From Caminibacter pacificus (lineage in GTDB: Bacteria; Campylobacterota; Campylobacteria; Campylobacterales; Nautiliaceae), in NCBI RefSeq assembly GCF_003752135.1, contig NZ_RJVK01000001.1, positions 620,001 through 684,000 on the forward strand: DNA of 64,000 nucleotides, in the 5' to 3' direction. A program made the position numbers and the translations under genes. Positions within the stretch are counted from its first letter, which is position 1; every line of letters begins with the position of its first letter. Positions 1-64,000 of this stretch are shown in pieces. Under the pieces are notes generated by a model. That model saw only the letters and a list, made by a program, of their open reading frames with translations. It had not been told where the DNA came from and ran no database searches.

Positions 1-429
1 TGCTTCATCTCTAAATTTAAGGTTTATCTGATATAAATTTACCGGCAGTTGTTTATAGCTTTTGATAGTACCTCTTACCAAATCCACCACACTCTCTTCA
101 TTTGTAGGAGAAAGTACGAACTTTTGCCCTTTTCTATCTTCAATCCTAAGTAGCTCGTCCCCGTATTTTTTAGCTCTTCCCGTCTCTTCCCACAATTCAT
201 AAGGAGTTACGAAACTAAGCATTACTTCCTGAGCCCCCGCTTTATCCATCTCTTCTTTTATAATGTTTCTAATATTATCAAGCACCATTTTCCCAAGAGG
301 CGCAAAATCATAAATACCTGCCGCCACTTGCTTAATATATCCGCCTCTTACCAAATACTTGTGACTTGCTACGACAGCGTCTTTTGGCGCTTCTTTTAAT
401 GTATATGCAAAAAATCTACTCCATCTCAT
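1..429 (-). CDS. proS: Prolyl-tRNA synthetase, N-terminal part (cut by window edge)
   Basis: This is the first 143 codons of a class II aminoacyl-tRNA synthetase that charges tRNA-Pro in the cytoplasm. The visible protein begins [13 protein letters not shown] and shows the bacterial ProRS start: a [11 protein letters not shown] segment, then GIYDFAPLG, then the LSPTNEE stretch, ending in FRDEA, which is the start of class II motif 2. The gene runs off position 1. Its ATG (427-429) shares one base with the stop of the upstream S4-domain gene (TGATG), and an AAAGGAGA ribosome site lies just before it, so the two are probably co-transcribed. Confidence 0.93.
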
Positions 430-674
430 CAAATCTCCTTTACGTATTCGCTTTTTTTGCTTTTAGGAATGGTTTTTGTCTCCGGCAACTTTAAAACTTC
501 GTATTTTTTTATTCCGCTAAGATAATGTATCTCTATAACATCTCCTACTTTTACGTCTTTTGCGCTCTTTGCTTTTTTGCCGTTTATAAAAACTACGCCT
601 TCTTTACACATCTCATCGGCTATTGAGCGTCTTTTTACGATATTCACCGCATTTAAAAATTTATCTATTCTCAA
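429..674 (-). CDS. Small S4-domain RNA-binding protein (Hsp15-like)
   Basis: An 81-residue protein that is almost entirely an S4 RNA-binding fold. It opens [17 protein letters not shown] and carries the conserved [17 protein letters not shown] core. The family (Hsp15/RqcP-like small S4 proteins) binds structured rRNA or stalled 50S-peptidyl-tRNA complexes. Which of these applies here cannot be told from sequence. It precedes proS with a one-base overlap, suggesting a translation-linked operon. It diverges from argG with a 53-base gap. Confidence 0.85.
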
Positions 675-696
675 ATTTAGCCTTTTTTTGCCAAAT

Positions 697-707
697 TATA
701 CTATAAT
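697..707 (+). promoter_or_regulatory. -10 region of the argG promoter
   Basis: The sequence TATACTATAAT contains two overlapping -10-like hexamers, TATACT (697-702) and TATAAT (702-707). They sit 21 bases before the argG start codon. No convincing -35 box is visible. A ribosome site AAAGGAT follows at about 717-723. Confidence 0.6.
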
Positions 708-727
708 TGCACTAAAAAAGGATATCG

Positions 728-1933
728 ATGAAAGTAGTTTTGGCTTATAGCGGCGGACTTGATACGAGTGTTATTTTAAAATGGCTTCAAGATAAATACA
801 ATGCGGAAGTTGTAACGTTTACGGCTGATATCGGACAGGGTGAAGAAGTAGAAGAAGCAAGAGAAAAAGCACTTAAACTTGGCGTAAAACCTGAAAACAT
901 CTTTATTGAAGACTTAAGAGAAGAGTTTGTTAGAGATTACGTATTTCCTATGTTTAGAGCGAATGCTATTTATGAGGGTGAATATCTTCTTGGGACTTCA
1001 ATTGCAAGACCGTTAATTGCAAAAAGACAAATAGAAATCGCAAAACAAGTAGGCGCAGAAGCGGTGGCTCACGGCGCGACAGGAAAAGGAAACGACCAGG
1101 TGAGATTCGAGCTTGGATATTACGCGCTAAAACCTGATATTAAAGTTATCGCTCCTTGGAGAGAGTGGGATTTGAATAGTAGAGAAAAACTTCTTGCATA
1201 TGCGGAAAAACACGGAATTCCTATTCAAAAACACGGAAAAAAATCTCCTTATTCAATGGATGCAAACCTACTTCACATTTCTTATGAAGGCGGAATTTTG
1301 GAAGACCCTTGGGCTGAGCCTGAAGAAGATATGTGGAGATGGACGGTAGCCCCTGAAAAAGCTCCTGATAAACCAGAATATATCGAAATAGAATTTAAAA
1401 ACGGAGACCCTATTGCAATCAACGGAAGCGCAATGACTCCGGCTCAAATTCTTGAAACTCTAAACGAATACGGAAAAAAACACGGAATCGGTAGAATCGA
1501 TATCGTTGAAAATAGATTTGTCGGTATGAAATCACGCGGATGCTATGAAACTCCGGGAGGTACGATTCTTTTAAAAGCCCATAGAGCGATTGAAAGCATT
1601 ACACTTGATAAAGGTGAAGCTCATCTAAAAGATGAAATAATGCCAAAATACGCAGAGCTTATCTATAACGGATTTTGGTTTGCGCCTGAAAGAGAAGCTC
1701 TTCAAAAACTAATCGACAATACTCAAAAAAATGTCGAGGGAACCGTAAGGCTCAAACTTTACAAAGGAAACGTACAAGTTGTTGGAAGAAAATCTCCAAA
1801 ATCACTCTTCAGTCCTGAATTTGCTACATTTGAAGAAGATAGCGTATATAATCAAAAAGACGCTGAAGGCTTTATTAAACTTAACGCACTAAGATTTATC
1901 ATCGAAGGTTATGTAAGAGGGAAAAATAAATAA
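728..1933 (+). CDS. argG: Argininosuccinate synthase
   Basis: A 401-residue cytoplasmic enzyme that joins citrulline and aspartate using ATP, the penultimate step of arginine synthesis. The N-terminal pyrophosphatase loop YSGGLDTSV (residues about 7-15) and the [13 protein letters not shown] motif near residue 117 are diagnostic, and the length is standard for the family. The ATG is preceded by AAAGGATATCG. It is a single-gene unit flanked by a divergent S4-domain gene and a co-directional lipoprotein gene 61 bases downstream. Confidence 0.98.
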
Positions 1934-1994
1934 TTTCCTTCCTTTCTTATTTTATATTTTAATCAAATAGATTCAAACGAAAAAGGGGTATTTC

Positions 1995-3527
1995 ATGAAA
2001 TCGAGAAATATATTTAAGATACTTTTAACTTCAATTTTTATATTATCTTTCACAGGTTGTGTGGAATTAAACCAAATTACTCAAAAAACAAAAACATTTA
2101 TTAATAAAACTTTTTCAAATCCTAACGAACAAAAAGAAATTTCTTATTCCAAAATTAAATCCGACAAACCGGTATTGCTTATCATTTTAGACGGCTCAGG
2201 AAGTATGGGAGAAAAAGATTCAAGCGGTAAAATAAAAATGAATGCAGCAAAAGAATCATTAAAAGATATTTTAAACAAAGTAGACACAAAAAAAGTAAAT
2301 ATTTCTTTAATGGCATTTAATCACGGTTGCGGCAGCACTAAACTACTCGTACCGCCTACCGACAATATCAATCAAGTAATAAATACCGCAGATAAAATCG
2401 AACCCGAAAATAAAACTCCACTTGCTTACTCTTTAAAAAAAGCTGGTGATTTTATAAAAGCCGTGCATCAGCCGGTAAAAATTATTTTAATTACCGACGG
2501 TATAGAGACATGTAACGGAGACCCCGTTTATCAAGCAAGAATGTTAAAACAAAAATACGGTGCGGATATTCAACTTTATGTAATAGGTTACGGTGTTGAT
2601 ACTTTTACAAAAAAATCATTAGAAAAAATAGCTAAAGCTGCAAACGGTGAGTATTTCGATGCCAAAAACAGTATGAGCTTAAATGAATATATCAATAAAA
2701 TATCAAAGAAACTGAAAATTGTTTCTAACAATTGGAACGGAGACACATTTAAGTTTAATATCAATTTCGATAGTAATTCCTATAAAATAAAACCGAAATA
2801 CATACCTCAAATAAAAAAATTGGCACAATATCTAAAAAATACAGGCTACGGGGCGGAATTACAAGGACATACCGACTCTACGGGAAATGCAAAATACAAT
2901 GAAAAATTATCATTAAAAAGAGCACAAGCCGTAGTAAACAAACTAATAGAAATGGGAGTAGACAAAGATAAAGTTTATGCCGTAGGATACGGAGAATACG
3001 CACCTATCGCTTCAAATGACACTCCCCAAGGAAGATTTTTAAATAGAAGAGTTGAAGCACATATTATAAAAGACGGAAACTTAAACATCTCTCATCTTAA
3101 TAAAATAAACCTTGAAAAGAAAACAACTATTAAAAACGCTACAAAATATTCGTTTATCGGATATTATAAATTAACCGACCCGAAAAGAACGTTCGATCAA
3201 TACCATACCTATCTTGTATTATATGCCAATAATACGGGACAATTTAGCGAATACGCATTTAATAAAAAAATGACTTATAATCAAAAATTTAGTTGGAAAT
3301 ATAATAAAAACAGTGAAACCTTAACATTAGATTTTACTTTTAACGGAAAATACCCTAATAATGCCGTTTTCAAAGGTAAATTAACAGGAAATATAAATGA
3401 CTTTTATGCTTCAGGACATTGGTCAAACGGCAAACCTGGATATATTCACATCCAAAGAGTTACAAGAGATGAATATGAATGTACACAAAATAACGGAAGA
3501 TTTATAAACAATCAATGTTTATATTAA
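1995..3527 (+). CDS. Lipoprotein with von Willebrand A and OmpA-like domains
   Basis: A 510-residue exported lipoprotein. The signal peptide ends in a lipobox (FTGC, Cys22). A VWA domain follows with an intact metal-binding MIDAS motif DGSGS (Asp66 to Ser70) and a later TDGIETC segment. An OmpA C-terminal peptidoglycan-binding domain occupies about residues 245-360, with the LQGHTDSTG and NRRVE hallmarks. The last ~140 residues (from about 370) form a domain I do not recognise, ending in a segment with two cysteines. VWA domains bind protein partners through a metal ion, and OmpA domains hold the protein to the cell wall. The partner is unknown. An AAAGGGG-like ribosome site precedes the ATG. 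Confidence 0.85.
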   Translation: MKSRNIFKILLTSIFILSFTGCVELNQITQKTKTFINKTFSNPNEQKEISYSKIKSDKPVLLIILDGSGSMGEKDSSGKIKMNAAKESLKDILNKVDTKKVNISLMAFNHGCGSTKLLVPPTDNINQVINTADKIEPENKTPLAYSLKKAGDFIKAVHQPVKIILITDGIETCNGDPVYQARMLKQKYGADIQLYVIGYGVDTFTKKSLEKIAKAANGEYFDAKNSMSLNEYINKISKKLKIVSNNWNGDTFKFNINFDSNSYKIKPKYIPQIKKLAQYLKNTGYGAELQGHTDSTGNAKYNEKLSLKRAQAVVNKLIEMGVDKDKVYAVGYGEYAPIASNDTPQGRFLNRRVEAHIIKDGNLNISHLNKINLEKKTTIKNATKYSFIGYYKLTDPKRTFDQYHTYLVLYANNTGQFSEYAFNKKMTYNQKFSWKYNKNSETLTLDFTFNGKYPNNAVFKGKLTGNINDFYASGHWSNGKPGYIHIQRVTRDEYECTQNNGRFINNQCLY

Positions 3528-3552
3528 AAGGAAACTTTTTTTCCTTTTTTTA
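3526..3552 (+). terminator. Rho-independent terminator after the VWA/OmpA lipoprotein
   Basis: An AAGGAAA arm (3528-3534) pairs with TTTCCTT (3540-3546) across a five-base loop and is followed by a T run. The hairpin starts in the stop codon. The stem is only 7 bp and AT-rich, so the call is moderate. Confidence 0.55.
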
Positions 3553-3577
3553 TTAAAATTTGACAATCCTTTGACAC

Positions 3578-3934
3578 TTATTTTAATATTTGATTAATCT
3601 TTTCTACAAGAACGCTTAAATCGATACTTTTTGAGAGATAATCCGTAGCTCCCGCTTCAAAAGCTTTTTGTTTACTCTCTTTATCTTCGATAGAAGTCAA
3701 AAACAAAATAGGCACGCTACTGAATTTTCTAATCGCTTTTGCAACGTCATATCCCAACATACATGGTAACATCACATCAAGTAAAATCAAATCGGGATTA
3801 TGCTGTTTTGCCATTTCTACCGCGCTAATTCCGTCATAAGCACTAACAACATCATAATCACTATAAGTTAAAAAAGTACTTATAGTATCATTAAGTAATT
3901 TTTCATCTTCAACGACTAAGATTTTTCGATTCAC
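3578..3934 (-). CDS. Stand-alone response regulator receiver protein
   Basis: A 118-residue CheY-like protein made only of a receiver domain. Visible are the acidic pair (VVEDE, residues 7-11), the phospho-acceptor Asp53 in LILLDVMLP, the switch Thr in FLTSIED and the conserved Lys in YLSKS. There is no output domain, so it must act by protein contact or as a phosphate relay. No kinase gene is adjacent and the cognate partner is unknown. The start codon is GTG. Confidence 0.9.
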   Translation of the reverse strand: MNRKILVVEDEKLLNDTISTFLTYSDYDVVSAYDGISAVEMAKQHNPDLILLDVMLPCMLGYDVAKAIRKFSSVPILFLTSIEDKESKQKAFEAGATDYLSKSIDLSVLVEKINQILK

Positions 3935-4012
3935 TATCTCTCACTTTTTTTTATTGAAACTATACCGAAGAAAAATGAAATTAAAATAACAAAAAGAAGA
4001 AAAAAAGAAGAA

Positions 4013-4426
4013 TTAACCTTCCGTATGAGCTTTATGGGCTTCGATTAAATATTTGATATCGTCAGTCATTACGAATACGTTTTTATATCCGAGCACGTCA
4101 AGAAGACCTTTTACTCTATTAGCAAAAAACGCTTTTCTACAAGCAACTACGATAGGCTGAGTTTTATCTTCAGGTAAAATATCCAAATATTCCGTAAATT
4201 CCGGATACGGAGTATAGTACGCTGTCGGAATTCCGGCTTCTTCAGCATTTTCACCTTCTACCAAATTAGGCAACGTTACATCAAGTAAAATAGCACCCGC
4301 ATCTTTTATCAGCTCTCTTGTTTTATGAATATCGATATTTCCAAGTCCCGGTTTTTCTTTATTAAGTTCAATTGCTTCTTTGAATCTTTCAACTACTTCT
4401 TGTTCAAATGGTGTTAATTTTGCCAT
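4013..4426 (-). CDS. Rhodanese-like protein
   Basis: A 137-residue soluble protein whose second half is a rhodanese-like fold. The putative active cysteine is Cys96 in VVACRKAFFANR, followed by LLDVLGYKNVFVM, which is the typical last strand of the fold. The N-terminal ~30 residues are helical and charged. Rhodaneses carry persulfide sulfur, so a sulfur-transfer role fits a sulfur-metabolising Campylobacterota, but this is inference. The gene has a consensus promoter (4454-4482) and an AAGGAGGGG ribosome site, so high expression is likely. Confidence 0.72.
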   Translation of the reverse strand: MAKLTPFEQEVVERFKEAIELNKEKPGLGNIDIHKTRELIKDAGAILLDVTLPNLVEGENAEEAGIPTAYYTPYPEFTEYLDILPEDKTQPIVVACRKAFFANRVKGLLDVLGYKNVFVMTDDIKYLIEAHKAHTEG

Positions 4427-4453
4427 TAGCCCCTCCTTAAATTAATTTTAGTT

Positions 4454-4482
4454 ATTATAACTCAAGTTTATTGATTTGTCAA
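4454..4482 (-). promoter_or_regulatory. Consensus sigma-70 promoter of the rhodanese-like gene
   Basis: On the minus strand TTGACA (4477-4482) is followed after exactly 17 bases by TATAAT (4454-4459). Both boxes match the consensus in full, which is rare in this AT-rich genome where most promoters lack a -35 box. The predicted leader is about 20 bases with a strong AAGGAGGGG site. Confidence 0.85.
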
Positions 4483-4484
4483 GT

Positions 4485-5144
4485 TCATCTAAATTGAGAC
4501 AATATTTCTTTAACTTCTTTATCGCTCAACTGATGAAAATCCTCATACCATTGTCCCACACTCATAAACATAGGAGGAGTTTCCAAAATTACGAGATTAT
4601 GAGAGACTTTTCTAAGCATTTCAAGTACATTTTCATCCGCAGGTGCAACCGGTGCCGCAATAGTGATGCTTCTTGGCATATCTCTAACAACGCTTTGAGC
4701 GGCAAGATACATACTCGCTCCCGTCGCAATACCGTCATCTACTAAAATAACATCTTTTCCTTCAAGAGGTAAAGGCTCTACTTTATAAGTATCTCTTTTT
4801 CTTGCCATTTCTTGAATTTTTTCAAGCGCTTTTTGTTGAATATAAGATTCGTCAACATCAATTCCTCTAGCTTTTAAAGTTTCAATAGCATTAGTATTTA
4901 CAAAAACAAGACCGCTTTCACTTACACTACCTATCGCAGCTTCTTCATTTACGGGAGACGGTATTTTTTTAACGAACAAAATATCAAGAGGAGCATTGAT
5001 TTCTTTTGCAATTTCTGCAGCCACAGGTACTCCGCCTCTTGGCAAAGCTACTACAACAGGATCTACAATTCTTCCGGATTGAATTAATTCTTTTATTTTT
5101 TCTCCAAGAAGTCTTCCGGCCTCAGTTCTGTCTTTAAATATCAT
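4485..5144 (-). CDS. Phosphoribosyltransferase-family protein
   Basis: A 219-residue type I phosphoribosyltransferase fold. The PRPP-binding loop VILVDDGIATGAS (residues 132-144) has both acidic residues (Asp136, Asp137). An N-terminal LPRGGVPVAAEIA segment supplies the pyrophosphate-contacting loop. It resembles predicted phosphoribosyltransferases of the COG1926 type, whose substrate is not established. It lies upstream of the rhodanese-like gene, but that gene has its own promoter. No nucleotide-salvage neighbours indicate the base used. Confidence 0.8.
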   Translation of the reverse strand: MIFKDRTEAGRLLGEKIKELIQSGRIVDPVVVALPRGGVPVAAEIAKEINAPLDILFVKKIPSPVNEEAAIGSVSESGLVFVNTNAIETLKARGIDVDESYIQQKALEKIQEMARKRDTYKVEPLPLEGKDVILVDDGIATGASMYLAAQSVVRDMPRSITIAAPVAPADENVLEMLRKVSHNLVILETPPMFMSVGQWYEDFHQLSDKEVKEILSQFR

Positions 5145-5209
5145 CTTGAATCCTTTTTTTTGGGGATTATAACAAATATATGAAATTAATATTAAAATAA
5201 CGTTAGCTT

Positions 5210-5218
5210 TGATATAAT
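5210..5218 (+). promoter_or_regulatory. Extended -10 promoter of the fatty acid hydroxylase-like gene
   Basis: TGATATAAT, an extended -10 (TGn plus TATAAT), lies about 42 bases before the ATG, with no clear -35. A strong AAGGAGGGG ribosome site follows. Confidence 0.65.
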
Positions 5219-5260
5219 TCTAAATTATTATAAGTATAAGTCCTGGTTAAGGAGGGGTAA

Positions 5261-5866
5261 ATGAAAGATTTAATTTTAAAAGTAACCGCAAGCAAGTGGA
5301 ACTATTATCTAAGCTTGATAACTGACGGTTTAACAGCTCTTGTGTTTTTAGTATTGAGTATAATTTACTCAAAAGACGTATGGGCGAGTATCGCTCTTTT
5401 TGTTCTTGGAGTTATCATATTTACATTTATAGAATACGCCGTACATGCTTGGCTTTTTCACGAAAACCATCCTTTAAAAGTTTTCATTGAAGGACACGCA
5501 CACCATCACCAAAACCCATTTAGTTACGACGCTATGCCGTTTTTTATGAGTGCGCTTATAGCTTCGATTTTCGTATGGTTATTTCATTTCATTATGCCTC
5601 TTGGAGACGCTTTTGCCATCGTAGGAGGTATGGCTCTTGGATATTTCAACTACGGAATTATGCACCACATTATGCATAGACGTGAATTTTCGAGCAAATA
5701 TTGGAGATATATGCAAGAGTTTCATTTCGTTCATCACAAAAAACCTAAAATGAACCACGGAATTACGACTGATATTTGGGATAGAGTATTCGGAACATAT
5801 TATCAATGGAATGAAGAAGACCTAAAAGGAATCGAAAAACTTAAAAGAGTAAAGAAAAAAGCTTAA
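5261..5866 (+). CDS. Fatty acid hydroxylase / sterol desaturase superfamily membrane protein
   Basis: A 201-residue membrane protein with about four hydrophobic segments and the histidine clusters of the di-iron hydroxylase superfamily. These include HAWLFHENH and GHAHHHQNP (about residues 62-86), then MHHIMH and FHFVHHKKP near 130-165. The histidines are expected to hold two irons facing the cytoplasm. The superfamily hydroxylates or desaturates lipid acyl chains using O2, which would be unusual in an anaerobe or microaerophile. The substrate cannot be read from sequence. The 3' end overlaps the convergent reverse gyrase gene by 26 bases. Confidence 0.78.
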   Translation: MKDLILKVTASKWNYYLSLITDGLTALVFLVLSIIYSKDVWASIALFVLGVIIFTFIEYAVHAWLFHENHPLKVFIEGHAHHHQNPFSYDAMPFFMSALIASIFVWLFHFIMPLGDAFAIVGGMALGYFNYGIMHHIMHRREFSSKYWRYMQEFHFVHHKKPKMNHGITTDIWDRVFGTYYQWNEEDLKGIEKLKRVKKKA

Positions 5867-8800
5867 TCAGTTCTTTTTTATAATCGCCTTTTCCCTCTTC
5901 TATTTCATCCATTAACTCTTCAAGTTTGGCTGTAAATTCTTCGCTTACAAACTCTTTATATTCGCTTTTATCTAAAATATCTATCACTTTAAACCCGAGT
6001 CTTGTCGCAAATAAAAAGCCGTGTTTTTCTATAATATATTTTCTCTCAAGCAGTTTTTCGATAGTAATTGCATAAGTTGAAGGTCTTCCGATTCCTTTTT
6101 CTTTCATCGTATCTATAACCTCGGCATAGGTAAAAGGAGTGAATTTACTTTTTTCGAAAATCTCTTTTTTCGCTTTGAATTCGCCTTCATTTACTTTTTT
6201 TATCTCAATTTCATATACCAAATCACACCCGTGTTCTAAAATTTCGGTTAAAAATTCAAACTCTTTATCAAAAAGCGAGAATTTCTCTTTTTTTACTACC
6301 GCCTCTTTCATTTGAGAAGCGATAAACCTTCTAAAAATCAAATCGTAAAGCTTTATATGTTCGTTTGTTAAATTTAGGTTTTTCATTAAAAGATAACTTT
6401 TTAAATCGTTCGCATCCATAGCGCTCGTAGCTCTTATCGCTTCGTGCGCTCCGCCGCTGCTTTCAAAACTCCTAAGCTTTACAAATTCGCTTCCGAATCT
6501 CTCTTTTATATACTCTTTTGCGATATGCTCTCCAAGCGGTGAAATTCTTATGGAATCGGTCCTATGATACGTAATAAATCCGCTTTCAAAAAGCTCTTGG
6601 GCCAATTTCATCGTTTTTTGAGGAGAAAATCTAAGCTTAAGAGCCGCTTCTTTCAAAAGAGCGGAAGTATTGAAAGGGGTAAAAATATAATTTTCAATTT
6701 CTTGAGATACTTTTTTAATAACGACTTTATCTATTTTTTCAAAAAACTCTTTTGCTTTTTGCTTATCTTCAAAAACAAACTCAAAATTTACATCACTAAC
6801 ACTCACTCTAACGACATAAATTTTCTCTTTTAAACTCTCCGTCCTCTCACAAATCCACCTAAGTACCGGTGTTTGTACTCTTCCGGCGGATAAATGAGCG
6901 TTTTTTAGAAGTTTTTGGAGATACTGAGAGATTTTAAATCCGACCCACCTATCCGAAATTCTTCTTAAAAACTGAGCCGCCACCCAATTTTTATTGACTT
7001 CTCTTAAATTATTTAGAGCTTCTTCGAATGCGTATTTGGTGATTTCGTGAAATTCGGCTCGTTTGATGTTGAAATTATAAGGTTTGTTGTTTAGTGTCAA
7101 GTCAAATGCAATTTTTTCTCCTTCTCTATCGGGGTCGGTTGCAATTATCACCTCTTCAACCTCGGCGGAAGTTAGATTGAAAGCATCCAAAATTTTATCT
7201 TTGTTTTCCAAAACATGAAAAATCGGGATATATTTATCCTTAACTCCCCAAACACCCTCATCATGTACCAAATCAAAATCATGACCTATACTCGCACTAA
7301 TAAGCAGTACCCTATTTTCGCTCAATATCTCATAAACACTCACTCCCTCAATCACTCTTCTTGAAGCTTTACCGAAAAATTCGCTTATGGTTTTTGCTTT
7401 TGTCGGCGATTCGACGACCACAAACGTAGTTTTTAGAGCTATTTTTTCTTCGCTTTTTCTACTTTCGTCAATTTCTTTTAAGATCTCATCCAAATCAAGA
7501 GTATTAATATCCACAAATTCGTTTTTAACAAACCAAGAAAGTCTCTTTTTTAAAGAATAAAAAGCCTTTTGATTATCCACAAGCGTTAAAGCAAGCCCTT
7601 TTGTAAGATGCCCTTTATAAAATCTACTCGACCTTCCGCTTGCTTGAATATATCCTGTAATATCCGCAACTATTAACTTTTCCGAGTCAAAACTGATTTC
7701 CGGAGAGTTTTTTATTTCGTTTTCGTATTTTTTAATAAACTTTTTTATTTTTTGAGAAATTTCACTCAGTTTTTTTTCGACGTTCGGATGCAATACGCTA
7801 AAAAATACGTACTTTTTCATAAATTCTATAGCTTTTTGAAATTCGATTTTTTCATCCTCGTTTAAAATATTATTTTTCAAAAGATAAGGATAAACGCTGA
7901 GCAATATAAAATACAAACTCCTGTAATTATCTTCACTAAGCCTAAACTCCATTTTCGGCACACCGACAAAAAGCGTATATCTGATGAACTCAGGCAAATC
8001 TATTCCTCTGGCAAGAGGGTTTTTATAACTCGCAAACCCTACGAAAAAACACTCTCCTTTTTTAAATTCTTCGATTTTTTCCTCAAATTCCTCATAAGAA
8101 TAGGCCTTTATCGAATTTTTTTTCAAAAACTCTATATATTCATAAACCTTTTCTTTGGATTCGTTACCAGGTAAAAACAAAAGTCCGCCTCTGCCAAGCC
8201 TTCTTATCCATTCAACCGACTTTTGCCAGGAATATTCAACGTCGTACGAATCGATTACGTTTCTTAATGACAAGTTGGGTCTGCTAATCTCAAATCCCAA
8301 AAGATACTTAAACAAAAGCACTCTTTTACTTTTAGGATTCGCCGTAGCCGAAGAGACTATCAGATTGCCTTTTTTCTTTTTTTGAAATTCCTGAAGTTTT
8401 TCGTACTCTTTTTTTTCAATCAGCCTCAATGCTTCGTCAATATCTTCTTTTGAAAATCCAACAAGCGACAAAACGTCATCGATTTTTTTGGCACTTTTAA
8501 GAATAGAATCAACATCATCTACAAAAACAAGTTTAAAATCTTTATTTATGATTTCTCTGTTTTTATACAAAAATTGAGTGGTCGTAATCAAAATATCGTA
8601 TTCACCGCTTTTTATTTTCTCTTTTTCTTGTTTTTTACCCGTATATGCCAAAACATCTATCCCCCAAGATTTAAACCTCTCAAGAGCTTGAAGCACAAGA
8701 AGTTTTGTTGGGAATATAATATAAGAGTTTTTCTCAAACGCACTGAGTAAAAGCCCGAATGTAGTTTTTCCTATTCCTGTCGGAGCAAGAAGAGCAAACG

Positions 8801-9062
8801 AATTATCCAAAAAATATCTCTTAGCCCACATTTTTTGAATATCGCTCAAATCATTACCTGTTTTTGAATGAAAAAAATCGTTAAATTCTTCCAATTTCTC
8901 TTTTGCTTTGCAAAATTTTTCATAAAACATTAAATTTTCACAATTTTCAAACGATTTAATCTCACTCATACATTTATCGCAAAACTCTCCGTTTTGAAGC
9001 CTGTTTGAAGTGATGTCGCCGTGACATCTCGGACATCTGTTTTTGTATATCGATTCGAGCAT
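5841..9062 (-). CDS. rgy: Reverse gyrase (helicase-topoisomerase IA fusion)
   Basis: A 1073-residue single-chain reverse gyrase, which introduces positive supercoils using ATP and is the hallmark protein of hyperthermophiles. Order of parts: an N-terminal zinc finger (CPRC at 10-13, CDKC at 28-31); an SF2 helicase with Walker A APTGIGKTT and the DDVD box typical of this family; then a topoisomerase IA half from about residue 545 with Toprim VVESPTKAK and TDPDREGE, the catalytic tyrosine in FITYHRTDS, and IGRPSTYA near the end. The second zinc finger seen at the start of the topoisomerase half in many reverse gyrases is not apparent. The frame is intact throughout. Confidence 0.97.
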   Translation of the reverse strand: MLESIYKNRCPRCHGDITSNRLQNGEFCDKCMSEIKSFENCENLMFYEKFCKAKEKLEEFNDFFHSKTGNDLSDIQKMWAKRYFLDNSFALLAPTGIGKTTFGLLLSAFEKNSYIIFPTKLLVLQALERFKSWGIDVLAYTGKKQEKEKIKSGEYDILITTTQFLYKNREIINKDFKLVFVDDVDSILKSAKKIDDVLSLVGFSKEDIDEALRLIEKKEYEKLQEFQKKKKGNLIVSSATANPKSKRVLLFKYLLGFEISRPNLSLRNVIDSYDVEYSWQKSVEWIRRLGRGGLLFLPGNESKEKVYEYIEFLKKNSIKAYSYEEFEEKIEEFKKGECFFVGFASYKNPLARGIDLPEFIRYTLFVGVPKMEFRLSEDNYRSLYFILLSVYPYLLKNNILNEDEKIEFQKAIEFMKKYVFFSVLHPNVEKKLSEISQKIKKFIKKYENEIKNSPEISFDSEKLIVADITGYIQASGRSSRFYKGHLTKGLALTLVDNQKAFYSLKKRLSWFVKNEFVDINTLDLDEILKEIDESRKSEEKIALKTTFVVVESPTKAKTISEFFGKASRRVIEGVSVYEILSENRVLLISASIGHDFDLVHDEGVWGVKDKYIPIFHVLENKDKILDAFNLTSAEVEEVIIATDPDREGEKIAFDLTLNNKPYNFNIKRAEFHEITKYAFEEALNNLREVNKNWVAAQFLRRISDRWVGFKISQYLQKLLKNAHLSAGRVQTPVLRWICERTESLKEKIYVVRVSVSDVNFEFVFEDKQKAKEFFEKIDKVVIKKVSQEIENYIFTPFNTSALLKEAALKLRFSPQKTMKLAQELFESGFITYHRTDSIRISPLGEHIAKEYIKERFGSEFVKLRSFESSGGAHEAIRATSAMDANDLKSYLLMKNLNLTNEHIKLYDLIFRRFIASQMKEAVVKKEKFSLFDKEFEFLTEILEHGCDLVYEIEIKKVNEGEFKAKKEIFEKSKFTPFTYAEVIDTMKEKGIGRPSTYAITIEKLLERKYIIEKHGFLFATRLGFKVIDILDKSEYKEFVSEEFTAKLEELMDEIEEGKGDYKKELIKLFSLLF

Positions 9063-9083
9063 TTAAGACCTTTTTTTAATTTG

Positions 9084-9092
9084 ATAATATCA
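9084..9092 (-). promoter_or_regulatory. Extended -10 promoter of reverse gyrase
   Basis: On the minus strand TGATATTAT forms an extended -10 about 21 bases before the reverse gyrase ATG, with an AAAAAGG ribosome site between. It is divergent from, and within 10 bases of, the promoter of the CLC gene. Confidence 0.55.
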
Positions 9093-9098
9093 TAAATG

Positions 9099-9107
9099 TG
9101 TTATAAT
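9099..9107 (+). promoter_or_regulatory. Extended -10 promoter of the CLC gene
   Basis: TGTTATAAT is an extended -10 element. It decides the start of the downstream gene: an in-frame TTG at 9107 overlaps this promoter and would not be transcribed, so translation must begin at the ATG at 9134. Confidence 0.65.
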
Positions 9108-9133
9108 TGAAAACCTTCAAAAAAAGGGAAAAG

Positions 9134-10459
9134 ATGACTCTAAACCCGGTAAAAATCTTAAAACAATCCCTTACAAAACTATCATTAATAAGAGATTTTT
9201 TGCTCGCCTCTTTACTTACCGGATTTATCAGCGGGTTTTTAGTAGTCGTATACGATATCTTAACAAAACTCATTTCAAAATTTTTATATAGAGGAGACCC
9301 TTTAGAAACGATTCATAATCTTCCATTGTGGTATTTGGTTTTGATACCTACTCTTTCGATTTTAATCGTAAATTTTATCGTCTCAGTCGATAAAAGCGTA
9401 AAAGAGTACGGAGTTAGCGAAATTGCCGAAATCGTAGAAAAAGACAAAGAGATGATTACGATTAAAAACCTTTTATTAAAAATCATAGCTTCCGCTCTAT
9501 CTATCGGTAGCGGCTTTGCTGTTGGAAACGAAGGTCCGAGTGCGGCAATAGGCGCTATGATTGCATATAAAATCCATAAACTTTTCAAACTTCCAAGCCA
9601 ACTAATAAAACCGATTATCAGTGTTGGTGCCAGCAGCGGAATAGCCGCTATTTTCGTATCCCCTATAACCGGAATAGCATTTGCCTTGGAAAGCATTGCT
9701 TATAATTTTGTAAAAACATATCTTAAATTCATAATCGTAGGAAGCCTTGCCGCTTTTACCGTTTCGGTTTTATATCTTAAACCTTTTCATTTTATTTTTT
9801 CAGCCGGAAGAGAGATAGATTTGAAATATATCTATTATACGATGCTATTTATTCCGTTTATTACGTTTTTTATCTATTTTTATCTTATTTTGCAAGACAA
9901 AATTCTCTATTTATTAAATTTGAAGCTTTTTAATAAATTCGGAATTATTAAAGATTTGATTTTTGCGATTATCGGTGGAGTAACAATAGCTCTTATCATA
10001 TATATCAATCCATATGCCGGCTTTACGGGACACAATATCGTCACCTATCTTATAAACAACGCCTATCATATTCCTTTTTTATTAATAATCGAAATTCTTC
10101 TTTTAAGAATCATAGCAACCGCTTTTTCAATCTATTCAAATGCCATCGGAGGTATGTTCGTGCCTCTTATGAGTATCGGTGCGCTTGTAGGATACGGATT
10201 TGCGGAACTTTTAAATCTTATTCATTTAAACATAGAGCCTTTTTATTTCGCGGCTATAGGAGCTGCCGTTTTTATGGGAGTACTTATGAAACTTCCTTTT
10301 ACTTCGATAGTTTTGGCGTTAGAAGTTACAAACGACTACAACGTAGTAATCGCAACCGGAATGAGTGTGGCTATTATTTCATATCTTACAAGACTAAACT
10401 TCAATCTCAAAAAATTCAATACCATAGATATAAATTTTACTAATTTCAAGCTCCATTGA
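9134..10459 (+). CDS. CLC-type chloride channel or exchanger
   Basis: A 441-residue polytopic inner-membrane CLC protein, usual length for the bacterial family. Selectivity-filter motifs are visible: GNEGPSAAIG (with the gating glutamate), GIAAIFVSPITGIAFALE, and the late GGMFVPLMSIG. The position matching the internal proton glutamate of the E. coli exchanger (second E of its FIIEE) appears to be serine here (FALES), which hints at channel-like or altered coupling. That alignment was made by eye. The ATG at 9134 has an AGGG site eight bases upstream. An earlier in-frame TTG is rejected because it overlaps the promoter. Confidence 0.9.
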   Translation: MTLNPVKILKQSLTKLSLIRDFLLASLLTGFISGFLVVVYDILTKLISKFLYRGDPLETIHNLPLWYLVLIPTLSILIVNFIVSVDKSVKEYGVSEIAEIVEKDKEMITIKNLLLKIIASALSIGSGFAVGNEGPSAAIGAMIAYKIHKLFKLPSQLIKPIISVGASSGIAAIFVSPITGIAFALESIAYNFVKTYLKFIIVGSLAAFTVSVLYLKPFHFIFSAGREIDLKYIYYTMLFIPFITFFIYFYLILQDKILYLLNLKLFNKFGIIKDLIFAIIGGVTIALIIYINPYAGFTGHNIVTYLINNAYHIPFLLIIEILLLRIIATAFSIYSNAIGGMFVPLMSIGALVGYGFAELLNLIHLNIEPFYFAAIGAAVFMGVLMKLPFTSIVLALEVTNDYNVVIATGMSVAIISYLTRLNFNLKKFNTIDINFTNFKLH

Positions 10460-10480
10460 TTTTAGTCAATGAATTTCTCC
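10454..10480 (+). terminator. Possible weak terminator after the CLC gene
   Basis: CATTGA (10454-10459, including the stop codon) pairs with TCAATG (10466-10471) around a six-base loop. It is followed by a broken T-rich stretch. The stem is short and the tail imperfect. Confidence 0.3.
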
Positions 10481-10529
10481 TTTTAAAATCCTACAATACT
10501 CTCACATACAAAATACAAAAGGAGAAAAA

Positions 10530-11954
10530 ATGTTCGGACTTTTCGGTAAAAAAGAAGAAAGCAAAAAGCAAGCGTGCGATTTGCCGTTTTTATGTTGGCA
10601 ATGTGAAATGAGCGCACCTGGAGGGTGTGGAGCTCACGGAGAAAGCAAAGGAGTTTGTGGTAAAGACGCGACAAAAGCAAGACTTCAAGACTTAATGACA
10701 TACGGACTAAGAGGTCTTAGCGCATATAGAGAACACGCAAGAGAATTAATCGAAAAATTCGGTGATGAAGCTGAATGGAAAACATTAATGGATATTGATG
10801 ACGTAACTGCTGAAACATTATATTTCACACTTACAAACGTAAACTTCAATTTTGACGAGCATATCGCTCAACTTATGAGAGTAGGAAACGCAGGTGTTAA
10901 AGTAATGGATTTACTAAGCGAACTTCATACAAAAGCTCTTGGTATCCCTACACCTGTAGAAGTTACTCAAAATAAAGCGGAAGGAAAAGGTATCCTTGTT
11001 TCTGGACACAACCTCGATATGCTTGAAAAATTACTTCAAAGAATTGAAGAAAGAGGACTTAGTGATAAAATCAACGTATATACTCACTCGGAAATGTTAC
11101 CGGCTCACGGATATCCTCATCTAAGAAAATATAAAAACCTAAAAGGAAACATCGGTAAAGCGTGGTTCGACCAAACTGACATCTTCAGCAAATGGAACGG
11201 AACGTGCGTAGTAAATACGAACTGTATCGTACCGCCTGAAAAATCAGGAAAAGTTAAAAACTATATCGACAGACTATACACTTACAAAATCGTAGGTATC
11301 GAAGGTGCTAAAAAAATTGAAAACGACAATTTCGACCCGCTAATCGACCATACTTTAGAACTTCCTGATATTACGGGATTCGATAGCGACGAAAAAATCG
11401 CAACAGGACATCATTACAAAACCGTACTTGAAGCTTACGGAGCGAAAGTACTTGATGCGATTAAAGAAGGAAAATTAAAAAGAGTTTGGGTAATTGCAGG
11501 ATGTGACGCACCTGGTAGAAAAAGAGACTACTTTAGAGAACTTGCACTTGCAGTACCGAAAGACCATATCATTATCACAAGTAGCTGTGGTAAATTCAGA
11601 TTCAACGACGTAGATTTCGGAACCGTACCTGGTACTGACATTCCAAGATACATCGACCTAGGACAATGTAACGACTCGAACGGAGCGGTTCATATCGCAC
11701 TTGCGGTTGCAAACGCTCTTGGAATCGAAGATATCAACGAACTTCCGGTATCAATCGCTCTTATGTGGATGGAACAAAAAGCGATTATCATTTTACTTGC
11801 ATTGCTTAGCCTTGGAATTAAAGATATCTATATCGGACCGAACGCTCCTCAATTTGCAAACGAAGATATCGTTAATTTCTTAGTACAAAACTTCAACTTA
11901 GGAGTAATTTCAGGAGATATTCACAAAGATTTCGGAAAAGAACTCGCAGGCTGA
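10530..11954 (+). CDS. hcp: Hybrid-cluster protein (hydroxylamine/NO reductase)
   Basis: A 474-residue Hcp. The N-terminal iron-sulfur cysteines are Cys22, Cys25, Cys33 and Cys43. Ligands of the hybrid Fe-S-O cluster lie in VNTNCIVPPE, AGCDAPGRKR, TSSCGKFRF and DLGQCNDSNG. The protein is about 80 residues shorter than the common ~550-residue forms, consistent with the compact (class III) Hcp that lacks part of the N-terminal helical domain. Hcp reduces hydroxylamine and/or NO. From memory, Nautilia was proposed to use Hcp in a hydroxylamine route of nitrate assimilation, so it may be central metabolism here. A hemerythrin gene follows, after a terminator. An AAAAGGAG ribosome site precedes the ATG. 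Confidence 0.95.
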   Translation: MFGLFGKKEESKKQACDLPFLCWQCEMSAPGGCGAHGESKGVCGKDATKARLQDLMTYGLRGLSAYREHARELIEKFGDEAEWKTLMDIDDVTAETLYFTLTNVNFNFDEHIAQLMRVGNAGVKVMDLLSELHTKALGIPTPVEVTQNKAEGKGILVSGHNLDMLEKLLQRIEERGLSDKINVYTHSEMLPAHGYPHLRKYKNLKGNIGKAWFDQTDIFSKWNGTCVVNTNCIVPPEKSGKVKNYIDRLYTYKIVGIEGAKKIENDNFDPLIDHTLELPDITGFDSDEKIATGHHYKTVLEAYGAKVLDAIKEGKLKRVWVIAGCDAPGRKRDYFRELALAVPKDHIIITSSCGKFRFNDVDFGTVPGTDIPRYIDLGQCNDSNGAVHIALAVANALGIEDINELPVSIALMWMEQKAIIILLALLSLGIKDIYIGPNAPQFANEDIVNFLVQNFNLGVISGDIHKDFGKELAG

Positions 11955-11982
11955 TTCGTTTAAACAACCCGCCCTCCTTCCT

Positions 11983-12002
11983 GGCTTCTTAGCCTTTTTT
12001 TT
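11983..12002 (+). terminator. Rho-independent terminator after hcp
   Basis: A GGCT/AGCC stem (11983-11986 with 11991-11994) and a four-base loop are followed by eight T residues. The stem is short but the T tract is clear. Confidence 0.5.
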
Positions 12003-12031
12003 ATTAAAATACCGACCAAAAAAGGAAATTT

Positions 12032-12412
12032 ATGGAATTAAAAAGAGTTGCGTTTGAACCAATGAACGAAATCCACGACAAAGAAGGTGAAATACTACAA
12101 AAACTCCTAAACGCTATAAAAAACAGAGAAAATCTCGAAGAAATATTCGACGAATTCGTAAAAGATGTGGAAAATCATTTTGAGTTCGAGCAAAACTTAA
12201 TGGAAAAATACGATTTTTTTGCAAAAATACCTCACAAAATGGAACACGACAGAATCCTAAACGAGCTATATCAACTAAAAAATCACTTAGATAATTACGA
12301 AATGCTTGAGAGATATTTTAACGACCACTTTTTACCGTGGCTTGAAAATCATATAGCAACAATGGATACGGTTACGGCCGGATTTTTCAATATGGTAGGG
12401 GCAAAGCCCTAA
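12032..12412 (+). CDS. Bacteriohemerythrin
   Basis: A 126-residue single-domain hemerythrin with all seven di-iron ligands in correct spacing: His15, His49 and Glu53, His68 and His72, His107 and Asp112. Members bind O2 reversibly at a non-haem di-iron site and serve in oxygen delivery, sensing or scavenging, in some cases NO. The position just after hcp suggests a joint role in protecting or supplying oxygen-sensitive metabolism, which is inference. The 3' end overlaps the convergent radical SAM gene by four bases. Confidence 0.93.
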   Translation: MELKRVAFEPMNEIHDKEGEILQKLLNAIKNRENLEEIFDEFVKDVENHFEFEQNLMEKYDFFAKIPHKMEHDRILNELYQLKNHLDNYEMLERYFNDHFLPWLENHIATMDTVTAGFFNMVGAKP

Positions 12413-13671
12413 TCGAAGATAAACTTATCGGCAAACGCCGGTTTTAACTCGTCTATCCAAGTGGCTTTTTCATCGAATTTAGCAAAAAACGGAATATCTA
12501 CAAGCTCCGGATTTTTAGCCTGAAGCATATTTAAAACAAACACTTTCTCTCCATTAATCTCATTAACACCAACCACAGCAACTTTACCGGGTGTAGCACT
12601 CATACTCGGACCTCTTACAGTTCTTGCAAGTCCGCTGACTTTACTAATAGCGCCTTTATATATTTTCCATGCTTCATATAGCGGTAGCTCGAAATAATGC
12701 TTTGCCCCGGTATCGCGCGGCATAAACATATAATAAGGAATCATTCCAAGAGCCACTTGTCTTTTCCACATTTTTTCCCAAACTTCACTGCTTGCGTTTA
12801 TGTGTCTAAGCACCGGCGCTTGAGTTCTTATAATAGCTCCGGTTTTTCTTATATTTCGGACAGCTTTTTCAAGGATTTCGCCCTCAAGCTCTTTATAGTG
12901 ATTAAAATGCGCCATAAACGCCAAATGATATCCGCTATCTACGATTTCTCTAAAAAGATTTAACAAATCTTCACTATCGCTGTCACTTACGAATCTATAA
13001 GGCCAAAACCCTAAAACTTTAGAGCCGAATCTGATATTTTTAAGATGTGGAATTTTAGCTTTCAATATTGGCTCTATATAAGCTCTAAGAAGTTTAGAGC
13101 TCATTACAAGCGGGTCTCCTCCTGTAAATAGCAAATCCGTAATGGTAGGATGAGCTTTTATGTATTCGATTAAAACCTCAACCTCTTTACTTGCGAATTT
13201 AAGTTCGTCAATTCCCGTAAATTGAGGCCATCTGAAACAAAAAGTACAATACGCATGACACGTTTGACCTTGTTTCGGGAAAAAAAGAATCGTTTCTTTG
13301 TATTTGTGTTGAGACCCCTCAAGTTTTTTTCCGTTAATTTCCGGAATATTTGCCTGTTGTCCCGCCGGATGAGGGTTTAGGCTCATTCTGATATCGTAGA
13401 TAGTTTTTTGTAATTTATCCTCGTCATCCAACGCTTTTAAAAGCTTCTCTTTATGTTCAGGTTTTAACATCTCCATTTGAGGAAAAACAAGTCTGAAAAT
13501 CGGGTCGTCTTTGTAGTTTTGCCAATCGATAAGAGTCACGACGTAATTATTGACCTTAAAAGGAAAAACAAGCGAAGCTATCTCTATCTCTTTTATGTCT
13601 TCAGGTTTCATATAGGTTTTTACTTGCTCGATTTGTTTAAAACTTTTCGCGTTATATGCTCTGTATTTCAA
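12409..13671 (-). CDS. KamA-family radical SAM aminomutase-like protein
   Basis: A 420-residue radical SAM protein. The SAM-cluster motif CHAYCTFC (Cys138, Cys142, Cys145) is intact. LFTGGDPLV supplies the SAM-binding glycines, and TPGKVAVVG near residue 370 carries the lysine expected to bind PLP, as in lysine 2,3-aminomutases. The residues after the motif (FRWPQF) differ from the usual lysine enzymes, so the amino acid substrate is uncertain. The start is TTG at 13669-13671, directly behind an AAGGAGG site that overlaps the stop of the Crp-like gene. It is the last gene of the MoxR operon. Confidence 0.8.
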   Translation of the reverse strand: MKYRAYNAKSFKQIEQVKTYMKPEDIKEIEIASLVFPFKVNNYVVTLIDWQNYKDDPIFRLVFPQMEMLKPEHKEKLLKALDDEDKLQKTIYDIRMSLNPHPAGQQANIPEINGKKLEGSQHKYKETILFFPKQGQTCHAYCTFCFRWPQFTGIDELKFASKEVEVLIEYIKAHPTITDLLFTGGDPLVMSSKLLRAYIEPILKAKIPHLKNIRFGSKVLGFWPYRFVSDSDSEDLLNLFREIVDSGYHLAFMAHFNHYKELEGEILEKAVRNIRKTGAIIRTQAPVLRHINASSEVWEKMWKRQVALGMIPYYMFMPRDTGAKHYFELPLYEAWKIYKGAISKVSGLARTVRGPSMSATPGKVAVVGVNEINGEKVFVLNMLQAKNPELVDIPFFAKFDEKATWIDELKPAFADKFIFD

Positions 13672-13680
13672 TGCACCTCC

Positions 13681-14316
13681 TTACCATGTGAAATTTTCTT
13701 TTATAAGTTCTCTGTTTTTTACTTTCAGTTTTGAGCCTATATTTTCTATAATACCGAGTTCTTTGAATTTTTTCAACTTTCTACTTAAAGTTTCGGGTTT
13801 TATATTCAAAAGACTCGCAATCGAATGCTGTTTTAAATCTTCAAAAGCTTCAGGGTTTTCATAAATAAACTTTGCAATTTTCGTCTCGGTATCAAGTACC
13901 AAATTGGCTTGAATAAGCCCGTCGAGATATTTCATTTTTCTAAGCAGAGAACTCATAATAGAAAAACAGACATCACCTTTTTTCATAAACTTTTTAAATT
14001 TTTCAAACTCTATTTTCAAAATCACCCCGTCACTATCCATAGCGCAGTTTGCCGGATAGGGCATATTTTCAAGATTAGCAAGCTCGGCTATAAGACTTAC
14101 GGGACTGAATTTATGAATAATAAGCTCGTTTCCTTTGCTATCGACTTTATATACTCTTGCAACGCCCTCAACCAAAAGATGTAAGTATGCCGGATTTTCT
14201 TTTTCGTAAAAAACTATTTCGTCTTTTTTTAATTTTTTTACGATTGTGAATTTTTTCACTTCTTCAATATCTTTATCATCAAGACCTTTAAAAAGAAAAA
14301 AACTCTTTAAATTCAT
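13681..14316 (-). CDS. Crp/Fnr-family transcription regulator
   Basis: A 211-residue regulator. The N-terminal half is a cyclic-nucleotide-binding-like beta barrel (LHLLVEGVARVYK), and the C-terminal winged helix-turn-helix includes HSIASLLNIKPETLSRKLKK. There is no Fnr-type N-terminal cysteine cluster, and the PRPP-like cAMP phosphate loop is not obvious, so the effector is unknown. Regulators of this shape in Campylobacterota often respond to nitrosative or redox stress. The nearby hcp and hemerythrin make that attractive but unproven. The start overlaps the transglutaminase stop (TAATG), and kamA follows nine bases downstream. Confidence 0.85.
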   Translation of the reverse strand: MNLKSFFLFKGLDDKDIEEVKKFTIVKKLKKDEIVFYEKENPAYLHLLVEGVARVYKVDSKGNELIIHKFSPVSLIAELANLENMPYPANCAMDSDGVILKIEFEKFKKFMKKGDVCFSIMSSLLRKMKYLDGLIQANLVLDTETKIAKFIYENPEAFEDLKQHSIASLLNIKPETLSRKLKKFKELGIIENIGSKLKVKNRELIKENFTW

Positions 14317-16040
14317 TAATTTCTCCTATACTCTTTAATAAGACGTTTTAATTTTTTGATATCGGATTTGGTCGATTTGTAAAACGTGATTTTGTTATAA
14401 AGCTCGTTTATTTCATCGAGTTTCGGGTCGTTAAATTGTTTTAGAAACTTATAAACGCTTTGGTTTTGCGGTTTTGCGCCAAGCTTTTTATACAGCTCTT
14501 GGAGTAACTCTTTTTTCGTATCTATTCTCTTTGCAAAAACGAAAATCAACACAACGAAAAAAGAAAAAAGTGCTAAAAATTCAAAAAAATGAGCTTTTAA
14601 AAATTTGAAAAATTTCTTTTGTTTTAACGTATTATACCTTAAAACCCACTCTTCAACCAAAAATCTTACATATGACATATAAAAGTCAAATTTATCGATT
14701 TTATATTCGTTTCTTACTTCTTTTGTCACTTTATATGCAAAATCAGTAGGGTCTATTCTTTTCCACCTGTCATTTATAAGCACTTCGACCCATGCGTGAG
14801 CGTTTTTTTCGTAGACTTTACAGTATCCGTTTTTATTATTACTCACCATATATCCGCTAACGACCCTGCTTGGAATTTTTACTATTTTCGCCGCAATGGC
14901 AAAAGCGGACGCAAAATGAATACAAAAACCTTTTTTCTTACTAAAAAGCTCGTCAACGATATTTTTTCCGTCTATTTTGCCCGGATTTTGCGTATAAATA
15001 ACTTTTTGGGCTTTAAAAATTTCTATAAGTTTTTTTAATCGTTCGTTTATATTTTTCTCTTTTAAAAGAGGCTTTAGGAGTTTTTGAGCGTTTTTGTTGT
15101 AGTTTTTGTCGTATTCTAAAGCGCCTTTTGGCAAAAAAAGCGGTTTTAATTCATAATTCAACACACTTGTCATTTTTACAAAAAGAGGTCTTTTTATCGT
15201 TTTTTTGGAATAAAAAATAAAATTCCCGTCTCTATATCCGTAATTGCTTTGAATCGGTAAATCGACTCCGAAAATTACTCTATTCAAAGTCGGGTACTCT
15301 TTTAGCGTATAGGTTACGGGCTTAGTGAAACTTATAAGTTTATCTTTTGAAAAACCTTTCACCCAAATTCCGTTTATCTGCTTATAAAAAACTGCTCCTC
15401 TTAAATAGAGTTTTCCGTAACTTTTCGGGAGTTTTAACTCAAGTACCGGTAAATTAAGGAGTTTTATCGATTTCGTATTCGTATTTATTACGTTACTAAA
15501 GCCCGAAATTGCCGTATTTGAGGTAAATCCGAATAAAAAATGCTTTTGTGATACTCTTGGAAAAAACAAAAACAAAATCACAACTACCGGCAAAGAAAAA
15601 ATAAAAATTTTTAAAGAAGTTTTAAGAGGTTCTTTTGAATGTTCTTTTACGGCAAAATATAAAAAGACGAATATTTCGAAAATAACATAAATCAGCATAT
15701 AAATATTTTGGAAAATAACGATAGAAAAACCGAAAAAGAGATAAGGTGAAATTTTAAGATAGAAATTTTCCTCTTTCGTTCGCTGCATCAATACGGCCCA
15801 AATCAAAAGCGACACCAAAAACCTAACGTAAACGTCGAAGTTTTTAAGCTCGAAAATATTAAAACTAAAAAATATAGCCGCAAATCCTAATATTGCAATT
15901 AAAAGCGTCTTTTTTTTGTATGCCAAATAAATTCCCAAAACCACAAAGGCTTTCATAAATAGAGGAAGTGCGAAAAAAAGCGGCAAAAACGATACGAAAA
16001 GTAAAATATCAATATAACGCAAGTTTTTTAAAAACCTCAT
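14316..16040 (-). CDS. Membrane transglutaminase-like protein (TgpA/DUF3488 type)
   Basis: A 574-residue protein with about five N-terminal membrane helices, a periplasmic transglutaminase-like domain, one more helix near residue 490, and a cytoplasmic tail. The Cys-His-Asp triad is visible in KKGFCIHFAS, NAHAWVEV and IDPTDF. Homologues sit beside MoxR and DUF58 genes, as here, and are thought to act on the envelope. The ATG at 16040 is preferred over TTG at 16043 because GAGGG lies five bases upstream. It overlaps the DUF58 gene by 32 bases. Confidence 0.85.
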   Translation of the reverse strand: MRFLKNLRYIDILLFVSFLPLFFALPLFMKAFVVLGIYLAYKKKTLLIAILGFAAIFFSFNIFELKNFDVYVRFLVSLLIWAVLMQRTKEENFYLKISPYLFFGFSIVIFQNIYMLIYVIFEIFVFLYFAVKEHSKEPLKTSLKIFIFSLPVVVILFLFFPRVSQKHFLFGFTSNTAISGFSNVINTNTKSIKLLNLPVLELKLPKSYGKLYLRGAVFYKQINGIWVKGFSKDKLISFTKPVTYTLKEYPTLNRVIFGVDLPIQSNYGYRDGNFIFYSKKTIKRPLFVKMTSVLNYELKPLFLPKGALEYDKNYNKNAQKLLKPLLKEKNINERLKKLIEIFKAQKVIYTQNPGKIDGKNIVDELFSKKKGFCIHFASAFAIAAKIVKIPSRVVSGYMVSNNKNGYCKVYEKNAHAWVEVLINDRWKRIDPTDFAYKVTKEVRNEYKIDKFDFYMSYVRFLVEEWVLRYNTLKQKKFFKFLKAHFFEFLALFSFFVVLIFVFAKRIDTKKELLQELYKKLGAKPQNQSVYKFLKQFNDPKLDEINELYNKITFYKSTKSDIKKLKRLIKEYRRN

Positions 16041-16749
16041 CAAAACCCTCTTTCGAATCTATAATAACTGACGGCAAAACTATTTGAAACTCTATATTGT
16101 CCCTAAAAGCTTCATAAGCCCACAACGCAAGCTGAGAAATTTTCATCTCTTTATCTCCGTTTATCGAATCGTAATAAAAAACACTTTTTTTATTCTCTCC
16201 CGAAGAAAATTTTTTGGCTTTTATGTCGCCTTTTGCGACACTCGGCCAATGAATATATTTCATACTCTCACCCTCATACTCTTTTAACTTCTCAAAATCT
16301 TCACCTTTGCCGAAATACTCTTTTAAAGAAACACCTTTTAATTCTGGATATACTAAAAATCTCTTTTTTACTTTTTTGTAAAAAGTCGCAATTCCTATTG
16401 GATAATCGCTTTTTATAAAAAATTCGCCTTCTTGATAGCCTCTTTTTGAAAATTTGATTTTTTTTGGTGCAATATCCACCAAGTAAGGCGATGAAAAAGT
16501 GATATTCGCTTCTTTGTTTGCAAAAATTTTAATATCAGGAATAAAAACTTCGGCTTTTTTAATATAAACCCTACCCATTATCATACTGACAAACAAAATC
16601 GAAAAAATAAAAAACATCGCAATATAAGCGATGTTGTTATTATGTACGAAACCGGCAATAAAAAAAAGCGCTATCAAAAATAGAGCTACGTAAAATTTGG
16701 TATGTTTTTTAACCCTGATAGTAGAGTCGAATAATTTTTTTATCCGCAT
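16009..16749 (-). CDS. DUF58 domain protein
   Basis: A 246-residue protein with two N-terminal membrane helices and a C-terminal DUF58 signature (EYEGESMKYIHWPSVAKGD, then KKFS). In the family this domain resembles a von Willebrand A fold and partners with a MoxR ATPase. This one is shorter than the ~300-400-residue forms because the terminal VWA-like part is reduced. The ATG at 16749 is chosen because GGAAG lies six bases before it; an in-frame ATG at 16791 lies deep inside moxR. The gene overlaps moxR by 41 bases and the transglutaminase gene by 32. Confidence 0.8.
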   Translation of the reverse strand: MRIKKLFDSTIRVKKHTKFYVALFLIALFFIAGFVHNNNIAYIAMFFIFSILFVSMIMGRVYIKKAEVFIPDIKIFANKEANITFSSPYLVDIAPKKIKFSKRGYQEGEFFIKSDYPIGIATFYKKVKKRFLVYPELKGVSLKEYFGKGEDFEKLKEYEGESMKYIHWPSVAKGDIKAKKFSSGENKKSVFYYDSINGDKEMKISQLALWAYEAFRDNIEFQIVLPSVIIDSKEGFDEVFKKLALY

Positions 16750-17581
16750 TTTCTTCCAATCTGTGAGGTGTGACGTATTTGAGAATCTCAAAAACGTCTT
16801 CGTCTATCACATAATCCCTGCCCTCAATCATCGCATAAGCTTTTGAAATCTCAAGAAGCGTAATAAGCGCTCTTGTAGATAGACCCGTCTCAAAAATATC
16901 TCTGCTTATTTTCCCCAAATCCAAAACCAAATCGTATATTTTTTCATCTGTGAAAATCTCTTTTGCTTTTCTTTTATATTTTTCGATACCGCTAAAAGAG
17001 TTTATTTCTATTCTTTCGGATTTTAATATAAGCTTTTCAAATTCCCTCTCAGGGTACCCCAAAGATATACAAATCCCGAATCTGTCAAGCTGTGAAAGAG
17101 GAAGAGGATATATTCCGTGTTCTTTTGGGTTTTGTGTGGCTATTACGAAAAAATTTTCACTTAGTTTATATGTCTTCCCGTCCACACTCACTTGTCTCTC
17201 TTCCATAGCTTCAAGAAGTGCGCTTTGGGCTTTTGGAGTGGCTCTGTTTATCTCATCAGCAAGTAAAATTTCGGTAAAAATCGGCCCCTTTTTAAAAACG
17301 AACTCTTTTTTTTGCATATCGAAATAATTAACCCCCACAATATCACTTGGAAGCATATCGGCGCTAAATTGGACTCTTTTGAATTCAAGCCCCAAAACCT
17401 TGGCAATCGTTTTTGCAAGCGTTGTTTTTCCAACTCCCGGGACGTCTTCTATCAAAACGTGTTTATCGGCAAAAAATGAAGCGAGGATGATTTTGATTTT
17501 CTCTTTTTTACCTTTTATCACTTTTTCTATTTCGGATATTATTTGGTTAATAATTTTCAACTCCTTATTGTATAATTTCAA
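16709..17581 (-). CDS. MoxR-type AAA+ ATPase
   Basis: A ~290-residue AAA+ ATPase of the MoxR class. Walker A is DVPGVGKTT (about 46-54), Walker B is LLADEINRA, sensor 1 is FVIATQNP, and LLEAMEERQVSVDG is characteristic of the family. MoxR proteins work as chaperone-like ATPases with DUF58/VWA partners, which follow here in the same operon. The true start is uncertain. The frame opens at TTG (17581) without a ribosome site, whereas a perfect AAGGAG at 17561-17566 sits six bases before an ATT codon (17554). Confidence 0.88.
   Translation of the reverse strand: MKLYNKELKIINQIISEIEKVIKGKKEKIKIILASFFADKHVLIEDVPGVGKTTLAKTIAKVLGLEFKRVQFSADMLPSDIVGVNYFDMQKKEFVFKKGPIFTEILLADEINRATPKAQSALLEAMEERQVSVDGKTYKLSENFFVIATQNPKEHGIYPLPLSQLDRFGICISLGYPEREFEKLILKSERIEINSFSGIEKYKRKAKEIFTDEKIYDLVLDLGKISRDIFETGLSTRALITLLEISKAYAMIEGRDYVIDEDVFEILKYVTPHRLEENADKKIIRLYYQG
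17571..17576 (+). promoter_or_regulatory. -10 box upstream of the 98-residue gene
   Basis: TATAAT lies 19 bases before the ATG at 17596, with AAAGGAC as ribosome site. It overlaps the first codons of the divergent moxR reading frame. Confidence 0.5.
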
Positions 17582-17595
17582 AAAAAAGGACTTCG

Positions 17596-17892
17596 ATGTA
17601 TAATAAATTAATCGAATTTGACGACTCCGCTAACGCTATTATATTAAAAACGGATAAAGAAAGTATTAATTCGATAGTGAAACTAAACTCAAAAGAGATA
17701 AAAGAGCTAAAAATCAAAAAAGAAGCGATTCTTTTTTATACCCTAAACCCGGTAATAAACAATCCTCTAAAACCCGAATGTACGTTTTTGATTTATACTT
17801 CAAACAATATGGAAATAGAAGTAATTTATGAAAGCGAAGATAAAGAAGAGCTAATAAAGTTCGAAGAATTCGTAAAAACGACTCTTATATAA
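17596..17892 (+). CDS. Conserved-looking hypothetical protein, 98 residues
   Basis: A small soluble protein without signal peptide or membrane segment, rich in Lys, Glu and Ile. It alternates strand-like and helix-like stretches and ends in a charged EEFVKT helix. I do not recognise the family. It has a TATAAT box and an AAAGGAC ribosome site, and the codon use matches its neighbours, so it is probably a real gene. It diverges from moxR and overlaps the 3' end of the UbiD-type gene by eight bases. Confidence 0.6.
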   Translation: MYNKLIEFDDSANAIILKTDKESINSIVKLNSKEIKELKIKKEAILFYTLNPVINNPLKPECTFLIYTSNNMEIEVIYESEDKEELIKFEEFVKTTLI

Positions 17893-19687
17893 CCTGATAT
17901 TTTTTAAGCTCCTCTTCGCTTATTCCCTCAATCAATCCCAAACTTTTAAGTTTTTCCAAAACTTGCGGCGTAGTATCCACATCAGGCGGCCATTCGCGAT
18001 TAAACCCGTCTATTTCGCTTTTGTTCGTTCCGTCGATTCCTATTATTTCTTCAATCCACACGTCTCTTAAAGCATCGATATTGTTTGTCACTCTCCATAC
18101 AAGCATATAAGGGTTGAATGTTTCTGGAGTATTTATAAACACCACAATTCTTAAGTGATTTTTGAGTTTTTTTAGCTTATCGAAAATCTCCCTTGCGGGC
18201 TTTGTTTTATTAAACTTAATTACACAAATAGGATTTTTCGTATCGGTCATATACTGCTTTATCTCCTCCACACTCTCATCAAGCGCTTTTATTTTCTCAA
18301 ACAACTCTTCATCACTTAGCACTACAACATTTTCCATTTTACATTTTCCATTTTCCATTGAATACGTTGCGTCCACTCCAAGCTTACCGCCCACCAACTC
18401 TTCTACGCTCGAATGGTCAAGCTCGTCCACCACGCCTTTGCTGATAAGTACTTTTTGCGGGTCGAAATTATTAAGAATATACCTTGTAATGTTTTCATAA
18501 TCCCTAAGTTCAGGTGCGTCTTCTGCGACAAATATTGCGTGTTTTACAAAACTCATCTGCCCCACACCCCAAAGACTATGCATAACTTGCATACTATGCC
18601 CCGGGTATCTCGGAGCTATTTTACAAAGAATCAGGTTATGAAAAACTCCGTTTTCAGGCATTGCGTAATCAATTAAATCGGGCGAAGTGGTTTTAAGTAG
18701 AGGCAAAAATATTCTCTCGGTAGCATACCCCATATATTTATCTTCCAAAGGTGGTTTTCCGACAACCGTCGCGTAAAACACCGGGTCTTTTTTTGTCGTA
18801 ATAGCTTCGACATGCATAACAGGAAAAGGTTTTTTAAGCGTATAATATCCGGTATGGTCTCCAAACATTCCCTCTATTTCCATTTCATTAGGGTCACACC
18901 ATCCCTCAATCACTATATCCGCATCCGCTGGTACTTCGAGGTCGTTGGTTATACATTTGACGAGCTTAGGATTTTCGCGTCTTACAAATCCGTAAAGCAT
19001 TACCTCAAAAATCCCGGGAGGCATAGGAGCCGTCGCACACCATGTCCAAAGAGGGTCTCCCCCTATGGCAATCGAAACGGGCATTTTTTTGCCTGCTTTT
19101 TTATACTCCCAAAAAAGATGAGCGCTATCTTTATGTATCTGCCAATGAAGCCCGAGACGCTTGTCATCATACACCTGAAGTCTGTACATTCCTACGTTTC
19201 TAACGCTTCCGTCAAGACTTTTGGTATAAACCTGCCCCATTGTAATAAATTTTCCGCCGTCAAGCTCCCATGTTTTAAGAATAGGTAAATTGCTAAGTTT
19301 TGCAGCTTCTCCTTCATATACGTGATATTGACAATCTCCCGATTTTACACTCTTAGGGATTGTGTTTTTTATCGCAAAGAGCTTCCCGAACGCTTTTAAT
19401 TTTTCACTAAGAGTTTTTGGAGGTTTCATTTTTATAAGGCTCTCAATCTCACCGGCAATCTCATCAAGGTCGCGCCCGAAAATATCTCTTACCACCTCAT
19501 CGTTTGCAAAAATATTCATAACAACCGGCATATCGAATTTTTTATCACCCTCAATCGGATTGGTAAACATCAAAATCTTAGGCTCTTTTTTCTTAGCTTC
19601 TATATACGCAAGATGAGGTATTTCAAGGTTTATATCAAGTGGAGTGTCTATTATTTTTATGTGTTTTTGCAAATCATTTAATGTCAT
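17885..19687 (-). CDS. mqnL: UbiD-family decarboxylase, menaquinone (futalosine) pathway
   Basis: A 600-residue UbiD-type enzyme that uses prenylated flavin for reversible decarboxylation. Supporting segments include GMYRLQVYDDKRLGLHWQ, SIAIGGDP and the EGMFGDHTGYYT active-site region. Campylobacterota make menaquinone by the futalosine route, in which a UbiD homologue removes the carboxyl of the prenylated naphthoate; that assignment is by family and phylum. A low-complexity SMENGKCKMEN insert (18328-18360) is encoded by repeats of the TGGAAAATG type. It is the last gene of the rlmI-sixA operon, with a GGAGG site before the ATG. Confidence 0.85.
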   Translation of the reverse strand: MTLNDLQKHIKIIDTPLDINLEIPHLAYIEAKKKEPKILMFTNPIEGDKKFDMPVVMNIFANDEVVRDIFGRDLDEIAGEIESLIKMKPPKTLSEKLKAFGKLFAIKNTIPKSVKSGDCQYHVYEGEAAKLSNLPILKTWELDGGKFITMGQVYTKSLDGSVRNVGMYRLQVYDDKRLGLHWQIHKDSAHLFWEYKKAGKKMPVSIAIGGDPLWTWCATAPMPPGIFEVMLYGFVRRENPKLVKCITNDLEVPADADIVIEGWCDPNEMEIEGMFGDHTGYYTLKKPFPVMHVEAITTKKDPVFYATVVGKPPLEDKYMGYATERIFLPLLKTTSPDLIDYAMPENGVFHNLILCKIAPRYPGHSMQVMHSLWGVGQMSFVKHAIFVAEDAPELRDYENITRYILNNFDPQKVLISKGVVDELDHSSVEELVGGKLGVDATYSMENGKCKMENVVVLSDEELFEKIKALDESVEEIKQYMTDTKNPICVIKFNKTKPAREIFDKLKKLKNHLRIVVFINTPETFNPYMLVWRVTNNIDALRDVWIEEIIGIDGTNKSEIDGFNREWPPDVDTTPQVLEKLKSLGLIEGISEEELKKYQVI

Positions 19688-20201
19688 TATCGCCTCCGAA
19701 AAATTTCATTACTACGTTTAAAATGATTATGGTATTCAAAACTTCTTTTAAAATCTCTTGGTTATCGTCTATTTTTTTAGCCAAAGAGAGCATTTCAAGC
19801 GATTTTATTATCGCTTCGCTTATTTCTTTGGGGTATTTTAATAAATCGTTTCGTATTTTATCCGGATTTTGAGAAAGAAGTGCGTCTCTTGAGATGAACG
19901 GCGCAAAAAATAGAGCCAAATTATCGGCACTTTTTTCATTAAAAAACATAGAAAAATTCTCTATAATCTCTTCTTTGTGAGAAATCAGATACTCACCCTC
20001 TTTTAAAGAGTCGAAAAAATCTCTTAATATCTCTATTTCGTTATTGCTAAAACGATTCAAATCGAAAAGTTTTAAAGAAACTCTCTCAAAATCTTCGTTC
20101 GCACTCACAATATTAGCCAAATAAACGCTAAAAGTCTCTATCAAGTCACTATCTTGCTTTTTTGCCGTTTCGTCTATTATTTTAAGAATGATTTTTTTCA
20201 T
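19674..20201 (-). CDS. Hypothetical helical protein in the sixA-ubiD operon
   Basis: A 175-residue soluble, almost wholly helical protein with no signal peptide and no recognised motif. It ends in a hydrophobic IIILNVVMKFFGG segment that could be a membrane-associated tail. It overlaps the 3' end of sixA and the 5' end of ubiD, so it is translated as part of the operon. ATG at 20201 is preferred over TTG at 20204 because AAAGG lies six bases upstream. Function unknown. Confidence 0.65.
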   Translation of the reverse strand: MKKIILKIIDETAKKQDSDLIETFSVYLANIVSANEDFERVSLKLFDLNRFSNNEIEILRDFFDSLKEGEYLISHKEEIIENFSMFFNEKSADNLALFFAPFISRDALLSQNPDKIRNDLLKYPKEISEAIIKSLEMLSLAKKIDDNQEILKEVLNTIIILNVVMKFFGGDNDIK

Positions 20202-20655
20202 CAAGAGCCTTTAATTGTTTGTATTGTAATAGCGATTTTAAAACACCCTCTTCAAGCTCGGCTAACGAAGGCTTTTGGAGTTTTATTTTAAGATTCGGAG
20301 CATACATTATCTCTTTTATGAAGTTACTCAAATCCGGCTCATGCCCGACTATCGCTATTACTCCCTCATTTTTCAATACTTTTTTTAGCTCCTCCAAACC
20401 TGCTCCCGGCAGCAAAAGAGGCGTCTCCTCATACACAGCTTGAGGATAAAAGTTTTTTAAAATTTCTGCGGTTTGTTTTGCTCTAAGTGCCGTTGAGGTG
20501 ATTATATAATCGATATCCGGATAGATTTTTTTTACTTTTTCAAAAAATTTTTTGGCTCTTTTTTTTCCTTTTTCGTTCAAAGGTCTCTCAAAATCGTGCC
20601 CCCTAAATTCGTCCCTATCCACTGCAAGCGAATGTCTTATAAATAAAATTTTCAT
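20182..20655 (-). CDS. sixA: Phosphohistidine phosphatase SixA-like
   Basis: A 157-residue histidine phosphatase (phosphoglycerate mutase-like fold). The catalytic RH is at residues 7-8 (FIRHSLAVDR), with a second conserved histidine in IVGHEPDLS. The short length and the GHDFERPLNEKGK segment fit SixA, which removes phosphate from phosphohistidine relay proteins. The start overlaps the rlmI stop by one base (TAATG). The substrate here is inferred from family only. Confidence 0.85.
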   Translation of the reverse strand: MKILFIRHSLAVDRDEFRGHDFERPLNEKGKKRAKKFFEKVKKIYPDIDYIITSTALRAKQTAEILKNFYPQAVYEETPLLLPGAGLEELKKVLKNEGVIAIVGHEPDLSNFIKEIMYAPNLKIKLQKPSLAELEEGVLKSLLQYKQLKALDEKNHS

Positions 20656-21788
20656 TAAACTCTCCTTAAAAGTACGCCTGTTAAATACAAAGAATTCGGT
20701 ACGTTTAGCAAATACGGGTGGTCAATGTCTTGTTTTAAAAATTCGATTACTTCCAAGTCGCATTTTTCAATTACGGCACTGCTTAAAGCCAAATCCAAAA
20801 GGTCTTTTGAAGTAATGGAGTGCGAACAGCTGAATAATGCCAAAAACCCTCCCTCTTCAAGAAGTTTTAAGGAGTTAACAATTAAATATTTCCAGCCTTT
20901 AATCGCTCCTTTTCTTGCGCTTTTGGTTTTGGCAAAAGCCGGAGGGTCTATAATTATAAGGTCGTATTTTTCTTTTTCATTCTCCAAAAATTTAAATACG
21001 TCCGCTTTTATGATTTGATAATTTTTTAGATTGTTAAGAGTGCAGTTTTTTTCTATTTGAGAGCAAGCAAGGGCTGAGATTTCTACGAATTTGGTAAATT
21101 TCGCATTCGCATAGATTCCGAATCCCCCAGCATTTGCGAATAAATCAAGAGTTTTTTCGTTTCCGAATTCTCCTACTATTTTTCTATTTTTTCTCTGGTC
21201 TAAAAAAAATCCGGTTTTTTGTCCTTCTTTTAGTGAAGTAAAAAACTTTTTATCGTTTTCCACTATTACAAATTCATCATCCACACTGCCGTAAAGAGTT
21301 TGGTTTATAACTTCAAGCCCCTCTTTTTCTCTTATTTTATCGCCTTTTTCATATATGCCTTTCGGGTTTAAAAGCTCTATTAAAATTTCGATAATTATTC
21401 CTTTGAAATTATCCATCCCGGCAGTCGTAAAACTAACTACCAAATTATCTCCGTATTTATCGACTATAAGTCCCGGTAAAAAATCGGCTTCTGAGTGAAT
21501 AAGTCTTAAGGAGTTGGTGTTTTTTATAAGCTCTCTTTTTTTTATCGCTTTTTCTATTCTTTTTTTAAAAAAGTTTTTATCAAGATGAGTTTTTTCAAAA
21601 CTTATGATTCTTGCGCTTATTTTGCTTAGAGAATTATAAAAAGCGGTTGCTACGTAAGTATCTTTATAATACACATCTACGACGCTTCCGGCGTCACACT
21701 CGGGAGCTTTCGTAATTTCGTTTTGGTATATCCATAAAAATCTTTTTTTTAACTTTTCATACGCGCTTTTATTGATATAAATTTTCAT
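20655..21788 (-). CDS. Class I rRNA large-subunit methyltransferase, RlmI-like
   Basis: A 377-residue SAM-dependent methyltransferase with an N-terminal PUA-type RNA-binding domain (about 1-75), a linker domain, and a Rossmann methyltransferase. The methyltransferase shows the SAM segment TLDLFANAGGFGIYA, the IIIDPPAFAKTK catalytic motif and the FSCSHSI strand. The family methylates cytosine C5 of 23S rRNA (RlmI methylates C1962 in E. coli). The exact target here is inference. First gene of a four-gene operon with an extended -10 promoter. Confidence 0.9.
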   Translation of the reverse strand: MKIYINKSAYEKLKKRFLWIYQNEITKAPECDAGSVVDVYYKDTYVATAFYNSLSKISARIISFEKTHLDKNFFKKRIEKAIKKRELIKNTNSLRLIHSEADFLPGLIVDKYGDNLVVSFTTAGMDNFKGIIIEILIELLNPKGIYEKGDKIREKEGLEVINQTLYGSVDDEFVIVENDKKFFTSLKEGQKTGFFLDQRKNRKIVGEFGNEKTLDLFANAGGFGIYANAKFTKFVEISALACSQIEKNCTLNNLKNYQIIKADVFKFLENEKEKYDLIIIDPPAFAKTKSARKGAIKGWKYLIVNSLKLLEEGGFLALFSCSHSITSKDLLDLALSSAVIEKCDLEVIEFLKQDIDHPYLLNVPNSLYLTGVLLRRV

Positions 21789-21812
21789 TTTTTCTCCAAA
21801 AGAGTTTTTTGT

Positions 21813-21821
21813 ATTATATCA
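21813..21821 (-). promoter_or_regulatory. Extended -10 promoter of the rlmI operon
   Basis: TGATATAAT on the minus strand, about 24 bases before the ATG, with TGGAGAA as ribosome site. No -35 box is evident. Confidence 0.65.
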
Positions 21822-21834
21822 ATAAAAAGCGCAA

Positions 21835-24267
21835 TTAGAGAAGTTTTAAAAACTCCTCTTTCGGCATAGGTTTGTAATAATAAAATCCTTGAATATAATC
21901 ACAACCCAGGGCCTTTAAAATAGCAACTTGCGATTCGTCTTCCACTCCCTCGGCAACCGTTTTGATATCAAGCTCTTTTGCGAGGTTGATAATCGTTTTC
22001 ACAATCGCCATATCTTTATGGTTTTGCATCATTTTTCGAATAAAACTGATATCGATTTTAATTATATCCACCGGAAGTTCTCTTATATAGCTTAGCGAAG
22101 AATATCCGGTACCGAAATCGTCAATTGCGATTAATATTCCGTTGTCTTTTAGCTTTTCTAAAACTTTTTGAGAATATAATTTTTCGTTTATAAGTACTCT
22201 TTCGATAAGCTCGATTTGAAGTCTATAAGGAAATTTTTTACCGATATTTATCAGTTTGTCTATCGCTTGAGTGTTTCTGAATTGTTTTTCGCAAAGATTG
22301 TAAGAGAGTTTAACGTTTTTCGTATTTTTTAGAATATTTTCGATGTTATCAAGCATTTTCATTGAAACATTTAAAGAATAATTGCTATTTTCAAGTACGT
22401 CTATAAAAACTCCGGGAGTAATGATTTTAGATTTTTCTCTTATTCTCAAAAGCCCCTCCGCCGCAACTATATTTTCTTTTTCGGCATCGACTATAGGCTG
22501 AAAGAAAAGTTCGAATCTATTTTTTTCAAGAGAAGTTTTTATTAAGTTCAGAATATCATTGAATTTATAAATCTCTTTACTGTACTCTTTTGAATAAAGT
22601 TTTACGATATTAGGCCCCTCTTTTTTTGCGTTTATTAAAGCGATAGAAGCATTGTTTAACAAATCTTCAATATCGCAAGCGTCTTTTGGATAAACCGAAA
22701 TTCCGGCGTTATAATCGAGTTTTATTTTTTCATTTTTAACTTTATACGTACCACTGAAAACTTCATAGAGTTTATTCAAAATCTTAGGAATACACTCTTC
22801 ATCCGCTTTTTCCAAAAATATAGCGAATTCGTCCCCGTTGAATCTTCCAAGCGTAATATTAACCGTATGAAATTTATATATCAAATCCCTTTCGAAAAAT
22901 ACGGTTCTTAATTTTTTACCGAGCTGTTTTAATACCTCATCACCTTCTGTAATACCGTATTTGTGATTGATAACATTAAAATTATAAACGTCTACTACCA
23001 AAACGATATGCGATTCGTATTTGAATTTTTTGAGATAATCTCTGGCGTGTTTGAAAAATCCTTCTTTATTATAAAGTCCCGTAATCGGGTCTTTGAATTT
23101 AAGCTCTTCAATCAAATGAAAATATTTTTTTTCATTTGTAATATCTTTTCCAAGAGAAATATAATAATCCCCTACAGGAACTATTTTATCAAGCAGATAA
23201 AAAATAGAGCCGTCCTTTTTCTTATTTATAATAATACTTTCGAAAATTCTTCCTTTTTTTATAGTTTCCCATAACTCTTTATAAAAAATTTCGTCATGAA
23301 GTCCGCTTTTGAAAATTTTAGGATTTTTCCCTATAAGCTCCGATTTTTTATAACCGGTGATTTTCTCCACCGTTTCGTTTACAAAAACTACTTTCCCCTT
23401 TTTATCGGTTATAACAACCCACTCATGTCCTTTGTTAATTGCATTTAACAAAACGTTTTTAAATTTTATCTCTTCCAGGTTCTCAAGAGTTTTCGAAAGA
23501 GCTTTTGAGATGTACTCGATAAGTTTTTTATACCCTTTGAAAAAATCGACTTCATCTTTACAAATACAGATAACTGCTTCTACCTTTTTTCCTTTAAATA
23601 TAGGAATACCTACAGAACTTAAATAATTTCTTTTTAACATCTCTTCTCTTAAAGGTTCTACATCCGGGTTTATTCTCGTATCGTCGTTAAAATAGATATT
23701 TCCGTCTAAAAAAGCTTTTGCTACCGGAGTTTTTAAAAGAGGAGTCTGCTCATCAAGTGGTATTGTTACGTCTTTTATACAATCAAGTCCGTCAGTATCG
23801 TTACCCCAAGCTACAGGGATAAGAGCGTTTTTTTGCTTTTTCATAACAAAACAGGCGTTAAATTTGGCTTTTTTAATTACGGCTTTGATAAATTTCTCGT
23901 AAAGTTCGTTTTCATTCTTAGACTTTGCCAAAACATCGTTCATATAAATAACGATATCGGTAATATGTTTTTCTCTAATATATTTCGTAAAATCATCCGC
24001 TAAAAGTATGAATCCGTCAATTGTTTTTTTAATATAAAAATTTATATGTTTAGTTTCGATTTTGGTTTTTATTGTCACGATTTCTTTAAAAACGCTTTTT
24101 TTTGAATTTAAAAACTCTTTTATCTCTTCTATTTTATTCAAATCGTTTAAAATATTTCTTTTTTTCAACCCTAATAATTCTATCACTCTTTTATTTGCGT
24201 AAACTTTCGAACCTTGTTTTAATATAAAACCGTACTTGGTGATTTGATTTAATATTGAGACGTCCAC
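21835..24267 (-). CDS. Cyclic-di-GMP signalling protein, PAS-GAF-PAS-GGDEF-EAL
   Basis: An 810-residue cytoplasmic sensor with no membrane segment. Order: a PAS-like region (1-110), a GAF-like region (about 120-255), a PAS domain (about 270-375, VVFVNETVEKITGYKKSEL), GGDEF (about 390-545) and EAL (about 555-805). The cyclase signature reads FNGDEF instead of GGDEF, so cyclase activity may be reduced. The phosphodiesterase motifs are complete: EGLLR, the DDFGTGYSS loop, KID and AEGVE. It therefore probably degrades c-di-GMP, with GGDEF possibly binding GTP as regulator. It stands alone between rlmI and a divergent lipoprotein gene. Confidence 0.92.
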   Translation of the reverse strand: MDVSILNQITKYGFILKQGSKVYANKRVIELLGLKKRNILNDLNKIEEIKEFLNSKKSVFKEIVTIKTKIETKHINFYIKKTIDGFILLADDFTKYIREKHITDIVIYMNDVLAKSKNENELYEKFIKAVIKKAKFNACFVMKKQKNALIPVAWGNDTDGLDCIKDVTIPLDEQTPLLKTPVAKAFLDGNIYFNDDTRINPDVEPLREEMLKRNYLSSVGIPIFKGKKVEAVICICKDEVDFFKGYKKLIEYISKALSKTLENLEEIKFKNVLLNAINKGHEWVVITDKKGKVVFVNETVEKITGYKKSELIGKNPKIFKSGLHDEIFYKELWETIKKGRIFESIIINKKKDGSIFYLLDKIVPVGDYYISLGKDITNEKKYFHLIEELKFKDPITGLYNKEGFFKHARDYLKKFKYESHIVLVVDVYNFNVINHKYGITEGDEVLKQLGKKLRTVFFERDLIYKFHTVNITLGRFNGDEFAIFLEKADEECIPKILNKLYEVFSGTYKVKNEKIKLDYNAGISVYPKDACDIEDLLNNASIALINAKKEGPNIVKLYSKEYSKEIYKFNDILNLIKTSLEKNRFELFFQPIVDAEKENIVAAEGLLRIREKSKIITPGVFIDVLENSNYSLNVSMKMLDNIENILKNTKNVKLSYNLCEKQFRNTQAIDKLINIGKKFPYRLQIELIERVLINEKLYSQKVLEKLKDNGILIAIDDFGTGYSSLSYIRELPVDIIKIDISFIRKMMQNHKDMAIVKTIINLAKELDIKTVAEGVEDESQVAILKALGCDYIQGFYYYKPMPKEEFLKLL

Positions 24268-24442
24268 ACTAAAGCCTTTTTTGTTTTAAAAATCGACATT
24301 TGAGATTTTTAATTTAGAAAATATGTAACGAATATTAATTTTTAAGTTAATTTTTTACCCCTAAGCAAAAAATATCATATTTGTATCATTTAGTTTTAAT
24401 AAAACTTTAATCGTATATTAAACCACTAAAAAAAGGATGAAG

Positions 24443-25513
24443 ATGAACAAAAAAGTACTGCTCGGTATGACACTTGCAGGTGCATTCGTTCTTAGCGGAT
24501 GTGCAAACAAAACTGAAGTAGCGCCAACGAACACAACAGCTACTCAAACTGCTCAAACGACACAAAACACTCAAACGACTCAAGAGACTCAACCAAAAGT
24601 TATCGTAAAAAAAGTTATTGAGACTAAAATCGTAAAAGAAGAAGTAAACAACCCATATCCTCCAAACGCACAACCTGGACATTGTTATGCGAAAGTGGTA
24701 ATTCCACCGAAATACAAAACTGAAACAAAAAGAGTTTTAGTAAAAGAAGCTGGTGAAAAAATCAAAATCGTTCCGGCACAATTCAAACCTGCAACCGAGC
24801 AAGTACTAGTAAGAGAAGAAGCTTATAGAGTTCTTCCGTCAGAACCTGTATATAAAACTGTAACAAAAAAAGTACTTGTAAAACCTGAAACTAAAAAATA
24901 CGTAGTAGTTCCTGCTAAATACAAAACTGTTACTGAAAAAGTACTTGTAGAGCCTGCTCACACTGTATGGAAAAAAGGTGAAGCTCTTAACGGTTCTAAA
25001 GTAACTGACATTATGTGTTACGTAAAAGTTCCTGCTAAATATAAAACTATTACAAAAAGAGTTCTTGTAGAACCTGCTCACGTAAAAGAAGTAACTGTTC
25101 CTGCGGTTTACAAAACTATCAAAGTTAAAGTAGTAGATAGAAACGCTACTTGCAAAAAACAAATCATTCCTGCTAAAAAAGCAAACATCAGAGTATATGA
25201 ACTTGCTCAAGAGCCAAAAGTTCTTAAAGAAACTATCCCTGCTCAATACAGAACAATTACTGAAAGAGTTAAAGTTGAAAACTCTAAACTTGTATGGCAA
25301 CCAATCGTATGTAAAACAAACCTTACAAGAGATTTAGTAATTAAACTACAAAAAGCTCTTAAAGAAAAAGGTTACTACAAAGGTCCTATCGACGGAATTT
25401 ACGGAAGATTAACTACTGAAGCGGTTAATGCTTATCAAAAAGACAACAACCTTGCAAGCGGTGCTCTAACTCTTGAAACACTTAAAAAATTAGGCATCGA
25501 ATATAAAAACTAA
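24443..25513 (+). CDS. Repeat-rich lipoprotein with peptidoglycan-binding domain
   Basis: A 356-residue lipoprotein. The signal peptide ends in a lipobox (VLSGC), followed by a Thr/Gln-rich linker. At least six degenerate copies of a unit of the form [VI]P-A-x-Y-K-T-x-T-x-x-V-L-V come next, spaced about 25-45 residues. A C-terminal PG_binding_1 domain (LQKALKEKGYYKGPIDGIYG) ends the protein. It is probably anchored in the outer membrane and tied to the cell wall, with the repeats forming a rod or scaffold. The repeat family is not one I can name. The ATG at 24443 is chosen because the AAGGATG ribosome site overlaps the earlier ATG at 24437. Confidence 0.85.
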   Translation: MNKKVLLGMTLAGAFVLSGCANKTEVAPTNTTATQTAQTTQNTQTTQETQPKVIVKKVIETKIVKEEVNNPYPPNAQPGHCYAKVVIPPKYKTETKRVLVKEAGEKIKIVPAQFKPATEQVLVREEAYRVLPSEPVYKTVTKKVLVKPETKKYVVVPAKYKTVTEKVLVEPAHTVWKKGEALNGSKVTDIMCYVKVPAKYKTITKRVLVEPAHVKEVTVPAVYKTIKVKVVDRNATCKKQIIPAKKANIRVYELAQEPKVLKETIPAQYRTITERVKVENSKLVWQPIVCKTNLTRDLVIKLQKALKEKGYYKGPIDGIYGRLTTEAVNAYQKDNNLASGALTLETLKKLGIEYKN

Positions 25514-25529
25514 GAGGCTCCCTCTTAGT
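25509..25529. terminator. Bidirectional terminator shared by convergent genes
   Basis: A perfect 9-bp stem (ACTAAGAGG with CCTCTTAGT, three-base loop) spans both the stop codon of the lipoprotein gene (25511-25513) and the stop codon of the convergent helicase gene (25525-25527). The flanks are T-rich on one side and A-rich on the other, so it can serve both directions. Confidence 0.75.
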
Positions 25530-27456
25530 TTATCTCTTTATAAACTCCGTTTTTCTTAACATACTCAATCAAATTTTCATAAGTTTTATGTACTTTTAGA
25601 GTTTTTGCATCTCCGATTATTATAAGTTTTCTTTTAGGTCTTGTTATTGCTACGTTTAGACGTCTTACATCGCTCAAAAATCCAATTTCTTCTTTATCGT
25701 TCGCTCTTACCAAACTAACAATAATAATCTCTTTTTCCCTACCTTGAAAACCATCTACCGATTTCACTTCTATACGAACATTCTCTTTTTCAAGCAGATT
25801 TTTAATGTATTCTTCGTGGTCTTTATAAGGAGTTATTACTCCGATATGCTCTTCTTTTGCTCCCTTATCCAAAAATTCCTTCACAAGCTCTTTTACAAAT
25901 TCCGCTTCTAAAGGGTTATATTTTGATGGAGAATCTTTTTTTACTTTTTCCAAAAATTTACCACAAGTGTCAAAAAATACATACGGCTCGAAACCTGCGA
26001 ATTTTTCACTTTCTTTAATGCCTAAATCTTCAATAGTAATATTTTTAATCTCTTCGAAAGTTTTGACTTTACAATCATAAAATTCGCAACTCGGAAAATT
26101 GTTTATTTTCTCATTCATTCTATATTGAATTTCAAGAGTATGCATAGCTTCGGGATAAATATGAGAAAACCTCTCGAAAATACTAACTTTTAATCTCTCA
26201 TCATTACTCAAAATGGTAGGAGGCAGTTGTTTATGGTCTCCCGCAAAAACGACTCTTTTTCCTTTTACAAGAGCAATAAGAGAGCTCGGCTCCATAGCCT
26301 GCGCCGCTTCGTCGATAAATACCACGTCAAACTCTCTATTTTCCAAAAATTCACTTCCGGCACCCGAATTGGTAGAAAAAATCACATCGGCTTTTTCCAA
26401 AATATCATTCATTATCTCTTCTACAATTGCATTTTTTTTATCATACAGCTTATTGATATTTTGCTGTATTTTTATCCACTCGGCCATCTCTTTTATCCAT
26501 TCGGCCTTAACACCTCTTTTTCCTTTGCCTTTTTTTGCAAGTTCTAAAATCTCTTCGTCACTCATCCCTCTTCTTCTACCTGGAGTCGGTTTTTTACATC
26601 TTTTTTCTTGAAGATACTTCAAATCGTCTATTTTTTTGATAAGTTTTTCAACCTCTTTGTATCTCTTATCGCGTCTGATTTTTACATCCAAAGAGTATTT
26701 CATCAAATTACTTTCGATTTTAGCAGGATGACCTATTCTTACGACATTATAATCTTTTAATTTTTCAAGCACGTTATCAACAGCTACGTTACTATCCGCA
26801 CTCACCAAAATCTTTTTGCCAATATTTTGTTTGATTACTTCCGCAAGTGTCGTAGTCTTACCCGTCCCAGGAGGCCCGTGAATCAAAAACACTTCCGAAT
26901 TTACAGCCTTTTTTAAAGCTTCGTTTTGAGAAGAGTTTAATGTTTCGCTTGTAATATTCACACTTTTTATCTCTGGCTGTTTTTTACCTATTAAAATTTG
27001 AGTGTCAAAAAGAGATTTTTTTTCGGCTACGATATCAAGAGCTTTTTGCATTCTTTTAAAAGTAATATCATTTACATACAAATCAAGTCTGTATAGTTTG
27101 CTCCTAAAAATTTGCTCTTTACTATAAACTTCTATAAAGTTTTTTCCTACCGCACTAACGGTCGCTTCTTGGGAAAATTTTAAAGGCTCACCCTTGCTAA
27201 CAAGTACGATATCTCCCACTTTTATTTGATGTTCGGGCATATTGTTTCTATTGAAGCGATAAATTTTAAAATCCAAAAATTCCCCGACAAATCTCATTCT
27301 AAGGCCCAAAACCGCACGGCCTCTTTTTTGTCTCTCAGTCCCGCTTAGACGTTTAATCTCATTAATATGAAATTCTTTTTCGGCGTTTCTTTCTTTTTCG
27401 ATAAGCTCGCTAAAATATTCCTTATATTCCTGTTCGTTTTCAAATATATATTTCAA
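25525..27456 (-). CDS. SF1 helicase of the IGHMBP2/Upf1 type
   Basis: A 643-residue superfamily 1B helicase. Walker A is GPPGTGKTTTL (about 193-203), Walker B is VVFIDEAAQAMEP, motif III is FAGDHKQLPPT, and the late motifs appear as SVDGFQGREKEIIIVSLVR and RRLNVAITRPKRKL. The N-terminal part forms the beta-barrel seen in IGHMBP2-like enzymes, which unwind DNA and RNA 5' to 3'. A single-gene role in nucleic acid repair or RNA processing is likely but not defined. It follows comEC by ten bases on the same strand. Confidence 0.88.
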   Translation of the reverse strand: MKYIFENEQEYKEYFSELIEKERNAEKEFHINEIKRLSGTERQKRGRAVLGLRMRFVGEFLDFKIYRFNRNNMPEHQIKVGDIVLVSKGEPLKFSQEATVSAVGKNFIEVYSKEQIFRSKLYRLDLYVNDITFKRMQKALDIVAEKKSLFDTQILIGKKQPEIKSVNITSETLNSSQNEALKKAVNSEVFLIHGPPGTGKTTTLAEVIKQNIGKKILVSADSNVAVDNVLEKLKDYNVVRIGHPAKIESNLMKYSLDVKIRRDKRYKEVEKLIKKIDDLKYLQEKRCKKPTPGRRRGMSDEEILELAKKGKGKRGVKAEWIKEMAEWIKIQQNINKLYDKKNAIVEEIMNDILEKADVIFSTNSGAGSEFLENREFDVVFIDEAAQAMEPSSLIALVKGKRVVFAGDHKQLPPTILSNDERLKVSIFERFSHIYPEAMHTLEIQYRMNEKINNFPSCEFYDCKVKTFEEIKNITIEDLGIKESEKFAGFEPYVFFDTCGKFLEKVKKDSPSKYNPLEAEFVKELVKEFLDKGAKEEHIGVITPYKDHEEYIKNLLEKENVRIEVKSVDGFQGREKEIIIVSLVRANDKEEIGFLSDVRRLNVAITRPKRKLIIIGDAKTLKVHKTYENLIEYVKKNGVYKEIN

Positions 27457-27466
27457 TTTCCTCTCC

Positions 27467-28666
27467 TTAAATCGCCAAAATAACTATAAAAAACGCTAAT
27501 AAATTTATACCATAAAAAAGATATTTACTAAAAAAAGCCAAAAGCGACATAATACCAAATATAACCACCCAAACAAAAGATATCTTCACTTCATAAAATT
27601 CGCTTCCCAAAGAGAGATATTTCAAAATAAAATCATCAAAAACACCTCCGAATCCTATCAAATGCAAAAAAATCTCCAAAGGATAAAAAAACGAAAAAAT
27701 TATATTAACCAATGGAGATAAAAATTGAAAATAATTAAAATTTCCAAAAAAATAATGAGACCAAACAAACATCACCAAAAACATATAAAAACTCAAAAAA
27801 ACGGAACTAAAAAACGAGAATTTCACATGCTTGAAAAATAGATAAATATAAAACACACCCAAAAAACTTAATAAAAAGCCTATTGAAAATATTTTCGAAA
27901 AAAAGATTAAAAAAGAAAACAATATCGTAAAAAATAAGATATTTAAAGAAAACAGCTCCTTAAAACGCATCGCAAAAATAAAAATCAGCACTTCCAAAAC
28001 ATACGCTCGAATAAGCGACGGCGGAAAAGAGGTAAAATAAAGATAGACAAATTCCACCGCCAAAACCAAAATCCCCAAATCAAAAAATCTGTTTCGATAA
28101 GGAAATTTTTTTTGAAAAATTTTATATAAAGGCGAAAAAACAAAATACAACACAAAACTAATAAACCCTAAATGTAATCCGCTTAATGCAAAAAGGTGAG
28201 AAACTCCTAAGCTTGATAGCTTTTGTCTTGTCGAAAAATCAATAGACTCTCCTAAAAACAACGCTTTAAATAGATTTTTCATAACACTTGAAGAGTGCTG
28301 TTTTTCTATAAAAAGATCGATTTTATCTGCCGAAAGCAATTTTATATTAAAACTCGGAGCATAAAAAGTAAAAAGATATTCGAAAAATGAAACTTTTGAA
28401 GTTATTATGGTTAATTTCACTTTTTCATTGAGTAGATTTTTTAGATTTTCTCTTGAAGTCGTATAAAAAGTGAGACTATTGTTTTTTAGTTTTAAAATTT
28501 GATAATTTTTGCCCTCTTTCTTATATTGATTAATCACTCTTGCTTCTACATTTAAAAATTTATGATTTTTAAAACTTAAATATTCAAAAAAACTTATCTG
28601 ACACCGAACTACAAATAAAAGAAAAAAAGCCAAAAACCAAAAGCGGTTTTTCGATAAAAAAGCCAT
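27467..28666 (-). CDS. comEC: ComEC/Rec2 competence membrane protein (short form)
   Basis: A 399-residue polytopic membrane protein with about nine hydrophobic helices and the Competence-domain signature SSLGVSHLFALSGLHLGF. It forms the inner-membrane channel for single-stranded DNA uptake in natural transformation. The C-terminal metallo-beta-lactamase-like nuclease domain of longer ComEC proteins is absent. Short forms of about 400 residues are, from memory, usual in Campylobacterota. It starts two bases after dnaB ends and has no ribosome site of its own, so translational coupling is likely. Confidence 0.9.
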   Translation of the reverse strand: MAFLSKNRFWFLAFFLLFVVRCQISFFEYLSFKNHKFLNVEARVINQYKKEGKNYQILKLKNNSLTFYTTSRENLKNLLNEKVKLTIITSKVSFFEYLFTFYAPSFNIKLLSADKIDLFIEKQHSSSVMKNLFKALFLGESIDFSTRQKLSSLGVSHLFALSGLHLGFISFVLYFVFSPLYKIFQKKFPYRNRFFDLGILVLAVEFVYLYFTSFPPSLIRAYVLEVLIFIFAMRFKELFSLNILFFTILFSFLIFFSKIFSIGFLLSFLGVFYIYLFFKHVKFSFFSSVFLSFYMFLVMFVWSHYFFGNFNYFQFLSPLVNIIFSFFYPLEIFLHLIGFGGVFDDFILKYLSLGSEFYEVKISFVWVVIFGIMSLLAFFSKYLFYGINLLAFFIVILAI

Positions 28667-28667
28667 T

Positions 28668-30074
28668 TTAAATTTGCGGCATATCTACGTTTATGTCGGC
28701 TTCGTTCATTTCGATTTCGTTAACTTCGCTCACTTTATCGGTAAATAACGTATATTTTTTATGGAAAAGCATCTCCACAGTACCTGTCGGTCCGTTTCTC
28801 TGTTTTCCTATAATAATTTCGGCATCTTCCACCTCTTTTTCTTGAAAATCCACCTCAACCGCTTTTCCTTTTTCCATAGCCTCTTTTTGTTTTTGTCTGG
28901 CTTCCATGGCTTTATATACGTCGTCTCTATAAATAAACATAATAATATCGGCATCTTGTTCTATAGCTCCGGATTCTCTAAGGTCGCTTAACATAGGTCT
29001 TTTATTCGGTCTGCTCTCAAGCGCCCTATTTAACTGAGAAAGTGCGATTATAGGTATTTCAAGCTCACGCGCCAAAAGTTTCAAACTCCTACTAATCTCG
29101 GCAATTGCCAAATGTCTCTCTCTTTGGTCCGAAGCGATTAATTGCAAATAGTCGATAATCGCCAAGGAAAGCTCCGGATTTTGAGCTTTTAGTTTTCTTA
29201 ATTTCGCTCTTATCGTATGAATGTTGATATTTCCCTCATCATCCACAAAAAGAGGTTTTTCGGCCAAATCATCAGCTATGACGCTTAGTTTACTCCAATC
29301 TTCAGAAGATAAATTTCCTTTTCTTATATCTTGAAGAGGAATTCTCCCGGCAGCACTCAACATCCTAAGCATCAACTGCTCTGCGGGCATCTCAAGAGAG
29401 AAAATAGCAACTCCTTTATTTTGTTTTAAAACGTTAAGTCCGATATTTAAAGCAAGAGCCGTCTTACCCATAGAAGGACGAGCCGCTAAAATTATCAAAT
29501 CCCCTTCACCAAAACCGCTTGTCATTCTGTTTAGTTCGCTAAATCCGGTATCAAGTCCAGTTACGATTTTATTTTTCTTTGCGGCTTGTTTTTTTATAAA
29601 TTCAAGCGTATCGTTCATAATTTTCCTGGAGTTTTTAAAATCCCCCGAAAGATTAGACGTAGCGATACTAAAAAGTTTACTTTGAATGGCTTCGACTTCT
29701 TCAATAGCTCTTTTATCCTCTTCCAAAACCATTTTTTTAATTTCGTTTGAGAGATGAATAAGCTCTCTTTTTGTAGCCATATCCTTAAGCTCTCTGGCGT
29801 ACGCTTCAACCGCCTCAATAGGAGCCGTTCCCAAAATCTCAAAAAACAACTCTTCGTCAAATTTGTTTTTTTTACTAAGTTCGTCTTTTAAGAAAACTTC
29901 GTCAATCGGGAGGTCTTTTTTATAAAGCTCCTCCATAGTTTCAAATACAGCCTGATGAAAAGGAAGATAGAAATCCTTAGGCGTCAAAATAGCCGCCACG
30001 TCTTCATAAACCTTTCCGTCAAACAAAATCGCACTTAAAATTCCTCTTTCGATGTCAAGATTATATAAATTCAA
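28668..30074 (-). CDS. dnaB: Replicative DNA helicase DnaB
   Basis: A 468-residue hexameric helicase that unwinds DNA at the fork. The N-terminal primase-interacting domain occupies roughly 1-100, followed by the RecA-like domain with Walker A AARPSMGKTALAL, Walker B LAIIDYLQLI, and SDLRESGAIEQDAD near residue 370. The start is TTG at 30072-30074, preceded by AAGGAG with seven-base spacing. No in-frame ATG fits. The length is standard and no intein is present. Confidence 0.96.
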   Translation of the reverse strand: MNLYNLDIERGILSAILFDGKVYEDVAAILTPKDFYLPFHQAVFETMEELYKKDLPIDEVFLKDELSKKNKFDEELFFEILGTAPIEAVEAYARELKDMATKRELIHLSNEIKKMVLEEDKRAIEEVEAIQSKLFSIATSNLSGDFKNSRKIMNDTLEFIKKQAAKKNKIVTGLDTGFSELNRMTSGFGEGDLIILAARPSMGKTALALNIGLNVLKQNKGVAIFSLEMPAEQLMLRMLSAAGRIPLQDIRKGNLSSEDWSKLSVIADDLAEKPLFVDDEGNINIHTIRAKLRKLKAQNPELSLAIIDYLQLIASDQRERHLAIAEISRSLKLLARELEIPIIALSQLNRALESRPNKRPMLSDLRESGAIEQDADIIMFIYRDDVYKAMEARQKQKEAMEKGKAVEVDFQEKEVEDAEIIIGKQRNGPTGTVEMLFHKKYTLFTDKVSEVNEIEMNEADINVDMPQI

Positions 30075-30111
30075 CCGATATCTCCTTATAGAAAGTTTAA
30101 AAAGGACTCAA

Positions 30112-30360
30112 ATGATTATTAAAATTTCATATCCGTACAAAGACAAAATCCACTCCATCGACCTAAAAGAGATATATATCCAAACCGATAGCGACGAGTT
30201 GATTAAAGAATTAAAATCGACAATTAACCCGATTGAAATCGGTATTATTTTATCTGAAAATTACGACAAATTCAAAAAGATAGAAAAAACAAAACCGGAT
30301 TTGGTAATAGATATCGAAGAAGTTATCATAAATCCGGAGCTTAAATATAAAGAGCTTTAA
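30112..30360 (+). CDS. Hypothetical protein, 82 residues
   Basis: A small soluble protein rich in Ile, Lys and Glu, with no signal peptide or recognised motif. The ATG at 30112 is chosen because AAAAAGGA lies five to six bases upstream. The longer frame from 30052 would overlap the divergent dnaB start. The 3' end overlaps the convergent 158-residue gene by four bases. Codon use matches the neighbours. Function unknown. Confidence 0.6.
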   Translation: MIIKISYPYKDKIHSIDLKEIYIQTDSDELIKELKSTINPIEIGIILSENYDKFKKIEKTKPDLVIDIEEVIINPELKYKEL

Positions 30361-30833
30361 AAATACTCTTTTAATTTTTCCGCAATCTCTTTATTATCCA
30401 TACTCAAAAACAACTCTTGTAATTTCGCTCTTTTTTCTTTATCCAATTTTTTTACTGCTTCTTCGAAATCTTCTTTGGGTATTTCTCTAAAAGCTTTCGC
30501 ACTCTCACCCAAAATCTCTTCGACTTTCTCTTTTGAAGCGAAATTTTTATTCTCAAGCAGCACTTCATTGATTAGTTTTAAAGCGTCCACCAAGTTTTGA
30601 GATTCAGCAAGGGTTTTGAGTTTTATTTTTCTACTCTTTTTCAATGACATAATCACTTTTTTGATATCTTCGATATCTTTTGCTTGCTGTATTCTTTCAG
30701 CAGCCTCTTTTCCTAAAACTTTTATAAGTTTTTCTTTTGTAACACGTGTAGGTTTTAAAATCAAAAACATAAAAATAAACGCCATAGAAAATATCGAAAT
30801 CCCTACGATATAAATTAAAGTAGTAGCACTCAT
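30357..30833 (-). CDS. Hypothetical membrane-anchored protein
   Basis: A 158-residue protein with a single N-terminal membrane helix (residues about 5-27) followed by a charged, helical cytoplasmic or periplasmic part rich in Lys and Glu. No family recognised. The start codon overlaps the ispG stop in an ATGA arrangement, placing it at the end of the tlyA-ispG operon. The orientation of the soluble part cannot be decided from sequence alone. Confidence 0.7.
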
Positions 30834-31882
30834 TCACTCTCCTTTTTTACTTCTTCTAAAAATCTATCAAGCAACTCGTCTTCTTTGTATTTTCCGATAA
30901 TTTCGCCTTTTTTTATAATAAGCCCGTACCCTTTACCGCATGCAATCGCAACATCGGCCTCTTTGGCTTCACCGATAGCATTCACCACACACCCCATAAC
31001 CGCAAGATTAAGAGGTTTTTTGATATCTTTTGTGGCCTCTTCAACAGCTTCTACGATAGGCGGCAAATCCACCTCAATCCTACCGCAAGTAGGACATGAG
31101 ATAATATTTACGCCTTCTTTTGAAAGTCCCAAATCTTTAAGTATCGCTTTTCCTACCCTAATCTCTTCTTCAAGCTCACCCGTTATCGAAACCCTAAGAG
31201 TATCGCCTATCCCATCAAGCAACAACGCCCCAAAAGCCGCCGCGCTTTTTATTGTGGCGTGAAATTTCGTCCCGGCTTCGGTCACTCCCAAATGAAAAGG
31301 ATAATCCACAAGAGGTCTTAACATCCTATATGCTTCTACGGTTCTTTGAACGTCGCTGGCTTTTAGAGAAACTTTGATATCCAAAAAGTCCAAATCCTCC
31401 AAAAACTTAATATGCCAAAGAGCGGATTCGACCATTGCTTTTGGAGTTTGTCCGTATTTGTTTTCGAGGTGTTCTTCCAAACTTCCGGCATTTACTCCGA
31501 TTCTGATAGGAATATTTCTTGCCTTGCACGCTTTTACGATTTCCTTTACTCTCTCTTTTCCGCCAATATTTCCGGGATTGATTCTAAGTCCGTCCACAAC
31601 TTCCGCAGCTTTTAAACCGAGTTTATAATTAAAATGAATATCCGCAATTATCGGAAGAGGTGATTTTTCTTTTATTTCTTTCAGAGCATTTGCGTCTTCT
31701 TCGTCAAGCACCGCAACTCTTACAATATCGGCACCCGCAAAATAGAGCCTGTTTATCTGCTCAAGAGTATCGTTTATATTTTTTGTCTTTGAAAAAGTCA
31801 TTGATTGTACCGAAATAGGAGCATCTCCTCCTATTTCTACATTTCCTACTTTTATTTTTCTTGTGGGATATCTTTTTATCAC
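30830..31882 (-). CDS. ispG: 4-hydroxy-3-methylbut-2-en-1-yl diphosphate synthase
   Basis: A 350-residue cytoplasmic iron-sulfur enzyme of the non-mevalonate isoprenoid pathway, converting MEcPP to HMBPP. It opens with [20 protein letters not shown]. The three 4Fe-4S ligands lie in SCPTCGR and [10 protein letters not shown], together with the conserved glutamate. The short bacterial form lacks the plant insertion. It sits between two small unknown genes in an operon starting at tlyA. Confidence 0.97.
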
Positions 31883-31891
31883 GTTTTTCCT

Positions 31892-32302
31892 TTATGCAAA
31901 AGCTGTTGATTTTACTCTTATATTTTTTTTGATATTTTCTATCTCTTTTTTTAATTTTTCATTAACTATACCCTCAAGCTTATTCAAAAATTTCATAAGC
32001 TCTTCTTTCGTATCTTCGTTTATAGCATAAGTTTTGATTATTTTTTCAATTTTTTTAAGTTTTTTAGGAATATCTTCTTTAGATTTTATAATATCTTTAA
32101 TTTCTACGTCCGGATTAAATATCGCAAGAGGTTTTGGTGTTTTAATCAATATAAATTTTTCGTTTTTTGTTTTTATAAGTTTGCAGCCGTTTAGCGACAA
32201 GATATTATTCACCTTTTGTAAATTATCTATTTTCGTTTCGATTATCGCCTTTTTGGAATAATCAAGCTTTAAGCACTGATTTATCAAAAAAGTAATATCC
32301 AT
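31892..32302 (-). CDS. Hypothetical protein between tlyA and ispG
   Basis: A 136-residue soluble, Lys- and Ile-rich protein whose second half (from about residue 70) looks like a long amphipathic helix or coiled coil. No recognised domain. The start overlaps the tlyA stop by one base, so it is part of that operon. Function unknown. Confidence 0.65.
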   Translation of the reverse strand: MDITFLINQCLKLDYSKKAIIETKIDNLQKVNNILSLNGCKLIKTKNEKFILIKTPKPLAIFNPDVEIKDIIKSKEDIPKKLKKIEKIIKTYAINEDTKEELMKFLNKLEGIVNEKLKKEIENIKKNIRVKSTAFA

Positions 32303-33015
32303 TAATTTCCTTTCTTAAAATGATAAATATATTCGGTATTACCCTCTTTTCCTTTTATGCTCGATTCTTCGCTTCTTATAAGCTTCCACCCTAAATTCAA
32401 ACACTCTTTTTCAAAGTTTTCTTTGGCTTTTTTTATAGCTTCTTTGTCTACTACCACGCCTCTTTTATCTCTTTTTGCATCTTTTCCCACTTCAAATTGA
32501 GGTTTAAACAGCAAGATAATATCATCTTTTGCGTGTTTGTCTATATTTTTTATAAGTTTTAATAGCGAAATAAAACTAACGTCGCTAACTATGACATCAA
32601 AGCTTGAATCGTATTCGAAATCTCTAAAATCGGTATTTTCGTAATTTTCGATTTTAGGGTTGTTTTTTAAACTCTCATCCAATTGATTACTTCCCACATC
32701 CACGCAAACAACTTTTTTTGCGCCTTTTTCCAAACTCACTTCACTAAACCCGCCAGTAGACGCCCCGACATCCAAAACTTCTTTGTCTTTAAAGTCAATA
32801 TTATATTTATCAAGATAATTTTTTAACTTCAAAGCGGCTCTACTGACATAAACTTTATCTTCCAAAAGCTCGATTTTATCCTCTTGAGAGACTTTAAAAG
32901 AAGGTTTCGTAATAATTTTTCCGTTTACTTTTATTTTTTGATTTTTGATAAGTTCTTTGGCTTTATTGCGACTTTTTAATAAACCCCTATTCACAATTGC
33001 TTCGTCTAACCTCAT
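32302..33015 (-). CDS. tlyA: TlyA-type rRNA 2'-O-methyltransferase
   Basis: A 237-residue protein with an N-terminal S4 RNA-binding domain (residues 1-60, MRLDEAIVNRGLLKSRNKAK) and an FtsJ-like methyltransferase with the SAM motif LDVGASTGGFSEV. In Campylobacter and other bacteria TlyA methylates ribosomal cytidines and affects capreomycin susceptibility and ribosome assembly. The length matches the short TlyA form. It heads the operon leading to ispG. Confidence 0.92.
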   Translation of the reverse strand: MRLDEAIVNRGLLKSRNKAKELIKNQKIKVNGKIITKPSFKVSQEDKIELLEDKVYVSRAALKLKNYLDKYNIDFKDKEVLDVGASTGGFSEVSLEKGAKKVVCVDVGSNQLDESLKNNPKIENYENTDFRDFEYDSSFDVIVSDVSFISLLKLIKNIDKHAKDDIILLFKPQFEVGKDAKRDKRGVVVDKEAIKKAKENFEKECLNLGWKLIRSEESSIKGKEGNTEYIYHFKKGN

Positions 33016-33051
33016 ATTTGTTACTTTTTTTCAAAATTTTATCAAAAGTTA

Positions 33052-33079
33052 TTCACATATTCACATAATTTGCTATAAT
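33052..33079 (+). promoter_or_regulatory. Promoter of the 34-residue membrane protein gene
   Basis: TTCACA (33052-33057) and TATAAT (33074-33079) are separated by 16 bases, and the -10 is extended (TGCTATAAT). An AAAGGAGA ribosome site follows. Confidence 0.7.
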
Positions 33080-33104
33080 TTAGCAAAACAATAAAGGAGA
33101 AAAA

Positions 33105-33209
33105 ATGGGATTTAGTGGATTTATGGCGCTTGTTTTATGTGTGGTAGCTACAGGAGCAATGCTTTATATAGCAATTGACGCAACTAAAAAATCACCTGTA
33201 AAAGACTAA
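33105..33209 (+). CDS. 34-residue single-pass membrane protein
   Basis: A very small gene with a complete expression setup: extended -10 promoter, AAGGAG ribosome site seven bases from the ATG, and a clean stop. The peptide begins MGFSGFMALVLCVVATG and is hydrophobic to about residue 24, then ends in a short charged tail (DATKKSPVKD). Such peptides often bind larger membrane complexes. Some small subunits of respiratory oxidases have this shape, but no such operon is adjacent. Function unknown. It fills the gap between tlyA and gpsA. Confidence 0.6.
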   Translation: MGFSGFMALVLCVVATGAMLYIAIDATKKSPVKD

Positions 33210-33234
33210 TAACTTCTTTTTCCGCTTTTTGCGG

Positions 33235-34125
33235 TTAACTCATCAAATCTTTCAAACTATCAAGTACGTTTTTCTTTTGATACAATATTTTATAAACTTC
33301 GTTTGCAATAGGCGTATAAATGTCGTGTTTTTGAGCCAAAAGATATATCGCTTTTGAAGTAAAAACACCCTCGGCGACTTCTCCGAGTTCATCCAAAATA
33401 TCTTCAAGAAGTTTGCCTTTTGCAAGATTAAGTCCGACTCTATAATTTCTACTCATCGTAGAATTTGCCGTCAAAAACAAATCCCCACTTCCCGCAACTC
33501 CTAAAAACGTATCTTTCTTAGCCCCGAAAAATTCTCCGAATCTCGCCATTTCAACAAGTCCTCTTGAAATTAAAGCGGCTTTTGCGTTACTTCCCAAATT
33601 AAGCCCCTCACAAACCCCTGCTGCAATAGCTATTACGTTTTTATACGCACCTGCAACCTCAACACCCTCTACGTCATCATCGATATAAGTTTTTATAAAC
33701 GGAGGAAAAAACTCGCTAAACTTTTCGGCTAAATTGAGATTTTTAGAAGCTATAACAAGGGCTGTCGGTTTATTTTGTTTTACTTCTTTTGCAAAAGAAG
33801 GCCCGGAAATAAACGCAATATTGTTTTTATCGGTATATTCTTCGAATATTTCGTTTAAAAATTTGAGTTTTTTATTATCTATTCCTTTACTTGCGACAAG
33901 AATTTTTTTATTTTTTATCTTTTCTCTATTTTCTCTTAAAAAATCATCTATAGATTGTGCGGCTATTACTATTATTAAATATTCGTTTTTAAAAGCTTCA
34001 TCTAAAGAAACGAAACCTTCTATGTTTCTTTTGTGTCTTGAAGTAATGACCGCGTTTTTAATTTTTTGTTTTATCGCATGATATAAAGCGCTTCCCCAAG
34101 CACCCGCTCCTATTACACTAACCAT
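33235..34125 (-). CDS. gpsA: Glycerol-3-phosphate dehydrogenase [NAD(P)+]
   Basis: A 296-residue cytoplasmic enzyme that reduces dihydroxyacetone phosphate to glycerol 3-phosphate for phospholipid synthesis. The nucleotide loop VIGAGAWGSAL is at the N-terminus. GPSFAKEV, the catalytic lysine segment GAYKNVIAIAAG, and GSGDLFLT follow. The ATG at 34125 is chosen because AAGGA lies six bases upstream; an in-frame TTG at 34131 has no such spacing. In Campylobacter I recall gpsA next to gatB; here potassium-channel genes lie between them. Confidence 0.95.
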   Translation of the reverse strand: MVSVIGAGAWGSALYHAIKQKIKNAVITSRHKRNIEGFVSLDEAFKNEYLIIVIAAQSIDDFLRENREKIKNKKILVASKGIDNKKLKFLNEIFEEYTDKNNIAFISGPSFAKEVKQNKPTALVIASKNLNLAEKFSEFFPPFIKTYIDDDVEGVEVAGAYKNVIAIAAGVCEGLNLGSNAKAALISRGLVEMARFGEFFGAKKDTFLGVAGSGDLFLTANSTMSRNYRVGLNLAKGKLLEDILDELGEVAEGVFTSKAIYLLAQKHDIYTPIANEVYKILYQKKNVLDSLKDLMS

Positions 34126-34810
34126 TTGCAATCCTTAATAAATCCAAGTCTTCTTTGAATCTTTCAATCTCTTCCATATCTCCCACCACTATCAAAACAT
34201 CTCCGGCATCGATTTTATGGTTTACTCCTCTTGTTATAAACTGCACGTTTTCGCTCATCTCTTTATCCACAATAGCAATAATCAATATATTATAATTCGA
34301 AGAAATCTCTTTGTAAATATCTTTTATATATTTTCCGTCCAAAAACGAACCTTTAGGAATCTCAACTTCGGCAAAGGCCAAATGATTATCTTCAAAAATT
34401 ATCTCTTCGATAACTTTTAAAGTAAGCGGTTTTTTAAGTATAGTCATAATTCTATTTGCCGTAACTTCATAAGGGTTGATCGTCTTATCCACACCTGCAA
34501 GCTTATATTTATAATCGTTGTCTTTATTGGATACTTTTGCGATTAATTTTTTATTCGGAAACTTATCTTTTAAAGAAAGACACAAAAAGAGGTTTTTATC
34601 TTCATCTCTTAGTACGGCCAATACGACATCAAAATCCTCAAGCTCTTCTACGGCATCGTCAATAGAGTGATAAAATCTCACGTCATAAAGTTTATCTTTT
34701 GCTTTTTCATACTCTTTTTCATCAAAAACTATAATTTCAAGATTCTTTTTTTCTATATAACTCGCTACTTTTTCACCGAAATCGTCAAATCCGAATAACA
34801 ATACTCTCAT
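34118..34810 (-). CDS. RCK (TrkA-N/TrkA-C) potassium-channel regulatory subunit
   Basis: A 230-residue soluble protein with a Rossmann TrkA-N half (VLLFGFDDFGEKVASYI, residues 3-19) and a TrkA-C half. It has no membrane segment. RCK domains gate potassium channels in response to nucleotides or ions. It begins with an ATGA overlap with the preceding RCK gene, and all three channel genes are read as one unit. It probably supplies the second RCK ring of the adjacent channel, which is inference. Confidence 0.82.
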   Translation of the reverse strand: MRVLLFGFDDFGEKVASYIEKKNLEIIVFDEKEYEKAKDKLYDVRFYHSIDDAVEELEDFDVVLAVLRDEDKNLFLCLSLKDKFPNKKLIAKVSNKDNDYKYKLAGVDKTINPYEVTANRIMTILKKPLTLKVIEEIIFEDNHLAFAEVEIPKGSFLDGKYIKDIYKEISSNYNILIIAIVDKEMSENVQFITRGVNHKIDAGDVLIVVGDMEEIERFKEDLDLLRIANG

Positions 34811-35349
34811 ATACTACTTCTTTCTACAAGATATTTGAAATAATTAACACTAATACTATATCCCATAACAACCAAAATATCTCCCGCTTCAAGTTTTAAA
34901 TCAAAAGGCGGGTTGAAATAAAAATGCCCGTGCTCTATTTGGAGCGTTTCGTTTAAAAGAGGCGATTCGTTTACTTTTAATACTCCGAAAAGTATAAGTT
35001 TGTATTTATCAAAATCAATCTCACCTATAAGTTTACCATCAAGAATCGAACCTTCGATAACCATAATTTCATCGATTATCGCATTTCTTTTTTCGGTCAA
35101 AATCGCATCTATTACCTCAAAAGTTATAGGGCTACCAATATATTCGGCCATCAAAAGAGCCGTCACTCTTGTAGGTACAACCACATAAGTAGCACCCGCT
35201 TTTTTCATTTTCGAGATATTTTTTTCATCGTTTGAAAGAGCGATTATTTCTATCTCTTTTTTATACGCTTTGATACTCAAAATCATAAAAGAGTTGGCAA
35301 TATCGTTGTTCGTTAGAATAAACACTTTGGAGATTTTATCAAAATCCAA
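34807..35349 (-). CDS. RCK C-terminal part of the potassium channel, separated by a frameshift
   Basis: A 180-codon frame that opens in the middle of a TrkA-N domain ([20 protein letters not shown]) and continues through TrkA-C. Its nominal TTG start has no ribosome site. The sequence is the exact continuation, one frame over, of the channel gene that ends at 35313. Adding one A to the AAA run at 35352-35354 would fuse the two into a single frame of 531 residues. It is read here as the 3' half of a broken or frameshifted gene rather than a separate gene. Confidence 0.7.
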   Translation of the reverse strand: MDFDKISKVFILTNNDIANSFMILSIKAYKKEIEIIALSNDEKNISKMKKAGATYVVVPTRVTALLMAEYIGSPITFEVIDAILTEKRNAIIDEIMVIEGSILDGKLIGEIDFDKYKLILFGVLKVNESPLLNETLQIEHGHFYFNPPFDLKLEAGDILVVMGYSISVNYFKYLVERSSI

Positions 35350-36401
35350 CGTTTGTAAAATTCTTTTTGTGTAATATCGCCTTTTACTGCAATGTATCCT
35401 TTAAGAGTCGCTTTTGCGACTCTATCTTCATCGATATCCACTACTACGAAATCTTGATTATCTCTATGAAACCTATCACACAAAATCTCCGCTTCGTTTG
35501 AAAAACCGCATATCAAATAGACGTCGTTCATAGATTTTACTTGTCTGACGACTCTTTCGGCTTTTAGTTCTTCAAGCTTTTCCGTAAAAGCCGATGCGAT
35601 AATTGAAGTTGCAAAAGAGATAAAACCGATACCGATGATAATCAAAATCATCGTCAAAACTTTACCCTCATGGGTAACAGGGGTAATATCTCCGTAACCT
35701 ACCGTAGAAATAGTAATAAGCGACCAATAAATAGCGTCAAAAAAGTTGTCTATTTTAGGATTTGCGTGGGCTTCGAATACATAAATTACGGCACCACCGA
35801 TAAATGTAACGAAACCTACCGCAATTAATAATATGAAAAGTTCGAATTTTTTATTTGCAAGTACTTCAAGAAAGGTATTGATACTTTTTGTATATCTCAA
35901 GAGCTTAAAAAGTCTGAAAATTACGAAAATCCTAAAAATTCTAAGAGGTCTGTATCCCGGAAGAATAGCCAAAAGGTCGATAATCGCAAAAGGAGAACGT
36001 ATATATTCCCATTTTTTTAACACAATCTCTTTTACTACTTTCCAGACACTAAACTTCCGTCCTAAGAAGTTAGCTTCTTCATACTCTTCTATAATTATTC
36101 TATGAATATCGTTATAAACCCAAAGTCTAATGATATATTCCACTAAAAATACCGAAGTGACAAAATAAAAATCAAAATCCTCCAAAAAAGGATAAACGTC
36201 GTTTTTTATGTCATAAAGCAATATCCCGACACTGATAAGCACCAAAAAGAACATAAAAAAATCAAATACTCTTTTTGGTGCAAACGTATCGTCATTCATC
36301 AAACGCCAAAAGAAAGTTTTGATTTTTTTATATGTTTTGTTGCTATCTAAATAAAAAGCAAAAGCCACTAAGGCTTTTACGATAGGAGATTCTTTTCTCA
36401 A
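35313..36401 (-). CDS. Potassium channel protein (6TM, RCK domain truncated by frameshift)
   Basis: A 362-residue channel with six membrane helices, an arginine-rich fourth helix ([16 protein letters not shown]) and the selectivity filter STVGYGD. It is then fused to the first part of a TrkA-N domain ([18 protein letters not shown]). After KEFYK the frame runs into an out-of-frame tail and stops. The normal continuation is in the adjacent frame at 34807-35349. The voltage-sensor-like helix places it with Kch/KvAP-type channels. The start is TTG, overlapping the gatB stop by four bases. Confidence 0.82.
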
Positions 36402-37825
36402 GACAGCTTGCTTTTTAAGATTTTATTTACGATTTGAGGATTTGCCTTACCTTTACTCGCTTTCATTACCTGTCCTACGAAGAAACCGAAAAGTTTCTCT
36501 TTTCCGGCTTTGTACTCTTCTACTTTATCGGCATTTGCCGCAAGTACTTCATCAACTATTTTTTCAATAGCTCCCTCGTCGCTTACTTGTTTTAGCCCCA
36601 GTTTATCAATAGCTACGTCAACTTCGATATCTTCTTCCATTAATAAATCAAGTACTTTTTTACCACCGGCACCACTGATAACCGCTTCTTTTTCTCTAAT
36701 AGCGATTAATGCCAATTTCTTAGGACTTACAGGTGAATTTTCAATAGAAATTCCCGCTTTATTCAATCTTCCTAAAAGCTCGATAGCAAGCCATCTGTTC
36801 GCCGCTGCCGGCTCTACACCAAGCTCAATCATCTCTTCAAAGAATTTAGCAAGCTCAGGTTCCGCCGTTAATACGCCCGCATCGTATTCTTTTAATCCAA
36901 ATTCTTTCATATATCTCTCTTTTTTCTCATCCGGAAGCTCCGGAATTTCGATATCGAAGAACTCTTCAGGTACTTCAAGAGGCAAAAGGTCAGGGTCAGG
37001 AAAATATCTGTAATCCGCAGACTCTTCTTTTCCTCTCATAGAGCGAGTCTCTCCCGTTTTGCTGTTAAATAATCTTGTCTCTTGAACCACTTCTTCTTCA
37101 TATTCGTCGTATTCGTACGCTTCGATATGTCTTTCCACTTCGTAATCGATCGCTTGTTTGATAAATTTAAACGAGTTGATATTTTTAATCTCAACTCTCG
37201 TACCGAACTCTTTTTGTCCCTTAGGTCTTACCGAAACGTTGGCATCAACCCTAAAACTTCCTTCTTGCATATTCGCATCACTAATGCCTAAATATTTAAC
37301 GATAGCATGTAATTTTTTAAGATAAGCGATAGCTTCATCGCTGCTTCTCATATCAGGTTCGCTAACAATTTCCAAAAGAGGTGTTCCGGCTCTATTCAAA
37401 TCGACTTTGGAATAATCGCCTTCATGGATATTTTTTCCTGCGTCTTCTTCAAGATGCGCTCTTGTAATTCCTATTCTTTTCGTACCTTCTTTCGTATCGA
37501 TAAACAACTCTCCGTTTTCAACGATCGGTACTACGAATTGAGAAATCTGATAGCCTTTTGGAAGGTCAGGATAAAAGTAGTTTTTTCTCTCAAACGTACT
37601 TCTTTTATTGATAGTGGCATTTACCGCTTTTCCGAACATAACCGCTTTTCTTACCGCTTCTTTATTCATAACCGGCAAAGCTCCCGGAAGCCCGAGACAC
37701 GTCGGACATGTATTGGTATTAGGTTCATCTCCGAAACTTGTAGGACAATTACAGAAAATTTTTGTTTTCGTATTTAGCTGAACGTGAACTTCAAGACCTA
37801 TTACAACTTCATATTTTGATGACAT
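36398..37825 (-). CDS. gatB: Aspartyl/glutamyl-tRNA amidotransferase subunit B
   Basis: A 475-residue subunit of GatCAB, which converts Glu-tRNA(Gln) and Asp-tRNA(Asn) into the amidated forms. It opens [20 protein letters not shown] and contains the [12 protein letters not shown] zinc-linked segment, the [19 protein letters not shown] block and the C-terminal YqeY-like helical tail. The length is standard. The need for GatB fits an organism without a canonical glutaminyl-tRNA synthetase. Confidence 0.97.
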
Positions 37826-37871
37826 TTTTACTCCTTTGAATTCCTATTATTTATATTTTAACTCGGCTTTA

Positions 37872-39080
37872 CTATTCAACTACGAATCTGAATCCGGCTT
37901 TATGAAGCGCTCTTTTTATAGATTCTTGATGTTCCAAACCTCTTGTTTCAAGCGCAATAGAAACGTTTGCGTCTCCGATTGCAAGATTCAAATCCGTTCT
38001 ATCATATCCGATAGAGACGATATTTGCTTTTTCTTCGGCTAAAATCTCTGTAAGTCTCATTAAAGCTCCCGGTTTATCCACAAGCGTAATTACGAGTTTC
38101 ATTTTTCTATGAGATTTTAAAAGACCTTTTTCTATAATCAAATTAATCATAGTAACGTCGATATTTCCGCCGCTTAGCACCACCCCCACTTTTTTAGGCG
38201 CACCGAATTTTATTTTATGATGTAAAAGTGCGGCAATTCCTACGGCACCGGCACCCTCAACAACAAGTTTTTGTCTCTCCATTAAAAATAAAATAGCATT
38301 CGCAATTTCTTCGTCATCCACTTCTACAATGTCGTCAACCACTTCTTTTATTATTTCAAAAGTAATCGGTGAAGTGTCTCTTACCGCAATTCCGTCGGCA
38401 ATTGTTTTTACAAACGTAGTATCTTGCACGCTGCCGGATAGAAAGCTAAGCCTCATAGCAGGAGCACCCGCTGCTGTCACACCTATAACTTTAATATGAG
38501 GGTTTATCTGTTTTGCGGCACTTGCGATACCGCTAATAAGTCCTCCACCTCCTATAGGTACGACGATATAATCCAAATCTGGGACTTTTTCAAGCATTTC
38601 AAGAGCGATAGTACCCTGACCTGCCATTACGTCGTAATCGGCAAACGGATGAATAAATTCCATATTTTTCTCTTTTGCCAGCTTAACGGCATATTCGTAC
38701 GCTTCGTCGTAATTATTTCCGGCAAGTACGACTTCCCCGCCGTACTCTTTGACACCGCTAACCTTAGTCAAAGGCGTAGCTTCCGGCATTACGATAATTG
38801 AAGGAATATTAAAATAGTTCGCACTAAACGCAACACCTTGCGCGTGGTTTCCAGCACTTGCTGCAATAACCCCTTTTTTTCTTTTCTCTTCCGAAAGAGA
38901 CGCTATTTTATTAAAAGCGCCTCTTAGCTTAAAAGCTCCCGTAGTTTGGAGATTTTCTTTTTTTAAAAAAATTTCGTTTCCTACTTTTTGAGAAAGAACC
39001 GGCGCGTATGCAAAAGGAGTTTTATATACTACTTTTTTAACTCTTTCGTGAGCTTTTTTTATTTTTTCAAGAGGAATCAT
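37872..39080 (-). CDS. ilvA: Threonine ammonia-lyase (threonine dehydratase)
   Basis: A 402-residue PLP enzyme that deaminates threonine to 2-oxobutyrate, the entry to isoleucine synthesis. The PLP lysine is Lys51 in TTGAFKLRGAFNK. The glycine-rich phosphate loop is PIGGGGLISG. A C-terminal ACT domain (about 325-402) is present, which usually gives feedback control. The single ACT domain and the length fit the shorter biosynthetic/catabolic class. It starts four bases inside the CoA-binding protein gene (ATGA). Confidence 0.92.
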   Translation of the reverse strand: MIPLEKIKKAHERVKKVVYKTPFAYAPVLSQKVGNEIFLKKENLQTTGAFKLRGAFNKIASLSEEKRKKGVIAASAGNHAQGVAFSANYFNIPSIIVMPEATPLTKVSGVKEYGGEVVLAGNNYDEAYEYAVKLAKEKNMEFIHPFADYDVMAGQGTIALEMLEKVPDLDYIVVPIGGGGLISGIASAAKQINPHIKVIGVTAAGAPAMRLSFLSGSVQDTTFVKTIADGIAVRDTSPITFEIIKEVVDDIVEVDDEEIANAILFLMERQKLVVEGAGAVGIAALLHHKIKFGAPKKVGVVLSGGNIDVTMINLIIEKGLLKSHRKMKLVITLVDKPGALMRLTEILAEEKANIVSIGYDRTDLNLAIGDANVSIALETRGLEHQESIKRALHKAGFRFVVE

Positions 39081-39523
39081 AAAAGTCCCTCTCTTTCACA
39101 TCTCATATGCTCGACCATAAGACATTTATCTTCTACATAAAATATACCGGCGTTTTCAGCAATCTCTTTTGATTTTTCGTTTGTTACGCCTTCTTGTAAA
39201 AATACGCATTTTACTCCCGGAAGTTTTACCGCTTTTTCGACTATAGGAGGCGTATCTTCTCCTTTTCTGAATACGTCTACGATATCCACTTCAAAATCTA
39301 TCTCATCAAGACTTCTATAAACTTTTTCTCCCAAAATAAACTCTTCTCTCGGATAAACGGGAATAATTTTATATCCTTTTTCTTGCATATATTTAGCAAC
39401 CTGATTTGATGCTCTATGCTCTTTTGGTGAAAGTCCGACAACCACTATAACTTTGGAATTTTTAAGAATTTCGCAGAGTTTTTTATCAGCATTAGAGCTG
39501 CTTGGTAGTTCACAAGCCTCCAT
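39077..39523 (-). CDS. CoA-binding domain protein (YccU-like)
   Basis: A 148-residue Rossmann-type CoA-binding domain protein, with VVVGLSPKEHRASNQVA at the nucleotide loop and the VDIVDVFRKGEDTPPIV segment typical of the stand-alone family. Such proteins resemble the first domain of acyl-CoA synthetases, and the physiological role is not established. It is upstream of ilvA in one operon and has an extended -10 promoter. Confidence 0.85.
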   Translation of the reverse strand: MEACELPSSSNADKKLCEILKNSKVIVVVGLSPKEHRASNQVAKYMQEKGYKIIPVYPREEFILGEKVYRSLDEIDFEVDIVDVFRKGEDTPPIVEKAVKLPGVKCVFLQEGVTNEKSKEIAENAGIFYVEDKCLMVEHMRCEREGLL

Positions 39524-39543
39524 TTTTCACCTTTTTTAGCAAA

Positions 39544-39552
39544 ATTATATCA
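39544..39552 (-). promoter_or_regulatory. Extended -10 promoter of the CoA-binding/ilvA operon
   Basis: TGATATAAT on the minus strand about 20 bases before the ATG, with AAAAAGG as ribosome site. Confidence 0.65.
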
Positions 39553-39615
39553 AAACTCTTGATTTTTAGGGAAAAAAAAGAGTAAAATTTTTAGAAAGCC
39601 AAAAAAGGAGGAAAA

Positions 39616-39891
39616 ATGAAAAAATCTGATTTAGTAGCGGTAGTAGCGCAAAAGACGGGACTTAGCAAAAAAGATGTATCTGCAGTTATCGATGCGAGCA
39701 TCGAAGCAATCGAAGAGGCACTAAAAAAAGGTGACAAAGTAAGTTTTATCGGTTTTGGTAGTTTCGAAGTTGTAAAAAGAGCTCCGAGAGTTGCGAGAGT
39801 GCCAGGTACGAACAAAGAAGTTAAAATCCCTGCAAGCAAATCTGTAAAATTCAAAGTTGGTAAAAAACTTAAAGAAACTGTTAATTCTTAA
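39616..39891 (+). CDS. hup: HU family DNA-binding protein
   Basis: A 91-residue nucleoid protein. It begins MKKSDLVAVVAQKTGLSKKD and has the GFGSFEVVKRAPRVAR arm region with the proline-tipped DNA-bending ribbon. HU compacts and bends DNA as a dimer. The length and sequence fit the HU class better than IHF, since it is a single isolated gene. A strong AAAGGAGG site precedes the ATG. Confidence 0.95.
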   Translation: MKKSDLVAVVAQKTGLSKKDVSAVIDASIEAIEEALKKGDKVSFIGFGSFEVVKRAPRVARVPGTNKEVKIPASKSVKFKVGKKLKETVNS

Positions 39892-39893
39892 TC

Positions 39894-39922
39894 TTGATTT
39901 TATTTAGGGGATAGGATATAAT
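39894..39922 (+). promoter_or_regulatory. Promoter of tRNA-Leu, embedded in a palindrome
   Basis: TTGATT (39894-39899) and TATAAT (39917-39922) are spaced 17 bases, giving a near-consensus sigma-70 promoter just before the tRNA. An inverted repeat GGGGATAG (39907-39914) and CTATCCCC (39924-39931) flanks the -10 box. Confidence 0.75.
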
Positions 39923-39935
39923 TCTATCCCCAAAC

Positions 39936-40021
39936 GCCAGCGTGGCGGAACTGGTAGACGCGCCGGACTCAAAATCCGGTGGGCCTTGCCCATGAGGGTT
40001 CGAGTCCCTCCGCTGGTACCA
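39936..40021 (+). tRNA. tRNA-Leu (CAA anticodon)
   Basis: An 86-base class II tRNA with encoded CCA. The acceptor stem is GCCAGCG with CGCTGGT, the discriminator is A, the D-loop contains GGTAGACGCG, the anticodon loop is CTCAAAA giving anticodon CAA, there is a long variable arm, and the T-loop is GTTCGAGTC. It decodes UUG. No terminator follows; the convergent herA gene ends three bases after the CCA. Confidence 0.95.
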
Positions 40022-40024
40022 CTT

Positions 40025-41902
40025 TTAATCAATCCAATGTTTTACTAGCTTTATTGTTTCACTTTTTGGTTCATAACCTGTTTTTATTTCATAAACTGAA
40101 ATGATAATTGGCATTGGTATTGCTAAACCTGCGAGAATACAAGTACCCGTAGGTAATATAGATAAATATTCAAATGACAATCTATCTAAATAAGAAATTG
40201 TTCTTTCTACCGCTTCAATGTCTTTATTATTAATTAATCTATGCAAAAAATAATTATGCAATTGTGAAATTATTGTTGAAGAAATATCTGAAGGCCTTTG
40301 ACTTGCAATAGTTAAAAAAACTCCGAATTTTCTACCTTCTTTAATAATTTCTTCAAATGTTTCTAATCTATATTCTTTCCACTGTTCACTTTCTCTATTA
40401 GAAATGGGAGATAATATGTTATGTGCTTCATCAATAATTATATTTAAATATTTCTTATTATCTAAATTTTTATTAACCTTTTGTTCTTCATAAAGTTGTT
40501 TAACAATCAATAAAGGTAAAATTTTCTTTATCTCAGAATTAACATTTTTTAACGAAATTATATTCATTAGATTTAAACTATTTTCACTGTAATTATCTAT
40601 AACTTCTATTACTTTTTCTAAGTAATTTATTCTTCTAAGTCTTTTTAATAATGGTGCAATAAATTCCATATTCATATTTTTTTCAAGTTTATCATTATAA
40701 AATTGAAAAATAATTTTTAAAGGAATTTTTAAAAAATTATCCTCAATTTTTTCCGGAAAACTATTAAAATTATAATTTTTAATTTCTTTAACCAACTCTT
40801 CTCTATGATCATTAAAATATAAGCGTTTATCATTATTAAAATAAGTGTTGTTAGGCTGTATATAATACACTTCACTTGAAGAATGATAGATAAAACTATT
40901 AATAAAATTAATAAACATTATATAATCTTCTTGATCATTAATATGTAATATTTTCCCAATTTCTTCTAAAAAATTTTGTATATCTGACATTGCAAACTTT
41001 TTTTCAAGCATCATTATTATAAAATTTAAAAAATAAATTTTAAAGTTTTCAAAATCCACTTCCATTTTAAAAGACCTTTTTAAAAAAGGAATTTGTGTTT
41101 TTTCAGTAGCATTCAAATAAATGGCCCAAAACTCTATATCTTCAAAATATTTCTTTAATATAGGAAACTTATCTTTTGAATTTCTTGTATTTAAATTAAA
41201 TGTTTTTTTGTATTCAGGTTCAATAATTGTATAATCTCTTTCTTTATCATCAATTAAATATTCTCCATTAAAATCTATTAAGACAAATCTTGATGTCTTG
41301 TGAAAATTCTTATTATTTTTGAACTTTTCTAATAATTCATGATATAATTTAGCTAAAGTATAAGACTTTCCACTACCCGTATTACCAAAAATACCTATAT
41401 GACTTGCAAAAAGTTTATCTATACTTACTTTAATATCCTGATTATCTTCTAAAGCTAATTTACCTATAACTATACTTCCATAATTTTCTTCTTCTCCCAA
41501 ATCTAAAAAATTATGTACCATATTAAATTCTTTATTATCTAATAAATAACACTCATTAAAAACTAAAGGCATTTCTTTTATACCTTGAAAAAATTTATTT
41601 CTTTCAATATATCCAAGCAAACTAACTAATAGATATCTATTAATTTTTTCAGATTGTTTATAATAAGCTAAATTTATACTTTTATCTTCTTCAATGTATT
41701 CTCCTTCAACTTTTCCAATAATTTTAATATAACCTTTAACAATTTTTATATAACTTCCAACAGAAATATTTTTAATTATTTGCCCTTGATAAAAAATATA
41801 AGAAGAGTTTTTATTTTTATCTACTTTTATTTTTATTTTTCTTCCATCAACCGAATAAACTTCACCTATTCGAAAAACTGATTCTTTTTCAAATTCCTTC
41901 AT
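40025..41902 (-). CDS. herA: HerA-type ATPase of a SIR2-HerA defence pair
   Basis: A 625-residue FtsK/HerA-family ATPase. The N-terminal HAS-barrel region covers about 1-95, Walker A is FGNTGSGKSYT (about residue 172), Walker B is LNIIIDEAHN (about 490), and the FLTIASQRPSD sensor follows. It is preceded by a SIR2-like NADase gene with a one-base overlap. Such pairs are reported as anti-phage systems in which the HerA ring and SIR2 form a complex that depletes NAD. The gene is markedly more AT-rich than its neighbours and ends directly beside a tRNA, which suggests horizontal acquisition. Confidence 0.88.
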   Translation of the reverse strand: MKEFEKESVFRIGEVYSVDGRKIKIKVDKNKNSSYIFYQGQIIKNISVGSYIKIVKGYIKIIGKVEGEYIEEDKSINLAYYKQSEKINRYLLVSLLGYIERNKFFQGIKEMPLVFNECYLLDNKEFNMVHNFLDLGEEENYGSIVIGKLALEDNQDIKVSIDKLFASHIGIFGNTGSGKSYTLAKLYHELLEKFKNNKNFHKTSRFVLIDFNGEYLIDDKERDYTIIEPEYKKTFNLNTRNSKDKFPILKKYFEDIEFWAIYLNATEKTQIPFLKRSFKMEVDFENFKIYFLNFIIMMLEKKFAMSDIQNFLEEIGKILHINDQEDYIMFINFINSFIYHSSSEVYYIQPNNTYFNNDKRLYFNDHREELVKEIKNYNFNSFPEKIEDNFLKIPLKIIFQFYNDKLEKNMNMEFIAPLLKRLRRINYLEKVIEVIDNYSENSLNLMNIISLKNVNSEIKKILPLLIVKQLYEEQKVNKNLDNKKYLNIIIDEAHNILSPISNRESEQWKEYRLETFEEIIKEGRKFGVFLTIASQRPSDISSTIISQLHNYFLHRLINNKDIEAVERTISYLDRLSFEYLSILPTGTCILAGLAIPMPIIISVYEIKTGYEPKSETIKLVKHWID

Positions 41903-43032
41903 TAATCTTCCTTAATTTCTTTAATCTCTTTCAAAATATTTTCAAAATCATGATTTATATTTTCAAAATCATATTGATAGTTTTCTTGTGGTTTTATAAT
42001 ATGTAAATTATTGTTTTTAATTTTAGTATTCTCAATTTCAATATGTTTGACCCCATTGCCATCATAGTCATAAACGAATACATTTAATAATGGATTATAA
42101 TTTAATGCTCTAATAGTTATATCTCTAATATGCTCATCAGCAAAAGAAAAACCAATTACAATTAGAATAGTATTCTCTTTTTCTAATTCATTAGAAAAAA
42201 TTCTTAATAATTCATAATGAGTCTTTTTAAAAACAGTTTCTTGAAATTTTTCTTTAGTCGGATTAATAATTTGTAATTTTTCATAACTTTCAATAAACTG
42301 TTTTATTATATCTTTCTTTTTTTGTAAAATTTCAAAATCATTTTTAGTAATAATTTTTTTAATCTCATCATAAGTTTTAGTTTGATCTTCTATAGCTGTA
42401 ATATTTATTGAATTTAATAATTTATTTATTTCTTTTAATAATGATAAATTTAAATCAAGTATTATTTCTCCTTCATCGTATTTCCAATTTACTGAACCAT
42501 GTAATTTATAAATATTAAATATTGGTATTTCAGACATTTTATTGAAAAATAAACTTTCTTTATGAAATGTCCTTCTAAAACTACTTAAATCAAGTTTTGG
42601 TTTAAATCTTCCAAAAAAACCATCATTAAAATCATAATTTAATTGATCTAAAACATATTCATGAAAAATATCAATATTAGTAGTAAAAACATTAATTTGT
42701 TTTGAAAATAAATTACTTTTCCTTTCAAAAATCAACGCTCTTATTATTTTAAAAAAATTTTCATAATTTTTTTTCACACGAAGAAAATTTATTTCTGTAG
42801 TATTTTTTAAAATATCTATATTTGATTTCATAGCTATTTGATAATATTCTCGATAAAAAAGAAACTTCAATAATAAATATTCCTCTTCATTAATATTTTT
42901 ATCTTTATCTAAATCGGTTAACCAATTTTCAATATTCGATAATACACCAAAAAAAGGAACAGAAGCACCTGACCCTATTAAAAAATTAATATTTGAATTT
43001 TCAATTATTTTTTTATTTATTTTCAATTCCAT
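41902..43032 (-). CDS. SIR2-like NADase of a SIR2-HerA defence pair
   Basis: A 376-residue SIR2-fold protein. The NAD loop is LIGSGAS (18-24), the catalytic segment is VFTTNID, and the conserved His is in YKLHGSVNW. VIGFSFADEHIRD closes the fold. In defence systems this fold hydrolyses NAD+ after phage sensing. Asn and His at the expected catalytic positions argue for activity. It is AT-rich with few G/C-ending codons. An ATG preceded by AGAGGA and a TATAAT box at 43064-43069 give it its own promoter. Confidence 0.88.
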   Translation of the reverse strand: MELKINKKIIENSNINFLIGSGASVPFFGVLSNIENWLTDLDKDKNINEEEYLLLKFLFYREYYQIAMKSNIDILKNTTEINFLRVKKNYENFFKIIRALIFERKSNLFSKQINVFTTNIDIFHEYVLDQLNYDFNDGFFGRFKPKLDLSSFRRTFHKESLFFNKMSEIPIFNIYKLHGSVNWKYDEGEIILDLNLSLLKEINKLLNSINITAIEDQTKTYDEIKKIITKNDFEILQKKKDIIKQFIESYEKLQIINPTKEKFQETVFKKTHYELLRIFSNELEKENTILIVIGFSFADEHIRDITIRALNYNPLLNVFVYDYDGNGVKHIEIENTKIKNNNLHIIKPQENYQYDFENINHDFENILKEIKEIKED

Positions 43033-43063
43033 ACCAATTTCCTCTCAAAAACTTTTTTATTAA

Positions 43064-43069
43064 ATTATA
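43064..43069 (-). promoter_or_regulatory. -10 box upstream of the SIR2-HerA pair
   Basis: TATAAT on the minus strand, 31 bases before the SIR2 start, in an A/T-only stretch. No -35 box can be distinguished. Confidence 0.4.
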
Positions 43070-43096
43070 TAAAAAATTAGAAAAAAGCTAAAAACA

Positions 43097-43864
43097 TTAC
43101 CCCCTCATCATTTTCCAAAGAATCCAAACTATAGGTACTTCAAGTATAAATGCGATAATAACAGCTTTTATCGTTCCGTAAGGATCGTCTGTCAGAGGCA
43201 AGCCGCCCGTATTCATACCGAAAAATCCGGTAATAAGTGTCAGTGGTAGGAAAATACCCGAAAGAAGTGTCAGTACGAACATAATCTTATTCATTTTTTC
43301 ATCTTGTTTAGCTCTGAAAAACTCATACAAATAATCAAGCTTTTCAACTGCGTTTTTGGCAAATCTAAGCGCTCTTTCGAAGTGTTCTTTTAAGTCTTTA
43401 AATGCAAAATTATCCACTTCACTTTTATAATATTTTAAAAATCTCTCAAAAGCGATAAGCGCATGCCCCATAAGTCTTTCTATCAAAACCAAATCTTTTT
43501 TAAATTTAAGCCATTCGTTCGCAAACGATTTATCGATTCTGTTTTCGTAAAGGTCGTCTTCCATTTTCGCGATTTGCATATGAAGTTTATTTATTTTCGC
43601 AAGGATTTTATCAACCCTAACATCCAAAAAATTATGCAAATCCATAAAATCTCCAAGCAAATCGAAATCATCTTTTTTTCTATCGAAAATATAAACTTTA
43701 TCGTCTTTTATCAAAAACGCATAGTTTGCAACGTCCACTTTGTCATTTTTTATAAATGGTAACCTCAAAATCAAAATAGTATAATCTTTTGCTATTTCAA
43801 AATCGCTCGGGTGTTCGCTGTTTTCGATATCGTCAAGTAAATATTTATTAATCTCAAATCTCAC
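43097..43864 (-). CDS. CorA-family divalent cation transporter
   Basis: A 255-residue protein with a long helical cytoplasmic funnel and two C-terminal membrane helices. The GMN signature is intact (FFGMNTGGLP, about residue 217). CorA-family pentamers carry Mg2+ (or Co2+/Ni2+, or Zn2+ in ZntB). The ion cannot be decided by sequence. It is somewhat shorter than the ~315-residue standard. The start overlaps the asparagine synthetase stop (ATGA). Confidence 0.85.
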   Translation of the reverse strand: MRFEINKYLLDDIENSEHPSDFEIAKDYTILILRLPFIKNDKVDVANYAFLIKDDKVYIFDRKKDDFDLLGDFMDLHNFLDVRVDKILAKINKLHMQIAKMEDDLYENRIDKSFANEWLKFKKDLVLIERLMGHALIAFERFLKYYKSEVDNFAFKDLKEHFERALRFAKNAVEKLDYLYEFFRAKQDEKMNKIMFVLTLLSGIFLPLTLITGFFGMNTGGLPLTDDPYGTIKAVIIAFILEVPIVWILWKMMRG

Positions 43865-45561
43865 AAAAACTCCTTTTCATACCAACGGCTAAACAAATAC
43901 AAACTCCAAATATGCTGTTTGTAACGTTTATGTCCCGTTTTTATAATCTCTTTTAAATATTCTTCGTTAAAAATTTTATTTTTTCTGTTTATATCTATGA
44001 TTCTTTTAAGCTCTTTTTCTTCTTTCAGCCACTCGTAAAACGGAACGGCAAAGCCTTTTTTTCTACGATAGACAATCTCTTTTGGAAGATATTTTTGAGA
44101 TATTTCTTTTACAATCCACTTTTTAGAGCCTCTAACATCTTCTGGCAAAGTAAAAACGAAGTTTACCAAATCTCTATCCAAAAACGGACTTCTCGCTTCT
44201 ATAGTATTTGACATAAACATTTTATCAAGTTTCATCAAAAGCACTTCACCAAGCCATACTTTCATATCGAAATAAGTAAAATAAAAACTACCCCAATTTT
44301 TGTAAAATCTCTCGTAATCGACTTCAAAAGCGTTTTTTCTAAGTGCTTTATTTATTTGTCTTTGGAAAAACGTTTCGTTGATACCTCTAAATACCACCTC
44401 ATCGGCAAAAAATCTCCTAAAAACCTCCCACTCTTTTATATCTTCGGGATATCTTTCAAGGTATTTTTTAAGCCACTTTTTATTCGGTAAAAAGGCATTA
44501 AAAAATCCTAAAAATTCCTCATACCTCCTATACCCCAAAAACAACTCGTCACTTCCCTCTCCGCTAAAAACAACTTTCAAAGGTATGCTTTTAGCCAAAT
44601 GAAAAGCAGCAAAAAAGCTGCTATCGGCAATCGGCTCGTCCATATGAAAAAGTACGTTTTCGAAATTATCGAAAAAATCTTTTTTTCTAAGCGTTACATC
44701 GAAGTTTTTTATTCCCAAATAATCCGCAACTTTTTTAGCATATTTTCTTTCGTCGTAATTTTCAAATCCCTCATACCCCACGCTAAAAGTATCGATTTTC
44801 CTATATTTACTCGCAAGTGCGACAATCAGACTGCTATCGACCCCTCCGCTTAAAAGAGACCCTATTTCGACATCTCCCATAAACCTCTTTTCAATACTTC
44901 CGATCAATAACCTCTCGACTTCAGCAGATACGTTTTCTTTTGTGATACTTTTATTTTCCACTCTTTCAAAATCAAACCACCTTTTTATCTCTCCGTCATA
45001 ATAACATCCGGCAGGAAGTTTAAATATACCTTTATAAATCGTTTTTGGAGCGATTGAAGAGTTAAAAGCCAAATATTCGCTCAACGCCTCAAAATCCAAC
45101 TCTTTTGAAACAAAAGGCAAAATTGCTTTTATCTCACTTGCAAATATTCCGTTTTTCGTAAAATATAGAGGTTTTTTGCCGAATTCGTCTCTAAAAAGAT
45201 AAAGTTTTTTATCAAAAACGGCAATTGCAAACATTCCTTCAAGTTCTTTTATAAAATCAACTCCTCTAATCTCCCAAAGTTTTGCAATAACTTCTATTTC
45301 GCTATTAACGTTTAAGTCGTATTTTTTTATTAAATTTTTATAATTATAAATCTCTCCGTTAAATACGAAAACTTTATCTCCCGTTTTTAAAGGCTGGAGA
45401 TTTTTATCGATATTTTCGATAGCCAAACGATTAAATCCGAAAACTCCCTCTTTAAATTCCAAAATTTTTTGATACTTTTTTCCTCTGTGAAGCATTAAAT
45501 CGAGGGATTTTTTTACTTCGGAGAGTTCATATTTTCCTATTATTCCGAAAATCGCACACAA
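43861..45561 (-). CDS. asnB: Asparagine synthase (glutamine-hydrolysing)
   Basis: A 566-residue enzyme that makes asparagine from aspartate and glutamine. The N-terminal glutaminase begins with the catalytic Cys at position 2 (CAIFGIIGKY). The synthase domain has SLLSGGVDSSL and FSGEGSDELFLGYRR. The start is TTG at 45559-45561, immediately before the essential Cys and behind an AAAGG site. An upstream in-frame ATG at 45717 would add 52 residues before the catalytic Cys and lies inside the divergent gene, so it is rejected. Confidence 0.93.
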   Translation of the reverse strand: MCAIFGIIGKYELSEVKKSLDLMLHRGKKYQKILEFKEGVFGFNRLAIENIDKNLQPLKTGDKVFVFNGEIYNYKNLIKKYDLNVNSEIEVIAKLWEIRGVDFIKELEGMFAIAVFDKKLYLFRDEFGKKPLYFTKNGIFASEIKAILPFVSKELDFEALSEYLAFNSSIAPKTIYKGIFKLPAGCYYDGEIKRWFDFERVENKSITKENVSAEVERLLIGSIEKRFMGDVEIGSLLSGGVDSSLIVALASKYRKIDTFSVGYEGFENYDERKYAKKVADYLGIKNFDVTLRKKDFFDNFENVLFHMDEPIADSSFFAAFHLAKSIPLKVVFSGEGSDELFLGYRRYEEFLGFFNAFLPNKKWLKKYLERYPEDIKEWEVFRRFFADEVVFRGINETFFQRQINKALRKNAFEVDYERFYKNWGSFYFTYFDMKVWLGEVLLMKLDKMFMSNTIEARSPFLDRDLVNFVFTLPEDVRGSKKWIVKEISQKYLPKEIVYRRKKGFAVPFYEWLKEEKELKRIIDINRKNKIFNEEYLKEIIKTGHKRYKQHIWSLYLFSRWYEKEFL

Positions 45562-45574
45562 AACAGACCTTTTT

Positions 45575-45583
45575 TGATAGAAT
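45575..45583 (+). promoter_or_regulatory. Extended -10 promoter of the 45602 membrane protein
   Basis: TGATAGAAT, an extended -10 with one mismatch, 18 bases before the ATG. It lies in the 40-base gap shared with the divergent asnB. Confidence 0.45.
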
Positions 45584-45601
45584 TTTACAAAAAGGATATA
45601 A

Positions 45602-46387
45602 ATGAGAGAAGTTTTTAAGTACACATTTACAACAATTGCGGAGTGGAAAAAACTTCTGCTTGTAATTTTAACCGTCTCGATTCTAACCGTTATCGAAGCT
45701 TTTCCGGTAATCAGCATTGTAGCGTTTTTGTTTGAAAAGCTAATTTATCTGAGTATCGGAGCATTTTTAATTTTTTTAGTCACTCGCTCAAAAGATATCG
45801 AAAGCTATTTTGACAACCTAAAAAGAAACTCTTTTTCTACGTTTTTATTTCATTTCATTCCAACTGCCAGCGGTATTTTGGTCGCTCTTTTGATTATTTT
45901 GACGTTTTGGATTATGTTTTTCGTTCTTATTTTACAATTCACTAACACAATGTATATTATCGCCGATCCTCATCAAATAATCGTTTCAGTAGAAAATTCT
46001 CCGGTTTTAACACAAATACTTTTAGGATTTTATTCTATCTATTTGATGTTTTATTCTTATGTATTCTTAGGAAAATTCGGAGAAGCTCTATCTCAAGAAA
46101 CATTTAGAGGAGCGTTTTTGAGTATGATATCTTCTTTAATTGATTTCAAATATTGGATAAATACGTTTAATCTAAAATATTTCGTAATCTATTTGGTTTG
46201 GAGTATCATCATTTCGGTTATTTACACGCTTATCGGTTTTACTTATCTTTTTGTAATTTTCCCGGCAATTGTTAACAATCCGAATTTAGGGCTTATCATT
46301 ATTCCTATTTTAGTGGGAATTACTACGATTCTTACTTACTATACGTTTTTCAGTGCTTATTTTGCACACCTAAGCACCGAGGCTTAG
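45602..46387 (+). CDS. Polytopic membrane protein of unknown function
   Basis: A 261-residue inner-membrane protein with about six hydrophobic helices in pairs, and no signal peptide. No motif for a known transporter family is visible. The AAAGGATATAA ribosome site supports the ATG. It diverges from asnB and overlaps the convergent duplicated protein gene by four bases. Confidence 0.75.
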   Translation: MREVFKYTFTTIAEWKKLLLVILTVSILTVIEAFPVISIVAFLFEKLIYLSIGAFLIFLVTRSKDIESYFDNLKRNSFSTFLFHFIPTASGILVALLIILTFWIMFFVLILQFTNTMYIIADPHQIIVSVENSPVLTQILLGFYSIYLMFYSYVFLGKFGEALSQETFRGAFLSMISSLIDFKYWINTFNLKYFVIYLVWSIIISVIYTLIGFTYLFVIFPAIVNNPNLGLIIIPILVGITTILTYYTFFSAYFAHLSTEA

Positions 46388-47454
46388 GCGATATCCATCG
46401 CTGAGCTCGGTTTTTCTTCTACTATTCTTACATTTTGTGCGATTTGAGGAATCGGTACCACTTTTGTTTTAGTTACCACTCTTTGTGGCAAGTGAATTTC
46501 ATGACCTCTTACGTGGATTGTTGTCGGTCTTATTGTCATTTTATATGTAATTTTTACGCCGTATACTTTATTTCCAAATCTGTTTTTAAATTCGCCAGGC
46601 CCTTCCACTCTCAAATCAAACGCATCGGCAGGGAAATATAATCTTTTTGCATACTCTCTTTTTTTACCAGGATGATAGTATACAAGCCACAATACTTTAG
46701 CGCCGCCTTTATATCTGAGCTCTGTCGGAACGTATGTACTTGCTTTTTCTTCTTCTTCAAGGAGTTTAGCCAAATAATCCTCAGCCGTAGTTTCGAAATC
46801 TTGGTCGCTGATTGATTCGTAAAATCTATCCCATCCGTTTACTTCCGCTACGATATTCGCAAGTTCCACACTTCTTTCTTTTTCGGCATTTATAAGTTTA
46901 TCGATAGCTGCTAAAACTCCTTCGTCAAAATGTTCTTCGAAACTCTCAAGATAAGGCAATGTAGATAAAATATCGACAGCTTTTTTTAATTTATCCAAAC
47001 ATTCGACATTTTCGCATAAAACCATACCTTTTCTAATATCACAGAATTCTTTTCTAAGCTCTTCTAAAATATCTACGCCGAGTTTCAAGCTAAATAGTGA
47101 ATTAGTAAGTTCTTCGACGATTTTTTCAGGAATTTTTTTGAGTTCGTCTTCGATATTGATTTCGCTTTTCCAAGGTTCATAGCTTCTATCGAAGTTTTTA
47201 TATTTTGCTACGTAGTTTGCAGTTTTTACAGTTACTCTGTTTTCTTCCAAAGCTACATTTCTTAATTCTTCTATTTTATCACCGAATTTTTTTTGCCAAA
47301 AAGGAGAATAAGTGAGAGTACATAAATAATCACTTCTTTTTTTAAGGTCGGTAAGTTCCGCCGCTTCTTTTACGTTTAACATTTCGTCTCTAATAATACA
47401 ATTAATTCTTCTGATATCCTCTACTGATTCCACTCTTCCGTAGATTCTTGCCAT
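46384..47454 (-). CDS. Unknown protein with an internal ~120-residue duplication
   Basis: A 356-residue soluble protein, not recognised. Numbered from the first of two adjacent Met codons, two halves align with an offset of 119-120. The shared pattern is C-x-I-R, then LKK-x2-D-x-L-x-TL-x-Y, then AN-x-VA-x5-DR-x-YE. It is seen at residues 20-93 (C20, L38KK, D43, AN80, DR90) and 139-213 (C139, L157KK, D162, AN200, DR210). The C-terminal ~110 residues (about 245-357) look beta-rich and end in a proline/valine-rich tail. A near-consensus promoter (47497-47526) and an AAGGAGG site suggest high expression. The second ATG (47454) has the correct spacing. Confidence 0.78.
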   Translation of the reverse strand: MARIYGRVESVEDIRRINCIIRDEMLNVKEAAELTDLKKRSDYLCTLTYSPFWQKKFGDKIEELRNVALEENRVTVKTANYVAKYKNFDRSYEPWKSEINIEDELKKIPEKIVEELTNSLFSLKLGVDILEELRKEFCDIRKGMVLCENVECLDKLKKAVDILSTLPYLESFEEHFDEGVLAAIDKLINAEKERSVELANIVAEVNGWDRFYESISDQDFETTAEDYLAKLLEEEEKASTYVPTELRYKGGAKVLWLVYYHPGKKREYAKRLYFPADAFDLRVEGPGEFKNRFGNKVYGVKITYKMTIRPTTIHVRGHEIHLPQRVVTKTKVVPIPQIAQNVRIVEEKPSSAMDIA

Positions 47455-47469
47455 CATCCCCTCCTTAAA

Positions 47470-47513
47470 AACTTTTGATTTAATTTTCTTTTAATTATTA
47501 TATAACAAAAGTT
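47470..47513. repeat. Inverted repeat enclosing a -10 box
   Basis: AACTTTTG (47470-47477) and CAAAAGTT (47506-47513) form a perfect 8-bp inverted repeat with a 28-base interior containing the TATAAT of the duplicated-protein promoter. It could be an operator or chance in AT-rich DNA. Confidence 0.4.
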
Positions 47514-47526
47514 GAGGGGATGTCAA
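47497..47526 (-). promoter_or_regulatory. Near-consensus promoter of the duplicated protein gene
   Basis: On the minus strand TTGACA (47521-47526) and TATAAT (47497-47502) are spaced 18 bases. Both hexamers are perfect. Confidence 0.8.
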
Positions 47527-47540
47527 TAAACAAACCTAAA

Positions 47541-47798
47541 TTATCTATACAAATTAGAAACACACTCAGGACAAAGTTTTTCACCTTTATTCGCTAAAAT
47601 AGCACACTCTTCTCTTGCTTCTTTAGCATTCATACAATCTATTACGCAATAATGGTCACTAGAAAGTATGTATTCTTTACAAATTGAAGTCGTATCTACA
47701 AAATAACATTTCTTCGTAAGCAAATTTAATTTACAAATAAAAATATGATATACCTCTGACTCCGAATTTCTACATATACAATAAAATACTTTTCCCAT
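47541..47798 (-). CDS. Cysteine-rich small protein
   Basis: An 85-residue protein with ten cysteines, including a final LCPECVSNLYR knuckle and scattered CIC and YC/DC positions. No signal peptide, so a cytoplasmic metal- or cluster-binding role is plausible. The family is not recognised. The upstream region lacks a clear promoter. It lies upstream of, and on the same strand as, the strongly promoted duplicated protein, but is transcribed separately. Confidence 0.55.
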   Translation of the reverse strand: MGKVFYCICRNSESEVYHIFICKLNLLTKKCYFVDTTSICKEYILSSDHYCVIDCMNAKEAREECAILANKGEKLCPECVSNLYR

Positions 47799-47848
47799 GT
47801 TTTACCTTTAACAACTACTAAAAATTTATCGGTTAAGAGAAAAAGAGG

Positions 47849-48355
47849 TTATTGTCGAGATTTATATTTTCTTGAGGTTATAAAAAGATATACCAAGCTT
47901 ACAGCAGGTACGACACTAACTCCGAATAAAAAGCTCATAGTATCAAATATCCCTACATTTTTCAACCATAAAAATCCGGCTATTAGGGCAACATAACCTA
48001 AAATTCTTATAAGATTAAACCCGCCTTTAAATGAAAACAAAAGCGCTTCGTACCATTTTAACTTTTTTTTCTTATATTTTTCAAGCTCTTTTTCTTTAAT
48101 TTCATCTTCTTCATCATACAAATCAAACTGATCGTCATATTTTTTGAGTATGTCTTCTCCGACGTTTCCGTTTTCTATTTGGCGTCTTACCATATTAGAA
48201 TACCCGATAAAACTACCAAGAACGATTAATGAAGTGGCAAAAAAAGCTATTTGCGTATTATATAGCCATATTTGATTATCTTCCAAATAACAAAACACCA
48301 CTATTCCCACATCCACAGATATTAAAACTCTTATTAAATTAAGAAGTTCCCTCAT
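47849..48355 (-). CDS. Membrane protein of unknown function
   Basis: A 168-residue protein with about four membrane helices: two near the N-terminus, a charged cytoplasmic loop (about 65-95, Asp/Glu/Lys-rich) and two more before a basic C-terminus. No recognised motif. Its start overlaps the stop of the radical SAM gene (48352) by four bases, forming a two-gene unit. Confidence 0.7.
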   Translation of the reverse strand: MRELLNLIRVLISVDVGIVVFCYLEDNQIWLYNTQIAFFATSLIVLGSFIGYSNMVRRQIENGNVGEDILKKYDDQFDLYDEEDEIKEKELEKYKKKKLKWYEALLFSFKGGFNLIRILGYVALIAGFLWLKNVGIFDTMSFLFGVSVVPAVSLVYLFITSRKYKSRQ

Positions 48356-49257
48356 ACGTACGCCTTATAAAATTTTATTCCCCCAACCCACACTTCTTCA
48401 ATCAAATTCTCTTTTAATAAATCGTTAAATATTCTTTGAGTATGCTCGTCAAAAATATTTTTTACGTCACTCTCGCTAAAAGGTCTTTTTTTTAGAGTCG
48501 TTAAAAGCTCTTCTTTTGTCAAATTTTCAATTTTAAAATCCAATTTTTCTCTTGTCGGAATAAAAATATTTTGATTTTCTATATATTTCGACAGCTCAAA
48601 CAATCTATCGGTACTCACACCCTCCACATTATAAGCCGGAGGTCTGTCTATTGTAGAAATATCCACTCTATCCGGATTGATATCTTTTAATACGTCGTTT
48701 AATTTTTTAAACTCGTCCTCTTTGTCGTTAATACCTTTGACAACCAAAATCTCGATAATAAGCTCTTTATCGTAAATTTTTCTAAAATTTTTTATTCCTT
48801 CGATTATATCTTCGATTTTTATACTTTTGTGAGGTCTGTCTATTTTTTTAAAAATAGACGGTGTGACCGCATCAAGAGAAAGTTTTACGATATCAAGTTT
48901 TTTAAGAGCTTCTTGTATCTCTTTTTTATTTATCGTCGATGAATTACTCAAAATAAGCGTTTTAAATTGTTTGATTTTATCTATCTCATCGATAAGCTCG
49001 CTTAAATATGGATACAAAGTCGGCTCGCCGTTGCTCGTAATTGTTAAAAAATCAAAATCATACCTCTTTACAGCTTTTTTAATATCCTCCATTATCTCTT
49101 CAACTTCTGGCGGATTATCATAAAAATCGACAAGTTTTTCAGGCTCAAGCTCACAATAAATACAATCGAAATTGCATCTTTTTTTGTCAGGAGAGAGGTC
49201 GACTCCCAGACTCATACCAAAGCGTCTGGAAGCAACGGGGCCGAAAATATATTTCAT
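48352..49257 (-). CDS. Radical SAM protein, wyosine-synthase-like family
   Basis: A 301-residue radical SAM protein. The start GPVASRRFGMSLGVDLSP and the cluster motif CNFDCIYCELEP are typical of the COG0731 group that includes TYW1-like tRNA enzymes. NGEPTLYP provides the SAM-binding glycines. Bacterial members have no firmly assigned substrate. The C-terminal ~70 residues resemble a winged-helix extension. It precedes the 168-residue membrane protein gene. Confidence 0.82.
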   Translation of the reverse strand: MKYIFGPVASRRFGMSLGVDLSPDKKRCNFDCIYCELEPEKLVDFYDNPPEVEEIMEDIKKAVKRYDFDFLTITSNGEPTLYPYLSELIDEIDKIKQFKTLILSNSSTINKKEIQEALKKLDIVKLSLDAVTPSIFKKIDRPHKSIKIEDIIEGIKNFRKIYDKELIIEILVVKGINDKEDEFKKLNDVLKDINPDRVDISTIDRPPAYNVEGVSTDRLFELSKYIENQNIFIPTREKLDFKIENLTKEELLTTLKKRPFSESDVKNIFDEHTQRIFNDLLKENLIEEVWVGGIKFYKAYV

Positions 49258-49271
49258 CCGTATCCTTTAAA

Positions 49272-49853
49272 TTAATGTTCGCCTTTATGCATAAAATAAA
49301 GAGCAAGCGCAAGCGCTAAAATACTTCCCGCAAGATAAAGCATCGATAACGGAGTATTGAAATCCATATGAATAACTTTTTTAAAGAAACTAACGATCAA
49401 TACCATTACAACGACTTTTCCGAGTTTGTCTTTTAACTCGTCAAGACTGTGAATTGCAAGGATTTTCGCTCCGATTTCGCTATTTTCCGCATCATCGATT
49501 TCACTAATAAACAGCTCGTAAATACCGAATGAAAAGATTAAAAGCACAACGGCTATCAAATATAAATCCACAGCCCCGATAATTCCGCCTATCAACTCTT
49601 CGTGGAAGTTTTCAGGGTGATAATGCATAAAGAAATATTTATACGTGATAACAGCCATATGCCAAACATCCGCACTTGCAATCAAAAACAAAGAAACCGC
49701 ACCTATCATTCCGAAAATAACCGCAAGAATCGCGATTAATCTACTCTTCCACAAACTCGCTTCAAAAATAGCTTCGATAATTCCTCTTTTGTGGTCGTGA
49801 TTTTTTAATAAAAACCCTTCGTTTCTCTCATGATTATTACTTGTATGTTCCAT
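49272..49853 (-). CDS. YqhA-family (UPF0114) inner-membrane protein
   Basis: A 193-residue protein with about four membrane helices. The LIGGIIGAVDLYLIAVVLLI segment and the following GIYELFISEID are characteristic of YqhA/UPF0114. Function is unknown across the family. It follows asd with a one-base overlap and may be expressed with it. Confidence 0.8.
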   Translation of the reverse strand: MEHTSNNHERNEGFLLKNHDHKRGIIEAIFEASLWKSRLIAILAVIFGMIGAVSLFLIASADVWHMAVITYKYFFMHYHPENFHEELIGGIIGAVDLYLIAVVLLIFSFGIYELFISEIDDAENSEIGAKILAIHSLDELKDKLGKVVVMVLIVSFFKKVIHMDFNTPLSMLYLAGSILALALALYFMHKGEH

Positions 49854-50881
49854 TATTTCCCCTCCATTTCAATCCATTTTTCAGCAATTCTAACAGCATT
49901 TGTCGCAGCACCGACTCTGATTTGATCGGCAACGTTAAAGAAATGCAACACTTTAGGGTCATACAAATCTTTTCTGATTCTACCGACATAAACATAATCC
50001 GTATCCGTTGCGATTATCGGCATAGGATATTCGTTTTTTTCAGGATTGTCGATAACTTTTACATCTTCGAAATTCGCTAACACTTCTCTTGCTCTATCGA
50101 CATCAACATCTTTTTCACAATAAATCGTAATAGCTTCGCTGTGACTTCTAAGTACGGGTACTCTCACACATGTCGGAGCCACTTGAATATCGGCGTGCAT
50201 AATTTTTTTGGTTTCGTTTACCATTTTAAGCTCTTCTTTAGTCCAGCCTCCGTCCATAAATTTATCGATATGCGGAATTACGTTAAGAGCGATTTGGTGT
50301 TGGAAAACTTCTCTTTCTTCCACTTTTTTATCAAGTTTGAAATTAAATAGAGCTCTCATTTGCTCAAAAAGCTCTTCCATACCTTTTTTACCCGCACCGC
50401 TTACCGCTTGATAAGTCGCAACATCCACTCTTTTAATTCCGAACTCTTTATGAAGCGGAGCAAGTGAGATTACCATTTGAATTGTTGAACAATTCGGATT
50501 TGCAATAATCCCTTTTTTATTCCATAGCGCAATATCTTCCGGATTCACTTCAGGTACCACCAAAGGTACGTCCGGGTCCATTCTGAAATAGCTAGTATTA
50601 TCAATAACAACGGCACCGGCTTCAGCCGCACAAGGAGCAAATTTCGCACTAACGCTTCCGCCCGCACTGAAAAATGCGATATCGATTTCTTCTTCTTTAA
50701 AGACATCGCAAGTTAGCTCTTTTACTTTTAAAACCTCGCCTTTAAATTCAACTTCTCTTCCCACACTTCTTGCGCTTGCAAGAGGCACTAATTTTTTAAC
50801 CGGAAAATTTCTCTCTTCCAAAATTCTTAACAGCTCTTCACCTACAGCTCCGGTAGCACCGGCAATAGCTACGTTATACAT
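49853..50881 (-). CDS. asd: Aspartate-semialdehyde dehydrogenase
   Basis: A 342-residue NADPH enzyme converting aspartyl phosphate to aspartate semialdehyde, needed for lysine, threonine, methionine and diaminopimelate. The Rossmann loop is AGATGAVGEEL. The catalytic Cys is in ANPNCSTIQM. The ATG at 50881 has AAGGAG five bases upstream and is preferred over the GTG at 50887. Gene order asd-flgR-flgQ-flgP-gyrA is, from memory, the same as in Campylobacter jejuni. Confidence 0.96.
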   Translation of the reverse strand: MYNVAIAGATGAVGEELLRILEERNFPVKKLVPLASARSVGREVEFKGEVLKVKELTCDVFKEEEIDIAFFSAGGSVSAKFAPCAAEAGAVVIDNTSYFRMDPDVPLVVPEVNPEDIALWNKKGIIANPNCSTIQMVISLAPLHKEFGIKRVDVATYQAVSGAGKKGMEELFEQMRALFNFKLDKKVEEREVFQHQIALNVIPHIDKFMDGGWTKEELKMVNETKKIMHADIQVAPTCVRVPVLRSHSEAITIYCEKDVDVDRAREVLANFEDVKVIDNPEKNEYPMPIIATDTDYVYVGRIRKDLYDPKVLHFFNVADQIRVGAATNAVRIAEKWIEMEGK

Positions 50882-50891
50882 TCGCACTCCT

Positions 50892-52007
50892 TTAAATATA
50901 TAAATCCTCTTTTTTTATCAAGTTTCCTTCGCTCAAAATCGCAGCCCTCTCTACAACGTTTATTAATTCTCTGATATTTCCGGGCCAATCGTATTCAAGC
51001 AATCTCTCAATAGCTTCATCGCTAAATTTCTTATCTTCCAAAGAGTACTCTTTTATAGTTTTTTTGAGTATCTCTTTTGCAATTGGAATTATATCGTCTT
51101 TTCTCTCTCTTAGTGGAGGAATTTTAATCGGTATAGTATTTAATCTATAATACAAATCCTCTCTGAATTTGTTTTCTTTGATTAACTTATCGATATCTTG
51201 ATTGGTCGCACTTATTATTCTTACGTTTAATTTCTTCGGCTTAGTAGCTCCTAAAGGATAAAATTCCCTCTCTTGCAACACCCTCAAAAGTTTAGCTTGC
51301 AAATTATAAGGCATTTCGGCAATCTCATCCAAAAACAAAGTTCCATCTTCCGCTAATTCGAAAAGTCCTTTTTTATCACTCGTCGCATCGGTAAAAGCCC
51401 CTTTAACATACCCGAAAAGCTCGCTTTCAATCAAGTTTTCGGGAATCGCGCTCATATTTATCGCAATAAACTTTCCTTTTTTCCCGCTGTTTTCATGAAT
51501 AAACTTTGCAAATTCCTCTTTCCCCACTCCGCTTTCACCAAGAAGCATAACGTTTGCATTTGTCGGAGCCACTTTTTTCGCCATTTCAAGAACTTTTTTA
51601 GTATTTTCGTCATTTGCGACGAATTTGTGTTTTACGTTTTTATTTTTCGTTTTCGTTTTTTCCTTAACAATAACGTTTCTTTTAATAGCTCCCAGCAAAT
51701 CTTCTATTTCAAAAGGTTTCGTCAAAAAGTCCTTAACCCCAAGCCTCAAAGCTTCAATAGCTCTATTTAAAGTGGCATTTCCCGTAATCATAATCACTTC
51801 GTATTTTCCGTTTAACTCTTTAACAAAATCGATACCGTCCATTTTAGGCATAGTTATATCCGTAATTACCAAATCGACACTCTCATCGAGTTTTTTCAAA
51901 GCATCTACGGCGTTTCTAAATTCAATTACGTCATATCCTTCGCTTTTTAGTGCAAGAGATAACGATTTTCTCATATTTATATCGTCTTCGACAATAGCTA
52001 TTTTCAC
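50892..52007 (-). CDS. flgR: Sigma-54-dependent response regulator FlgR-like
   Basis: A 371-residue NtrC-type regulator: receiver domain with phospho-Asp50 (DLVITDITMP), an AAA+ domain with LGESGVGKEE, and the sigma-54 contact loop GAFTDA in place of the usual GAFTGA. It ends soon after the AAA+ domain and lacks the Fis-type DNA-binding helix. The same absence is known for Helicobacter FlgR, which activates flagellar rod and hook genes from solution. The start codon is GTG overlapping the flgQ stop. The symbol is based on architecture plus gene order. Confidence 0.88.
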   Translation of the reverse strand: MKIAIVEDDINMRKSLSLALKSEGYDVIEFRNAVDALKKLDESVDLVITDITMPKMDGIDFVKELNGKYEVIMITGNATLNRAIEALRLGVKDFLTKPFEIEDLLGAIKRNVIVKEKTKTKNKNVKHKFVANDENTKKVLEMAKKVAPTNANVMLLGESGVGKEEFAKFIHENSGKKGKFIAINMSAIPENLIESELFGYVKGAFTDATSDKKGLFELAEDGTLFLDEIAEMPYNLQAKLLRVLQEREFYPLGATKPKKLNVRIISATNQDIDKLIKENKFREDLYYRLNTIPIKIPPLRERKDDIIPIAKEILKKTIKEYSLEDKKFSDEAIERLLEYDWPGNIRELINVVERAAILSEGNLIKKEDLYI

Positions 52008-52399
52008 TCCTCTTCCTTTATATAAAAATATACTTCATCACCTTTTATAATAATATCAAATCTTTGAGGCAAAAAGACGAGTTTGGTTTTCATCTTGATT
52101 TTTGAAGAAAAATCGTCACTACCGGAAATTACTATCTCTTTTTTTAAAAGTTTTGAAATTATTTCATCTTTATATCGCAAACAGGTAGATTTGATATCTT
52201 TATGTAAAGGAAGAATCAAAAAAAGTTTTTTTGAAGAATCGGTATTAAAAAGAGCTTCGGAGCAGTTGAAATGCTCCGCTCTTAATTGCCCGTTTTTCGA
52301 GACGAAATCAAAAGAGATATAATAATCTCTTGCAAAACTAGATACTGCTAAGAGAATAAGGAGGATTCTCTTCAAGGTATTTATTCCATTCTTTAACAT
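52004..52399 (-). CDS. Exported protein at the flgQ position
   Basis: A 131-residue protein with a signal-like N-terminus (KRILLILLAVSSFA). It has no recognised domain of its own. By position between flgR and flgP it matches Campylobacter flgQ, whose product supports motility with FlgP. Sequence similarity could not be judged by eye. An alternative start is TTG at 52375, which would give a cleaner signal peptide. It overlaps flgP by 62 bases. Confidence 0.6.
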   Translation of the reverse strand: MLKNGINTLKRILLILLAVSSFARDYYISFDFVSKNGQLRAEHFNCSEALFNTDSSKKLFLILPLHKDIKSTCLRYKDEIISKLLKKEIVISGSDDFSSKIKMKTKLVFLPQRFDIIIKGDEVYFYIKEEE

Positions 52400-52937
52400 T
52401 TACTTTCAAACTCATAACAACCTTATACATTCCATTGTTATAAGATTCCTCTTCTATATTAGCACCTCTTATCACGCCTTGGATATATGCTCTAAGAGAT
52501 TCGTTTTGCAACATCATATTTTTAAGAGTCTCACGTCCGTTGATTTTGATTCCGTACAATTTTTCGGCAAGAGCCTTATACGCTTCCAAAATCGCGGCTC
52601 TTCTTGCCATCGCCATAGCTTGCGCCGTAGATTCCATGCCTTCTGCCGGTGCCACACCTACACCCACCGCTTCTACTCTTAAGACACAATTTTTTTGAAG
52701 TCCGGGAATATTGGTAATAACACACGCCCCGGAAAGTTTCTTTTCAACTTTTGGAGTTTGAGGTTTTTGTGGTAATTCGTACTGAGGAATCACCTGATTA
52801 TTTACCGCTTGATAATTTATAGGATTAGGTTTTGTATCGTTGCAGCTATTACATTGGCTTTGAGGCTGCATACAACAACACCCCGCAAGTAACATAGTCC
52901 CGCTTAGCATCCCTGCTATTTTATAGATTTTATTCAT
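52338..52937 (-). CDS. flgP: FlgP-like LPP20-family lipoprotein
   Basis: A 199-residue lipoprotein with a lipobox (LLAGC) followed by a Cys/Gln-rich linker. An LPP20-type domain shows MAMARRAAILEAYKALAEKL and a repeated charged strand near the end. In Campylobacter, FlgP builds the basal disk that anchors the flagellar motor in the outer membrane. Position between flgQ and gyrA supports the assignment. It is longer than C. jejuni FlgP because of the extra N-terminal linker. Confidence 0.8.
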   Translation of the reverse strand: MNKIYKIAGMLSGTMLLAGCCCMQPQSQCNSCNDTKPNPINYQAVNNQVIPQYELPQKPQTPKVEKKLSGACVITNIPGLQKNCVLRVEAVGVGVAPAEGMESTAQAMAMARRAAILEAYKALAEKLYGIKINGRETLKNMMLQNESLRAYIQGVIRGANIEEESYNNGMYKVVMSLKVNVKEWNKYLEENPPYSLSSI

Positions 52938-52980
52938 TCCAACTCCTTTTTCTTTTATATCGGAAAAAGGAGAGGAAAAC

Positions 52981-55434
52981 TTAATCGTTTTCTAAAGGAA
53001 GCTCCGATTCTTCAAGAGATTTTTCAGAAGGAGTTTTTGCGACGCTTACAACTTTATCGTCACTATCAAGTTTTACTATTCTGACACCTTGAGTGTTTTT
53101 ACCAGTTTTGCTGATACTCTCAATCGCAGTTCTTATCATCTTTCCTTTGCTTGTCAAAAGCATTAAATCATGATCTTTTTCAGTAGCCACAACACCTACC
53201 AAATCACCCGTTTTATTGGTAAGTTTCATAGCTATTACACCTTTACCGCCTCTATTGGTGAGACGATATGCGTTAGCTTCGGTTCTTTTCCCGAAACCTT
53301 TTTCGCTAACAGTTAATATTTCTTGATTTTCATCTCTTAAACTCAACGCTCCTACAACCTCGTCACCTTCTATCTTAAACGTAATACCTCTAACACCTCT
53401 TGCACTTCTTCCCATCTCTCTTACGGTATCCACAGGAAATCTTATCGCCATACCTTTTTTTGTTACGATAAAGAGCTCTTTATCTTCAGGTTTTACGATT
53501 TTAGCCGTTACGAGTTCGTCGTTTTCATCGATAGTAATAGCTCTAACTCCCGTACTTCTTATATTTTTAAATTCACTTAAATTCGTTCTTTTTACAACTC
53601 CGTTTTTAGTGAAAAACGCTAAAGATTTGTTTTCATCAAAATCACTCGTTTTAATAATTGTTTGGATTTTTTCATCTTTATCAAGATTAATAAGATTCAC
53701 AATCGCTTTACCCTTGCTCGTTCTGCTACCTTCAGGAATTTTATAAACTTTTAGCCAATGAAGCTGACCTTTATCCGTAATAATCATAAGCGTATCGTGA
53801 GCTTTTGCAATATAAAAATCTTCGATAAAGTCGTCTTCATACGTAGTAAGGGCTTTTTTACCTTTTCCGCCTCTATTTTGTCTTTCGTAAGTTTTGAGAG
53901 GCACTCTTTTTACATACCCTCTGTGAGTAATTGTTACGACCATATCTTCATTCGGAATCAAATCTTCGATATCTATCGCGTCATAGTCGTCTTCTATTTC
54001 AGTGAGTCTATCAGAATGATATTTGTTTTTAATTTCGATAAACTCTTCTTTAATTACGCCGTTTAGTACGCTCTCTTCTTTTAAAATTGACGTCAAATAT
54101 GCAATTTTTTCCATTAATTCGTCATACTCTTTTTGAAGTTTTTCAGTTTCGAGTGAAGTCAAGCGGCTTAGTTTCATATCAAGAATAGCTTGAGCTTGCA
54201 CTTCAGATAGCGAGAATCTATCCATTAGTTTTGCTTTTGCTTCTTTAGCATCGGCCGATTTTTTAATAATCTCTACAACCTCATCAATATTCGCAAGAGC
54301 GATTAACAACCCTTCTAAAATATGAGCTCTTCTTTTAGCCTCTTCAAGTTCGTAAATCGTTCTTCTGATAACTACGGTTTTTCTGAATTTGATAAACGTA
54401 TTTAAAATCTCCATTAAATTGAAAAGTTTAGGCTCTTTGTCGATAATCGCAAGCATATTGATACCGAAACTTACTTGCATTTGAGTGTGTTTGTATAGGT
54501 TATTGAGTACTATTTCGCTCATCGCATCTTTTTTCAGCTCTATTACAACCCTGATACCTTCTCTATCACTCTCGTCTCTAATTTCGCTGATACCTTCAAC
54601 AATTTTATCTTTAACAAGGTCGCTTATTTTTTCGATAAGCTTCGCTTTATTAACTTGATAAGGAAGCTCGTCTATTACGATAATTTCTCTGTTTCCTCTA
54701 TGTTCGATATGGTGTTTTGCTCTTATTTTTATACTTCCTCTTCCGGTTTTATAAGCTTCGATTATTCCGCTTCTTCCGAAAATTATACCGCCTGTCGGAA
54801 AATCAGGACCTTTTACGAATTGCAAAATATCATCAAGAGTCGCTTCTTTGTTGTCAATCATATAAATCAACGCATCAAGTAGCTCCGTTAAGTTGTGCGG
54901 AGGAATGTTTGTCGCCATCCCTACGGCAATACCACTACTTCCGTTTACAAGAAGATTCGGAAATCTCGCTGGTAGTACGACCGGCTCTTTTTCAGTCCCG
55001 TCGTAGTTCGGTACGAAATCGACCGTATCTTTATCGATATCTTTTAAAAGTTCTTCGGCTATTTTTGTAAGTCTGGCTTCCGTATATCTCATCGCCGCCG
55101 CGTTGTCGCCGTCGATACTACCGAAGTTTCCTTGCCCGTCGATTAGCGGCATTCTCATTGAAAAATCCTGCGCCATTCTGACAAGCGCTTCATAAACCGC
55201 ACTATCTCCGTGAGGGTGATATTTACCTATAACATCCCCGACGATTCTCGCACTCTTTTTATAAGCGCTGCTTGAAGTGATACCCATTTTATACATAGCA
55301 TATAAAATTCTTCTGTGAACGGGTTTTAGTCCGTCTCTTACATCGGGAAGCGCTCTTCCCACAATTACACTCATTGAATATTCAAGATAACTTTTCGCTA
55401 ACGTCTCTTCAATCTTAACCGGAATAACTTGCAT
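52981..55434 (-). CDS. gyrA: DNA gyrase subunit A
   Basis: An 817-residue gyrase A. The catalytic tyrosine is in [10 protein letters not shown], the quinolone region reads [20 protein letters not shown], and the C-terminal pinwheel contains a GyrA-box of the form QNRGGKGKK. It ends in a short acidic tail (ESELPLEND). At the position of E. coli Ser83 the residue is Ala (DSAVYE), which may reduce quinolone sensitivity, although this is read without alignment. Its co-occurrence with reverse gyrase means the cell can both add and remove positive supercoils. Confidence 0.97.
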
Positions 55435-55478
55435 TAATATCCTTTTTTTTGGAAGTTTTTAAGGTAGATTATACCAAA

Positions 55479-56045
55479 TTAAGCTTTCAAATTCGACAAA
55501 ACCAAACTAAAAGCCACATCCACCCCGTTTTTACTTAAAATCTCTTTTGCTTCGTTTATCGTCATACCGGTAGTTACAACGTCATCGACCAAAACTACGC
55601 TTATGTTTTGTTTGCCTTTATATATAAAGTCTCTTGGGTTTTTGAGTCTGAATTCCAAGCTTTTACCGGCATATTTTACTTCGTTTTTTGCGTGTAGTGT
55701 TGAAAAAAGCGGTTTAAAGGCGGGTTTTAAGGCATTTGCTAAAATAGCGGTGTGAGAGAAACCTTTTTCGATTTTATCATCGATAGGAATTGCAAAAAAA
55801 TTTCTTTTTAACTCGAACTTTTTGGCAAAAACATTAAACGAATTCTTTGCAAGGATTTTATAAACGAAACTTCCGAATTTATGATACTTGTATTTTATAA
55901 AATCCTCAATAGCATAATAATCGTAAAAACTGACTATTCCGTCTTCTTCATAAAAAGAGGAAGTAAGGAATTTTTTTTGACAATTTTTACATATGATTTC
56001 AAAAGAAAAATCCCCGCATTTTATACAACTAAAAATCTCCCTCAT
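55479..56045 (-). CDS. ctsW: ComF/CtsW-type phosphoribosyltransferase-like competence protein
   Basis: A protein with an N-terminal zinc-ribbon-like cysteine pattern (CIKCG then CKNCQKKF) and a phosphoribosyltransferase fold with VVLVDDVVTTGMT. ComF-type proteins are required for DNA uptake during natural transformation; CtsW is the Campylobacter member beside gyrA. The ATG at 56045 is preferred because the Cys-rich ribbon should be N-terminal. An earlier in-frame ATG at 56081 lies inside the upstream gene without a ribosome site. Confidence 0.82.
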   Translation of the reverse strand: MREIFSCIKCGDFSFEIICKNCQKKFLTSSFYEEDGIVSFYDYYAIEDFIKYKYHKFGSFVYKILAKNSFNVFAKKFELKRNFFAIPIDDKIEKGFSHTAILANALKPAFKPLFSTLHAKNEVKYAGKSLEFRLKNPRDFIYKGKQNISVVLVDDVVTTGMTINEAKEILSKNGVDVAFSLVLSNLKA

Positions 56046-56247
56046 CCTTCGGTTTATATTTAAAAAGCAGATATAAAGCAATAGCGCTACCTACCGCAAA
56101 AATACCGGTGCCACTCCAAAAAAGCCCGTTATTTCCCGCAGCACTTCCGCCCATTATCATCCCAACTCCGAAAAACATCAAAAGCGCGGCCGTTACTCCG
56201 GCTTTTTCGGCAGGCGTTAATTTTCTGTCTTTATAATCTTCGCTCAT
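56029..56247 (-). CDS. Small two-helix membrane protein
   Basis: A 72-residue protein with two hydrophobic helices (about 14-34 and 42-64) and a charged C-terminal tail. No recognised motif. It is coupled to the upstream DUF3293-like gene by a one-base overlap and overlaps the ctsW start. Confidence 0.6.
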   Translation of the reverse strand: MSEDYKDRKLTPAEKAGVTAALLMFFGVGMIMGGSAAGNNGLFWSGTGIFAVGSAIALYLLFKYKPKDEGDF

Positions 56248-56783
56248 TACGCTCCTTTAAAATGAACTTCGTAATTATATTTTAAAATATCCTCTTTCGT
56301 TTCACATTTTGTAATAGTAATTTCACTTCCGCTGTTATAAAAAATAGAATCTTGGTCGAACATATTTGCAATTCTAATAGCCTCGTCCTTATCAATATCA
56401 TAAATTATAAAAGACTCTTCTTTATAATCGAAAAGCTCGCCGATACTTGTCATATATTCATATCCGAGCGTCTTAATTACACCCTCAAGCTCGGTATTTT
56501 TTATAAAATTCAAAAAATCGTTAAGAATCAAATTTTTCGGATTATGAGCCGTAATTATTGCAAAAGGCCTTTGTAATACGCTTTTTTTGCTCGGAATAAA
56601 TTGAAAGCTTATCCACTCTCTACCCCAAGGATTATTTATCAAAAATTTCGTATATCTTAGATAGTCTTTGTATTTTTTCTTAAAATCGACAACAACCTCA
56701 TCGTCAATCATCAAAGCGTCTTCCGCTTCATCATAAATACATCTGCCTTTATAATCCCCTATTCCGATTACGTTAAACTTCAT
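56247..56783 (-). CDS. DUF3293-like protein
   Basis: A 178-residue soluble protein. The segment FAIITAHNPKN, a downstream KEESFIIYDID block and the ANMFDQDSIFYN stretch resemble DUF3293, a family without known function. The match is by eye and moderate. It starts the short operon leading to ctsW and gyrA's downstream neighbours, and diverges from the 148-residue lipoprotein gene. Confidence 0.6.
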   Translation of the reverse strand: MKFNVIGIGDYKGRCIYDEAEDALMIDDEVVVDFKKKYKDYLRYTKFLINNPWGREWISFQFIPSKKSVLQRPFAIITAHNPKNLILNDFLNFIKNTELEGVIKTLGYEYMTSIGELFDYKEESFIIYDIDKDEAIRIANMFDQDSIFYNSGSEITITKCETKEDILKYNYEVHFKGA

Positions 56784-56797
56784 CTTTTACCTTTATT

Positions 56798-56806
56798 TGA
56801 TATAAT
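56798..56806 (+). promoter_or_regulatory. Extended -10 promoter of the 148-residue lipoprotein
   Basis: TGATATAAT, 19 bases before the ATG, with AAAAAGGG as ribosome site. Confidence 0.6.
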
Positions 56807-56825
56807 TACTTAAAAAAGGGCTTTA

Positions 56826-57272
56826 ATGAAAAAATTCGCATTTTTACTTTTGCCGTTTATGGTATTACTTACCGCTTGTAGTATAAAAACGGCTTTTAAA
56901 CAAGACCCGCTTTACGAAAAAACCCTACGCTACACACAGCGCGGACAAATTTTAAATTCATTGGAAACAAAAGCGTTAATCGACGTCGTATATCTAAATC
57001 CATTATACCAAGATAAGTTCAAAAATCCAACATTTTTAGTAGGTGTATATAACAATTTCGACAACACATTAAACAACGACGAATTCAATTTGACTATCAA
57101 CGGAGAAAAACCTTCGAAAATCTCTCAAAATATCCCTAAATTCGTACTATATAAACATTTTCCTTTTTATAACAGCTGGATGAAATATTATTTAGTAGAG
57201 ACAAATACGTCGGCACCTTTTAAAATCGAATACGACTCAAAACATTGGGGAGACGTAAACTTTACTTTTTAG
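56826..57272 (+). CDS. Small lipoprotein, unknown function
   Basis: A 148-residue exported lipoprotein with lipobox LLTAC and a mature part rich in Asn, Phe and Tyr, likely beta-structured. No recognised family. It is single-gene, with its own promoter, and its 3' end overlaps the convergent lytic transglycosylase gene by eleven bases. Confidence 0.7.
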   Translation: MKKFAFLLLPFMVLLTACSIKTAFKQDPLYEKTLRYTQRGQILNSLETKALIDVVYLNPLYQDKFKNPTFLVGVYNNFDNTLNNDEFNLTINGEKPSKISQNIPKFVLYKHFPFYNSWMKYYLVETNTSAPFKIEYDSKHWGDVNFTF

Positions 57273-58761
57273 TCTTCCCTAAAAGCTCGTGAAGAGTTAC
57301 GTTTTTTTCTCCGAAAATATAAGAATAAATCACATAATTAGCCAATACTTTTTTCCCGTATTCCCTACTTTCGTCAAAAAGTACCTTTTCCATACTTAAA
57401 AACGGCTCGTATTTACCTTTGTATTTAAATACCGGAATTACTCTTCTTTTTACAAATCCGATTCCTCCGTTATACGCATAAGCTACCATTAAAGGATTAT
57501 GGAGCTTTGAAAACAGCCATTTGAGATGTTTTACTCCAAGACGTACGTTTTGATTATAATCGAACTGCCCAAAAACGTCACCTTTCATCGCTCTTACCAA
57601 AAACGGCATTATCTGCATCGTTCCAAGAGCATAACTACTGCTAACGCTTGCCGGAATAAATCTACTCTCTTGTCTTGCGATAGCATAAACGAACGCTTGA
57701 AAACTTTTGTTTTGGTCACTATACATTTTAGGTGTTATGAAATAATTGACTCTAAAATGATGAGCTTTATCAAGCACCAACGCTTTTAAAGCTTCGCTTT
57801 TTTGACTATCAAGCTCTTTTGCGAATTTATACAAATCTCTTCTTTTTCTAAACTCATCCCAAAACTTCAAAACGTCCCAAGGATCGGTTTGGATGTATTT
57901 TGGATTTTTTATCGTATCATAAACTACTTTGTGCCTTATATCAAAAGGAATGTTTTTCTCTTCGTGAGCATATAAGGTATAAAAATCGACTCTGGGGTTA
58001 TTCAAAAGTTTATCTAAATATTTATCTTTTTTAGTTAGACGCCAAAGCCAAAAAAAGTGTTTGCTTTTTTTCTTCTCTACGGATTTCAAAATCTTAACAG
58101 CTCTTTTTTCATCTCCCAAACTCAAAGCGTTAATAAAAAGCCACCATTTGGTTTTGTCACAGAAACGTTTATACGGAATTTTGTTTAGAGAAATTTGAAT
58201 TTTCGGCAAATCGTGCTTTACTGCACTTTTTACGAAAAGATGAAAATATTTATCGTAAAAAGGTGAAAAATCGTTTATTTCTTGGTCAATTACTTTATTT
58301 GGATAATTCAAAATAAAATAATACCCTAAGTCTCTATTTTTAAAAATTTTAGAATAGTTATGATTCAAAAAAGCCCAAACCGCTTCTTTTTCTTTTCCCT
58401 CAGGCAACTTCGAATATAGATAACTCAAATCCTCAGGAGAGAGTTTTGCCATACTGCTTAGCCAAAGCCCGTTATCTAAAATACAAGCGATATTAATATT
58501 TTTTATATCATTTATCGAAGGATTGACACATTGATACATAGGTTTGAAAAAGTCGAATTTAGAAAGAATTTTTAGGTGTTTCATTCTTTTTTTGTATAAA
58601 GCGTGATAAGCTTTAAAAGCAAGCGAGGAGCTGTTCGTCTCTTTCATAAACTCTGTTAAATAAAAGTCCCTGACATAACTTTTTGGTTTTACGAGAAGAT
58701 TTGTTAGATTAACATCGTAAGCCAAAAGAAAAAGAGGGATTAAAAATAATAACTTTTTCAT
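57262..58761 (-). CDS. slt: Soluble lytic murein transglycosylase
   Basis: A 499-residue periplasmic enzyme that cleaves peptidoglycan strands to 1,6-anhydro products. It has an N-terminal signal segment, a long helical ring domain (about 20-345) and a C-terminal catalytic domain. The catalytic glutamate is in ARQESRF, followed by SSYALGTMQIMP and AYNGGIGFV. In Campylobacter I recall the same order gltX-yggT-slt. Confidence 0.9.
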   Translation of the reverse strand: MKKLLFLIPLFLLAYDVNLTNLLVKPKSYVRDFYLTEFMKETNSSSLAFKAYHALYKKRMKHLKILSKFDFFKPMYQCVNPSINDIKNINIACILDNGLWLSSMAKLSPEDLSYLYSKLPEGKEKEAVWAFLNHNYSKIFKNRDLGYYFILNYPNKVIDQEINDFSPFYDKYFHLFVKSAVKHDLPKIQISLNKIPYKRFCDKTKWWLFINALSLGDEKRAVKILKSVEKKKSKHFFWLWRLTKKDKYLDKLLNNPRVDFYTLYAHEEKNIPFDIRHKVVYDTIKNPKYIQTDPWDVLKFWDEFRKRRDLYKFAKELDSQKSEALKALVLDKAHHFRVNYFITPKMYSDQNKSFQAFVYAIARQESRFIPASVSSSYALGTMQIMPFLVRAMKGDVFGQFDYNQNVRLGVKHLKWLFSKLHNPLMVAYAYNGGIGFVKRRVIPVFKYKGKYEPFLSMEKVLFDESREYGKKVLANYVIYSYIFGEKNVTLHELLGKTKK

Positions 58762-59039
58762 TAATAAAGCGACGCTATTATGTTATTTATTAAAATTTGT
58801 AAAAATTGAAGAGCCAAAATCAAAATAATAGGCGCAATATCAAATCCCCCGAACGTAGTAGGTATATAGCGTCTGATAAACGCATACACAGGCTCCGTTA
58901 CCGAATATAAAAACCTAACGATAGGATTAAACGGATTCGGCTGTACCCATGTAATCAATGCAGCGATTATCACAACCCAAATGTAAATGCCAATCACCAC
59001 GTTTATAAATTGTAAAATGCTTATAAGTATCGTATTCAT
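58761..59039 (-). CDS. YggT-family membrane protein
   Basis: A 92-residue protein with two membrane helices and the family segment WVQPNPFNPIVRFLYSVTEP. YggT proteins are linked to membrane or cell-division processes and osmotic adaptation, with no firm biochemical role. It lies between gltX and slt and touches both closely. Confidence 0.85.
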   Translation of the reverse strand: MNTILISILQFINVVIGIYIWVVIIAALITWVQPNPFNPIVRFLYSVTEPVYAFIRRYIPTTFGGFDIAPIILILALQFLQILINNIIASLY

Positions 59040-59048
59040 ATCTCCCCT

Positions 59049-60350
59049 CTATCTTGTTTTTATCACTTCTTTTAAATACGGTTTCATTGCGGAATACAAA
59101 TCTTTTATCTCCGCTCCGTGTTTTTGGTTTATTAAAAGTTCTCTTAAAGGCATAAACAGATTTTTACCTTTAAGCCCCGTATTTTTCATAAGACGTTTTT
59201 TAAATTCGTCATAATTTTCTTCGAGCTCACCTTTTAAAATCTCTTCTTTTAAAATTTCTCTTTGCTCTTTAAATTCATCGTCTTCGGCCGGTTTGAATAT
59301 TTTATCAAATTTTTCTTTTATCTCTTTTAGAGTATCGCTTTCGTCTCTGAAAATTTCCAAAAGTTTTTCATAAGAAGGATGAGCTCCGATAATTTTATGA
59401 AGTTCTTTTAATCTTTTCATATGTTCTTTATTTAAGAATTTTAGTTTTTCAATATCGAATTTAGCAGGTGAGCGTGAAATTTTCGTTAAATCGAAAAATT
59501 CTATCGCCTCTTCGAGTGTAAAAACTTCACGTTCAAAACTATTCCCAAGTAAAATCAAATAATTCGCTATAGCTTCAGGTAAATACCCTTCTTCCAAAAG
59601 CCATTTTACAGATGCGTGATTTTCTCTTTTTGAAAGTTTTTTACCCTCTTCATTTAAAATTATAGGCAGATGAGCATATTTGATTTCTTTATCATAACCT
59701 AAAGAATTTCTTATGTGGATTTGTTTTGGGGTATTGCTTAGATGATCTTCTCCGCGAATAACCAAAGAGATATCATAAAGCATATCGTCAATAGCACACG
59801 CAAAATTGTATGTAGGAGTATAATCTCCTCTTAAAATCACAAAACTATCGACTTCAAAAGGGGTAAATTTCATATCGCCTTTTATCAGGTCTTTAAATTC
59901 AATATCATTTTCAGGTTTTTTAATCCTAATAACAAACGGCTTTTTTTTCTTCATAAGCTCTTCTACCTGAGCTTTTGTCAGATTTTCACACTTTCCACTA
60001 TATCTGTAAGGTCTTTTTTCAAGTTTGGCTTTTTCTCTTTGAAAATTAAGCTCTTCTTCATCACAAAAACAGACAAAAGCTTTTTTGTTTTCAAGAAGTC
60101 TTTTTGCCATTTGCTGATGAATATGAAAGTTTGAGGATTGATAAACGACTTGGTCGTATTTGATTCCGAAAAGATTTAAAATATCAAGAATTTCTTTATC
60201 TTTACCTTCTATATTTCTCTCTTTGTCCGTATCTTCTATTCTGATTAAAAGTTTTTCGCCTTTTTGTCTGGCGACTATGTAGTTAAATATGGCAACTCTT
60301 AGATTCCCTACGTGCATATCACCCGTAGGAGAGGGAGCGAATCTTAGCAT
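59049..60350 (-). CDS. gltX: Glutamyl-tRNA synthetase
   Basis: A 433-residue class I synthetase. The HIGH-like motif is in PSPTGDMHVGNLR and the KMSKS-like motif is KLSKRENHASV. Campylobacterota usually carry two GltX proteins, one of which charges tRNA-Gln for later amidation by GatCAB, whose B subunit is also in this window (36398-37825). Which of the two this is cannot be settled by eye. The operon continues to yggT and slt. Confidence 0.94.
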   Translation of the reverse strand: MLRFAPSPTGDMHVGNLRVAIFNYIVARQKGEKLLIRIEDTDKERNIEGKDKEILDILNLFGIKYDQVVYQSSNFHIHQQMAKRLLENKKAFVCFCDEEELNFQREKAKLEKRPYRYSGKCENLTKAQVEELMKKKKPFVIRIKKPENDIEFKDLIKGDMKFTPFEVDSFVILRGDYTPTYNFACAIDDMLYDISLVIRGEDHLSNTPKQIHIRNSLGYDKEIKYAHLPIILNEEGKKLSKRENHASVKWLLEEGYLPEAIANYLILLGNSFEREVFTLEEAIEFFDLTKISRSPAKFDIEKLKFLNKEHMKRLKELHKIIGAHPSYEKLLEIFRDESDTLKEIKEKFDKIFKPAEDDEFKEQREILKEEILKGELEENYDEFKKRLMKNTGLKGKNLFMPLRELLINQKHGAEIKDLYSAMKPYLKEVIKTR

Positions 60351-60358
60351 ATTTCTCC

Positions 60359-61804
60359 TTAAATATGGATTTTTTTACTTGCATCGAGAATTTGTTCCAA
60401 TAATTTTTCTTCTTTTGCAGTTTCGACAAATTTCTCGAATTCTTCGAATAGAAGTTTAGCATATTTTTCAAGCTCTACAAGTTTATCGTAATACCAATCT
60501 TCATTTTCTCTTGTCACTCCCTCTTTTTTCACTCTAAGCAACACTTCATGTCCGATATTATGTATTTCTTCATGGTATTTTTTAAACCTACTATAATATT
60601 TTGTTTTGATAAGTATTTCTTTTATTTCTGGTACTTCAAGCCATTTTCCAAGCATACAGTTTTCGGCGTTTATATCAAGCAAGAAATCTTCGACATGTTC
60701 TCTTGTTACGGACGAATAGACGTTTGATTTGTAAATAATATGATGAAGTTTGAAAGTAATAAAAATAAGTTTTAAAGTATTAATATCCGAAATATTACTT
60801 ACATCTAAAAGTTCTTTTTGCAAGATATTAAGTAGATTTTCGAAATTTTCAAGTGTTTTATAAGATTTTTCACTGATTTGCACGACTTTTGAAGTATTAT
60901 CGCTGATATTCATAAATTGTTGTTGAAGAGTTTGAATCGTAATAGCTATTTCATTGGTAGCTTTTTGAGTTTTTTCGGCAAGTTCTCTTACGTTATCGGC
61001 AACTACCGCAAACCCTCTTCCGTGTTCTCCCGCTCTTGCGGCTTCGATTGCGGCATTTAGAGCCAAAAGATTCGTTTGGTCGGCAATATCTTTAATAAGC
61101 TCAACGATATCCGAAATTGAACTAATCTGACTAGCCATTTGTTCTATTTCGCTGGAAGTTTCCATTACTTTTTGACTTAATTCCTCAAAATCGTTTTTAC
61201 TCTCTTGCATAATATAATATGTCTCATCTGCCTGTTTTGAAGAATTTTTAACTTTCAAAGCAATTTCTTTAAAAGAGTCGTCGATTTTATAAATGGACTC
61301 ACCCACTCTTCTTAAATTTTCAGGAACTCCACCATCTATTTGGGTAAATCTTTTACCCAAATTCGCAATTAATTCAACTTTTTTGGAAATTTTAAGAGAT
61401 TCGATAGCTTTTTCGAATTCATAAGCCACGTTTCTAAATTCTCCGTGAAGTCCGCTTGGGAGAATATATCTGTAATCTTTACCCTCTATAATCGCTTTAA
61501 TGGTATTTTGCGATTCTCTAAGCAAATCTTCGATTTGGTCAAGCATTTCGTTAATATGCCATCCGATTTTTTCCTCTTTGGTTTTATCGTCATCCAAAAT
61601 TATTCTGTGATAAATTTCTCCGTTATATGCTTTTTCAACTACATTTTGTATTTTATCAAGCGTATTTTCGTTTTTTACTTCTTTTTTTGGCCACCATACG
61701 AATACAAGAGGTAGTAATGCTCCGATTGCACCTATATACTCTCCTTTAAATACCAAATATGAGGCAACTATCACTAAAATTGCGGTTATAACTACTCTGT
61801 TCAT
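60359..61804 (-). CDS. Chemoreceptor with C-terminal zinc-binding (CZB) domain
   Basis: A 481-residue methyl-accepting chemotaxis-type protein. Two short N-terminal membrane helices enclose almost no periplasmic loop. The signalling hairpin contains [19 protein letters not shown]. The C-terminal CZB-like domain has NCMLGKWL and YHEEIH, which provide the Cys and the HxxxH pair expected to bind zinc; the HxxC histidine is replaced by Ala. With no external sensor domain, input probably comes from the adjacent PAS protein (a CetA/CetB-like split energy-taxis receptor) and from the CZB domain. Confidence 0.87.
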
Positions 61805-61806
61805 TT

Positions 61807-62388
61807 TTATCCCTTTTGTAAATCAAAAACTAATTTTTGATATTTATCGATTACATTTTCGTCGTTTGCGTTAAGAAGTTTTTTTAGAAGTTCGTAGCTT
61901 GCACTAATTCCGCCCGTTTTTTCAGCTTCTACAAGCTGTCTGTAAATATCGCTCATAACTTCAATTGCTTTTCTTGGAGGTTTTTTTCTAAAAGAAGTAT
62001 AACTCACTATATTTCCGTTCAAATCCAAATCCGGCGTAATATAAGCAAAAACCCAATAAAAACCACCGTCTTTTCTTAGATTTTTTACAAATCCGAAAAA
62101 TTCTTGTTTGTTTTGTATCAAATCCCAAAGAATCTTAAAGGCGATTTTCGGCATATCGGGATGACGAATAATATTATGGTTCGCACCGATAAGCTCGAAC
62201 CTACTCCATCCCGCCATCTCTACAAAAATGCGATTACAATAAATAATATACCCTTTGGTATCGGTTTTAGAGACGATAAAGTCGTTATCACTCAAAACTT
62301 TTTCTTTATTTATTAATTTCTTAGGAGCGTCAAGCTTCGAAAGCCTTTTTCCCGCTTTTAGTTTTTCAGCAATTTTTTGCTCATTCAT
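61807..62388 (-). CDS. PAS-domain protein paired with the chemoreceptor (CetB-like)
   Basis: A 193-residue soluble protein. The PAS domain (about 35-140) has the Aer-type signature [15 protein letters not shown] and NIIRHPDMP. Such PAS domains bind FAD and report redox state. A helical segment follows (about 145-193). It precedes the chemoreceptor gene by two bases, as cetB does with cetA in Campylobacter. The FAD link is inference from family. Confidence 0.85.
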
Positions 62389-62400
62389 CCTTTATTCCTT

Positions 62401-62775
62401 TTACATCGGTTTGAATACACTCAAATACACCATGAACATAAACACCAAATAACTTAACCAAAACATAATTTCAAGAGCTTTTGAAGATATAGTTTTTTTC
62501 TTAAATACTACAAAAGCCAAAACCAAGTTTTCAATCATTAACAAAATGTCAAAACTTAGCTTTACATGAAGCCAAATACCAACTTTAGCAACATTCGGAT
62601 TTAAAAGCATCATTTTCGTTCCCACACCTAAAACCGCAACCATAAAAAAAAGTGACAATAACGTAAAGATAACTTTGTCTTTAGTGTCGTTTTGAATTGA
62701 TTTAATCAGCAAAAGCAAAAAAACCACCCAACTAATAACAAACAACAAATGCATACCAAACAAACCGAAATACAT
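62401..62775 (-). CDS. Four-helix membrane protein, unknown
   Basis: A 124-residue protein with four hydrophobic helices and short loops, including a conserved-looking WLHVKLSFD segment with a histidine that could bind haem or metal. The shape resembles small SirB/CopD-like cytochrome-associated proteins, but no diagnostic motif is present. It is the first gene of the PAS-chemoreceptor unit and lies 50 bases downstream of a palindrome. An AAAGGAG site precedes the ATG. Confidence 0.65.
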   Translation of the reverse strand: MYFGLFGMHLLFVISWVVFLLLLIKSIQNDTKDKVIFTLLSLFFMVAVLGVGTKMMLLNPNVAKVGIWLHVKLSFDILLMIENLVLAFVVFKKKTISSKALEIMFWLSYLVFMFMVYLSVFKPM

Positions 62776-62827
62776 ACCTACTCCTTTAATTACGTTTTTA
62801 ATATCGTCAAATTAATGTAAAATTAAA

Positions 62828-62873
62828 GTTAAATATCTGTATTTAACCCCATTAAAGTGCCGTTAAAGTGCCG
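62828..62873. promoter_or_regulatory. Palindrome followed by tandem 11-bp repeats
   Basis: A perfect inverted repeat GTTAAATA-TCTG-TATTTAAC (62828-62847) is followed by two exact head-to-tail copies of TTAAAGTGCCG (62852-62862 and 62863-62873). It lies in the 198-base gap between clpB and the 62401-62775 gene. The form is that of a regulator-binding cluster. No regulator is known. Confidence 0.55.
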
Positions 62874-62954
62874 AAGGTTAAAAATTTTACCATAAAATGA
62901 ACAAAAATTCATAAGAAAATTTTACTATAAGTGTCTGATACTATAAATTAATAA

Positions 62955-62991
62955 CAAAAAAAGAAGCAAGGGATTATTTAGGGTCCCTTGC
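62955..62991 (-). terminator. Rho-independent terminator of clpB, overlapping its stop codon
   Basis: On the minus strand an 8-bp stem (GCAAGGGA with TCCCTTGC, 62984-62991 and 62966-62973) is formed from the last clpB codons and the bases just after its stop, followed by an A-run on the plus strand that gives a U tract in the RNA. The stop codon (62974-62976) lies in the hairpin loop. Confidence 0.8.
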
Positions 62992-64000
62992 AACTTCAAC
63001 TCCGTTTACTTTTACGATAATGTTATTTTCATCTACGTCGAATTCGACTTTATCGCCTTCTTTTACTTTACCTTCAAGGATAAGTTCCGCTAATTTATCT
63101 TCCACCACTTCAGCAAGCGCTCTTTTTAGAGGTCTTGCACCGAATACCGGATCAAATCCGACTTCCGCGATAAAATCTTTCGCTCTATCAGTAAGTTCAA
63201 GATCGATATCTCTTTCAGCAAGTCTGCTTTTAATTTTTCTAAGCAAGATATCGACAATTTGTTTAACTTGCTCTTTTCCAAGCGGATTAAATACCACCAC
63301 TTCATCAAGTCTGTTTAAGAATTCCGGTTTCATTCTTCTTTTTAGCTCAGCCCAAACCGCTTCTTTTCTTGCGTTAGGGTCTTTGATTTCCATAATAATA
63401 TCGCTTGCAATATTACTTGTTAAGATAATAATTGTGTTTTTAAAGTCAACAGTCACACCTTTATTATCTGTAAGTCTACCGTCATCAAGTACTTGCAATA
63501 GGATGTTAAATACATCCGGATGTGCTTTTTCTATTTCGTCGAATAGAATTACGCTATACGGTTTTCTTCTAACGGCTTCGGTTAATTGTCCTCCTTCTTC
63601 ATATCCTACATATCCAGGCGCCGCACCGATAAGTTTTGATACGCTTATTTTATCCATATATTCTGACATATCGAATCTGATAAGCGCTTTTTCATCGTCA
63701 AACAAGAATCTCGCCAATGTTTTAGCGGTTTCTGTTTTACCAACCCCTGTCGGTCCTAAGAACATAAAACTACCGATTGGTCTGTTCGGATCTCCAAGTC
63801 CGGCTTTATTTCTTTTAATAGCTCTTGCGACCGCCGCAACAGCTTCGTCTTGTCCGACAACCCATTTTTTAAGTTCGTCTTCGATGTGTAAGATTTTTTC
63901 GAGTTCGCTTTGTAACATTTTATTAACAGGAATACCTGTCCATTTACTTACAACATCGGCAACCGCTTCTTCATCAACCGCATTTTTAAGAAGCGTACCT
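62974..64000 (-). CDS. clpB: ClpB disaggregase, C-terminal part (cut by window edge)
   Basis: The last 341 codons of ClpB, a ring AAA+ chaperone that rescues aggregated proteins with DnaK. The reading continues to position 64000 through [10 protein letters not shown], which joins the coiled-coil middle region to the second nucleotide-binding domain. Walker A is [12 protein letters not shown], Walker B is [14 protein letters not shown], and sensor 1 is IIILTSN. The C-terminal D2-small domain ([13 protein letters not shown] to VARDPK) is complete. The start is outside the window. Confidence 0.96.

Follow-up and report, generated by a model that had tools for sequence, protein, structure and literature searches.

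The window analysed here, a stretch of 64,000 nucleotides from Caminibacter pacificus, encodes on its reverse strand a protein that is the product of an internal duplication and whose family, among the Campylobacterota sampled, is confined to genomes with a full-length reverse gyrase. Because the host's relatives that have the family all carry reverse gyrase, the hallmark enzyme of high-temperature life, the protein is a candidate heat-adaptation protein. The initial annotation had described the duplication and the promoter of the gene; the wide, thermophile-associated distribution of the family, its phyletic link to reverse gyrase and its operon link to DUF505 are new.

Internal duplication and predicted architecture

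The gene, stop codon included, occupies positions 46384-47457 (reverse strand) and encodes 357 amino acids from its first ATG or 356 from a second ATG at 47454. Translation probably begins at the second, since the proteins of relatives begin at the corresponding methionine and the Shine-Dalgarno sequence AAGGAGG (47460-47466, reverse strand, thus read from 47466 to 47460) is better spaced from it (5 nt, as against 2 nt from the first ATG).

The two halves of the protein are homologous, and the duplication of about 120 residues proposed in the initial annotation is real. In the self-alignment that the annotation had suggested as a check, residues 1-115 against 116-245 give a significant local score of 106, whereas 2000 shuffled sequences average 30.7 (sd 5.5) and none exceeds 57; blastp matches repeat 1 to repeat 2 of the window protein with an E value of 1.5e-9. 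The constant offset of 119-120 residues noted earlier is likewise found in the alignment, as 119 and then 120 residues. As expected of a true ancient duplication, the signal is stronger in distant homologues and in profiles: the repeat pair of a Thermodesulfatator homologue scores 201 (E 1e-25), those of Aquificota homologues score 162-193, and profile-profile comparison of the two repeats gives a probability of 99.3 and an E value of 2e-20. Fifteen positions are identical between the repeats, each conserved on either side in 85% or more of the alignment rows (R16/R135, C20/C139, R23/R142, M26/M145, L35/L154, L38/L157, K39/K158, D43/D162, L45/L164, L48/L167, Y50/Y169, E72/E192, V77/V197, A80/A200 and N81/N201).

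Structure prediction, also put forward in the annotation as a check, returns duplicated three-helix units followed by an all-β C-terminal domain. The AlphaFold2 model of the full-length protein, built from 26 aligned homologues (mean pLDDT 79.6, pTM 0.62), has two units of three main helices, corresponding to repeat 1 (residues 12-99; 47161-47424, reverse strand), which holds the most conserved block, RINCIIRDEML...LKKRSDYLCTLTYSPFW, and to repeat 2 (residues 131-219; 46801-47067, reverse strand). Beyond them lies a C-terminal meander (residues 250-357; 46387-46710, reverse strand), which had been called β-rich from the letters and is all-β in the prediction; when it is modelled alone, most of its residues have a pLDDT of about 91, and the first 16 are disordered. 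Each of the seven members measured has an acidic repeat 2 (net -8 to -13) and a basic C-terminal domain (net +8 to +15, pI 9.7-10.5), and the pI of the whole protein, 5.6-6.9, is neutral to slightly acidic. As no segment is sufficiently hydrophobic, no membrane helix is predicted.

The family is under strong purifying selection, with a dN/dS of 0.02-0.11 that is a rough estimate because dS is near saturation. Conservation is concentrated in residues 16-60 of repeat 1, and a second conserved set lies in the β domain. When Nautiliaceae sequences are compared with those of Thermodesulfobacteriota, identity is about 90% over residues 46-60 and about 18% over residues 106-120, which places the functional core in repeat 1. 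Across 38 sequences drawn from the three main clades, Cys20, Cys46 and Cys139 never vary; they are the only conserved cysteines in the family, and no histidine is conserved.

The initial annotation could assign the protein to no family, and that judgement stands in every library searched: Pfam, NCBIfam, PHROGs, PADLOC and the sequences of the PDB gave only sub-threshold scatter, Foldseek gave nothing below an E value of 0.09 for the whole model (PDB, BFVD) or for the C-terminal domain alone (PDB), and no known repeat-free family matched the full length. The family thus has no name in these libraries and may have one in COG, PANTHER or the AlphaFold DB, which were not among them. One comparison in architecture is with PhoU and PhoU-like proteins: the helices predicted for the window protein would fit two three-helix units like theirs, and the PhoU-like chain 3l39 has the highest Foldseek probability among the PDB matches listed for the full-length model (0.41), at an E value of 0.38. 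The window protein differs in its extra β domain and in its lack of a Pfam PhoU match at E values up to 10; nor does PhoU appear in the family listings of 26 members at E values up to 1, and no acidic pair at i, i+4, as in the E(D)xxxD metal-binding motifs of PhoU, is conserved at 90% or more. The C-terminal domain weakly resembles HU/IHF in fold (Foldseek probability 0.38-0.63) and in its basic charge, but the E values of 1.5-3.1 are not significant, Pfam gives no match, and the domain has a much longer β meander and no HU helices. Rad52/Rad22 (PF04098) was considered and rejected, as its fragments score 13-16 bits in the members shown against a curated cut-off of 20.3 and fall at different places in different members. 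The searches for a viral or plasmid origin of the gene likewise found nothing convincing, with no relatives in IMG/VR, no significant PHROG and only a partial match to phage G at 27% identity (E 9e-3).

Distribution among thermophiles and reverse gyrase

A first scan of the collection, which required exact 8-residue matches and therefore missed the main Aquificota clade, found 25 loci; the vent-only distribution once considered was withdrawn when a later profile search of genomes recovered that clade. In the profile search of 397 Campylobacterota, the family is present in one copy each in eight of nine Nautiliaceae and in four genomes of the Nitratiruptor group (genus g14 of family f8, the genus and family names being inferred from named loci). 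It also occurs in 5 of 297 genomes of the phylum of Thermodesulfatator, in 1 of 301 of the phylum of a MAG titled Chloroflexota, and in 33 of 136 of the phylum of a MAG titled Aquificota, where 31 copies are full length, one is a fragment and one is decayed. The decayed copy (genome G1011, L126:5471-5943, reverse strand) retains only residues from about 196 to 354, in several frames and with a stop. Hosts outside the Campylobacterota and Thermodesulfobacteriota also come from thermophile groups. The family is a large one, full length in Nautiliaceae, Nitratiruptor, Thermodesulfobacteriota and a few further thermophile MAGs as well as in the Aquificota counted above, and its distribution, which the initial annotation did not address, is of thermophile type.

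The tree of the family has three main clades, those of the Campylobacterota, Aquificota and Thermodesulfobacteriota. The Nautiliaceae part of the tree includes two Aquificota copies (97/91 support), and the Thermodesulfobacteriota are joined by copies from several MAGs that bear the titles Chloroflexota, WOR-3 and Deferribacteres; such nested placements suggest that the gene has been transferred between thermophile phyla. Mis-binning might instead account for copies in MAGs of other phyla. Locus and bin agree in composition for the Chloroflexota and Aquificota MAGs and, judged from a single usable contig, for the WOR-3 MAG, an agreement that is weak evidence against mis-binning because bins are themselves made by composition; for the Deferribacteres MAG the comparison favours neither origin.

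Within the Campylobacterota, 17 of the 397 genomes have a full-length reverse gyrase; the family is found in 12 of these 17 and in none of the other 380. As the remaining five (G013, G029, G036, G056 and G257) do without it, the family is not needed for thermophily as such. The sole sampled Nautiliaceae genome that lacks the family, G223, has a truncated reverse gyrase, the loss of which is apparently recent. On its contig C4 (L080:1600-3109) only the topoisomerase half is present, with a frame break, and the 1.6 kb upstream holds no helicase half. Among the Thermodesulfobacteriota, reverse gyrase is found in all five carriers of the sample and in none of the 15 family-negative genomes tested. 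In some carrier MAGs (G401, G402, G404, G406, G407 and G408) it is absent or partial, which may reflect incompleteness. The association is strong in pattern and, since few lineages are involved, rests on a handful of independent events.

Reverse gyrase (TIGR01054) and the duplicated family are alike in having similar host sets in the Campylobacterota and Thermodesulfobacteriota, in being absent or broken in G223 and in having apparently spread between thermophile phyla. They differ in that they have no sequence or fold relation, and reverse gyrase is the wider of the two, by the five Campylobacterota given above. Nor is there physical linkage between the two genes, which lie 37 kb apart in the window, where a full-length reverse gyrase occupies 5841-9062 (reverse strand), and some 115 kb apart in G004. 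The literature describes reverse gyrase as the sole protein common to all hyperthermophiles and absent from mesophiles (PMC6878951), and in N. profundicola its gene is up more than 100-fold at 20 °C above the optimum (PMC2628731).

Promoter and gene neighbourhood

The near-consensus promoter described in the initial annotation proves to match the consensus at 12 of 12 positions, with TTGACA (47526-47521), an 18-nt spacer and TATAAT (47502-47497) spanning 47497-47526 on the reverse strand. The window has just one other perfect TTGACA/TATAAT site; ten Markov sequences used as a control gave none. The pattern, which occurs a single time in the genome, is largely kept in relatives: TTGAC..TATAAT precedes eight of nine examined Nautiliaceae homologues, and the ninth is slightly off. 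The promoter suggests that the protein may be abundant. Other genes of the host have good promoters too: groES and hsp20 are also preceded by near-consensus ones. As to heat-shock regulation, comparison of the upstream regions with those of these two genes revealed neither a shared operator nor a CIRCE element. A sigma-32-like reading of the Thermodesulfobacteriota promoters was dropped, the sites reading as ordinary sigma-70 and the hsp20 promoters there being similar. Several Nautiliaceae promoters, that of the window (47497-47526) included, contain an inverted repeat, TTGA-N7-TCAA, which is not kept in all; overlapping the -35 element, it is a possible small operator. The other perfect promoter of the window, TTGACA-17-TATAAT at 4482 (reverse strand), precedes a small ORF (4013-4426) that by eye is rhodanese-like and has a homologue near the family's gene in a Nitratiruptor-group locus (L099).

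The neighbours of the gene in the window are a convergent membrane-protein ORF and genes for an asparagine synthase, a radical-SAM protein and an aspartate-semialdehyde dehydrogenase, in an arrangement kept only within the Nautiliaceae. A SIR2 gene (41902-43032; PADLOC E 1e-58) and a HerA gene (40025-41902; E 1e-172) stand side by side at 40025-43032 on the reverse strand and, by their PADLOC profiles, would form an anti-phage defence pair of the SIR2-HerA type. EF-G adjoins the duplicated gene in two loci and is not a general neighbour.

In 13 of 20 Aquificota loci (L108, L109, L111-L119, L121 and L122) the gene lies 20-85 bp downstream of a same-strand DUF505 gene (PF04458, E 1e-254), with which it probably shares an operon. 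These fall in two otherwise different neighbourhoods, so that the pair itself is conserved. DUF505 is an unrelated protein with no significant similarity to the duplicated one; read by eye, its C-terminal part may consist of winged helices. A literature search for its function found no paper in the collection covered, the matches read concerning DUF5059 instead.

Possible functions of the family

The preferred reading, a tentative one held with somewhat less than even confidence, is that of a cytosolic heat-adaptation protein that probably binds nucleic acid or nucleoprotein. A single-copy cytosolic family of thermophilic bacteria, combining a duplicated three-helix unit with a basic all-β C-terminal domain, would help the cell to live at or survive high temperature, and its most likely mode of action would be to bind nucleic acid or nucleoprotein. 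Contact with the ligand could then be made by the basic β domain, with the helical repeats serving in dimerisation or in binding a partner. The role in heat adaptation is one that we infer; the ligand is a guess, prompted by the basic β domain, the phyletic link with reverse gyrase and the pairing with DUF505. Against this reading stand the lack of any significant match to a nucleic-acid-binding family, fold or motif, the HU/IHF fold having E values above 1, the absence of the family from five Campylobacterota with reverse gyrase and from about three quarters of the Aquificota, the small number of independent lineages behind the phyletic pattern, and the slight acidity to neutrality of the protein as a whole. 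The fuller proposal, of a new nucleic-acid- or nucleoprotein-binding heat-adaptation family that works alongside reverse gyrase (and with DUF505 in the Aquificota), has spread by transfer and is lost with reverse gyrase, is doubtful when taken as a whole.

That repeat 2 and the C-terminal domain are oppositely charged in every member measured could also point to a self-assembling or scaffold protein, in which the acidic repeat 2 of one chain attracts the basic C-terminal domain of its neighbour to build an abundant oligomer that stabilises cell components. The strong promoter and the lack of any enzyme-like motif or library match agree with such a polymer, but no capsid, shell or S-layer family or fold was matched, and conservation centred on residues 16-60 of repeat 1 is unlike that of a purely electrostatic one; a scaffold is an unlikely explanation. 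The conserved residues themselves could instead form the site of an enzyme or a ligand- or cofactor-binding protein, made up of the three invariant cysteines with the paired Arg, Lys, Asp, Glu and Asn positions among the 15 kept in both repeats, and serving a shared chemolithoautotrophic metabolism rather than temperature. Most of the recognised hosts are chemolithotrophs, and in one Aquificota subclade genes that by eye resemble those of aconitase and isocitrate dehydrogenase lie a few kb downstream. Other clades do not retain these metabolic genes, however, three conserved cysteines with no conserved histidine do not make a standard metal site, and 385 of the 397 sampled Campylobacterota, a phylum with many mesophilic vent chemolithoautotrophs, lack the family; a metabolic role of this kind is improbable.

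The pairing with DUF505 allows a further explanation, in which the duplicated protein functions solely within a complex with DUF505, perhaps as its sensor or co-repressor. The same-strand adjacency across two wider contexts in the Aquificota speaks for it, as does the presence, in two Thermodesulfatator-type genomes, of a DUF505 gene at a distance of about 5 kb. No DUF505 lies near the gene in the window, in other Nautiliaceae, in Nitratiruptor or in the other Aquificota loci; obligate dependence on that partner is decidedly improbable.

What gives the preferred reading, that of a heat-adaptation protein, its interest is that the presence of the family is nested within the reverse-gyrase-bearing Campylobacterota and that its only absence from the sampled Nautiliaceae coincides with the decay of reverse gyrase. 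As the protein is small, single-copy and predicted to be soluble, it should be easy to express and test. If the reading is true, the family would provide a second handle, beside reverse gyrase, on how bacteria acquire heat tolerance.
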